Shown: in pieces, positions 1 to 34,698 of the stretch | Layout of the letters: every line of letters begins with the position of its first letter | Position numbering within the stretch: the stretch's first letter is position 1 | Assembly: GCA_026393755.1 (NCBI GenBank) | Contig: JAPKZO010000016.1 | Span: 1-34,698 of the forward strand | Origin: Acidobacteriota bacterium | GTDB lineage: Bacteria; Acidobacteriota; Vicinamibacteria; Vicinamibacterales; JAKQTR01 | Length of the DNA: 34,698 bases | Direction of reading: 5' to 3' | Made by a program: the position numbers and the translations under genes | The notes under the pieces: generated by a model | Told to the model about the DNA's origin: nothing | What the model saw: only the letters and a program-made list of their open reading frames with translations | Database searches by the model: none

Positions 1-1
1 G

Positions 2-1792
2 CGCGCGCGATCGGGCACACTTGATCCCCTGGTGGGCCGCTCCAGCGAGCTGCTGCGCACGCTCGAAATCCTGTGTCGAAGGCGCAAGAACAATCCTGTA
101 TTCGTCGGCGACGCCGGCGTCGGCAAGACGGCGCTGGCGGAGGGACTCGCCCAGCGGCTGCTGAACGAAGACGTGCCGGACCTGCTCAAGGGTGCGGAAG
201 TCTTCGCGCTCGACACCGCAGCCCTGCTGGCGGGCACGCGATTTCGAGGCGATTTCGAGGAGCGGTTCAAAGCGGTCATCGCGGCGTTGATGGCCCGCCC
301 GCTGCCGATTCTCTTCATCGACGAGATCCATTCTACCGTCGGCGCCGGCGCCACCACCGGCGGCACGCTCGACCTCGCGACGCTCATCAAGCCGGTGCTC
401 ACCTCCGGCGAACTGCGCGTCGTCGGGTCGACGACGTTCGAGGACTTCAAGCACATCGAGAAGGACCGCGCGCTGGCCCGCCGCCTCCAGAAGGTCGTCG
501 TCGACGAGCCAACGATCGACGAGAGCGTTTTGATTCTGAAGGGCCTGCGCAGCCGGTACGAAGCCCATCACAGCGTGCGGTATGGCGATGACGCGCTCGA
601 CACGGCCGCCAGACTCGCCAAGCGGCATCTTCGCGACTACAAGCTGCCGGACAGCGCCATCGACATCATCGACGAGGCGGGCGCCAGGCTTCGGCTGACC
701 GCTCCCCTGCCCGACGCCGGCCCGGAACCGCGGACGGTCTCACCCGACGACATCGAGGCCGTCGTCGCGCGCATGGCCCGGATCCCGGAGAAGCAGGCGA
801 GCGCGTCGGACCGCGAACGGCTCCGCACACTCAACGAATCACTGCAGCGGGTCGTGTTCGGACAGGACGAGGCGGTCGCGCTGGTGACCTCCGCCATCAA
901 GCGTTCGCGAGCGGGACTCGGGCAGCCCGAACGCCCGGCTGGCTGTTTCCTGTTCACCGGCCCGACCGGCGTGGGCAAGACGGAGCTGGCGAAGCAGCTG
1001 GCGATCCACCTGGGTAACGAGTTCGTCCGATACGACATGTCCGAGTACATGGAGAAGCATGCGGTCGCTCGCCTGATCGGCGCCCCGCCCGGCTACGTCG
1101 GGTTCGAGCAGGGCGGCCTGCTGGTCGACGCGATCCGCACGCATCCATACGCCGTCGTGCTGATGGATGAAATCGAAAAGGCGCACCCGGACGTCTTCAA
1201 TATCCTCCTGCAGGTGATGGACCACGCGACGCTCACCGACAACATGGGGCGAAAGGCGGATTTCAGGCAGGTGATCCTGATCATGACGTCGAATGCCGGG
1301 TCGCGCGAGATGAACGCGTCGCTCATCGGCTTCGGCACGACCGGATCGATCGCCGGCACCACCCGGCACAAGGCTCAGAAGTCGCGCGCCAGGGAGGCGG
1401 TCGAACGGATCTTCAGCCCGGAGTTCCGCAATCGCCTGGATGCCACCGTCAACTTCAATCCGCTCTCGCCGGCGGTGATGGAGACGATCGTCGAGAAGTT
1501 CATCATGCAGCTCGAGGCGCAACTGAGCGAACGCCGCGTGGCCATCGCGCTGGAGCCGGAGGCCCGGAGTTGGCTGGCGCGCAAGGGCTACGACCCGCTT
1601 TACGGGGCGCGCCCGCTGGCACGGGTCATCCAGGCCGAGGTGCGCGACAAGCTCACCGACGCCATCCTGTTCGGGGCGCTCGAGCACGGCGGCACCGTCC
1701 GCATCGGCCTCGTGGAGGACGCGCTGGCGTTCGCGTACGAGACGGCCCGCCCGGCACCGGCTCCCGCGTCCTCTCGGACCACGGTCGCCTGA
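2..1792 (+). CDS. clpA: ATP-dependent Clp protease ATP-binding subunit ClpA (5' end outside window)
   Basis: AAA+ unfoldase that feeds proteins to the ClpP peptidase in the cytoplasm. The reading frame is open from base 2, and the first residues read ...TLDPLVGRSSEL, the conserved entry to the first AAA+ domain (compare LDPLIGR in ClpA). The N-terminal ClpS-binding domain therefore lies upstream of the window, and the GTG at 32 is an internal valine. Visible motifs, numbered from that GTG: Walker A GDAGVGKT (26-33), Walker B ILFIDEIH (about 93-100), second Walker A GPTGVGKT (about 310-317), second Walker B VLMDEIEKAHPDVFN, then the D2-small domain ending GARPLARVIQ. The short junction between the two AAA+ domains (RIPEKQASASDRERL) has no long coiled-coil middle domain. 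That separates ClpA from ClpB/ClpC and matches E. coli-type ClpA. No ClpS gene is visible. Confidence 0.95.
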   Translation, partial: RARSGTLDPLVGRSSELLRTLEILCRRRKNNPVFVGDAGVGKTALAEGLAQRLLNEDVPDLLKGAEVFALDTAALLAGTRFRGDFEERFKAVIAALMARPLPILFIDEIHSTVGAGATTGGTLDLATLIKPVLTSGELRVVGSTTFEDFKHIEKDRALARRLQKVVVDEPTIDESVLILKGLRSRYEAHHSVRYGDDALDTAARLAKRHLRDYKLPDSAIDIIDEAGARLRLTAPLPDAGPEPRTVSPDDIEAVVARMARIPEKQASASDRERLRTLNESLQRVVFGQDEAVALVTSAIKRSRAGLGQPERPAGCFLFTGPTGVGKTELAKQLAIHLGNEFVRYDMSEYMEKHAVARLIGAPPGYVGFEQGGLLVDAIRTHPYAVVLMDEIEKAHPDVFNILLQVMDHATLTDNMGRKADFRQVILIMTSNAGSREMNASLIGFGTTGSIAGTTRHKAQKSRAREAVERIFSPEFRNRLDATVNFNPLSPAVMETIVEKFIMQLEAQLSERRVAIALEPEARSWLARKGYDPLYGARPLARVIQAEVRDKLTDAILFGALEHGGTVRIGLVEDALAFAYETARPAPAPASSRTTVA

Positions 1793-1824
1793 CCGCGCGG
1801 CCTCTCGCTCGAAGGAGCCTCATC

Positions 1825-2982
1825 ATGCCTGCATCGCGAACGGGAATCGCCATCACGGCCTGCGCTGTCCTTTGTCTCGTGTGTGTCACGACGATGGCGA
1901 GCGCGCAGGCGACGCCCTCTGGACAGGCGGCACGTGTGGATAAGGCCAAGTACGGCGTGACCAAAGACGGCGCAGCCGTCGACGTCTACACGATGACCAA
2001 CGCCAAGGGCATGATCGCCAGGATCATCACGTTTGGCGCGCTGCTGACCGAACTGCACGTGCCCGATCGCACAGGCGCCATGGCGGATGTCGTGCTCGGC
2101 TTCACAACGCTTGAGGGGTACGAAGGCCCGAACCCGCACTTCGGCGGGACCATTGGTCGTGTGGCAAACCGGATTGCCAAAGGCAAATTTCGGCTTGGCG
2201 GCCAGGAGTACACGCTGGTCACCAACAACGGGCCCAATCACCTGCACGGCGGCAACACGGGCTTCGACAAGCGAATCTGGAAGGCGCAGGCCGTGCCGGC
2301 GGTCAACGGCGTGGCGGTCAAGTTTGTCTACGTCAGTCCCGATGGCGAGGAAGGCTATCCGGGAACGGTGACGGCCTCGGTCACCTATACGCTGACGAAC
2401 CGGAACGAAATCCGCCTGGATTACACGGCGACCACCGACAAGCCGACGCCCATCAAGCTGACCAACCATAGCTACTTCAATCTCGCGGGCGACGGGGCCG
2501 GCGACATTCTCGGCCACGAACTCACGCTCATGGCCGACCGCTTCACGCCCGTGGACGCCACGCTGATTCCGACCGGCGACATCGCGACGGTTCGCGGAAC
2601 CGTCATGGACTTTACGCGGGCGACCCCTATCGGCGCGCGCATCGACCAGGTGCCCGGGGCCGCGCCCGGCGGCTACGACCACAACTACGTGCTCAACCAC
2701 GGAGGAGGCGTGCTCGCGCTGTCGGCCACTGTACGCGAGCCGACCTCAGGACGGATCATGGACGTGCTGACGACCGAACCCGGCGTGCAACTGTACACGG
2801 GCAACTTTCTCGATGGCACGATCACGGGCAAAGCCGGCGTCGCCTACAAGAAGCACTTCGGATTCTGCCTCGAGACACAGCACTACCCCGACTCGATCAA
2901 CCATCCCGCGTTTCCGCCGACGGTCCTCGCGCCCGGCCGGACGTTCAGGTCGACGACGGTCTATCGGTTCTCGGCGAGGTAG
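1825..2982 (+). CDS. galM: Secreted aldose 1-epimerase (mutarotase)
   Basis: Interconverts alpha and beta anomers of hexoses such as glucose and galactose. The start is ATG 1825, preceded by GAAGGAG (1811-1817), only 32 bp after clpA. It encodes 385 aa. The first ~28 residues form a signal peptide ([18 protein letters not shown]... ending ASAQA), so it should act in the periplasm rather than in the cytoplasm like E. coli GalM. GalM family landmarks are RVANRI, the histidine motif NHLHGG (H139/H141), TNHSYFNL (H215) and the catalytic glutamate in [13 protein letters not shown] (E350). The length fits the exported branch of the family. It is in the same direction as clpA but functionally unrelated. 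Periplasmic location suggests preparing sugars released by extracellular hydrolases for uptake (inference). Confidence 0.93.
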
Positions 2983-3140
2983 CGCGCTGACGAACGTCGT
3001 GCCATCGTCCCGGGACACGAAGGTCCATTCCACCGTCGTGTGACCGCTGTCGGCTGCAAGTCGATGCTGGCAGGGCCCTTTGCCGCTCGGTACGCCGATG
3101 CCCCTGCCGGGTGTAGACTCGTCGGAACCCGGGAGCCCAC

Positions 3141-5093
3141 ATGCACACGTGCCGCCGCTATCTGATCTCGACGGCCCTCGCCGTCATCGCCGCCACCATC
3201 GTCGTCGTTGCGCAGCGTGGGGCGGGCTTGTCGCCCGATCAAGCCGCCGCCCGGCTCTCGATTGAACAGGAGCTCGCGTCGATCGCCGTCATCGAGCGCA
3301 AGGTCATGATGCCGATGCGCGACGGCGTGCGACTCGCGACCGACGTCTATCGACCGAAGGACTCGTCCAGGAAGGTGCCGACGATCCTCGTGCGCACGCC
3401 CTACAACTTCAACTACTGGGATGTCCGCAGCGGCGTCCCGCGCGACATGACCGCCGCCCTTACCGCCGTCAAACGCGGCTACGCCTACGTTGACCAGAAC
3501 GAGCGCGGTCACTTCTTCTCGGAGGGGAATTACGACATCCTCGGCCCGCCGCGTTCGGACGGTGATGACGCGCTCACGTGGATCGCGAAGCAACCGTGGT
3601 CGAACGGCAAGGTCGGCACGACCGGCTGCTCGTCGACCGCGGAATACCAGATGGGCGTGGCCGCGACCGGGAACCCCGCGTTCGCCGCGATGAACGTCCA
3701 GGGATTTGGCGCCGGAGTCGGCCGCGTCGGCGGCTACTACGAACAGGGGAACTGGTACCGCGGCGGCGCCGTGCAGATGCTGTTCATCAGCTGGATCTAC
3801 GGCCAGCAGAATCAGGTGCGGCCGATGTTCCCGCCCGGCACATCGCAGGAGGATCTGGTCCGGGCCTCGAAGTCATTCGATTTGGCCCAGCAGCTGCCGC
3901 CAGTGGACTGGTCGAAGGCGCTGTCGCACCTCCCCACCCAGGACATCATTAAGGCCGTAGACGGGCCGCACGGAGTCTTTGCCGACGCCATGCCCGTCGC
4001 GACCGGCGGGCGGATGATCCAGCGCACGCCGAACGATCCGGCGTGGTACAAAGGCGGCCTGTGGCACGACGACATGCCGCTCAACGTGCCCGGCCTCTAC
4101 TTCATGTCGTGGTACGACGTCTCGGTTGGTCCCAACCTCGCCTTGTTCAATCACGTGCGGAAGACCGCGACACCGGAGGTCGCCAGTCATCAGTGGGCGA
4201 TCATCGCGCCGACGACTCATTGTGGTTACACGCGCGCGACCGCTGACACGATCGTCGGCGAGCGCAGCATGGGCGATGCGCGGCTCAACTACACCGAGAT
4301 CGTGAACGCCTTCTTCGATCAGTTCGTGAAGGGCGAGAAGAGCGATGTGCTCGCTAAGCTGCCGAAGGTGACGTACTTTACGATGGGCCTGAACAAATGG
4401 CAGACGTCCGATACCTGGCCGCCCACCGGCGCCCAGCCGATGACGTTCTTCCTCTCGAGCGGCGGCAAGGCCAACACGCTCGACGGTGACGGCGCGCTCG
4501 CGTCAGCCGCGCCGGCGCAGGATGCACCGGACGCATTCCCGTACGACCCGGCGAACCCGGTCACGTCGTACGGCGGCAATGTCTGCTGCACCGGAAATGC
4601 GGTGACGGGCGGCGCGTTCGACCAGCGCAAGATGGAAGCGCGACCCGACATCCTGGTGTATACGTCAGCGCCCTTCGCGACAGACACGGAAGTGAGCGGA
4701 CCAATTGAACCGACGCTCTACGTCTCGTCAGATGCCAGGGACACGGATTTCACCGTGAAGGTGATCGACGTCTATCCTGATGGCCGCGCGTACAACCTGG
4801 ACGAGTCGATTCAGCGCATGCGTTATCGCGACGGCTACGACAAGCCGCTCGTGTGGATGGAGCCGGGCAAGGTGTACAAGGTCACGCTGCAACCGCTGAC
4901 GACGAGCAATTACTTCGCGGCTGGGCATCGGCTGCGGATCGAAGTGGCAAGCAGCAACTTCCCGCGCTTCGACCGCAACATGAACACGGGCGGACGCAAC
5001 TACGACGAAGCGACCGGCCGCGTCGCCCACAACGTGGTGCACCACTCCGCGCAGTACCCGTCGCACGTGACGATCACGGTGGTGAAGCGGTAG
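3141..5093 (+). CDS. Secreted CocE/NonD family hydrolase (X-Pro dipeptidyl-peptidase S15-like)
   Basis: 650-aa alpha/beta hydrolase with the two-part architecture of the CocE/NonD family. An N-terminal catalytic domain opens with [18 protein letters not shown] (about 54-71), and a C-terminal galactose-binding-like jelly roll follows (from about 490, including RYRDGYDKP, the [11 protein letters not shown] segment and [19 protein letters not shown]). Start ATG 3141 leads into a signal peptide ([23 protein letters not shown]). The nucleophile elbow reads GCSSTAEY, with Ser164 in the G-x-S position. The usual tyrosine and second glycine of GxSYxG are replaced, so the elbow is divergent but the serine is kept. 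A histidine in APTTHCGY (H360) is the likely triad base. Members hydrolyse esters, amides or X-Pro peptides; the substrate cannot be read here. It is transcribed alone, after a 158-bp gap from galM. Confidence 0.88.
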
Positions 5094-5157
5094 GACAGGG
5101 TCTAGAACGGCGAGAAGCCGCGCGGCCGTGATCGACCCGCCAGGCCGGGCTCCGGAC

Positions 5158-6219
5158 TCAGACTGGGACCGCGGCGATCCGTTCCACGTTTTCGGCAAGC
5201 TCTTCGGCAGACATGATCATGCCGCCGACGCGGCCGAAGAACTCGACCGGGCGCCGGCCCGCGACCACCGCGCGAACGTCGTCCAGCATCTGTCCGGTGT
5301 TCAGCTCTGTCACCAGCACCCGGTCGGCTCGCTCAACGGCGCGCGACAGCGCTTCGGCCGGGTACGGATACAGGGTGATGGGACGGAACAAGCCGACCTT
5401 CAGGCCCTTCTCGCGCAGCGCGTCAATCGACGTGCGGCTGATGCGGGCCACCGTCCCGTACGCCACGATCAGCACGTCCAGCTTCTCGTCGGCCCGGTAG
5501 GTCTCGTGCCGAACCTCGCTCGCCATCGCCTGATATTTCCGCGCGAGATCCCAGTTGTGCCGCTCGAGATCTTCGGGATTCAGGTAGAGCGAGTTGATGA
5601 TGTTCGGCGCGCGCCCGTGCGCTCCGGTTGTCGCCCAGGGCTTCTTCGGCAGGTCGGCGGGCTCGATGTGGCGCGTGAACTCGACCGGCTCCATCATCTG
5701 ACCGATCAATCCGTCGCCGAGGACCATCACGGGCGAGCGGTACTTGTCTGCCAGGTCGAACGCCTCCATCATCAGGTCGGCGGCTTCCTGCACCGTGGAT
5801 GGCGCCAGCACCAGCAGACGATAGTCGCCATGGCCGCCGCCCTTGGTCGCCTGACGGTAGTCGGCCTGTGACGGCAGAATGCCGCCCAATCCCGGGCCCG
5901 CCCGCATGATATTGACGAACACGACCGGCAGTTCGCTGGCGGCGATGTAGGACATCGCTTCCGCCATCAGCGAGATGCCCGGGCTCGACGAGGACGTGAA
6001 GCAGCGGCAGCCGGCGCCGGCTGCGCCATAGAGCATGTTGGACGCGGCCACTTCGCTCTCGGCCTGCACGAACGTGCCGCCGACCTGCGGCAGCCGCCCG
6101 GACATGTACTCGGGAATCTCGTTCTGCGGCGTAATCGGATACCCGAAGAACAGCCGGCAGCCCGCCTGGACGGCGGCCTCGCCAATGGCCTCACAGCCTT
6201 TCATCAATTTCTTCGCCAT
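5158..6219 (-). CDS. vorB: 2-oxoacid:ferredoxin oxidoreductase alpha subunit (VorB/KorA type)
   Basis: Oxidatively decarboxylates a 2-oxoacid to its acyl-CoA together with the beta, gamma and ferredoxin parts, reducing ferredoxin. It encodes 353 aa from ATG 6219, with GGAGAGG just upstream. A longer reading to 6339 would run through the gamma gene and has no family match. Family signatures are KGCEAIGEAAVQAGCRLFFG, the GYPITPQNEIPEY motif of the pyrimidine-binding domain, SSSSPGISLMAEAMSYIAASELP, and the C-terminal transketolase-like VAYGTVARISR...GLFRPITLYPYP. The length and the separate gamma gene match the VorB-like (2-ketoisovalerate) or KorA-like (2-oxoglutarate) class, not one-chain pyruvate:ferredoxin oxidoreductases. 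Substrate preference between branched-chain oxoacids and 2-oxoglutarate cannot be settled from sequence by eye. It is the last gene of a four-gene operon. Confidence 0.9.
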   Translation of the reverse strand: MAKKLMKGCEAIGEAAVQAGCRLFFGYPITPQNEIPEYMSGRLPQVGGTFVQAESEVAASNMLYGAAGAGCRCFTSSSSPGISLMAEAMSYIAASELPVVFVNIMRAGPGLGGILPSQADYRQATKGGGHGDYRLLVLAPSTVQEAADLMMEAFDLADKYRSPVMVLGDGLIGQMMEPVEFTRHIEPADLPKKPWATTGAHGRAPNIINSLYLNPEDLERHNWDLARKYQAMASEVRHETYRADEKLDVLIVAYGTVARISRTSIDALREKGLKVGLFRPITLYPYPAEALSRAVERADRVLVTELNTGQMLDDVRAVVAGRRPVEFFGRVGGMIMSAEELAENVERIAAVPV

Positions 6220-6251
6220 GCATCCTCTCCGGAATGACGGGCACCAACATC

Positions 6252-6271
6252 GGGCACGGCATGCCGTGCCC
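6252..6271. repeat. Perfect 20-bp palindrome (REP-like hairpin) between gamma and alpha genes
   Basis: The 10-bp arm GGGCACGGCA is followed immediately by its exact reverse complement. It lies 7 bp past the gamma stop and 32 bp before the alpha start, in the longest intergenic gap of the operon (59 bp against 11 and 19 bp elsewhere). It is GC-rich with no T-run, so it is better explained as a REP-like or mRNA-stabilising element than as an intrinsic terminator. Palindromes of this GGGCACGG/CCGTGCCC type are, as I recall, dispersed in several GC-rich genomes; copy number in this genome is not testable here. Confidence 0.6.
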
Positions 6272-6278
6272 CTACGCG

Positions 6279-6839
6279 CTAGCGCCCGGCGGGCACCGCG
6301 GCGTAGGTCTGCCCGACCTCGAAACCCTTGTCCAGGCACACGTGATTCAACTGCACGATCTTCGGGCGGCTCGCGAACTTCTCCGCCAGCGTCGCCTTCA
6401 CCAGGCCGAGATCGACCAACCCGGACGCCCCGAGGAACGCCCCGAGCGCGACCATGTTGGTCGCCTTCGCACTGCCCGCCTCCAGCGCGATCTGGTTGGC
6501 CGCGACGGGCACGACGATCAGATCCTTGCGCACGGCATCCCGGTTGATCAGGCTCGTATTCACGACCAGGATCCCGCCCGGCCGGACGGCCGGCTCGAAC
6601 TTGTCAATCGACTGCAGGTTCAGGACCACGGCGCCGTGCGGACTGCGCGAGATGGGCGAGCCCACCTGCCGATCCGACAACACCACCGTGCAGTTGCAGG
6701 TGCCGCCTCGCATCTCGGGCCCGTACGCCGGCATCGACGTGACTTCGAGCCCGCCCTTCAGGCCTGCGTACGCGAGCAGCTTGCCGATCAGCAACACGCC
6801 CTGGCCGCCGAAGCCCGCCATGATGATTTCGCTGTACAT
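6279..6839 (-). CDS. 2-oxoacid:ferredoxin oxidoreductase gamma subunit
   Basis: 186-aa POR_N gamma-type subunit. It opens with MYSEIIMAGFGGQGVLLIGKL, the glycine-rich GFGGQG motif of the family, followed by MPAYGPEMRGGTCNCTVVLSD, the second family signature. Start ATG 6839 has a strong GGAGGAG eight bases upstream. It is 19 bp downstream of the fused ferredoxin-beta gene and followed by a palindrome before the alpha gene. It completes the KorABC/VorABC-like complex acting in the cytoplasm. Length is normal (about 180-190 aa). Confidence 0.92.
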   Translation of the reverse strand: MYSEIIMAGFGGQGVLLIGKLLAYAGLKGGLEVTSMPAYGPEMRGGTCNCTVVLSDRQVGSPISRSPHGAVVLNLQSIDKFEPAVRPGGILVVNTSLINRDAVRKDLIVVPVAANQIALEAGSAKATNMVALGAFLGASGLVDLGLVKATLAEKFASRPKIVQLNHVCLDKGFEVGQTYAAVPAGR

Positions 6840-6858
6840 GATCTCCTCCGGCCTCTCG

Positions 6859-7806
6859 TCAGTGCGCGGCTTCCGGCACCTTCACGTCACCCACGGGGTA
6901 GTAGGGCAACATCTGATCCGCCAGCCATTCACACGCCTCGCTTGGCTGCCGGCCCCACCCGGTCGGACACGTCGACACGACTTCGACCAGTGAGAAGCAC
7001 ACCTTGTCGATCTGGAACTTGAAGGCCCTGCGGATCGCCTTCTTGGCGTTCATGATGGCCTTGGGCTCGTGGACCGACACGCGCGTCAGGAACGCCGGCG
7101 TGCGCAGCGTCGACAGGAGCTCGACCACGCGGATGGGATAGCCGGCCAGCGTGACGTCGCGTCCGGTGGGACAGGTCGTCGCGATCTGCCCCGCCAGCGT
7201 GGTTGGCGCCATCTGTCCGCCAGTCATGCCGTAGATGGCGTTGTTCACGAAGATGACCGTGATCTTCTCGCCGCGATTGGCCGCATGGACGGTCTCGGCC
7301 ATGCCGATCGAGGCCAGGTCGCCATCGCCCTGGTAGGTGAACACCACCAGGTCGGGGCGGCCGCGCTTGATACCGGTCGCCACGGCCATGGCCCGGCCGT
7401 GCGACGCCTGCTGCATGTCGCAATTGAAGAAATCGTAGGCCAGCACCGAGCACCCGACTGGCGCAATCCCGACGGCCTGCTCGCGCACGCCAAGCTCCTG
7501 CAGCACCTCACCCACCAGGCGATGGATGACGCCGTGCGTGCAGCCGGGACAGTACGTAAACGGCCTGGTTGTCAGGCCATCCGTCCGGACGGTGGTCTTG
7601 CCTCTGTTCTCGACCTGGACAGCGGTGTCCGGGCACACGAGCAGGCAATAACGGCACCCGTTGCAGTCGTCGACACGCGCCACGCTGGGGTAGAAATACC
7701 CCTTGACGTTAATGTCGGTCGACATTTCCAGCACCCGCGTCGGGCAGGCGTGCACGCACAACTCGCAACCCTTGCAGCGATCAACGTCGATAATCGGGGT
7801 CGGCAC
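6859..7806 (-). CDS. 2-oxoacid:ferredoxin oxidoreductase, fused ferredoxin (delta) + TPP-binding beta subunit
   Basis: 315 aa in one uninterrupted frame. Residues 1 to about 70 are a 2x[4Fe-4S] ferredoxin with CKGCELCVHACP and CNGCRYCLLVCP. A short linker (VENRGKTTVRTD) leads into a complete beta subunit with FTYCPGCTHGVIHRL, GIAPVGCSVLAYDFFNCDM, SHGRAMAVATGIK and the TPP/Mg motif GDGDLASIGMAE...NNAIYGMTGGQMAPTT. In most related operons the ferredoxin (VorD/KorD) and beta subunit are separate genes, so this is a fusion that wires the iron-sulfur relay directly to the thiamine subunit. The start is GTG 7806 (valine codon as Met), with GAGGTGA upstream; there is no ATG in a better position. The gene is 11 bp after the P-loop NTPase gene. 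Confidence 0.92.
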   Translation of the reverse strand: MPTPIIDVDRCKGCELCVHACPTRVLEMSTDINVKGYFYPSVARVDDCNGCRYCLLVCPDTAVQVENRGKTTVRTDGLTTRPFTYCPGCTHGVIHRLVGEVLQELGVREQAVGIAPVGCSVLAYDFFNCDMQQASHGRAMAVATGIKRGRPDLVVFTYQGDGDLASIGMAETVHAANRGEKITVIFVNNAIYGMTGGQMAPTTLAGQIATTCPTGRDVTLAGYPIRVVELLSTLRTPAFLTRVSVHEPKAIMNAKKAIRRAFKFQIDKVCFSLVEVVSTCPTGWGRQPSEACEWLADQMLPYYPVGDVKVPEAAH

Positions 7807-7817
7807 TCGTCACCTCA

Positions 7818-8579
7818 CTACAGCACGCTGGAACGCCGGCGTCCGCCCGGCGGTTGTCTATCAATTGGCGGCGTGATCCGCCTGTTCAAACGCAGCAGCG
7901 GCCAGTCCCGGCCGTCACTGCCCTGCCATCCGTCCATCGCCATCTCTTCCATGGCGGCCCAGAAGCGCACCGGCAACCCCAGCTCGCGGCTCGCCGCATC
8001 GGCGAGCTCGAGCCCGATGCCAATCACCTCACGCGTCGTCTCACTCATCAGGTGGGTGTTGGCCACCAGTCCATTCACGCGGAGCTTCGAGGCCTGTTCC
8101 ACGTCGCGCAGCATCCTGATGATGCTCGGCACGTCTTCGGCGAACGGCCGATTGCCGTTGATGACAAACAGCACGTCAGTCACGGCGGGATTCCGCAGCC
8201 CGCCGATCGCACCGAGCACGCGCGCGCCGACATCGGCGCCGCCGGCATCGACAATCACCCGGCGCAGCCCCGCCTCCGCCTGACCGATGGCACCGGCGAC
8301 CTCGGGCACGAGAATGGGTAAGTCGGCGTAGAACTGATCCCCATGCGGCGCCACCAGATCGACGCCGTGTTCGCCGAGCTCGTCGCGCAGCAGACGCGAT
8401 CGGAAATACGGCTTGACCAGATCCGCGTCGACCAGCGACACCTTTTCGCCGCGTCCCGCCATCCCGAGCGCCAGATTAACGGCCAGTTCCGTCTTCCCCG
8501 AGCCGAAATGGCCAACCAGCACTGTGACCGGCGCCTTGAGGGCATCCAGGGCGGTCGCACGCGCGGAACCTTTGGTCAT
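7818..8579 (-). CDS. P-loop NTPase of the CobQ/CobB/MinD/ParA superfamily, first gene of the oxidoreductase operon
   Basis: 253-aa cytoplasmic nucleotide-binding protein. Walker A GHFGSGKTELAVNLAL is near residue 23, followed by the VSLVDADLVKPYFRSR switch motif, then RVIVDAGGADVGARVLGA (Walker B/DxGG) and VLFVINGNRPF. It lacks the second signature lysine of true MinD/ParA (KGGxGK). From memory, the VDxDxVxPYFRSR branch often sits beside 2-oxoacid:ferredoxin oxidoreductase genes; its biochemical job is not established to my knowledge. The 11-bp gap to the next gene supports co-transcription. The start ATG 8579 lacks a clear Shine-Dalgarno, so it is less certain than the gene itself. The last ~20 residues are basic and proline-rich (RQPPGGRRRSSVL). 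Confidence 0.85.
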   Translation of the reverse strand: MTKGSARATALDALKAPVTVLVGHFGSGKTELAVNLALGMAGRGEKVSLVDADLVKPYFRSRLLRDELGEHGVDLVAPHGDQFYADLPILVPEVAGAIGQAEAGLRRVIVDAGGADVGARVLGAIGGLRNPAVTDVLFVINGNRPFAEDVPSIIRMLRDVEQASKLRVNGLVANTHLMSETTREVIGIGLELADAASRELGLPVRFWAAMEEMAMDGWQGSDGRDWPLLRLNRRITPPIDRQPPGGRRRSSVL

Positions 8580-8804
8580 AGCCGGTCACGAGGAGTGGTC
8601 GCTGAACCCGATCGCAGGCGAGAACGCGGCCGAAACCTGGCAGGCCCGCCAGCGGCTGCTGACGAGCGCGCGGAGGCTGAAGTCTCAGCATAACACGCCG
8701 AACATATGCGAGGGGCCGATCGGGAACTGTCTGAATGCCGACGGCAACGGAAATCCGCCACCGCCGGCCTTCTGAACACGATCAGTGCAAAAGCCGGTCC
8801 TGAT

Positions 8805-10706
8805 TCAACGGATCACGCCGCTGTCGAAAGTACGCCCGTCGAGATCGATCGCCTCGAACGTCACGCCGGACGGCGACACGGTGAACATCAGGTAGTGGCT
8901 GGTCGGCGCGAACTTCTTGATGGCCTTGGCCCACGGCGCCGACGTGTCCTGCGGATAAAACGGCGCTCCGGCCCCGCCGCTGATGAATTGGACGATCGGC
9001 CGCGTCAGCTTCTTGTCGATGGTGTGGTCAATCATCAGTCTCGCGTAGACGTGCTCGTGGCCAAACATCATGGCGGTCACGCCGTAGCGGTTCGCGATCG
9101 CCAGGAACTTCGTGCGCATCGTCAGCACGTCGCCCGATGGCAGGGTCGCATCGTCGAGGCCGCGCCACCACATGGCATCGCCAACGTGCCCGCCGACTGG
9201 CAGCACCGGCTCGTGGCCGGCGATAAAAATGTTCACCACGCCACGCTTGCGGGCGGCGGCCAGGTCGCGATCGAGCCACGCCAGCTGGTTCGCCATCACA
9301 TACCCTTCGCGATTCCCGCCGAGCAGCTTCCACGCCAGGCCCGTGTCGCGCGACGGACCGCCGACGGTAAACCAGTAGTCGAGGTTGAGCATCACGAAGT
9401 GGCTGTTTCCGAAATCGAACGAATAGACCGTCCCCTTGTACGGCGGCCCGACGACACCATCGCGGGTCTCGGGTTCCGGAGCATTCCCGGGATTGACAAA
9501 TCGAGCCGCAAATTCCGCCTCTGACGAATTTTCCCCGAGACGGTCAGTGCTGTAGCGATTGCCCCGAGCGTCGACGTAGAAGCCGTGGAGCGACTCGTGG
9601 TTGCCGAAGCCCTCGTAGATCGGCATTTCGTGGGCCACTGGATCATTGACCTGTTTCCACGTGTCCAGCATCATCCGAAAGTTCTCGACGCTCGAGGTGT
9701 AGCCTGCTGTCAAATCGCCGGCGTAAAGGGCGAACGCGCTGCCACGACGGTAGCCATCGGCCATCAGCCGCGGCTCCACCGCGGCGTTGACGCCGTTGAA
9801 GTTGTTGAACCCGCCGCCGGATGACGGGCGGCCGTCGGACATGAACATGAACTTGAAGCTGCCGCCAGACACCGGCGCAGCCGTGAACCGATACAGACGT
9901 CCCGTGTAAGCCACAGGTCCGTCAGCCCTATGAAAGACGAGTACGCGGTACTGGTAGCGCACGCCCGGCTTCAGGCCTTCGATCTTCACGACAGGGTGAT
10001 CGGATGGCGCAGACGTCTTGAACTCACCGATCTTGCGGGCGGCGTCGCCGGTCCAGAGCTCGACGACACCTGCGGCTGGAGTATCCGTGTTCCACGACAC
10101 GAGCGCCGAACCCGTTGTCACCTGATCGATGACCGGCCCCAGCACGACTGATGTGCGCTTCTCGTACCGGCCGTTGACAACCGCGAAATGGACGCGGGCT
10201 TCGAAATAACGTGCGGCCGCCGTGCGGGAATCGTACAGCTCGATACGGACGTAGGCGTCGGCTTCGCGGACGCCATCTTTGGCCGTCGGCAGGAGCCACG
10301 AATCGAGCCGGCGGAGATCGATCGCGACGCGATGACTGGTCGAGGGCTCCGTGTTCAGCTCGCGCACCGACACGGACCATAGCGGAGTGTCGATGGCGGT
10401 CGATGGGTTCAATGCACCGACATAGAGACGACCGGGGGGTGTCGCCACCGCGGTTTCAAACGCCACCTCGGCCGTGCCGTCCTGATTGATGGTGATCGAC
10501 GGCGGCGCTTTCAGCATCCGGTCGTCGGACTCGACGGGCTTGAGATCGGCGAGGCTGGCCGGCAGGGCCGGCTGCGGCTTCCCCTGGGTCTGCAACGCCC
10601 TCCCGGTCGCCGCCTGGCTCCCCTGCGCTCCCCACCACCCCACTGCCAGTGCCATCGCGATCAACGCCGCCTTACCCCAACGACGCAGCGAGCGCTTCGG
10701 CTCCAT
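8805..10706 (-). CDS. Secreted purple-acid-phosphatase-like metallophosphoesterase
   Basis: 633 aa. Signal peptide or anchor MEPKRSLRRWGKAALIAMALAVGWW, a region of unknown fold to about 190, then a fibronectin type III-like domain (TTGSALVSWNTDTPAAGVVELW...GLKPGVRYQYRVLVF), as in purple acid phosphatases. The calcineurin-like catalytic domain follows from about 290. Metal-ligand motifs in order: MFMSDGRP (first Asp), YAGDLTAGY, EGFGNHES, FIAGHEPV and GHEHVYARL. All five blocks are present, so an active dinuclear phosphoesterase in the periplasm is likely; the substrate is unknown. Start ATG 10706 has GCAGGAG upstream. A 225-bp gap separates it from the oxidoreductase operon that follows in the same direction. 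Confidence 0.88.
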   Translation of the reverse strand: MEPKRSLRRWGKAALIAMALAVGWWGAQGSQAATGRALQTQGKPQPALPASLADLKPVESDDRMLKAPPSITINQDGTAEVAFETAVATPPGRLYVGALNPSTAIDTPLWSVSVRELNTEPSTSHRVAIDLRRLDSWLLPTAKDGVREADAYVRIELYDSRTAAARYFEARVHFAVVNGRYEKRTSVVLGPVIDQVTTGSALVSWNTDTPAAGVVELWTGDAARKIGEFKTSAPSDHPVVKIEGLKPGVRYQYRVLVFHRADGPVAYTGRLYRFTAAPVSGGSFKFMFMSDGRPSSGGGFNNFNGVNAAVEPRLMADGYRRGSAFALYAGDLTAGYTSSVENFRMMLDTWKQVNDPVAHEMPIYEGFGNHESLHGFYVDARGNRYSTDRLGENSSEAEFAARFVNPGNAPEPETRDGVVGPPYKGTVYSFDFGNSHFVMLNLDYWFTVGGPSRDTGLAWKLLGGNREGYVMANQLAWLDRDLAAARKRGVVNIFIAGHEPVLPVGGHVGDAMWWRGLDDATLPSGDVLTMRTKFLAIANRYGVTAMMFGHEHVYARLMIDHTIDKKLTRPIVQFISGGAGAPFYPQDTSAPWAKAIKKFAPTSHYLMFTVSPSGVTFEAIDLDGRTFDSGVIR

Positions 10707-10781
10707 CGGATCTCTCCTGCTTCTCCTGCCAGTTCATCCAGGTTGAATCGCCACCCACAGCCTCATGATAACCTCTGCCGC

Positions 10782-11342
10782 ATGACGATCCTCTGGAAGA
10801 TCTTCGTGGTGTTTACGCGGGTGGCGCTCTTCTCGTGGGGCGGCGGGCCGGCGTCGCTGGCGCTGATGCAGCGCGAGACGACCGCCATCGGATGGGTGAG
10901 CCCGGCCGAATTTGCCGATGCGGTCGCCGTGGGCAATGCGCTTCCGGGGCCCATCGCACCCCAGGTGTCGGCGTACGTGGGCTACAAACTGGCTGGCGTG
11001 CCAGGGGCGGTCGCGGCCACCACCGGGACGGTGCTGCCGACAACACTCCTCATGCTCGTGATGGTGGTGTTCTTCTTCGGCGTCAAGGACAGCCCCGCCG
11101 TCAAAGCCATGCTCAAGGCCGTCCGGCCGGTAGTCGTCGGCCTGCTGCTCTGGACGGCATACGACATGGGAAGAACCGTCTTCGGTCTCGAACGGACGAC
11201 AGGCCTGACGGCGGCGCTCGTTCAGGGATGGGACCGCGTGCTGCTCTGCGTGGTAGCTCTCGCGCTGCTGACGCTGACCCGGATCAACCCGGCGTTCATC
11301 ATTCTCGGGGCGGCCGCGCTCGGATTCGTCGCGTACCGATAG
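10782..11342 (+). CDS. Chromate transporter, single-domain (half-size) CHR protein
   Basis: 186-aa membrane protein of the CHR superfamily, which exports chromate in characterised members. Family signatures are FTRVALFSWGGGPASLALMQRE (the FxxGG(P) N-terminal motif), GNALPGPIAPQVSAYVGYKLAG (the PGP motif) and TTGTVLPTTLLMLVM. About five to six hydrophobic segments are visible. Single-domain CHR proteins usually occur as adjacent pairs that form one heterodimer; here the partner is missing on both sides. The gene is isolated between a divergent phosphatase and a convergent dehydrogenase whose stop lies 10 bp away. I chose ATG 10782 because homology begins there; no strong ribosome site is seen, and a TTG 39 bp upstream is possible. 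Confidence 0.85.
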   Translation: MTILWKIFVVFTRVALFSWGGGPASLALMQRETTAIGWVSPAEFADAVAVGNALPGPIAPQVSAYVGYKLAGVPGAVAATTGTVLPTTLLMLVMVVFFFGVKDSPAVKAMLKAVRPVVVGLLLWTAYDMGRTVFGLERTTGLTAALVQGWDRVLLCVVALALLTLTRINPAFIILGAAALGFVAYR

Positions 11343-11352
11343 CTGATTCGGG

Positions 11353-12246
11353 TTACTCCCGGTCGAGCCCTGCCGCGTCGAATACCGCGGTCGCGAGCGC
11401 CGAATAGTCGTCCTCTCCCCGCCCGGCCGCCATCATGGCGCTCACGTACTGCTGGACGACCGCGGCCACCGGCGCAGACACGGCGAGTTCGTGAATCGTC
11501 TGCATGACGATGCCAAGATCCTTGTGGTAGAGCTTCGTTTTGAATCCGGGCACGTAATTGCCTTTGAGGATGCGCTCGCCGTGCACGTCGAGCACGCGGC
11601 TGGCGGCAAATCCGCCCATCAGCGCCTCGCGGACCTTGGCCGGGTCGATGCCCGCCTTGCGCGCGATCGCGAAGGCCTCGCCAACCGATGCCAGGGCGCC
11701 TCCGATGCAGATCTGGTTGCACGCCTTGCACACCTGGCCCGCGCCAGACGGCCCGATATGTACCACGCGCTCGGGGTTGCCCACAGCGTTGAAGATCGGC
11801 CGCACACGCTCGAGGGTGGCAGCATCTCCGCCAACCATGATCGACAGGCTGGCGTTGATGGCTCCGATCTCGCCGCCGCTGACCGGGGCGTCGAGCATCT
11901 GCACGCCGCGCGCCGCCGCCTTCGCGGCCAGCTCGCGTGAGACGGCCGGCGCAATCGTGCTCATGTCGACGATGACACTTCCCGCCCGCACGGTCTCGAA
12001 CACGCCGCCCGGCCCTTCGAGGACCGCTCGCACATCTGGCGAATCCGGCACCATGGTGATGATGACGTCCGACTGTCCCGCCACGTCGGCCGCCGTTGCG
12101 GCGGCAGTGGCGCCGGCCTCCACGAGGATGTCGACGGGCGGGCGGCTGCGACTGTTGACGACCAGCGAGAACCCCGCCTTCAGCAGGTTCAGCGCCATGG
12201 GTTTGCCCATCAAACCGAGACCAATGAAGCCAATTCGATCCGACAT
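11353..12246 (-). CDS. garR: Beta-hydroxyacid dehydrogenase, tartronate semialdehyde reductase type
   Basis: NAD(P)-dependent reductase of the 3-hydroxyisobutyrate/6-phosphogluconate dehydrogenase-like family; 297 aa from ATG 12246, with GGGAGA upstream. Rossmann motif IGFIGLGLMGKPMALNL is at the N-terminus. The substrate-binding signature DAPVSGGEIGA is near 120, GQVCKACNQI near 170, and the catalytic lysine lies in FKTKLYHKDLGIV. The C-terminal helices end with AVFDAAGLDRE. The closest functional label is 2-hydroxy-3-oxopropionate (tartronate semialdehyde) reductase, interconverting tartronate semialdehyde and glycerate; 3-hydroxyisobutyrate dehydrogenase is the alternative. It starts 10 bp after the aldehyde dehydrogenase stop, so the two are co-transcribed, consistent with sugar-acid catabolism. 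Confidence 0.85.
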   Translation of the reverse strand: MSDRIGFIGLGLMGKPMALNLLKAGFSLVVNSRSRPPVDILVEAGATAAATAADVAGQSDVIITMVPDSPDVRAVLEGPGGVFETVRAGSVIVDMSTIAPAVSRELAAKAAARGVQMLDAPVSGGEIGAINASLSIMVGGDAATLERVRPIFNAVGNPERVVHIGPSGAGQVCKACNQICIGGALASVGEAFAIARKAGIDPAKVREALMGGFAASRVLDVHGERILKGNYVPGFKTKLYHKDLGIVMQTIHELAVSAPVAAVVQQYVSAMMAAGRGEDDYSALATAVFDAAGLDRE

Positions 12247-12256
12247 CACACTCTCC

Positions 12257-13717
12257 CTAATACCTCAGATACACCGTCTTCCAGTCGGTATAGAAATCCA
12301 GCGCATTCGGTCCCTGCTCCTTCGGGCCGAAGCTGGATTGCCTGGTCCCGCCAAACGGCAACTGGTATTCCACGCCCGCGCTGGGCAGATTGACCGTCAC
12401 CAGGCCGGCTTCGATCCGATTGACGAAGTCGAACACCCGGCCTACATCCTGGGTTTGCACCGATGCCGACAGCCCGAATGGGACATCGTTTGCGAGCCGC
12501 ATCGCATCATCGAAATCGCGGGCCTTGAACACGGCCAGCACCGGGCCGAAGATCTCGTCCTGGGCAATCGTCATCCGTTCGTGAACGTCGACAAAGACCG
12601 CCGGCTCAACGAAGAACCCGTGATCGCAGGGCGGCTGTTCGAGGCGCCTGCCGCCGCAGGCCAGCGTCGCTCCCTCGCGTACGCCCGCAGCAACGTACTG
12701 CAGCACAGTGTTCAGTTGATCCGCGTCGATGGCCGGCCCGATCTCTGTCGCCGGGTCCATCCCAGGGCCGACTTTGAGCCCGCGCGCCCGGGCCACGAGA
12801 CGCTCGACGAATCGATCATGGATGGGCGCCTCGACGATCACCCGGCTCGTGGCGGTGCACTTCTGTCCCGTGGACGCGAACGCACCGTTGATCGTGTTGT
12901 CTACCGCGCGTTCGAGATCCGCGTCGGCAAGCACCACCGTCGGATTCTTCCCGCCCATCTCAAGTTGAACACGGAGGCGGCGGCCGACGGCCTGATCGTA
13001 GAGGGTGGCGCCAACTGCGCACGACCCGGTGAACGAGACGGCTCGGGTCGGATCCGCCTCGACCAGCGCGTGTCCGAGCTCGCGCCCCGGCCCCGCGACG
13101 AAGTTGACGACGCCGGCGGGGACGCCGGCTTTGACGAGCGCGTCGACAAGCCGCCAGCTGCTCAGTGGTGCGGCCGAAGCGGGCTTCAGCACAACGGTGT
13201 TGCCGGCGACCAGCGCAGGCGCGAGTTTCCAGGCAGGAATGGCGCTCGGGAAATTCCACGGGGTGATGAGGCCGACCACGCCGAGTGGCTTGCGGATCGC
13301 GAACGAGAACACGCGATCGCGTTCCGATGGCGCCAGCAGCCCTGGCTGCCTCGCACCTTCCCCGCCGAAGTACCGGAAAATGTTGATCGCGCGACGGACC
13401 TCGCCCCGCGCCTCGGGCAGCGTCTTGCCTTCCTCGCGTGTCATGTCGGTGGCGAGTAGCTCGAAGGATGCGTCGAGAATCTCGGCGGCTCGAAAGAGAC
13501 ACTCGCCCCGGCCTGGGGCGGGCATGCCGGCCCACGCCGGAAACGCCCGAGCGGCCGCGTCGACCGCGGCCCGCATGTCGTCGGCTGAACCCCGCGCAAA
13601 CAGGCCGACCAGTTCGCGAGTATCGGCGGGATTGCGGTCTTCGATCCAGCCCCGGCCCGCGACGAAGCGGCCGTCAATCAGATTGAGGAACTCGGTGGAG
13701 GCTGTCGCGACCGTCAT
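12257..13717 (-). CDS. NAD(P)-dependent aldehyde dehydrogenase, alpha-ketoglutaric semialdehyde type
   Basis: 486 aa. Full ALDH fold with PWNFPSAIPAWKLAPAL (cofactor pocket), VSFTGSCAVG, the general base in LEMGGKNP, and the catalytic cysteine in STGQKCTATSR. It ends with GGTRQSSFGPKEQG...FYTDWKTVYLRY. Overall wording closely follows ketoglutarate semialdehyde (2,5-dioxopentanoate) dehydrogenases such as B. subtilis YcbD, which finish non-phosphorylative degradation of glucarate, galactarate or pentonates to 2-oxoglutarate. I set the start at ATG 13717, seven bases after CAGGAG; a GTG 21 bp upstream lacks its own site. Its reductase neighbour fits the aldarate pathway, whose other branch makes tartronate semialdehyde. 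The specific substrate is inferred. Confidence 0.87.
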   Translation of the reverse strand: MTVATASTEFLNLIDGRFVAGRGWIEDRNPADTRELVGLFARGSADDMRAAVDAAARAFPAWAGMPAPGRGECLFRAAEILDASFELLATDMTREEGKTLPEARGEVRRAINIFRYFGGEGARQPGLLAPSERDRVFSFAIRKPLGVVGLITPWNFPSAIPAWKLAPALVAGNTVVLKPASAAPLSSWRLVDALVKAGVPAGVVNFVAGPGRELGHALVEADPTRAVSFTGSCAVGATLYDQAVGRRLRVQLEMGGKNPTVVLADADLERAVDNTINGAFASTGQKCTATSRVIVEAPIHDRFVERLVARARGLKVGPGMDPATEIGPAIDADQLNTVLQYVAAGVREGATLACGGRRLEQPPCDHGFFVEPAVFVDVHERMTIAQDEIFGPVLAVFKARDFDDAMRLANDVPFGLSASVQTQDVGRVFDFVNRIEAGLVTVNLPSAGVEYQLPFGGTRQSSFGPKEQGPNALDFYTDWKTVYLRY

Positions 13718-13750
13718 CACATGCTCCTGTTCGGGCACCGGCTGCCCGCA

Positions 13751-15415
13751 CTAGCGCCTGACAAAACGCAGGTGCCGGACGCGCCCCGCGTAGATGCGCA
13801 GCCCATCGACCGAGCCGGCGGCACCGCGTGTGAATCGGATGATGTTGCCATCTCCTTCGAAGGCGTCCTGGAAGACCGGCGTCAGGGTGAAGCGCTGGGC
13901 CGGCCGGAATCTGACTTTTAGCGACTCGGCTTCGACATAGAACAGGTACGTGACGCCCAGTTCCTCGCAGAAGTACTCACCGGCAAAGGCGGCCAGCTGC
14001 GCCGGAGTTGGGGCGAAGGGCTGCTCACGATCCCAGATGCGCGGCTTCGTCCGGCTGTCGCGGTCAAGCAGGCGCGCGGCCGGCTCAGAGGTCGGCCACG
14101 CGGGTCTCTCGCCGTCTGCCGCGCCCAGCACCGACACGGTTCGCGCCCCGTCGCCGGCCGACAATACGCCGACGCCGGTGGGGATGAGTACCTGGCCGCC
14201 GATACGCAGCGTCTTCTTGTCGTTGTCCCACGCCACGCGCACAACCGCATCGGTCGCGCGTTCTCGATAGAGACCGGCCACCTGTGCGAGGGCGCCGGCC
14301 GGTACGGTGACGGACGCCGGCACCGGCACGGCCTTGAGCGCGCCGGCCAGGAACACATCCGCCACTTGATGGGCATACCCGCCGGGATTGGTCCCTGTGG
14401 TGTTGCACAACACCGCCACCGACAGGCGCTCGTCCGGCCATCTCGCCAGGAAGGTCTGATAGCCACCGGTGGACCCACCGTGGCTGACCTCGCGTACGCC
14501 CCGGTAGTCGGTAACGACCAGGCCCTGGGCATACTCGTTCTCGAACCCGTCATTCAGTCGACCGCGCTTCTGGAGTTGGTCGACCATCTCCTTGCCGCCG
14601 ACGCGTGGGCGATCGAGGTTCTCGTTCCAGATGAGAAGGTCGCCAACCGTCGTCAGCAGCCCCCCGTTGCCGATGACATTCGTGAACGGCATGTTCGTCC
14701 GGAACTGGCCCCCCGCATCTGCCCGGTACGCCGTCGCCCGGTCGGGTACGATCTTCGTGAAGTCGTTCAGGCTCTTGCCCGACACGCGCTGGACGATCAC
14801 GCCAAGGAGCGTAAAGGCAGTGTTGTTATAGAGATACTCGTCGCCGGGCTTGAAGTTGAGCTCCTTGTAATGGCTTACCAGCTCGAGAATTTCGTCGACG
14901 GTATGGACCGCCATCCCCGGCGGGCGGCCCGCCAGCGAGAGCATCGGCCACTGGCTGCGAAGGCCGCTCGTGTGATTGAGCAGTTGCTGAATCGTGATCG
15001 GGGTGCCGAAATCAGGCAGCTCGGGCACGTACTTGCGAACGGGATCCTGGCGCGAGAGCTTGCCGTCGATCGCCAGCAACGCGATGGCCGCCGACGTGAA
15101 CTGCTTGGCGACGGAGCCCGACTCGAAGATCGTATCGGGCTTGATCCGGACACCGTACTCGAGATTGGCCATGCCGTAGCCGCGCGTGTAGACGACGGTG
15201 CCCCGCTCCGACACGCCGACCGCGCAGCCGGGCGTTCCGCCGCGATCCCACCGCTCGAAGATGCGATCGATCTGGGTGGCCACCGACTCGGGAGCTGTCG
15301 CCGTCTGGTCTGGCACTGACACCTGGGCGCGTGGATGAGCAGCCAGCAACGCCGCGATCGAACAAGTGACCAGGACACCTCGCTGCAGCCACCGGCAGTT
15401 CGTCTCGTGCGTCAT
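13751..15415 (-). CDS. Secreted serine hydrolase of the class C beta-lactamase/DD-peptidase fold, with a short internal gap
   Basis: 554 aa from ATG 15415 (GGGAGA upstream), beginning with a signal peptide (RGVLVTCSIAALLAAHPRAQ). Catalytic motifs: SVAK (S101-K104) as SxxK, YNNTAFTLLG as the Y-x-N motif, and HGGSTGG as the third motif. All three are intact, so a serine hydrolase or peptidase acting in the periplasm is likely. The ~200-aa C-terminal part (AGLYRERATDAVVRVAW onward) resembles the lipocalin-like tail of such proteins. Between SLNDFT and KIVPDRATAY about 20 residues normally carrying an I-x-x-PLGM-T-T element seem to be missing, suggesting an in-frame deletion beside the active-site cleft. 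It is 33 bp before the aldehyde dehydrogenase start and 40 bp after the cupin. Confidence 0.85.
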   Translation of the reverse strand: MTHETNCRWLQRGVLVTCSIAALLAAHPRAQVSVPDQTATAPESVATQIDRIFERWDRGGTPGCAVGVSERGTVVYTRGYGMANLEYGVRIKPDTIFESGSVAKQFTSAAIALLAIDGKLSRQDPVRKYVPELPDFGTPITIQQLLNHTSGLRSQWPMLSLAGRPPGMAVHTVDEILELVSHYKELNFKPGDEYLYNNTAFTLLGVIVQRVSGKSLNDFTKIVPDRATAYRADAGGQFRTNMPFTNVIGNGGLLTTVGDLLIWNENLDRPRVGGKEMVDQLQKRGRLNDGFENEYAQGLVVTDYRGVREVSHGGSTGGYQTFLARWPDERLSVAVLCNTTGTNPGGYAHQVADVFLAGALKAVPVPASVTVPAGALAQVAGLYRERATDAVVRVAWDNDKKTLRIGGQVLIPTGVGVLSAGDGARTVSVLGAADGERPAWPTSEPAARLLDRDSRTKPRIWDREQPFAPTPAQLAAFAGEYFCEELGVTYLFYVEAESLKVRFRPAQRFTLTPVFQDAFEGDGNIIRFTRGAAGSVDGLRIYAGRVRHLRFVRR

Positions 15416-15455
15416 CGTGAACGTCTCCCTCTCTGACGTAACGTTGATTGACCGC

Positions 15456-15827
15456 CTATCGGCCCTCTCGCAATCTGGCGACCGGGATCCCGCATAGGAA
15501 CTTAAATGGCGTCTCTCCTGCATTCGCGTACTGATGTACGGCATCCGGTGGCACCAGGACGACATCGCCTGGCTTGAGGTCGTGCCACACGCCGTCCATC
15601 TGCACACGGCCCGTTCCCTCGACGACGAAGTTCTCGTGCTCGTACGGGTGAGCGTGGTGCGGCGAATGACCGCCCGGCGCCAGTTCGATCATCCGCAGCG
15701 CGTACACCGGCGCCCCGTCATGCTGATCGTCTATCAGCCAGCGGATCGTCGCGCCCTTGGCTTCCCCGCTCACCGTCTCAGCTTCCATCGACGTGTAGTG
15801 ACAGACCTTTCCGCGTGTGCCAGCCAT
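15456..15827 (-). CDS. Small cupin-domain protein
   Basis: 123-aa single-domain cupin. The first metal-binding motif is HSPHHAHPYEHENFVVEGTG (H-x-H-x(n)-E then G), and the second is PGDVVLVPPDAVHQYAN. Both sets of ligands (HxH, E, H) are present, so a metal-bound beta-barrel is expected. Start ATG 15827 has a strong GAGGAGG seven bases upstream; reading further upstream adds an unrelated tail. It is the first gene of a likely four-gene minus-strand unit (cupin, serine hydrolase, aldehyde dehydrogenase, reductase). Function within that unit is unknown; small cupins in sugar-acid operons may be isomerases, lyases or binding proteins, and I cannot choose. Confidence 0.85.
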   Translation of the reverse strand: MAGTRGKVCHYTSMEAETVSGEAKGATIRWLIDDQHDGAPVYALRMIELAPGGHSPHHAHPYEHENFVVEGTGRVQMDGVWHDLKPGDVVLVPPDAVHQYANAGETPFKFLCGIPVARLREGR

Positions 15828-15849
15828 CGCAATCCTCCTCGGGGCTGAC

Positions 15850-15858
15850 TGTATAGCA
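15850..15858 (-). promoter_or_regulatory. Candidate extended -10 promoter for the cupin operon
   Basis: Read on the minus strand the sequence is TGCTATACA: an extended -10 (TG-N) followed by TATACA. It predicts transcription starting near 15843, about 16 bases before the cupin ATG, with the GAGGAGG ribosome site in between. No convincing -35 is seen, which is tolerated with an extended -10. Confidence 0.3.
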
Positions 15859-15979
15859 GATCCAGGCCCGGCGCGAAACACCAGCATCCGGGACAGCTGG
15901 CCCGCCTGGGCGCACACACAGTAGAATCCCGAGTGCGTTCGACACCTCTCTCGTCGCGTTCATGGAGCGGATCTGACTT

Positions 15980-18900
15980 ATGAAAACCCTGCTTGCCTCG
16001 ATCGTTTGTGTGCTGGCCGTCAGTGTGTCCATCGCATCCGCGCAATCCGGACCGAGCTGGCTGCGTTACCCCGCGATCTCGCCGGATGGAAAGACCGTGG
16101 TCTTCACGTACAAGGGCGATCTCTACCGCGTGCCCGCCACCGGAGGCACGGCCGTCGCCCTGACGACGCACGAGGCGCAGGACTTCATGCCCGTCTGGAG
16201 CCACGATGGGAAACAGATCGCCTTTGCGAGCGACCGCTTCGGCAACTTCGATGTGTTCATCATGCCGGCAGAGGGCGGCGAGGCCAACCGGCTCACGTTC
16301 CATTCGGCTCACGAGTATCCGTACGCGTTCAGTCCCGACGACAAGAGCATCTATTTCGGCGGCGCGCGCCTCGACACCGCCGCCAACCGGGGATTTCCGA
16401 CCGCCTCGCAGCCGGAGCTCTATCGCGTGCCTGCCGACGGCGGCCGGGTGGAACAGGTGCTGACGACGCCCGCGGAGGACGTGAAGATCAGCAGGAACGG
16501 GCAGCTGCTGCTCTACCAGGACAAGAAGGGCGGCGAGAACATCTGGCGCAAACACCACACGTCGGCGATCGCGCGTGACATCTGGGTCTACGACATGCCC
16601 ACCGGTGCGCATCGGAAGATCACGACGTTCGCGGGAGAAGATCGCAACCCGGTGTTCACCGACAACGACACGGCGTTCTACTACCTCAGCGAGGAGAGCG
16701 GATCGTTCAACGTCCACAAGATGAGTCTCCAGGGCGGGAAGTCGCAGGCGGTGACCTCGTTCAAGAAGCAGCCGGTCCGCTTCCTGAGCGCGGCCGATTC
16801 GGGCACGCTCTGTTTCGGGTACGACGGCGACATCTATACGCTCAAGGCGAACGGGCAGCCGCAGAAGATCAACGTGGCGATCGCGGCCGACGCCAGAAAC
16901 AACAACGAGAGAGTGCTGCCGGTGACCAACGGCGCCCGCGAAATGGCTGTCTCGCCGACTGGCAAGGAGATCGCCTTCACGTTCCGTGGCGAGGTGTTCG
17001 TCACGAGCGTCGAGGGCGGCGTCACCAAGCGCATCACGAATACTCCTGAGAACGAACGCAGCATCGCCTGGTCTCCCGACGGCAAGGCCATCATCTACGC
17101 CTCCGAGCGCGCAGGGCGGTGGAAGATCTACGAAACGCGCCGTACGCGCGACGAAGAGCCGTACTTCTATGCGTCAACTGTGCTCAAGGAAACGCTGGCC
17201 ATTCCGACCGAGCGTCAGGCCACACATCCGGTGTATTCGCCCGATGGCAAGGAGATCGCGTACGTCGAGGATCAGTCGACGCTGAAGATATTCAACCTCG
17301 AGACCAAACTGAGCCGCGTCTTGCTGACCAGCAAGGAATTGGACGAAGGCGAGCAGTACTTCCAGTGGAGCCCTGACAGCAAGTGGATCCTCTTTGACTA
17401 CTCGGTCCCTGGCCTGGCGCCCGGCGAAGTGGGCCTGGTCCGAGCCGACGGCAAGGGCGGCGTCACCAACCTGACCCAGAGCGGCTTCAACGACAGCCGG
17501 CCGCGTTGGATCCTGGGCGGCAAGGCCATGCTGTGGTTCAGCAACCGCGACGGATTGAAGTCGGTGGCGCAAGGCGGCGGTGCGCAGCAGGACGCCTATG
17601 CCATGTTCTTCACGCAGGATGCGTGGGATCGGTACCGCCTCACCAAGGACGAGTACGCGCTGGTCAAGGAGGCCGAAGACAAGAAGGACAAGCCCAAGCC
17701 CGACGCCGCCAAGGACAAGGCCGATGCGACCAAGGACAAGGAGGTCAAACCCGAGGAACTCGTGATCGAGTTCGATGGCTTCAGCCTTCGCAAGGCGCGC
17801 GTGACGATCCACTCGTCGTCTTTGGGCGATGCGCTGGTGAGCAAGGACGGGGAGACGCTGTACTACCTGGCGCGATTCGAAAAGGGCCTGAACCTCTGGT
17901 CGACCAATCTGCGGACCAAGGACACGAAGATGGCCGTCACGCTGAACGCGACGAGCGGACGCCTGGAATGGGACAAGGACCAGAAGATCCTGTTCCTGCT
18001 GGCCGACGGGACTCTCTCGAAGATCGATCCGGCTGGCGGCAAGCGCGACCCCGTGCCGTTCAGCGGCGAGATGCTGCTCAATGCGGCGGCGGAACGACGC
18101 GAGTCGTTCGAACACGTCTGGAAGACTGTGAAGGATTCGTTCTACACCGCGGGCTACCACGGCGCCGACTGGGACGGCCTCAAGGCCGTTTACCAGAAGT
18201 ACCTGCCGCATATCGGCAACAACTTCGAGTTCGCTGAGATGCTGGCGGAGATGCTGGGCGAACTCAACATCAGCCACAGTGGAGCCAGCTATAGCGCTCA
18301 GGCCACCAATCCTGACGAGACCGCCTCGCTGGGCCTCTTCTACGACTCCGCCTACAGGGGTGTCGGCGTCAAGATCGAAGAGGTCATCAAGGACGGGCCG
18401 CTCACCAAGGCCGGCATGAACATCAAGCCTGGCATGATTCTCGAGTCCATCGACGGCGAGACCGTCGCCGCCGACAAGGACCTGGCACAATTCCTCAATC
18501 GCAAGGCCGGCAAAAAGACGCTGCTGGGGGTTCTGGACGGCGCGAAGAAGACCGAGGTCGTCGTCAAGCCGATCACACCCGCCGAGGAGAGTCGACTGCT
18601 CTACGCGCGGTGGGTGCGCCGAAACCAGGACGAAGTCGACAGGCTGAGCAATGGCGAACTGGGGTATATCCACGTGCCCGGGATGAACGATGGTGCGTAC
18701 CGTTCGGCCTACGAAGAGGTGATGGGCAAGTTCGCGACGCGCAAGGGCGTTGTGATCGACACGCGCTTCAACGGAGGCGGCGACCTGGTGGCCGACCTCG
18801 CGATGTTCCTGAGCGGGAAACGCTTCTTCGAATACGCGAGCGATCGGCGCACCAATGGCTACGAGCCGAACTTCCGGTGGACCAAGCCGAGTATCTCGCT

Positions 18901-19207
18901 GGCCAACGAAGCCAACTACAGCGATGGTCACTGCTATGCGTACACGGTGAAGGCGCTGTCACTCGGGAAACTGGTGGGCATGCCAACGCCAGGCACGTGC
19001 ACGTTTGCCGGGTGGGAAGCGCTGCCGGACGGCATCAGGTGGGGCGTGCCCCACACCGGCGTCAAGGACTCAACGACCGGCAGGTACCTCGAGAATCAGC
19101 AGACCGAACCTGACATCAAGCTGATGAACGAGTATGCCGTTGCGAGCAAGGGCAAGGACCAGCAGCTGGAGGCTGCCGTCAACGCCCTGCTGAAAGAGAT
19201 CAAGTAG
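15980..19207 (+). CDS. Secreted tricorn-type S41 protease with beta-propeller and PDZ domains
   Basis: 1075 aa with signal peptide MKTLLASIVCVLAVSVSIASAQ. Residues about 25-320 and 320-680 form two WD40/TolB-like propeller regions (repeats of AISPDGKTVVFTYKGDLYR type). A lysine-rich insert around 560-590 (DKKDKPKPDAAKDK) interrupts the second. A PDZ domain spans about 780-870, followed by the C-terminal S41 catalytic domain. Tricorn catalytic residues can be placed: Ser765-His766 in LNISHSG, and the nucleophile Ser981 with Asp982 in ANYSDGH, preceded by VVIDTRFNGGG. The protein is therefore likely active, degrading peptides outside the inner membrane, unlike the cytosolic archaeal tricorn. 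ATG 15980 follows GGAG at 15964. A TonB-dependent receptor lies 156 bp downstream in the same direction, and a protease-plus-uptake pairing is plausible. Confidence 0.93.
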   Translation: MKTLLASIVCVLAVSVSIASAQSGPSWLRYPAISPDGKTVVFTYKGDLYRVPATGGTAVALTTHEAQDFMPVWSHDGKQIAFASDRFGNFDVFIMPAEGGEANRLTFHSAHEYPYAFSPDDKSIYFGGARLDTAANRGFPTASQPELYRVPADGGRVEQVLTTPAEDVKISRNGQLLLYQDKKGGENIWRKHHTSAIARDIWVYDMPTGAHRKITTFAGEDRNPVFTDNDTAFYYLSEESGSFNVHKMSLQGGKSQAVTSFKKQPVRFLSAADSGTLCFGYDGDIYTLKANGQPQKINVAIAADARNNNERVLPVTNGAREMAVSPTGKEIAFTFRGEVFVTSVEGGVTKRITNTPENERSIAWSPDGKAIIYASERAGRWKIYETRRTRDEEPYFYASTVLKETLAIPTERQATHPVYSPDGKEIAYVEDQSTLKIFNLETKLSRVLLTSKELDEGEQYFQWSPDSKWILFDYSVPGLAPGEVGLVRADGKGGVTNLTQSGFNDSRPRWILGGKAMLWFSNRDGLKSVAQGGGAQQDAYAMFFTQDAWDRYRLTKDEYALVKEAEDKKDKPKPDAAKDKADATKDKEVKPEELVIEFDGFSLRKARVTIHSSSLGDALVSKDGETLYYLARFEKGLNLWSTNLRTKDTKMAVTLNATSGRLEWDKDQKILFLLADGTLSKIDPAGGKRDPVPFSGEMLLNAAAERRESFEHVWKTVKDSFYTAGYHGADWDGLKAVYQKYLPHIGNNFEFAEMLAEMLGELNISHSGASYSAQATNPDETASLGLFYDSAYRGVGVKIEEVIKDGPLTKAGMNIKPGMILESIDGETVAADKDLAQFLNRKAGKKTLLGVLDGAKKTEVVVKPITPAEESRLLYARWVRRNQDEVDRLSNGELGYIHVPGMNDGAYRSAYEEVMGKFATRKGVVIDTRFNGGGDLVADLAMFLSGKRFFEYASDRRTNGYEPNFRWTKPSISLANEANYSDGHCYAYTVKALSLGKLVGMPTPGTCTFAGWEALPDGIRWGVPHTGVKDSTTGRYLENQQTEPDIKLMNEYAVASKGKDQQLEAAVNALLKEIK

Positions 19208-19247
19208 AAGCAGGTCGCCCGCGGATTACAATAGGCTGCGCCCGAGG

Positions 19248-19346
19248 CGTCGAGCTCGACGGCTCCCGGGGCCCCGCGTCTGGCCCGCCCGGGGATCGCC
19301 TTCGTTGCCTTCGGCCCCAGCCGTGCGAGCCCCCGCAGATCCCCGG
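19248..19346 (+). other. Inverted repeats in the leader of the TonB receptor gene
   Basis: The gap between the protease and the receptor holds a perfect 14-bp palindrome (19248-19261, CGTCGAGCTCGACG) and a separate 9-bp inverted repeat. CCGGGGATC at 19289-19297 pairs exactly with GATCCCCGG at 19338-19346 across a 40-base loop, ending 7 bases before the GAGG ribosome site. It could be an intergenic attenuator or a structured 5' leader. I see no cobalamin-riboswitch or other known riboswitch motif. Confidence 0.35.
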
Positions 19347-19363
19347 TCCCCGTTGAGGCGTAT

Positions 19364-21577
19364 ATGACACACCGTTCCGTCGCCCCGGGTTCAATGTTCC
19401 TTCGCTACCCTGCACGCCTCGCGACCCTGGCCGTTTTCATTGTGGCGGGCCAGTTGGCGATCGGGCCCGCCACCGCTCAAACGCTTTCCCCGGCGGGACA
19501 ACCACAGAGCGCTCCGCCTCCAGGCGCAAGCGATCCTCAGAAGCCCGCCCCGCCCGCTCCCCCAGTTGGTCAGGTGAAGCCGGACGAACAGCCTCAGCTT
19601 CCCACGATCACCTACGACGTCGTCGTCTCGGCGCCGCGCATGGAGTTGCCCTTGAAGGAGGTACCCGCGGCCACATCGGTGGTCGAGGCGGACACGCTCA
19701 AGGCGATGCCGCGCGGGATTGGCGCGGAGGAAGCGTTCAAGCTCGTGCCGGGCGTCAAGATCGACAACCAGGCCGATGGCGAGCGGGTGCACGTCTCGAT
19801 CCGCGGCCAGGGATTGCTGACCGAGCGCGGCGTGCGCGGCATCAAGGTGCTGCTGGATGGCCTGCCGCTCAATGATCCGACGGGCCTGGCGCCAGACCTG
19901 TTCGATGTCGACTGGCTCACGGTGAGCCGGATCGAAGTCCTGCGCGGTCCTTCGTCGGCGCTCTACGGCGGCGGCGCGGCGGGCGGTGTGATCAACATTA
20001 CGACGCGGGACGGCGCCGAGGTTCCCGTGGCTGGGGAAGCCACGCTGTCGCTCGGCTCGTACGACTTCTGGAAGGGTCTGGCGGAGGTGGGCGGTACCAG
20101 CGACAGGCTCAACTATCGCCTGTCGGTCTCCCGCAATTCCGGCGATGGCTATCGCGTGCACACCGCATTCGATTCAACCAACATCTACGGCAAGCTGCGC
20201 TGGACGGCCTCACCGACGTTCCACCTGACGGCCATTGCCGCCAATACCGCCTTCTTCAATCAGAACGCGGAGGGTCTGAGTCTGGTCTGGCTGCAGCAGA
20301 GTCCGAAGCTGCCCAACCCTGATGCGCTCACGTTCAACGAATATCAGCGCACCGAACGGTTCACCACGGGCGTGTCGGGTTACTGGGCGATGACGCAGAG
20401 CAACGAGGTGACTTTCAGTGCGTACCTGCGCCACTGGAACTGGCGGGAATCGGTACCTTCGTCGGTACAGCACCGGACGTACAACACGCCTGGCTTCATC
20501 CTGCAGTATGCGAATCACCGGACATTCCACCGCTTCACCAACCACGTCACGATCGGCACCGACGTCGACTGGCAGGGAATCGACGACGTGAAGTACGCGA
20601 ATCTGGGAGCCGCGCTGGAAGGCACGACGCGACTGGCAGATCAGCGAATCGATCAGCGTAGCGTCGGCATCTATGCACTCGACCGTGTCGAATTCCCGTC
20701 CGGATGGGCGCTGACGGCCGATATCCGGAGCGACTGGCTCCGCAATTCGCTCAGCGACAACCTCTCGAGCAGATTCATGGATCTGTCGGGCCAGCAGAAC
20801 TTCGGCAAGACGACGGGACGCGTGGGCGCGTCGTACAACATCACCCCGGAGGCGGGCCTGTACGCGAGCTGGGGCCAGGGCTTTCTGCCGCCAACAACGG
20901 AGGAACTGTCCAATAATCCCGACCATCTCGGCGGGTTCAACGCCAACCTGGTGCCGGCCACTTCACAAGGCGAGGAAGTAGGTGCTCGCGGGCACGTCGG
21001 CAGCCGACTCTCGTACGACGCGACGTTCTTCAACCTCAACACCGACAACGATTTCGGTCGGTACCGAGTTGCCTCACGCTCGCTCGAGACCTTTTATCGC
21101 AATGCCGGCTCGAGCCGGCGCTACGGCATCGAAACCGCCGTCGGCTGGTTCCCCGTGTCGGGCCTGGCCATCCGCGCGGCCTACACGTGGTCGAACTTCA
21201 AGTACACGAATGTCAAGAGTCTGTTTGGCGAGTTCTCCAATTCCGTCATGCCCAATTCGCCGGCGCATCAGTTCTACGCGGACGGTGAGTACACGTGGAA
21301 CGCTCACTGGGTGTTCGGCGTCGGGACGGAGATGCAGAGCGGGTGGTTCGTCGACCAGTCGAATGTCGCGAGCGTGGATGGATTCACGCTGGTGAATCCG
21401 CGCGTCGCCTACCGCTGGACGGGAAGGGGCTACCGCGGCGAGATCAGCTTGTCGGCCCGAAACGTGTTCGGGCAGCAGTACATCGCCTTCACCGAGCCCG
21501 ATCCGGACGGCAATTCGTACCAGCCAGGGCCGACGCGCGAGGTGTTCTTCGGAATTCGGATCTTGCTGGGACAGTAG
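19364..21577 (+). CDS. TonB-dependent outer-membrane receptor
   Basis: 737 aa. A signal peptide ends at GPATAQ (about residue 39), and a proline-rich segment follows. TonB-box-like TYDVVVSAP lies around 83-91. The plug domain runs about 95-215 with GVKIDNQADGERVHVSIRGQG, VLLDGLPLNDP and the conserved IEVLRGPSSALYGGGAAGGVINITTR block. The rest is a 22-strand-type barrel ending in the terminal beta-strand with aromatic residues (TREVFFGIRILLGQ). It imports a ligand across the outer membrane using ExbBD-TonB energy. The plug resembles the FecA/CirA-like siderophore class, but substrate cannot be assigned. Start ATG 19364 follows GAGG at 19355. Its position after a secreted tricorn protease suggests peptide or iron-chelate uptake (inference). 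Confidence 0.93.
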   Translation: MTHRSVAPGSMFLRYPARLATLAVFIVAGQLAIGPATAQTLSPAGQPQSAPPPGASDPQKPAPPAPPVGQVKPDEQPQLPTITYDVVVSAPRMELPLKEVPAATSVVEADTLKAMPRGIGAEEAFKLVPGVKIDNQADGERVHVSIRGQGLLTERGVRGIKVLLDGLPLNDPTGLAPDLFDVDWLTVSRIEVLRGPSSALYGGGAAGGVINITTRDGAEVPVAGEATLSLGSYDFWKGLAEVGGTSDRLNYRLSVSRNSGDGYRVHTAFDSTNIYGKLRWTASPTFHLTAIAANTAFFNQNAEGLSLVWLQQSPKLPNPDALTFNEYQRTERFTTGVSGYWAMTQSNEVTFSAYLRHWNWRESVPSSVQHRTYNTPGFILQYANHRTFHRFTNHVTIGTDVDWQGIDDVKYANLGAALEGTTRLADQRIDQRSVGIYALDRVEFPSGWALTADIRSDWLRNSLSDNLSSRFMDLSGQQNFGKTTGRVGASYNITPEAGLYASWGQGFLPPTTEELSNNPDHLGGFNANLVPATSQGEEVGARGHVGSRLSYDATFFNLNTDNDFGRYRVASRSLETFYRNAGSSRRYGIETAVGWFPVSGLAIRAAYTWSNFKYTNVKSLFGEFSNSVMPNSPAHQFYADGEYTWNAHWVFGVGTEMQSGWFVDQSNVASVDGFTLVNPRVAYRWTGRGYRGEISLSARNVFGQQYIAFTEPDPDGNSYQPGPTREVFFGIRILLGQ

Positions 21578-21599
21578 GATGACGAGGGGTCCGTTCTGC

Positions 21600-21653
21600 A
21601 AGGACCAGCAGTTGGAGGCTGCCGTCAACGCCTTGATGAAGGAGAACAAGTAG
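21600..21653 (+). pseudogene. Duplicated C-terminal scrap of the tricorn-like protease gene
   Basis: These 54 bases encode KDQQLEAAVNALMKENK-stop. They match the last 17 codons plus stop of the protease (19154-19207, KDQQLEAAVNALLKEIK-stop) at 49 of 54 positions. There is no upstream reading frame for it: it begins 22 bp after the receptor stop. It is a relic of a second protease copy, or of a recombination that placed the receptor between two protease ends. Three of the five differences are silent or third-position and two change residues (L to M, I to N), so it is not a recent exact copy. Confidence 0.85.
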
Positions 21654-21705
21654 CCGCAAGAACATCAGCGCATCGGCGTCCTCGTTGGGACAGACGCCTG
21701 TTCAG

Positions 21706-21732
21706 GCGGGATCCGGCAGAACCGGGTCCCGC
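21706..21732 (+). terminator. Strong stem-loop downstream of the protease-receptor genes
   Basis: An 11-bp stem, GCGGGATCCGG with CCGGGTCCCGC (one G.U wobble), around a 5-base loop. It lies about 130 bp after the receptor stop and 150 bp before the next gene. No T-run follows, so it may end transcription with a factor or protect the 3' end. Confidence 0.4.
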
Positions 21733-21884
21733 CGCCGTCACCTGTTCGCGCTGACGTCCAGCTGAAGCCCGTCCCACCCACCCCGCCATTCCTGGCGGCA
21801 TTCCCTGTGCGTTTGTGTACAGACGACTGCGTGGTCCATGGGCCATTCTTAAGGCTCAAACGGGTCATTCTTTGGGAGGCAGCC

Positions 21885-22559
21885 ATGAAGATAGGTCTAT
21901 TGGTCCTTGTTCTGGGGGTCGGCCTCTCTGCCTGCGGCAGTCAATCTTCGCCGTCGCCAACCGCGCCTACTCCCACGTCCGCCACGCGAGTGATTGGGTT
22001 GACTGGGACATTGGCATTTGGAGAGCTGTCCATTGGGCAGAAGGGTACCGCGATCCTGACCATTACCAACACAGGGAATACCGCACTGACGGTGACTGGG
22101 ATGACGGTCCCGGTCGGCAGCATGAACGTCTACACGTTCAGTTTCGCGAGCGGGACGGTGCTGGCGGGTGGATCACAGCTGGTCGCGATTCAATTTGCGC
22201 CAACCGCAGCTGTCAGCTATGACGGCATCCTCACGGTGAACGGCGACGCCACCAGCGGCACGAACACCATCAGTATCTCGGGTACTGGCTCTGGCCTCGT
22301 TTCGCTGACGGGCGTTGTGAGGGCGAGTGATGGCCTGGCGGTCAACGCGGCAACCGTCACGGTGGTTGATGGGCCGAATGCTGGACGCACGACGACCACC
22401 GCAAACGGGGTGTATCGCTTCGACAACCTCATTGTGGGCAATGCGAATCTCTCCGTGAACGCAGCCGGCTATGCATCAGCGGCCGACGGGGTGTACATCG
22501 ACGGCGTAAGCACGCTGGACTTTACGTTGCTGCCGCCGCCGATCGTGCGAGGCGTATAG
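21885..22559 (+). CDS. Lipoprotein with a choice-of-anchor D (Hydin/ASPM-like) domain and a carboxypeptidase-regulatory-like domain
   Basis: 224 aa from ATG 21885, preceded by GGGAGG. A short signal peptide carries a lipobox (VGLSAC, Cys at about 18), then a Ser/Pro/Thr linker. Residues about 35-140 are an immunoglobulin-like choice-of-anchor D domain (LAFGELSIGQKGTAILTITNTGNTALTVTGM...AIQFAPTAAVSYDGILTVNGDA...ISISGTGSG). Residues about 145-215 are a transthyretin-like carboxypeptidase regulatory repeat (LTGVVRASDGLAVNAATVTVVDG...TTANGVYRFDNL). No catalytic motif is present. It is probably a surface-exposed structural or binding lipoprotein. It stands alone, 300 bp after the receptor. Confidence 0.85.
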   Translation: MKIGLLVLVLGVGLSACGSQSSPSPTAPTPTSATRVIGLTGTLAFGELSIGQKGTAILTITNTGNTALTVTGMTVPVGSMNVYTFSFASGTVLAGGSQLVAIQFAPTAAVSYDGILTVNGDATSGTNTISISGTGSGLVSLTGVVRASDGLAVNAATVTVVDGPNAGRTTTTANGVYRFDNLIVGNANLSVNAAGYASAADGVYIDGVSTLDFTLLPPPIVRGV

Positions 22560-22722
22560 GACCATGCGGCATTCGCCACGCCGGCGTCTGCTTCCTCGAG
22601 GGTGCCGACTATCCGGCTCTTGTTGAACTGCGATTTCCGCGTGACCACTCCTGAGCCAGGAGCCGTCTACCAATGACTGTCGATCGAGAGCGGAAGTCGA
22701 CGGCCTGACTCCGAATCCGACC

Positions 22723-24582
22723 CTACCTGATATAGCCGAGTGAGCGAAGCCGCTCCTCCCGTTCCTTGTCGTAATAGCCACCGCGTTTTCCGTTGATGAC
22801 GGGATTGAATCCGAGATAGCGGATTGCAAACCAGGGATGGGTCGGCTGGGGATACAGGATGGCGGAGAACGTCTCCCCTTTCAGTTCGATTTCGCCGATA
22901 TCGATCGGTTTCGGGTCCCGGCGAAGGTCAGCCGAAAGCGCGTCCGATTGAAGGAGAACCTTCTGTCCGTTGATTTCGATCTGGACTGCCCCCCATATGT
23001 CGGCGACGAGGAAATATCTTCCCTTGGGCATGGGAAAAGAGATGTGGAGGGGTTTGGCCCCTCGCTTCGCGAATAACCAGGAATTGTCCCAGGTCGCCCG
23101 GCCGAGCCATCCGGAAGGCGTGGGCGTCTGCTGGAGATTCGCCGGATTCTCCTCGACGGGAAGAAACGGGATTTCCGCATCCCCGCCGAACGCGGGGGCT
23201 GCGATCGCGAATGATTGGCGGGGTTGGTCGTGTGTCGTCGCCGCCTGAAAACGAATCCAGGGCCGTTGAAGTTGTGCTCGATAGGCGGAGAGAAGCCGCT
23301 CGACGACGGCGGGCGATTCCGCGGCGAGGTTGCGCGTTTCTTTCGGGTCGGCGGCAAGATCGTACAGCTCCGCGTTCGCCGCCTTCGGGGCGGGCGCAGT
23401 CGGGCCGAGAACTTCGGTCCCGGAGGACTTGAAGATCAGTTTGTACCGTTCGTCGCGGATCCCGCCTTCGGACATCGCCCGGGAGCGTTTCGCCTGTTCC
23501 TGGAACACGTCTCGCCCGTCGAAGGAACTTCCTTCGGGGAGCGAGATTCCCAACAGCTTCAACAGAGTCGGGGCGATGTCGATGGATTCGGTCAAAGCGT
23601 CGCGCCGGCCGGGGGACACCTTGAGCGGATAATGGATGATCAGGGGAACCCGGGCCAGCGGTTCATACCAGGGACCGCCGTGGGTCATATAGCCCTTGCG
23701 ATCGAGGAGAAATTCGCCGTGGTCGGCGGTGATGACGATCAGGGTCTGATCGAGCACACCCCAATCTTCCAAGGTGGCGAAGAGGCGGCCGAGTTCTCGA
23801 TCGGCGTAGCGGAGGCCTCCGTCGTAAAGGGCGTTGAGGTACTTCCGGTCTTCCGCGGTCGCGGATCTATTCACGTCGAGCGTCAGACCTTCCGGCCCGA
23901 ACGCTCCGCCCGTATAAGGCTCAGAACCGAAAAACGTTCGGGCGTCGCCCTGGAAGAAATGCGGGAAATGCGTGTCCATGACATGGAGGTACAGGAAGAA
24001 GTCGCGGCTGCGGTTCTTCCAGATCCAGTCGACGGCCTGATCGACGACTTTGTCGGCCCGGGGATAGCCGTAACTCCGGTCGAAGGGGATCGTCGATTGG
24101 AGGTCGAACAGAAACGTAAATTCGCGGGCGAAAGGAGACTCGGCTGTGATCCATTCGTGGGCCGAAATCGCCGCGGTCACGACGCCGTTCGCTTCGAGAG
24201 CGCGGGGCAGGGACATCGCCTCGTCGTCTATCTTGCGGAAGAGATTGCCGGGATTGGTGAAGGGAATCGCGTGATGGTTGGGGAAGATTTCCGGGGCGAA
24301 ATATCTCGAATACAGGAGGCGAGGGACGGAGGTCCGGGTAGTGGTGGCTTGGGCGTAGTTATTGAGAAAGATCGCTCCCCGTGCGGCAAGGCGGTCGATC
24401 TGCGGGGTTGTGGGCTTCGGATATCCGTAGCAGGAGAAATGATCGGGGCGGGCGGCGTCCAGCACAATCACGATGGCCCGGCGCGGCGTGTGGCCGGGGC
24501 CGCAGGAAGCCGCCGGCAAGGCGATGACCAACCCAATCAGAATCGACGTCAGTCCGCGGGAGGCGGTCCGTCTCGACAACAT
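22723..24582 (-). CDS. Sulfatase-fold lipoprotein (alkaline phosphatase superfamily) lacking the formylglycine motif
   Basis: 619 aa. Lipobox AASC (Cys27) follows a hydrophobic stretch. Sulfatase-fold landmarks are AIVIVLDAARPDHFSCYGYP (metal ligands D42 and D47), VITADHGEFL (Asp-His pair), THGGPWYEPLARVPLIIHYP and ELYDLAADPKETRNLA. The ~170-aa C-terminal region after 440 is not recognised. Where sulfatases have C/S-x-P-x-R followed by LLTG-Y, this protein reads TRTSV before PRLLYSRY, which puts Thr82 at the nucleophile. That makes a formylglycine sulfatase unlikely. A threonine nucleophile occurs in phosphoethanolamine or phosphoglycerol transferases and some phosphodiesterases of the superfamily. 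The start ATG 24582 has only a weak ribosome site. The gene ends 163 bp from the convergent lipoprotein and begins 54 bp from a tRNA-Leu scar. Confidence 0.85.
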   Translation of the reverse strand: MLSRRTASRGLTSILIGLVIALPAASCGPGHTPRRAIVIVLDAARPDHFSCYGYPKPTTPQIDRLAARGAIFLNNYAQATTTRTSVPRLLYSRYFAPEIFPNHHAIPFTNPGNLFRKIDDEAMSLPRALEANGVVTAAISAHEWITAESPFAREFTFLFDLQSTIPFDRSYGYPRADKVVDQAVDWIWKNRSRDFFLYLHVMDTHFPHFFQGDARTFFGSEPYTGGAFGPEGLTLDVNRSATAEDRKYLNALYDGGLRYADRELGRLFATLEDWGVLDQTLIVITADHGEFLLDRKGYMTHGGPWYEPLARVPLIIHYPLKVSPGRRDALTESIDIAPTLLKLLGISLPEGSSFDGRDVFQEQAKRSRAMSEGGIRDERYKLIFKSSGTEVLGPTAPAPKAANAELYDLAADPKETRNLAAESPAVVERLLSAYRAQLQRPWIRFQAATTHDQPRQSFAIAAPAFGGDAEIPFLPVEENPANLQQTPTPSGWLGRATWDNSWLFAKRGAKPLHISFPMPKGRYFLVADIWGAVQIEINGQKVLLQSDALSADLRRDPKPIDIGEIELKGETFSAILYPQPTHPWFAIRYLGFNPVINGKRGGYYDKEREERLRSLGYIR

Positions 24583-24635
24583 CTACTTCATTCTTTGCAG
24601 CGAGCCGGACGGATCATATCTCGTTGATTCTGTAG

Positions 24636-24682
24636 TGCCGGGGGTGGGAATCGAACCCACACGACCCTTGTGGAGTCCCGGG
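24636..24682 (-). repeat. tRNA-Leu 3' fragment, outermost attachment-site scar
   Basis: 47 bases identical to the 3' part of the intact tRNA-Leu(UAA) at 29269-29315: acceptor 3' strand, T-arm and variable arm, in the same orientation. It stops matching just before the anticodon loop. It cannot fold as a tRNA. It is the kind of direct repeat left when an element inserts at a tRNA 3' end and restores the gene with its own copy. Confidence 0.85.
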
Positions 24683-24988
24683 GTCTTGGGTTATTCAACG
24701 CGATCCGGATCGGGCCTGAATGCGAGGATCCCTAAGCCTTTCGCGCGAGTCGAGTCGGCCTGCGTTGGCTCACGCTCGGTCGAGTCGGATCGGCGCGGGC
24801 ACAACCGTAGGCTCAGTCGAATAGAGCTTGTGAAGTACACGGTTGTGTTGGTGTCGGGCGCCAACTTGGGCGCGTTGGACGCAACCATCTGAGCCGCGTC
24901 CCACGATCGGCAGCGAAAGCAGCGAGCGCCCGACCACCACATCCGGGTAACCAGGCGCTCATCGTAACCCGCGCTGATACGCGAGGGA
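24683..24988. other. Non-coding stretch beside the tRNA scar
   Basis: About 300 bp between the scar and the PEP-CTERM gene stop. I see no coding-like frame, no RNA gene and no terminator. There is a short repeated GAGTCG/GTCGAGTCG string around 24738-24786. Short open frames here merely read through the tRNA fragment. Confidence 0.5.
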
Positions 24989-25693
24989 CTACTTTCGCAT
25001 CCGACGACGGGCCGCGCGGGCCATGCCGACCAGACCTGTGCCGAGCAGGAGCATCGAGGCGGGTTCGGGAACGGCGGGCGGAGGCTCTTCGTCGATGTAG
25101 AAATTGTCCATGCCGAAGCAGTAGGCGTTGAGGGAGCTGAAAGTAACGGAGGTTACTCCGTCGAAATCTGAGCCCAGCCACAACCTCGCCACACCGTCGC
25201 CGGCGACCCCGTAGTAGTCCCAATCAAAACCCCAATCCGAGGACGGTAGCAGCATCTTCGTGCTCGGGCCCTTGCTGCTGGTGATGTACGACAACTCGGT
25301 GCCAGTCTGCTGGCTGCCTCCGACGGTCGTGTTCGAAGTGATGTCGACATAGTTGAGGTCGAATGCCGAGCCGTCGACTTTCGTGATGACCATGGAACCC
25401 ACCCCACTCCAATGGGCATGCACGACGTCGTTCGCGATAGTGGATCCGTCGGGACGGCTACCGATCGCGTAGTAGTTCCCGATGGTGCCGTAGCCGCCTA
25501 TGAAGTCGTACCTCATCCCGGCTTCGATGTAGTAGTCGACTTGATCCGTCCAAATGCCGCTGTTGTTTGGCGTGACGGTGCTGCCGCCGATCAAATGGGC
25601 CGTCCCACCGGTGAAGGTGATGACGGCAGCCTGAGCGCTGGCCGCAGCTGCCAGCACCAGGAGCAACGACAGGAACAATCCTCTCTTGACCAT
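24989..25693 (-). CDS. PEP-CTERM sorting-domain exported protein
   Basis: 234 aa from ATG 25693, with AAAGGAG five bases upstream. An N-terminal signal peptide (MVKRGLFLSLLLVLAAAASAQA) is followed by a serine/threonine/glycine-rich, cysteine-poor body of beta-sandwich character. The end is a textbook PEP-CTERM signal: VPEP, a hydrophobic helix (ASMLLLGTGLVGMA) and a basic tail (RAARRRMRK). Such proteins are cut and sorted by an exosortase at the inner membrane, usually in exopolysaccharide-producing Gram-negatives. No exosortase is in this window, so it must be encoded elsewhere. The gene lies between two tRNA-Leu scars and so probably arrived with an integrated element. A sigma-54 promoter candidate lies 74 bp upstream. 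Confidence 0.9.
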   Translation of the reverse strand: MVKRGLFLSLLLVLAAAASAQAAVITFTGGTAHLIGGSTVTPNNSGIWTDQVDYYIEAGMRYDFIGGYGTIGNYYAIGSRPDGSTIANDVVHAHWSGVGSMVITKVDGSAFDLNYVDITSNTTVGGSQQTGTELSYITSSKGPSTKMLLPSSDWGFDWDYYGVAGDGVARLWLGSDFDGVTSVTFSSLNAYCFGMDNFYIDEEPPPAVPEPASMLLLGTGLVGMARAARRRMRK

Positions 25694-25766
25694 AGAATCT
25701 CCTTTATGATTCAGCCCTCGACCGAGAATCAGAAGTGCTTCCGCCGCACTGTTCCGAGGTCGGTCG

Positions 25767-25782
25767 TGCAAACTGCTGTCCA
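25767..25782 (-). promoter_or_regulatory. Candidate sigma-54 (RpoN) promoter of the PEP-CTERM gene
   Basis: On the minus strand the sequence is TGGACAGCAGTTTGCA, preceded by T. It has the -24 GG and -12 GC dinucleotides at exactly the required 10-base separation, and a perfect TTGCA -12 element; the -24 box matches TGG but not the following CAC. Predicted start is about 25756, giving a ~60-base leader before the ATG. RpoN control with the PrsK/PrsR system is reported for PEP-CTERM genes in some bacteria, which makes the match more believable. Confidence 0.42.
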
Positions 25783-26189
25783 ATGGCGGATCTCCGATTT
25801 ACGCGACTTTCCGCACGGGTCCGGTGGGAAGGGGGCGCCCGGGCAGACTAATGTTCCGGAATCCGTGGATTGCCGTCCAGGCGAGAAGGCGCGCCTGCGC
25901 CGCAGTGAAACAATGATCACAATGAAGTGGCGCACAATCCGCAGGGAGACTTCAGTGCCCCGCCACCCCAGGATGTGGCACCGCCGGCGACGATGACCTG
26001 CGCACGGAGATCCGGAGGTGAGACGCAGACACGGCAGTCCCAATCCAGCCCCAAAGCCACCGATCTGGATCTTCCCGGCAGAAGGTGGGCAACGTCAGAT
26101 GATCCAGGCGTCTGCCTACGCCCATCAACTCACTTGCCCAGCCGCAGCTCGACCGAGGGGCATGCGAGCTGAGGTCGAGCGAAGGCTGG
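25783..26189. other. Non-coding stretch upstream of the PEP-CTERM gene
   Basis: About 400 bp without a credible gene. It contains the palindrome TTCCGGAA near 25854 and, at 26035-26057, a 23-base element shared with the flank of the intact tRNA. Possible activator sites for the sigma-54 promoter would lie here, but I cannot define one. Confidence 0.4.
26035..26057 (-). repeat. 23-bp element shared with the flank of the intact tRNA-Leu (copy 1)
   Basis: Matches 29190-29212 at 21 of 23 positions (minus-strand core GCTTTGGGGCTG). Both copies lie just outside the 3' end of a tRNA-Leu sequence: 133 bp from the fragment at 26190 and 57 bp from the intact gene at 29269. It is probably the remnant of a common element end, possibly the last codons of an integrase, though no integrase reading frame remains. 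Confidence 0.5.
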
Positions 26190-26247
26190 TGCCGGGGGTG
26201 GGAATCGAACCCACACGACCCTTGTGGAGTCCCGGGATTTTGAGTCC
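26190..26247 (-). repeat. tRNA-Leu 3' fragment with a CAA-type anticodon loop, inner attachment-site scar
   Basis: Bases 26190-26241 are identical to 29269-29320 of the intact tRNA-Leu. The next base differs, then five more match. The match runs through the anticodon loop, and the single difference changes the anticodon from UAA to CAA, so this is not a simple copy of the intact gene. The 5' half of the tRNA is absent apart from a GGTGGCG-like string near 26290-26300. It is not expected to be functional. Confidence 0.82.
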
Positions 26248-26428
26248 GCCCGCCTCCCTGCTGACAATAGACGAAAACAGGCGCTAACGCCACCGGCCGG
26301 GATCGGCACTTGCCCGTCCCTGTTCTGTTACGGCGAATAGCCGGGCGACGGGGACAGCCAAAGGGACAGGCGCGCCGCCGTCCCCGACGTAATTCCAGCG
26401 AGAGCGTCTCTGGAGTTCCCTGGGAACT

Positions 26429-26488
26429 CCACGGCGAGAACGCGCGGAGTTGCATGTCCTCGAGCATGCGTTGGCGCAACGGTGTCAT
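26429..26488 (-). pseudogene. Tyrosine recombinase (phage-type integrase), only the first ~20 codons remain
   Basis: From ATG 26488, with AAAGGAG correctly spaced upstream, the frame reads MTPLRQRMLEDMQLRAFSP. This is the typical N-terminus of the SAM-like DNA-binding domain of integrase/recombinase proteins (MTPLRxRMIEDMxLRxxSP). After about residue 20 the similarity stops abruptly; the frame stays open but encodes unrelated arginine-rich sequence through the tRNA scar. The catalytic domain (R-H-R-Y) is gone. The ribosome site and start are intact, so this is a recent truncation. It points left, toward the scar at 26190, as expected for an element integrase next to its attachment site. Confidence 0.75.
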
Positions 26489-26591
26489 GGCGGTCTCCTT
26501 TCGGCGGAGAGGGAAATCTCTCCGGCAATCGGAGTATCGTCAGACGCACGGTGGGATTCGCGGACCGAGATAGACGAGCGAGGGTTACACT

Positions 26592-26608
26592 ATCCGCCGC
26601 AGGCGGAT
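26592..26608 (-). terminator. Small hairpin after the stop of the small exported protein gene
   Basis: A 7-bp perfect stem, ATCCGCC and GGCGGAT, with a 3-base loop, 5 bp past the TGA at 26614. There is no T-run, so intrinsic termination is only possible. Confidence 0.35.
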
Positions 26609-26613
26609 TGAGT

Positions 26614-26889
26614 TCAACGAAGTACATATGGATACTCCATCCATGTCTGGGGTCTCGTGAGCTTAAACCCGCAGTCGAATCCGGCTACTAGATCTCGGGT
26701 CGGAATCTCCTGCCAGCCGTCAGATATGGACAACGAGAAGCCTGGCTTCTGCACGACCCTGACAAGCGCCCGGGATTCTGACACAGGCAATTGCTGTGCC
26801 CCGGTGTTTGACTGTGAGACGTCAGTCAACGCCATGACGGTAAACACGCCTGCTGTGGTCAGAACGAGCATCGCGAAGACGTTCCGCAT
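26614..26889 (-). CDS. Small exported protein of unknown function
   Basis: 91 aa from ATG 26889, with TTGGAGG seven bases upstream, the best ribosome site in this stretch. The longer open frame to 27051 adds proline-rich sequence with no site. The N-terminus is a signal peptide or single membrane anchor (MRNVFAMLVLTTAGVFTVMAL). The body contains RALVRVVQKPGFSLSISDGWQEIP and two tryptophans, and the C-terminus is aromatic (TWMEYPYVLR). I do not recognise a family. It is divergent from the methyltransferase gene and followed by a small hairpin. It sits inside the tRNA-Leu-bounded accessory region. Confidence 0.6.
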   Translation of the reverse strand: MRNVFAMLVLTTAGVFTVMALTDVSQSNTGAQQLPVSESRALVRVVQKPGFSLSISDGWQEIPTRDLVAGFDCGFKLTRPQTWMEYPYVLR

Positions 26890-27226
26890 CAGAACCTCCA
26901 AGGGCCAGGGCAAGTCGGTCAGAGTCTGTCCGATCTCGCTCTGGATACCTGCGAGGACTTGCTCTTCTCCAGCCCTCGAAAGATAATCCCGTCGGCAGAC
27001 GCCGAGGGAGTCAGGAGGAATCGGGGGTCGCAACGTGCAAACCGCGAACACTCGCCTGTCACCTATTGGATGTTCGCCTGGGCTAGCCGGCCACGACTAC
27101 GTTCCACAGCGCCCATAGATCGTGAGGTTCACACGATGACCCGACGGCGCCCGGAATCCCACACGCGGGAGCAGACAGCGAGCGTGGCGCATGTTGAGCG
27201 GGCAAGCCGTCCGACAAGGAGATGAG
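26890..27226. other. Divergent intergenic region
   Basis: 337 bp between the small exported protein and the methyltransferase. A weak plus-strand promoter-like pair is present: TTGCTC at 26959 and GATAAT at 26982 with a 17-base spacer. It would give a long leader of about 230 bases to the methyltransferase. No gene is supported here. Confidence 0.35.
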
Positions 27227-27793
27227 ATGGCCATCGACAACGACAGGAACCGTGTTTGCCCCGTTGGGCTCGCGAGTCCGCTCGAAGCCAGCATCAGACG
27301 GTGGCTGCAGGATCCGCGGAAGATCCTCTCTCCCTTCGTCAAAGAGGGGATGACCGTTCTCGACATCGGTTGTGGCCCGGGGTTCTTCTCAATCGACCTG
27401 GCGGGGATGGTCGGCCGGACGGGGAAGGTCATCTCCGCCGACCTGCAGGATGGGATGTTGCGGAAGCTCAGCACCAGGATCCGCGGAACGGAACTGGAAG
27501 CACGGATTCACCTGGTGAAGTGCGAACGGGACAAGATCAACGTTTCACGGAAGATCGACTTCGGGTTGGCTTTCTGGATGGTCCACGAGGTGCCCGACAA
27601 GCTCGGCTTCTTCAAGCAGCTCAAGGCCATCATGAACGACAAGGCACGAATCCTCATGGTCGAACCGAAGTTGTTCCACGTGTCGCGCAAGGAGTTCGAG
27701 GCAACAACTTCCCTGGCTGAGGATGCCGGATTCGTCGTCAGTCGAGGGCCGCGATTGCTGCTGTCCTGGTCCGCCGTCTTGGGGAATGCCTGA
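27227..27793 (+). CDS. Class I SAM-dependent methyltransferase
   Basis: 188 aa from ATG 27227, with AAGGAG upstream; another ATG at 27191 has no site. SAM-binding motif I is VLDIGCGPGFFSIDLA (about 44-59), followed by GKVISADLQDGML (motif II acidic residue), then FGLAFWMVHEVPDKLGFFKQL (motif IV region) and ARILMVEPKLFHVSRKEFEAT. It belongs to the Methyltransf_11/31-like group with the DPRKILSPFVKEGMTVLDIGCG opening. Members of this subgroup are common in bacteria and archaea with unassigned small-molecule substrates. It is in the accessory region, 213 bp before a small membrane-protein gene in the same direction. Confidence 0.87.
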   Translation: MAIDNDRNRVCPVGLASPLEASIRRWLQDPRKILSPFVKEGMTVLDIGCGPGFFSIDLAGMVGRTGKVISADLQDGMLRKLSTRIRGTELEARIHLVKCERDKINVSRKIDFGLAFWMVHEVPDKLGFFKQLKAIMNDKARILMVEPKLFHVSRKEFEATTSLAEDAGFVVSRGPRLLLSWSAVLGNA

Positions 27794-28006
27794 ACCCGGC
27801 TCGAAGCCAGTTCGTCGGAGGTCGTGCCACGCGAGATGGACGGAACAGAGGCGCGCCTGCTTTCGTAACTTGTGGGTGTGTTTCTGCACCGCGAACACCT
27901 GAATCTCCGACCCGATGGCCAGAACGGGAGTGCCTGTTTCGGCTGACACTTGGGTCGCGAGCGGGCGGTATCTGGGACGCACTCCGGGCCATTCAGGGAG
28001 GGCACC

Positions 28007-28438
28007 GTGGACAGGAGACTGTGGCTGAAGGTTGCCGCCGGACTGAGTTTCTCCATGGCGGTGTGTCAGGCGGTCATCTCGGTCTGGCCGGCCGCAGCGG
28101 CGTACTTTCAGGCGCCACCGGGACTGCTGAACGACCGCGTCCGATTGTTCGTGGTCGGAGAAGCCGCCGCGCTGATCCCCGTGCTCTTCGGCCTCTATGC
28201 GTTATCCGGGGCCGGCGTCATCCGGCGCCTGCCGCTCCTGCGGACTGCCTTGGTGGGGATCGGGAGCCTGTTCCTCTTGCGCGGGTTGTTCATCATCCTC
28301 ACCTTCTTGGTCGCGCTGGGGGTCCTGCAAGGACAAGTCTCGCTGCCTGGCGTGGCGTCCCACGTGGTCTTCCTCTCAGCCGGTATCGCGTACCTGGCAG
28401 GAACCGTCCTCAACTGGAAGACACCGAAGAGCAGCTAA
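28007..28438 (+). CDS. Small four-helix integral membrane protein, unknown family
   Basis: 143 aa from GTG 28007, with AGGGAGG well placed upstream. Starting earlier adds a polar stretch without a site. Four hydrophobic segments are visible: LKVAAGLSFSMAVCQAVISVW, LFVVGEAAALIPVLFGLYALSG, ALVGIGSLFLLRGLFIILTFLVALGV and VASHVVFLSAGIAYLAGTVL. No catalytic or transport motif is recognised. Its 3' end overlaps the convergent gene at 28376-28684 by 63 bp, so at least one of the two stops is in unusual territory. Confidence 0.65.
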   Translation: MDRRLWLKVAAGLSFSMAVCQAVISVWPAAAAYFQAPPGLLNDRVRLFVVGEAAALIPVLFGLYALSGAGVIRRLPLLRTALVGIGSLFLLRGLFIILTFLVALGVLQGQVSLPGVASHVVFLSAGIAYLAGTVLNWKTPKSS

Positions 28439-28684
28439 TTCCTTGCGCGTCTTGGCGGCGTTCCCCTCGGCAGTTGTGTTCCCAAACGCAGCCTTGCGGA
28501 CTCGTACGCAGCCGCGAAGCCCCAGACCGATCACGAGCGCACCAATAGCCACAATCGCGAGAACCGCCCTTGACTCGGAACTGAGGCGCTTGTCGAGCAT
28601 GGAGCGGAACAGCAGCGAGATAGTCGCCACGACACCTGTGGCTAGGAAGCAGTCGGAGACCCACGCGAGGACGTTAGAGCTCAT
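28376..28684 (-). CDS. Possible small membrane protein, convergent overlap with its neighbour
   Basis: 102 aa from ATG 28684. Two hydrophobic segments are visible (NVLAWVSDCFLATGVVATISLLF and AVLAIVAIGALVIGLGL), separated by a short polar loop (DKRLSSESR), followed by a charged tail. GGGAGG lies upstream but about 12 bases from the start, which is longer than ideal. The last ~20 codons overlap the end of the membrane gene on the other strand. I do not recognise a family. It is either a real two-helix protein with a tail extended by a lost stop, or chance; hydrophobic patterning favours real. Confidence 0.4.
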   Translation of the reverse strand: MSSNVLAWVSDCFLATGVVATISLLFRSMLDKRLSSESRAVLAIVAIGALVIGLGLRGCVRVRKAAFGNTTAEGNAAKTRKELAALRCLPVEDGSCQVRDTG

Positions 28685-29189
28685 GACCAGATGGGCCTCC
28701 CCCCGAAGTTCCCCCTCCCGCTTCGAGAAGGGCTTCTATCTGCCGGCGCGGCAGAGTGGAGCACTTCCGCGCCAGCTTCCAGCGCGACCACAACACCGAT
28801 AGCGAGTCGGTTTCACGCCGCTCGCAGCACAGGAGCCGCGATCGTCGTCATCTAAAGGTCATCGTGTCCCGATCGTCACGCCGCACGCCGGAATCGTCCC
28901 GTACACATCTTCACCAACCCCGCTGGGGATTCGAACCCGGGCTTTCCATCGCTGCCTGTCCTTTGCTGCCGCCGCCGTGGCAACCCTGGCCCGCATCATG
29001 CGAAGCCTTGTCTGATTCCCAATAGCGCCAGACGCGTGAGCAGTCGCGCATATTGCCCGGAGGCTCGCGTACCGTCGGGGAGCCCTCACCGTCCGCCGTC
29101 CCTATCCCGGCCCGGCCGATGGAGACGCACAATCGGCCGACGGTCTGCCGGTGATCCTGCGGCCAGATCGACCGGGCTGGAAGCAGCGA
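28685..29189. other. Decayed non-coding region next to the tRNA
   Basis: About 500 bp with no credible gene. It includes a tRNA T-arm-like string (minus strand GGGTTCGAATCCC at about 28925-28938) that has no accompanying cloverleaf. This is where the integrase of the last integrated element would be expected, but only fragments of frames remain. Confidence 0.45.
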
Positions 29190-29212
29190 CAGCCCCAATT
29201 CAGCCCCAAAGC
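29190..29212 (-). repeat. 23-bp element shared with the flank of the tRNA scar (copy 2)
   Basis: Second copy of the element at 26035-26057 (21 of 23 identical). It lies 57 bp beyond the 3' end of the intact tRNA-Leu, inside the accessory region. Confidence 0.5.
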
Positions 29213-29268
29213 GGCGGATCGGGGCGAGCGCCGCAGAAGGCGCATTCCTGTAAGTGCGTGTTTCCAAG

Positions 29269-29355
29269 TGCCGGGGGTGGGAATCGAACCCACACGACCC
29301 TTGTGGAGTCCCGGGATTTTAAGTCCCGTGCGTCTGCCAGTTTCGCCACCCCGGC
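29269..29355 (-). tRNA. tRNA-Leu (anticodon UAA)
   Basis: 87-base class II tRNA. Acceptor strand GCCGGGG pairs with CCCCGGC, followed by discriminator A at 29269. The anticodon stem CGGGA/TCCCG encloses the loop CTTAAAA (anticodon at 29321-29319). There is a long variable arm, and the T-arm is GTGGG-TTCGATT-CCCAC. CCA is not encoded (AAG follows A73 in the plus-strand reading). A minus-strand GATAAT at 29368-29363 could be the -10, placing the start almost at the mature 5' end. Its 3' half is repeated at 26190 and 24636, so this gene is the integration target of the region to its left. Confidence 0.95.
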
Positions 29356-29637
29356 CTGAAGGATTATCGCACGTTGTACCGACGAATCGACGTCGTTGCC
29401 GTCCTTGTCACCCCACCACCGGCAGCAGGATCCCCGTCGCCATCACCGCCTCCTGAGAGTCGCCGTCCACGGACACGCGGTCGTCGGAGGGCCCAATCAT
29501 CACGCCGCCTCGCAAAGCGTCAGCCAGGGAAAGGTGATGGCCTCAGTCACGTCGCACCTCCCGAAAGCACTCAGAAATGCGGGAGATCTTCGGCAGGTTT
29601 GAATCGCCGTCATCACGATCACCGTCATCGTTCCATT

Positions 29638-29721
29638 GATGCTACAAAAGGCATCATAAATGACATAATAGATGCTGTATAACGCATCAGTAGATTGACC
29701 TTAGATGCTTTCTAGCGCATC
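29638..29721 (+). promoter_or_regulatory. Three phased 18-bp dyad operators, GATGC-N8-GCATC, every 33 bp
   Basis: Copies at 29638-29655, 29671-29688 and 29704-29721, each a perfect 5-bp inverted repeat with an 8-base centre. Their centres are exactly 33 bp apart, about three helical turns, so all three face the same side of the DNA. All copies extend to GATGCT at the left, and GCATCA follows at the right. The third lies inside the promoter of the mobile mystery protein A gene. The best candidate ligand is the HTH protein encoded immediately downstream, binding cooperatively as dimers to repress itself. Confidence 0.8.
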
Positions 29722-29723
29722 AT
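29695..29723 (+). promoter_or_regulatory. Promoter of the mobile mystery A/B operon, predicting a leaderless mRNA
   Basis: TTGACC (29695-29700, 5 of 6 to the -35 consensus), a 17-base spacer, then CATCAT (29718-29723, 4 of 6 to the -10). A start 7 bases after the -10 is base 29730, the A of the ATG. There is no Shine-Dalgarno before that ATG, consistent with leaderless translation. The third operator dyad fills the spacer and overlaps the -10. Confidence 0.5.
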
Positions 29724-29729
29724 ACATTC

Positions 29730-30242
29730 ATGAGAGCCAACAAACAGAGCCTCATCAGCCAGCGAAAGCTCATCGAGAAGAAGATTCGCCCGTGGATCGC
29801 CATCCGAACGGACCAGATGCCGCGCTCCGGCTGGATCAAAGCGGTTCGGGGCGCGCTCGGCATGAATACGCGGCAACTCGCCGAACGTGTCGGTGTCGAC
29901 CAATCCAACATCACGCGGATTGAGGAGCGGGAACCTTCAGGCAAGGTCACTCTAGAACGACTTGCGAAGACCGCCCGCGCGATGAACTGCAAGTTGATCT
30001 ACGCCATCGTTCCAAACGATCGATTCGCCGATCTTGAGGCGATCATCGACGAGCGGGCAACGGACCTCGCAGAGCAACTCGTGCACACGGCTGAACACTC
30101 GATGCGGCTGGAGAAACAGGGAGCGAGCAATGACGACTTGGCCAAGGAGGTTGACAGCCTCGCACACCAACTGAAATCGAAGATGGATTCTCGAATCTGG
30201 GGGAAGAGGACGGGAAATAGCTGGTCGGAGGCGCACAAGTGA
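29730..30242 (+). CDS. Mobile mystery protein A (HTH regulator, probable antitoxin partner)
   Basis: 170 aa. An N-terminal basic helix (MRANKQSLISQRKLIEKKIRPW) leads to the family hallmark PRSGWIKAVRGALGMNTRQLAERVGVDQSNITRIEERE, a HTH_3/XRE DNA-binding domain at about 32-70. VTLERLAKTARAMNCKLIYAIVPNDRF follows, then a helical tail with EQLVHTAEHSMRLEKQGASNDDLA. These blocks define the mobile mystery protein A family, which is always found with protein B. Its stop overlaps the GTG of protein B by 4 bp (GTGA), so translation is coupled. Three dyad operators lie directly upstream, suggesting autoregulation. The low-GC promoter region contrasts with the surrounding DNA, a sign of transfer. Confidence 0.88.
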   Translation: MRANKQSLISQRKLIEKKIRPWIAIRTDQMPRSGWIKAVRGALGMNTRQLAERVGVDQSNITRIEEREPSGKVTLERLAKTARAMNCKLIYAIVPNDRFADLEAIIDERATDLAEQLVHTAEHSMRLEKQGASNDDLAKEVDSLAHQLKSKMDSRIWGKRTGNSWSEAHK

Positions 30243-30841
30243 GCCCGTTCCCAATTGACTATCCCCCTGGCGCCACGCCTCTGGATCCGAACGAGGCGGA
30301 GGGCCTCATTTCCGACTACATCACGACACAGGGCGAACTGAATACGCTCGAGCGCGAGAACATCACCGAAGCTACGAACTGGGCTGAAAGCAGACAGCCC
30401 TCGGACATCCTCACGGCGACGTTTACTCTCAACGTTCACAAACGGATGTTGAATCGTGTGTGGAAGTGGGCCGGAAAGCCGAGAAGGTCGAACAAGAACA
30501 TTGGAGTGTTCAAGGAGAACATCTCGACCGAGCTAGCCAACTTGTTGGCCGACACGAAATATTGGATTGAGCATGGAACCTACGGTTGGGATGAGATTGG
30601 CGCGCGATTCCATCATCGACTGGTTTCGATTCACGTATTTGTGAACGGCAATGGTCGGCATGCTCGCATCATGACGAACATTCTCCTCAGTTCAAATAGG
30701 CAAGAACCCTGCTCTTGGGGGATGAGAACCCACACCGGAGCACTTGAGGTGGGGGGTGCCTTGAGAGACGAATACATTTCAGCTCTCAAAAGGGCCGACC
30801 AAGGTGACTACGATGCGTTGATACGATTCGTGCGGAGCTGA
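30239..30841 (+). CDS. Mobile mystery protein B (Fic-domain protein)
   Basis: 200 aa from GTG 30239, overlapping the A gene by GTGA. The N-terminal YPPGATPLDPNEAEGLI and TTQGELN blocks are typical of the family. The Fic catalytic loop is HVFVNGNGRHAR (residues 132-143). It matches H-x-F-x-(D/N)-G-N-G-R-x-x-R with valine where proline is usual, and the essential histidine, phosphate-binding GNGR and final arginine are all intact. An AMPylation or related nucleotidyl-transfer activity is therefore expected. An N-terminal TLEREN (36-41) fits the inhibitory S/T-x-x-x-E-G/N pattern of class II Fic proteins and might self-inhibit. With protein A it behaves like a toxin-antitoxin-type cassette, but that role is inferred. 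Confidence 0.88.
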   Translation: MSPFPIDYPPGATPLDPNEAEGLISDYITTQGELNTLERENITEATNWAESRQPSDILTATFTLNVHKRMLNRVWKWAGKPRRSNKNIGVFKENISTELANLLADTKYWIEHGTYGWDEIGARFHHRLVSIHVFVNGNGRHARIMTNILLSSNRQEPCSWGMRTHTGALEVGGALRDEYISALKRADQGDYDALIRFVRS

Positions 30842-30918
30842 CGCTCACTGACCCCCGCTGCGGGCCATTTACGGGCCACGACGTAGCCGGATCGTCTGTC
30901 AGGTTGGAAGATATCACG

Positions 30919-31857
30919 CTACGACGCGTTGGTCGGCGGGATGGGTTCGCGGCGCTCGCGCCGGATTCTCGCGAAGGCGGCCGTAAACTCCACGCCATAG
31001 AGCAGGACGACGGCGGAGATGTAAATCCACAACAGGAACCAGATGACCGTCGCAATTGAACCGTGGATGCTGGAGCTCGCCCACCGCCGCAGGTACCAGG
31101 AGAAGCCTTCGAAGGCGCCGCGCCACGCCAGGGCCGTGACGACGGCGCCGGGCCACACATCGCGAAGGCGTACCTTCGTGTTGGGGACGAAGTAGAACAC
31201 CAGGCCCACAACGACGACAAACAGCACGAAGGCGCCGACGGGCCCTTCCCATCCCCGCACGGTGGCGAGCCAGGGGAACTGCGGAAGCAGCGTCGACCAG
31301 GCGGCCCCGGTCATCTTCGAAATGCTCAACAGGAACAGCGCGGCAAACAACAAGAGGACTGCCGCGGCCATCATCAGAAACGAGAAGAAACGGTGTCCCC
31401 AAAAACTCCGGGGCCGCTCAACGCTCCAGGCGTGGTTGACGGCCGAAGTGATGGCCCCGAATACGCCCATTGACGCCCAGACCAGCGCGAGCAGCGAGCC
31501 GACGCCCAACCGGGCCCCAGTCTGGCTGAACAGGTCCACCTGGCTGGCGATGAAGTCGGGCTGCGCGGGAAAGTACCCCAGCACGATCTCGAGCACGTGG
31601 TCGCGAACCTGTTGACCGGCCTCGAAGGAGCCGAGCACGGAGAACGCCAGCAGCAGAAACGGAAGAAACGAGAGGAGCGCGTAATAAGCGATCGACGCGG
31701 CGTGCGTCAGATCGTCGCTGCTGTAGGCCACCTCGATCAGGCCGCGCCAGGCGGCGCGCCCCATCAGCGACGCGCCGTCGACCGCCTGCTCGCCGAGTCG
31801 GCGGACACGCCGTGCGACCGGATCGACACGGAGGGTGCTGGAGTGATCGTGTGCCAA
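30919..31857 (-). CDS. YihY/virulence factor BrkB family membrane protein
   Basis: 312-aa inner-membrane protein with about six transmembrane helices. Family blocks: LTHAASIAYYALLSFLPFLLLAFSVLG (first helix region), GVGSLLALVWASMGVFGAITSAVNHAWSVERPRSFW, GLVFYFVPNTKVRLRDVWPGAVVTALAWRGAFEGFSWYL and STIHGS-like SSIHGSIATVIWFLLWIYISAVVLLYGVEFTAAF. The physiological role of the family is unsettled. Homology does not decide the start. TTG 31857 lies 9 bp after the upstream gene's stop and gives an N-terminal arginine-rich cytoplasmic tail; ATG 31764 is the alternative. It is co-transcribed with the YtxH-like gene. Confidence 0.9.
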   Translation of the reverse strand: MAHDHSSTLRVDPVARRVRRLGEQAVDGASLMGRAAWRGLIEVAYSSDDLTHAASIAYYALLSFLPFLLLAFSVLGSFEAGQQVRDHVLEIVLGYFPAQPDFIASQVDLFSQTGARLGVGSLLALVWASMGVFGAITSAVNHAWSVERPRSFWGHRFFSFLMMAAAVLLLFAALFLLSISKMTGAAWSTLLPQFPWLATVRGWEGPVGAFVLFVVVVGLVFYFVPNTKVRLRDVWPGAVVTALAWRGAFEGFSWYLRRWASSSIHGSIATVIWFLLWIYISAVVLLYGVEFTAAFARIRRERREPIPPTNAS

Positions 31858-31866
31858 GAGCTGAGA

Positions 31867-32133
31867 TCAGTAGCGGGTTGGCGGCCTGACGACGGTCCGG
31901 GTCGACGGCGGCTGGCGAAGTTCCTCGATGGTGGTCCAGCCTTCCTGCGCGGCCAGGCGGGCCTTTTCCACGGCAGACTTCAGGTGCCGCATCTCACGCA
32001 GCAGGTCATCCATCCCCGGCTCGAGCCGCTCCCGCACACGGCGCCCGTCCTCGGTCAGAAACAGATAGCCGCCAAGGCCCCCGATAATCGCACCCAGGCA
32101 CGCCGACATCAGTATGCGCGAACGATCGTCCAC
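31867..32133 (-). CDS. Small YtxH-like membrane protein
   Basis: 88 aa from GTG 32133, with GGGAGGG upstream. The earlier ATG at 32169 would add a basic stretch and no ribosome site. One glycine-rich transmembrane helix (ILMSACLGAIIGGLGGYLFLT) is followed by an amphipathic charged helix (EDGRRVRERLEPGMDDLLREMRHLKSAVEKARL), the layout of YtxH-domain proteins. It sits 9 bp upstream of the YihY-family gene, probably one operon. Function unknown. Confidence 0.7.
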   Translation of the reverse strand: MDDRSRILMSACLGAIIGGLGGYLFLTEDGRRVRERLEPGMDDLLREMRHLKSAVEKARLAAQEGWTTIEELRQPPSTRTVVRPPTRY

Positions 32134-32296
32134 GGTCCCTCCCAGCGCGCGCCTTCTCGCGCCACGCATCCGACGCTAGCAGCCCGTTCCGACTTTCACT
32201 TCGGGCTGATGGCGGCCTCACGTCCGAATCAAGGCCGCGTGACGACAACATACCCCATTGGGTGGGTGCCATCCAAGACGATCGCGAAACCAGGGG

Positions 32297-32302
32297 TATA
32301 AT
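32297..32302 (+). promoter_or_regulatory. Consensus -10 (TATAAT) before the thiolase-fold gene
   Basis: A perfect TATAAT 26 bases before the ATG. It predicts a start near 32309, leaving a short leader with the AAGGAGGTCC ribosome site (32317-32326). The -35 at the right distance (CAAGAC) is poor. The region also separates this pair from the divergent YtxH/YihY genes. Confidence 0.5.
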
Positions 32303-32327
32303 CCTCGTCGAACCGTAAGGAGGTCCA

Positions 32328-33575
32328 ATGCGCAAGGTTGGAATTGTGGGCGCGGGCATCACCGAATGCCGGGGCCGCTGGGTCGAGGCCACCTACTGGG
32401 AACTCTTCCAGATGGCGGTGCGACGCACGCTCGACGACGCCAAGATGAAGACCGAGGAAATCGACTCGGTCGTGTACGGCATCTACAACGACATCTTCGA
32501 GCACCAGGCCATTCCCGAGAGCGCTCTCACGGGCCTGATCGGGATGGCGAACAAACCGGGCACCCGCGTGACGAGCGGAGGCGCGACGGGCTTCTACGCG
32601 ATGCGCACCGCGTACATGGAAGTCGCGAGCGGGGTCTCGGAGACAGTGCTGTGCGTCGGTGGCGAAAAGGCCACGGACTGTTTCGATCCTCGATCGCAGA
32701 CCGCGACGCCGATGGTCATCGACACGATCGCGAAGTCCTGGGATCCGTTCTTTGAGTACCCGCTTGGCGCGACGGCCAGCGACTCGTACATGCAGATGTG
32801 CATGGGGTACAACGACAGCTTCCCCGGCGACATCGGCGACTCGCGCGTGCGCGCGCAGATCGTCGAGCGGCTGTGCCGGCAGGGAAACCGCAATCCCTAC
32901 GCCCAGCGCCGCGACGAGACGGTGACCGCCGAGCAGGTGATGGCCTCGCGCTGGATTATCGCCCCGTTCCTCCGCCTCCTCGAGACGTGCATGTACACCG
33001 AGGGTGCGGGCGGGATCATCTTCGCCTCGGAGAAGAAGACCCGCGAGATCTGCGAGCGCACAGGACAGCCGCCGATCTGGGTCAAGGGCGTGGGTGCGGC
33101 GAACGAATCCTACGCGACCGGACGTGGCAGCTACTACAAGCCTCTCGACCGCATCGTGTCCGACCGGCTCGCCGCCGAGCGCGCGTATGCGATGGCGGGC
33201 GTGACGCCTGCCGACATCCAGATCGTCGAGCTCCACGACGCGTTCGTGGCGCAGTTGATGATCACGATGGGCGAGATGGGGTTCGTCCCGATCGGGAAGA
33301 CGCGCCGGCTCATCGACGACGGGGTCATGGCCGACATCCGCCAGCTCGGCGACGACAAGCGTCCACCGAAGGGACAGGTGCTGATCAATCCTTCGGGAGG
33401 CCTGATCTTCGGGGGACACTTCGTGGGAGGCTCGAACATGTTCTCCATGTGGTCTCTGCGACGCGAGATGATCACCAGACAAATGGAACTGGGCATGATC
33501 CACGGCACCGGCGCGATCAATGCGGTGTTCGGCGGCGCGATGGTGGTCGAGCTCGACAAGGGAGGTGTGAAGTGA
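32328..33575 (+). CDS. Thiolase-fold protein without catalytic cysteine, partner of a DUF35 protein (Ltp2/SCP-x-like)
   Basis: 415 aa from ATG 32328, with AAGGAGGT upstream. The fold is of the SCP-x/lipid-transfer thiolase group: KVGIVGAGITECRGRW start, AYMEVASGVSETVLCVGGEK, ELHDAF (histidine block), NPSGGLIFGGHFVGGS and NAVFGGAMVVEL at the C-terminus. In true thiolases the nucleophile motif is near RVENACASG; here it is RVTSGGATG with Gly85 at the cysteine position. The C-terminal cysteine is also absent (VFGGA). It cannot use the classical thiolase mechanism. Mycobacterial Ltp2, also Cys-less and DUF35-bound, is a retro-aldolase of steroid side chains, so an aldolase-like acyl-CoA role is a reasonable guess. 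It overlaps the next gene by GTGA. Confidence 0.85.
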   Translation: MRKVGIVGAGITECRGRWVEATYWELFQMAVRRTLDDAKMKTEEIDSVVYGIYNDIFEHQAIPESALTGLIGMANKPGTRVTSGGATGFYAMRTAYMEVASGVSETVLCVGGEKATDCFDPRSQTATPMVIDTIAKSWDPFFEYPLGATASDSYMQMCMGYNDSFPGDIGDSRVRAQIVERLCRQGNRNPYAQRRDETVTAEQVMASRWIIAPFLRLLETCMYTEGAGGIIFASEKKTREICERTGQPPIWVKGVGAANESYATGRGSYYKPLDRIVSDRLAAERAYAMAGVTPADIQIVELHDAFVAQLMITMGEMGFVPIGKTRRLIDDGVMADIRQLGDDKRPPKGQVLINPSGGLIFGGHFVGGSNMFSMWSLRREMITRQMELGMIHGTGAINAVFGGAMVVELDKGGVK

Positions 33576-34567
33576 GCAAGCAACCGGTGCCGGCTCTGCC
33601 GCTGGACTTCAATCTGCCCAAGCAGACGTCGGAGCTCACGGGGAAGGACCAGCAGACGTACCTGCAGTTCACCACTCACATGGTGACGTTCTACAAGCAG
33701 ACGTATGGAGAACTTTCGCGCTTTTTCCTCGCGCTGCGCGCAGGGAAGCTGCTCGGCAGCCAGTGTCCGACGTGCGGCCAGGTGATGGTGCCCGCGGCGA
33801 CCTGGCATTGCCCCGCGTGCAACTTCGTCGAGATGAAGGAAGTGTATCTCCCCCATCGAGGCATGCTGGCGGCGACCGCGCCAATCACCATCTTCCCGTC
33901 CGCGTCGTTTATCGGCGATGCCCCCTTCTGTCGCGGTTACGTGGACATCGCGCGGAATGCGCCGGCCGCGTCGTTCCTGCCGTGCCGGCTGCAGACGACC
34001 ACGGGGCTCCCGCGGCCAGGGATCTTCGTGAAAGGCATCGAGGTCAAACTGGTCTTCGAAGACGATCGCGTGGGATCGATTCGGGACATCTTCTGCGTGC
34101 CGGCTTCCGAGCTGACCGCGGAGCAGCTCGCGAAGGAGCCGCTCTTCGCCTCGGAGCTCAGCTTCGAATCCCCGAAGATGCCCGACGTGAAGCGCGACCC
34201 GGCGCTGACGACAGCGCGCAACACCGCCGTCGCCGCCATGCGGAAATTGGCGGGCGGCATCGAACGCAGCCCGCGCGCCCAGAAGGACCTCGGCGATCGG
34301 ACGCACGCGATCGGCGTCAAGACGGGCGGCGGCGATTTCGGTCTGTACGTGGCCAGGCAGCGTATCCGCATCGAGGACACGCTGCCGAAGACAGCGGACT
34401 TCGTCATGGTGGCCGACGATCCGCAGGTGTTCATTCGCTGGGTGGAAGATGGATCGTTGACCGACGCGGCCGTCGAGGGGTCGCTCTGGCTCCCGAACCG
34501 TGCGGCCTTTGGAGTGCTGCCTGTCCTCGATCGGCTCCCGCGTTCGGTGCGCCGCGACGCGCGCTGA
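33572..34567 (+). CDS. Zinc-ribbon/OB-fold (DUF35) acyl-CoA-associated protein with a C-terminal extension
   Basis: 331 aa from GTG 33572, overlapping the thiolase-fold gene by 4 bp, with GGAGGTG upstream. After an N-terminal helical part (FTTHMVTFYKQTYGELSRFFLALRAGKL), which resembles the DUF35 N-terminal helix, comes the rubredoxin-like zinc ribbon CPTCGQVMVPAATWHCPAC (four cysteines). The OB-fold follows (EVYLPHRGMLAATAPITI...PGIFVKGIEVKLVFEDDRVGSI). Most DUF35 proteins end near here, but this one carries about 140 more residues. The end, DFVMVADDPQVFIRWVEDGSLTDAAVEGSLWL, hints at an SCP2-like sterol/lipid-binding domain. DUF35 proteins bring the CoA substrate to their thiolase-fold partner. 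Confidence 0.83.
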   Translation: MSKQPVPALPLDFNLPKQTSELTGKDQQTYLQFTTHMVTFYKQTYGELSRFFLALRAGKLLGSQCPTCGQVMVPAATWHCPACNFVEMKEVYLPHRGMLAATAPITIFPSASFIGDAPFCRGYVDIARNAPAASFLPCRLQTTTGLPRPGIFVKGIEVKLVFEDDRVGSIRDIFCVPASELTAEQLAKEPLFASELSFESPKMPDVKRDPALTTARNTAVAAMRKLAGGIERSPRAQKDLGDRTHAIGVKTGGGDFGLYVARQRIRIEDTLPKTADFVMVADDPQVFIRWVEDGSLTDAAVEGSLWLPNRAAFGVLPVLDRLPRSVRRDAR

Positions 34568-34611
34568 CGATCGGCGGTGGGTTCGAAGCCTGAGGCGATG
34601 GGAATGTGGCT

Positions 34612-34636
34612 GCCGGTCCGCGCTGCGCGGACCGGC
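34612..34636 (+). terminator. Stem-loop after the DUF35 gene
   Basis: A perfect 11-bp stem, GCCGGTCCGCG and CGCGGACCGGC, with a 3-base loop, 45 bp after the stop. There is no T-run, so it is a GC-rich terminator or 3'-stabilising hairpin. The rest of the window to 34698 shows nothing coding. Confidence 0.45.
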
Positions 34637-34698
34637 GCCGTACCGGCGATTGACTGCCGGGCTGGCGGCCTGAATCAACTCCACGTCGTTTTGGCGGA

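What the first reader, a model, noticed from the sequence alone, without database searches (positions are those of the whole stretch)
29638..29730. Three identical dyads in exact 33-bp phase control a leaderless mobile-mystery A/B operon
Seen directly: GATGC-N8-GCATC occurs three times with a 33-bp period, in an AT-rich island just before the mystery A gene. The third copy fills the spacer of TTGACC-N17-CATCAT, whose predicted start is the A of the ATG, and there is no Shine-Dalgarno. Known: mystery A is an HTH protein, always paired with the Fic-domain mystery B. Inference: A binds the three same-face sites cooperatively and shuts off a leaderless A/B mRNA, the conditional control expected of a toxin-antitoxin-like cassette. 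I know of no description of this operator for the family.
Basis: partly seen in the sequence, partly recalled or inferred. Interest (0 to 1): 0.8.

Follow-up and report, generated by a model that had tools for sequence, protein, structure and literature searches.

The report
Phased operator array of mystery A/B
A pair of mobile bacterial genes of unknown role carries three to four evenly spaced palindromes just before its first gene, and their letters change in step with that gene's DNA-reading helix, so the pair very probably switches itself off like a toxin-antitoxin module.

Summary
In detail: GATGC-N8-GCATC at 29638, 29671 and 29704, exact 33-bp period, directly before mobile mystery protein A. 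It is a family-wide feature. Upstream of 86 non-redundant A genes, self-similarity peaks at lag 33 (z 22.4), then 66; 84 of 91 loci pass a test for dyads at 31-34-bp steps, 155 of 201 steps exactly 33. Of 41 other HTH genes, 4 pass. Dyad letters differ between loci and track A residues 58 and 59, at the start of the recognition helix, first and second of 142 columns. Promoter-like spacers sit in register with a dyad (43 of 75; shuffles mean 18, maximum 25). So A very probably reads these sites; autorepression is the likely use. A leaderless start is plausible here but not general (12 of 75). New inference: a helix of A ends in [S/T]-M-x-L-E-x-Q (E in 94 of 94), resembling the inhibitory helix of class I Fic antitoxins, though the match is incomplete. 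Closest known: hipBA operators (TATCC-N8-GGATA), which step 28/39/28. Nothing was tested at the bench.

The parts
29638..29655 (.). dyad 1, GATGC-N8-GCATC (operator, inferred)
29671..29688 (.). dyad 2, GATGC-N8-GCATC (operator, inferred)
29704..29721 (.). dyad 3, GATGC-N8-GCATC, inside the promoter spacer and overlapping the -10 element
29695..29700 (+). predicted -35 element TTGACC
   Evidence: same register to a dyad as in 22 other loci of 75
29718..29723 (+). predicted -10 element CATCAT; predicted start at about 29730, the A of the ATG
   Evidence: start site not measured
29730..30242 (+). mobile mystery protein A, Cro/CI-type HTH protein, 170 aa
   Evidence: TIGR02612 138.3 bits, cut-off 122.6; HTH_3; AlphaFold2 pLDDT 91.7
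29901..29930 (+). codons of residues 58-67, predicted recognition helix
   Evidence: helix H58-67; residues 58 and 59 rank first and second for co-variation with dyad letters, 57, 60 and 56 in the top six
30099..30116 (+). codons of A residues 124-129 (S-M-R-L-E-K), candidate Fic-inhibition motif at the C-terminal end of helix 102-126
30239..30841 (+). mobile mystery protein B, Fic-domain protein, 200 aa, GTG start overlapping the stop of A
   Evidence: TIGR02613 224.3 bits, cut-off 124.4
30632..30667 (+). Fic signature HVFVNGNGRHAR of B (asparagine where the canonical motif has D/E)

Best explanation
The three dyads are the operators of protein A. A dimers (434/HipB-type HTH) read the arms in two successive major grooves; three to four dimers line up at 33-bp steps on nearly one face of the DNA, cover the A/B promoter (one dyad lies inside the -35/-10 spacer) and repress it. 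A is also the antitoxin: its C-terminal part carries a helix ending in [S/T]xxxE that would dock into the Fic active site of B, as VbhA and EcFicA do in their toxins. When A is lost, promoter and toxin are released together. Shown by computation: the array, its conservation, its register with promoter-like sites, its co-variation with the recognition helix. Inferred: dimer binding, cooperativity, repression, inhibition of B, toxicity.
For: Lag 33 z 22.4 and lag 66 z 8.6 in 86 loci. 84 of 91 loci pass the dyad-chain test; steps 33:155, 32:36, 34:7, 31:3. Spacing scan: median score 18.1 at 33 against 5.7-6.7 at eight other spacings. Control HTH genes: lag-33 z 0.6, 4 of 41 pass. Columns 58, 59, 36, 57, 60, 56 rank highest of 142 for association with dyad letters after regression on whole-protein distance; 58 and 59 exceed the 95% point of 200 permutation maxima. 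RPQ at 57-59 goes with ATCAG in 8 of 8 loci, VQS or AQS with ATCA in 7 of 7. Promoter register: 43 of 75 within 4 bp of a dyad centre, 60 shuffles mean 18.0, maximum 25. Ten plasmid loci tested afterwards: of nine with a Fic gene next door seven pass with 3-4 copies, one more shows dyads by eye after moving a start codon, one fails; one HTH gene without B fails. A: E128 94/94, Q130 94/94, S/T124 89/94, at the end of helix 102-126; EcFicA SRRLEG lies at the C-terminal end of its first helix (PMC5033356, passages). B fold, on relative L031: VbhT first, Z 18.1 over 175 residues, with EcFicT, Fic-1 (AntF complex) and a Bartonella Bep domain tied within 1. Mesorhizobium loti mystery protein B is in a table of the 50 genes with the highest M-values under heat shock (PMC3989490, one passage), as release of a repressed operon predicts.
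Against: No binding, transcript or toxicity data. The residue after the motif glutamate is G/N in only 11 of 94 A proteins, and B has N instead of D/E at the metal position in 85 of 87, so class I Fic inhibition is not a textbook match. By sequence the best solved relatives of window B are FICD proteins (class II, 1.2e-5) and NmFic (class III, 2.3e-4), not class I toxins, and Foldseek ranks FICD first by E-value, though over both domains with rmsd near 26. The permutation test for co-variation does not model the tree, and column 58 (1.10) stays below the largest permutation maximum (1.19). 7 of 91 loci do not pass the chain test. AlphaFold of the A-B read-through gave pTM 0.62 and no coordinates, so docking was not seen.
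Confidence: 0.7

Rival explanations
1. A is a controller-type regulator that first activates and then represses, like C proteins of restriction-modification systems (recalled behaviour): the upstream dyads recruit polymerase and the last one blocks it.
For: A's HTH is structurally as close to C.AhdI (Z 8.4) and C.Esp1396I (8.2) as to HigA2 (8.4) and HipB (8.0). In 30 of 43 loci with a promoter-like spacer on a dyad it is the penultimate one, so other dyads lie up- and downstream of it.
Against: In the window and 22 other loci of 75 the promoter spacer itself holds a dyad in one register, which suits blocking. A is followed by a Fic gene and carries a Fic-inhibition-like motif, the make-up of an antitoxin.
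Confidence: 0.12
2. The dyads are sites of a host regulator, nucleoid protein or mobile-element recombinase and have nothing to do with A.
For: The cassette is mobile and sits near a tRNA gene.
Against: Dyad letters differ from locus to locus and follow A's recognition helix. No GATGC dyad lies downstream of B in the window and no repeat was found in 30842-31100. The array follows A across unrelated hosts.
Confidence: 0.04
3. The array is an operator, but the transcript is not leaderless: it starts further up, for example from the TATAAC at 29678-29683, giving a leader near 40 nt.
For: The commonest layout among relatives is a promoter-like site on the penultimate dyad (30 of 43) with a leader of 25-29 nt (19 of 43).
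Against: No Shine-Dalgarno in the window; the -35 that would serve TATAAC is poor by inspection, while TTGACC-N17-CATCAT is in the register seen in 23 of 75 loci.
Confidence: 0.3
4. A/B is an autoregulated pair but not a toxin-antitoxin: B modifies a target for another purpose, such as defence, and A is only its repressor.
For: B matches the PADLOC candidate family PDC-S04 (3.2e-19); TIGR02613 is listed as Fic/Doc defence cargo of Tn7-like elements (PMC8649781, one passage); B's metal residue is changed to N.
Against: Invariant E128 and [S/T] at a helix end in A, with such a motif in only 5 of 76 B proteins, is the class I layout; A-before-B overlap is typical of type II modules (recalled).
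Confidence: 0.25

Closest known systems
Escherichia coli hipBA operator array (HipB, type II toxin-antitoxin)
   Same: Cro/CI-type HTH antitoxin; several 5-N8-5 dyads (TATCC-N8-GGATA, four sites, cooperative; PMC3920265, passage); a TTGACT directly abuts one dyad, where here TTGACC stands 3 bp before one. HipB-operator complexes are among the Foldseek neighbours of A, weakly (E 0.06).
   Different: HipB sites step 28, 39, 28 bp, not 33; the toxin is a kinase; A is longer and carries a Fic-type motif.
FicTA / VbhTA class I Fic toxin-antitoxin modules
   Same: Protein with an [S/T]xxxE helix encoded directly upstream of a Fic protein; B's fold (on L031) has VbhT first, with EcFicT and Fic-1 tied.
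   Different: The antitoxin here is an HTH repressor; 'DNA-binding' has 0 hits in three FicTA papers searched for it. G/N after the glutamate is mostly missing and B has N for D/E. By sequence B's best solved relatives are class II and III Fic proteins.
mobile mystery protein A/B (TIGR02612/TIGR02613)
   Same: The window's genes are members over the cut-off.
   Different: No operator or function found in the library: the phrase is in 4 papers, where the passages are gene lists or context; the model numbers are in two more, one seen as a table passage, one only in the listing (PMC3936711).
Fic-Xre pairs listed in a 2009 survey of type 2 toxin-antitoxins
   Same: A Fic/Doc gene next to an Xre-type HTH gene (22 occurrences in its table; PMC2701414, passage).
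   Different: No operator, motif or subfamily described in the passages read.

Membership tests
mobile mystery protein A (TIGR02612) | model score over the curated cut-off | tested here: met
   138.3 bits, cut-off 122.6
mobile mystery protein B (TIGR02613) | model score over the curated cut-off | tested here: met
   224.3 bits, cut-off 124.4
class I Fic toxin-antitoxin (FicTA/VbhTA) | Fic fold in the second gene | tested here: met
   Pfam Fic 4.5e-9 for the window; VbhT Z 18.1, rmsd 2.7, 175 aligned, for B of relative L031
class I Fic toxin-antitoxin (FicTA/VbhTA) | signature HxFx(D/E)GNGRxxR | tested here: not met
   N at the D/E position in 85 of 87 B proteins, the window included; last R in 87 of 87
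class I Fic toxin-antitoxin (FicTA/VbhTA) | (S/T)xxxE(G/N) in a separate protein encoded just upstream | tested here: inconclusive
   S/T 89 of 94, E 94 of 94, G/N 11 of 94; window SMRLEK
class I Fic toxin-antitoxin (FicTA/VbhTA) | no inhibitory motif within the Fic protein itself | tested here: inconclusive
   (S/T)xxxE(G/N) in 5 of 76 B proteins, at scattered places, which looks like chance; but the window is one of the five (TLEREN)
class I Fic toxin-antitoxin (FicTA/VbhTA) | antitoxin glutamate contacts the second arginine of the Fic motif | not testable with these tools
   model coordinates are not returned
HipBA-type toxin-antitoxin | Cro/CI-type HTH antitoxin with tandem 5-N8-5 operators over its promoter | tested here: met
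   sequence layout only; binding not tested
HipBA-type toxin-antitoxin | HipA kinase partner | tested here: not met
   partner is a Fic protein
type II toxin-antitoxin | toxin arrests growth and antitoxin neutralises it | not testable with these tools
   needs a bench test

The most novel reading that the evidence does not exclude
The 33-bp lattice is set by the A-B complex: B bridges neighbouring A dimers, so a Fic toxin is stored on DNA in a regular nucleoprotein array that serves at once as repressor, toxin depot and ratio sensor. The phasing, kept while the letters of the dyads change, is the conserved element. B's altered metal residue (D/E to N) would make it a Fic enzyme with a reaction other than plain AMP transfer.
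Probability: 0.25. Interest if true: 0.82.

Novelty: new variant of a known kind. Interest (0 to 1): 0.63.

Why it matters
A gene pair that NCBI still names 'mobile mystery' gets a testable function: an HTH repressor-antitoxin and a Fic toxin under a phased operator array. The array keeps its step of about 33 bp in hosts of several phyla (by record title) while its letters co-vary with a few residues of A, so the family is a natural data set for decoding how a Cro/CI-type helix chooses its DNA, and its spacing puts a measurable constraint on the structure of the repressor complex.

Tried and rejected
Exact GATGC dyad as a family operator: rejected, 1 of 75 scored loci, the window itself. 33 as a codon artefact (a multiple of 3): control stretches inside A, far upstream and downstream do show lag-33 z of 10.1, 5.3 and 4.9, but with other multiples of 3 higher in each; upstream of A lag 33 is at z 22.4 and the next multiples of 3 are 66 (8.6) and 12 (6.2). 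General property of HTH antitoxins: rejected, 4 of 41 controls pass. A general leaderless promoter: rejected. Known family for the C-terminal part of A: four segments gave only weak Pfam matches below every cut-off. Docking of A on B: the AlphaFold read-through had good local confidence, but the aligned ranges of its structure matches span mainly residues 184-367, that is B, so nothing follows about docking. A in phage records: no match. Literature: the searches showed no operator described for this pair; most subscription papers are not held.

Limits on counts: the 80 loci are the best 80 of 313 relatives, chosen by protein similarity, not by upstream sequence. The 96 loci include the window itself, and five of the 13 (L009-L013) score below the TIGR02612 cut-off. 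The chain test prefers 33 by its penalties, so the less biased figures are those. In one search lag 33 is the sole or joint best lag in 51 of 86 loci and lag 32 is second. Five of 96 loci were dropped as redundant; five more, whose starts were set by hand, entered only; three of the 86 (L012, L037, L045) had provisional starts. Control starts were set by rule, not by homology.

Full report
Observation. The genome holds 21 copies of the exact dyad in 4.43 Mb and no other two are 33 bp apart. A and B belong to TIGR02612 and TIGR02613. The pair looks acquired: B was found in 4 of 60 genomes of the window's kin, its own included, and in none of the one other same-genus and three same-family genomes among them; the nearest A proteins (54% identity) come from a Bdellovibrionales and a deltaproteobacterial MAG.

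The family test. I collected 96 A loci: 13 from genomes of the window's phylum, the window included and five below the family cut-off, 80 from named genomes (best 80 of 313 relatives) and 3 from viral contigs. They were chosen by protein, not by upstream DNA. In the 165 bases around the start of A in 86 non-redundant loci, identity at lag 33 is 0.371 against 0.272 in dinucleotide shuffles (z 22.4); lag 66 is second (z 8.6), lag 14 third (7.8). A scan by locus that looks for two matching arms without asking for symmetry puts 72 of 86 loci at 9 or more of 12 arm matches at lag 33, against a mean of 9.3 loci at other lags; lag 32 is next with 28.

A chain search for dyads at 31-34-bp steps, scored against 40 shuffles of each sequence, is passed by 84 of 91 loci (at most one shuffle as good); 80 beat all 40. 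Chains have 4 copies in 38 loci, 3 in 41 and 2 in 5; steps are 33 (155), 32 (36), 34 (7), 31 (3); 75 of the 84 have an even centre. With the central spacing moved to eight other values the median score falls from 18.1 to 5.7-6.7, with shuffles at 4.0-5.1. In those 75 loci arms are symmetric at positions 4-7 from the centre (0.75-0.87), half so at 8 (0.52), and the inner 8 bases are not (0.41-0.55): arms of 4-5 bp around N8 (positions 4-8 were used in the search, the inner ones were not). As controls, 41 other HTH genes of the same phylum (30 couple_hipB matches and 11 weak TIGR02612 matches) give lag-33 z 0.6, and 4 of 41 pass.

A set looked at afterwards: ten plasmid loci picked from the listings, at most 0.50 identical upstream to the first set. 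Nine have B or a Fic gene next door. Seven of the nine pass (99-100 of 100 shuffles beaten, 3-4 copies). Xanthobacter L151 gave only a GC-rich two-copy chain with its annotated TTG start; with the ATG at 892 three dyads are visible by eye. Megaera L154 fails (82 of 100). The tenth, a Comamonas HTH gene without B, fails (3 of 100) as it should.

Who reads the sites. Dyad letters differ: ATAAC/ATAAT types, ATCAG, ATCAC, ATAGG, TTGCA, ACAGG and, in the window alone, GATGC. For 75 loci I ranked 142 alignment columns of A by how well sharing a residue predicts sharing dyad letters, after regression on overall protein distance. The best are window positions 58, 59, 36, 57, 60, 56; the first three keep their order at three distance thresholds. 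AlphaFold puts the recognition helix at 58-67, and by recalled alignment to 434 repressor 58 and 59 stand where its Q28 and Q29 touch DNA. RPQ at 57-59 goes with ATCAG in 8 of 8 loci, and VQS or AQS with ATCA in 7 of 7. Columns 58 and 59 exceed the 95% point of the permutation maxima, but neither exceeds the largest one, and permutation ignores the tree.

Promoter. The best sigma-70-like spacer is centred within 4 bp of a dyad centre in 43 of 75 loci (60 shuffles: mean 18.0, maximum 25), and in one register, the window's, in 23 (mean 4.1, maximum 10). Of the 43, 30 use the penultimate dyad and 7 the last; of the 23, 15 and 7. A leader of 25-29 nt is predicted in 19 of the 43, with the last dyad then near the Shine-Dalgarno or start codon (last centre at -10 to -12 in 35 of 84 passing loci, at -5 or -6 in 11). 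In the window, L002, L012 and L111 the promoter is on the last dyad and the predicted start is at the ATG. So operator and promoter are interlocked in both layouts, and leaderless initiation is a minority form.

What A and B do. A is an HTH domain with helices before and after it; no Foldseek match reaches E 0.001, and HigA, HipB, DdrO and C proteins score Z 8.0-8.6 over the HTH part. Helix 102-126 ends in the motif S-M-R-L-E; across 94 distinct A proteins the glutamate and the glutamine two later are invariant and S/T is present in 89. This resembles the (S/T)xxxE(G/N) helix of Fic antitoxins, in which the glutamate pairs with the last arginine of the Fic motif (PMC3667792 and PMC5033356, passages); EcFicA's SRRLEG also sits at a helix end. 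The G/N is mostly lacking (11 of 94). B's fold, judged on the relative L031, has VbhT first, with EcFicT, Fic-1 and a Bep domain tied (Z 17.2-18.1). By sequence, however, window B's best solved relatives are FICD and NmFic, of classes II and III. B keeps the last arginine (87 of 87) but has N for the metal-binding D/E (85 of 87). An inhibitory-helix antitoxin that is itself the operator-binding repressor fits these facts best, without being proved by them. A published array experiment lists mystery protein B of Mesorhizobium loti among the 50 genes with the highest M-values under heat shock (M 4.02; PMC3989490, one passage), in line with a repressed operon that stress opens; I did not check the dyads at that locus.

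Comparison. The dyad layout and the interlock with the promoter are those of hipBA, where four TATCC-N8-GGATA sites start at -134, -106, -67 and -39 from hipB, steps 28, 39, 28. The nearly constant 33-bp step, kept by a whole family while the letters change, and the Fic partner set this apart. At 10.5 bp per turn 33 bp is 3.14 turns, so three sites fan out by about 50 degrees each; a slightly unwound or bent complex at 11 bp per turn would put them exactly in line (arithmetic and inference). I rate it a new variant of a known kind: an autoregulated toxin-antitoxin-like operon. Function, cooperativity and toxicity are untested.

Noticed in passing
29268-29355: tRNA-Leu(TAA) on the minus strand lies about 280 bp before dyad 1, with the cassette on its 5' side; B is absent from the one other same-genus and three same-family genomes examined.
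   Followed up: partly
30632-30667: B's Fic motif has N where AMP transferases have D/E, in 85 of 87 family members; this may mean a different reaction or metal use.
   Followed up: partly
30239-30841: B matches the PADLOC phage-defence candidate PDC-S04 (3.2e-19), more strongly than the entry SoFic (1.7e-8).
   Followed up: no
L043 1944-3307; L049 1968-3454: Two A genes lack a B match: in L043 the next gene is a different, longer Fic protein (Fic_N plus Fic), in L049 an HTH gene and a HipA gene follow. Both A genes keep the dyad array.
   Followed up: partly
L010-L013 upstream of A: A divergent branch of A (below the family cut-off) has other dyad letters, three of four with an odd centre (for example AGGGGAATTTATAGTTCCCCT), but still 33-bp steps.
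   Followed up: no
L151 844-892: The annotated TTG start of mystery A in Xanthobacter pXAUT01 runs through dyad-like DNA; the ATG at 892 fits the family better.
   Followed up: partly
L115: In E. coli K-12 the hipB operators step 28, 39, 28 bp and TTGACT directly abuts one of them.
   Followed up: yes
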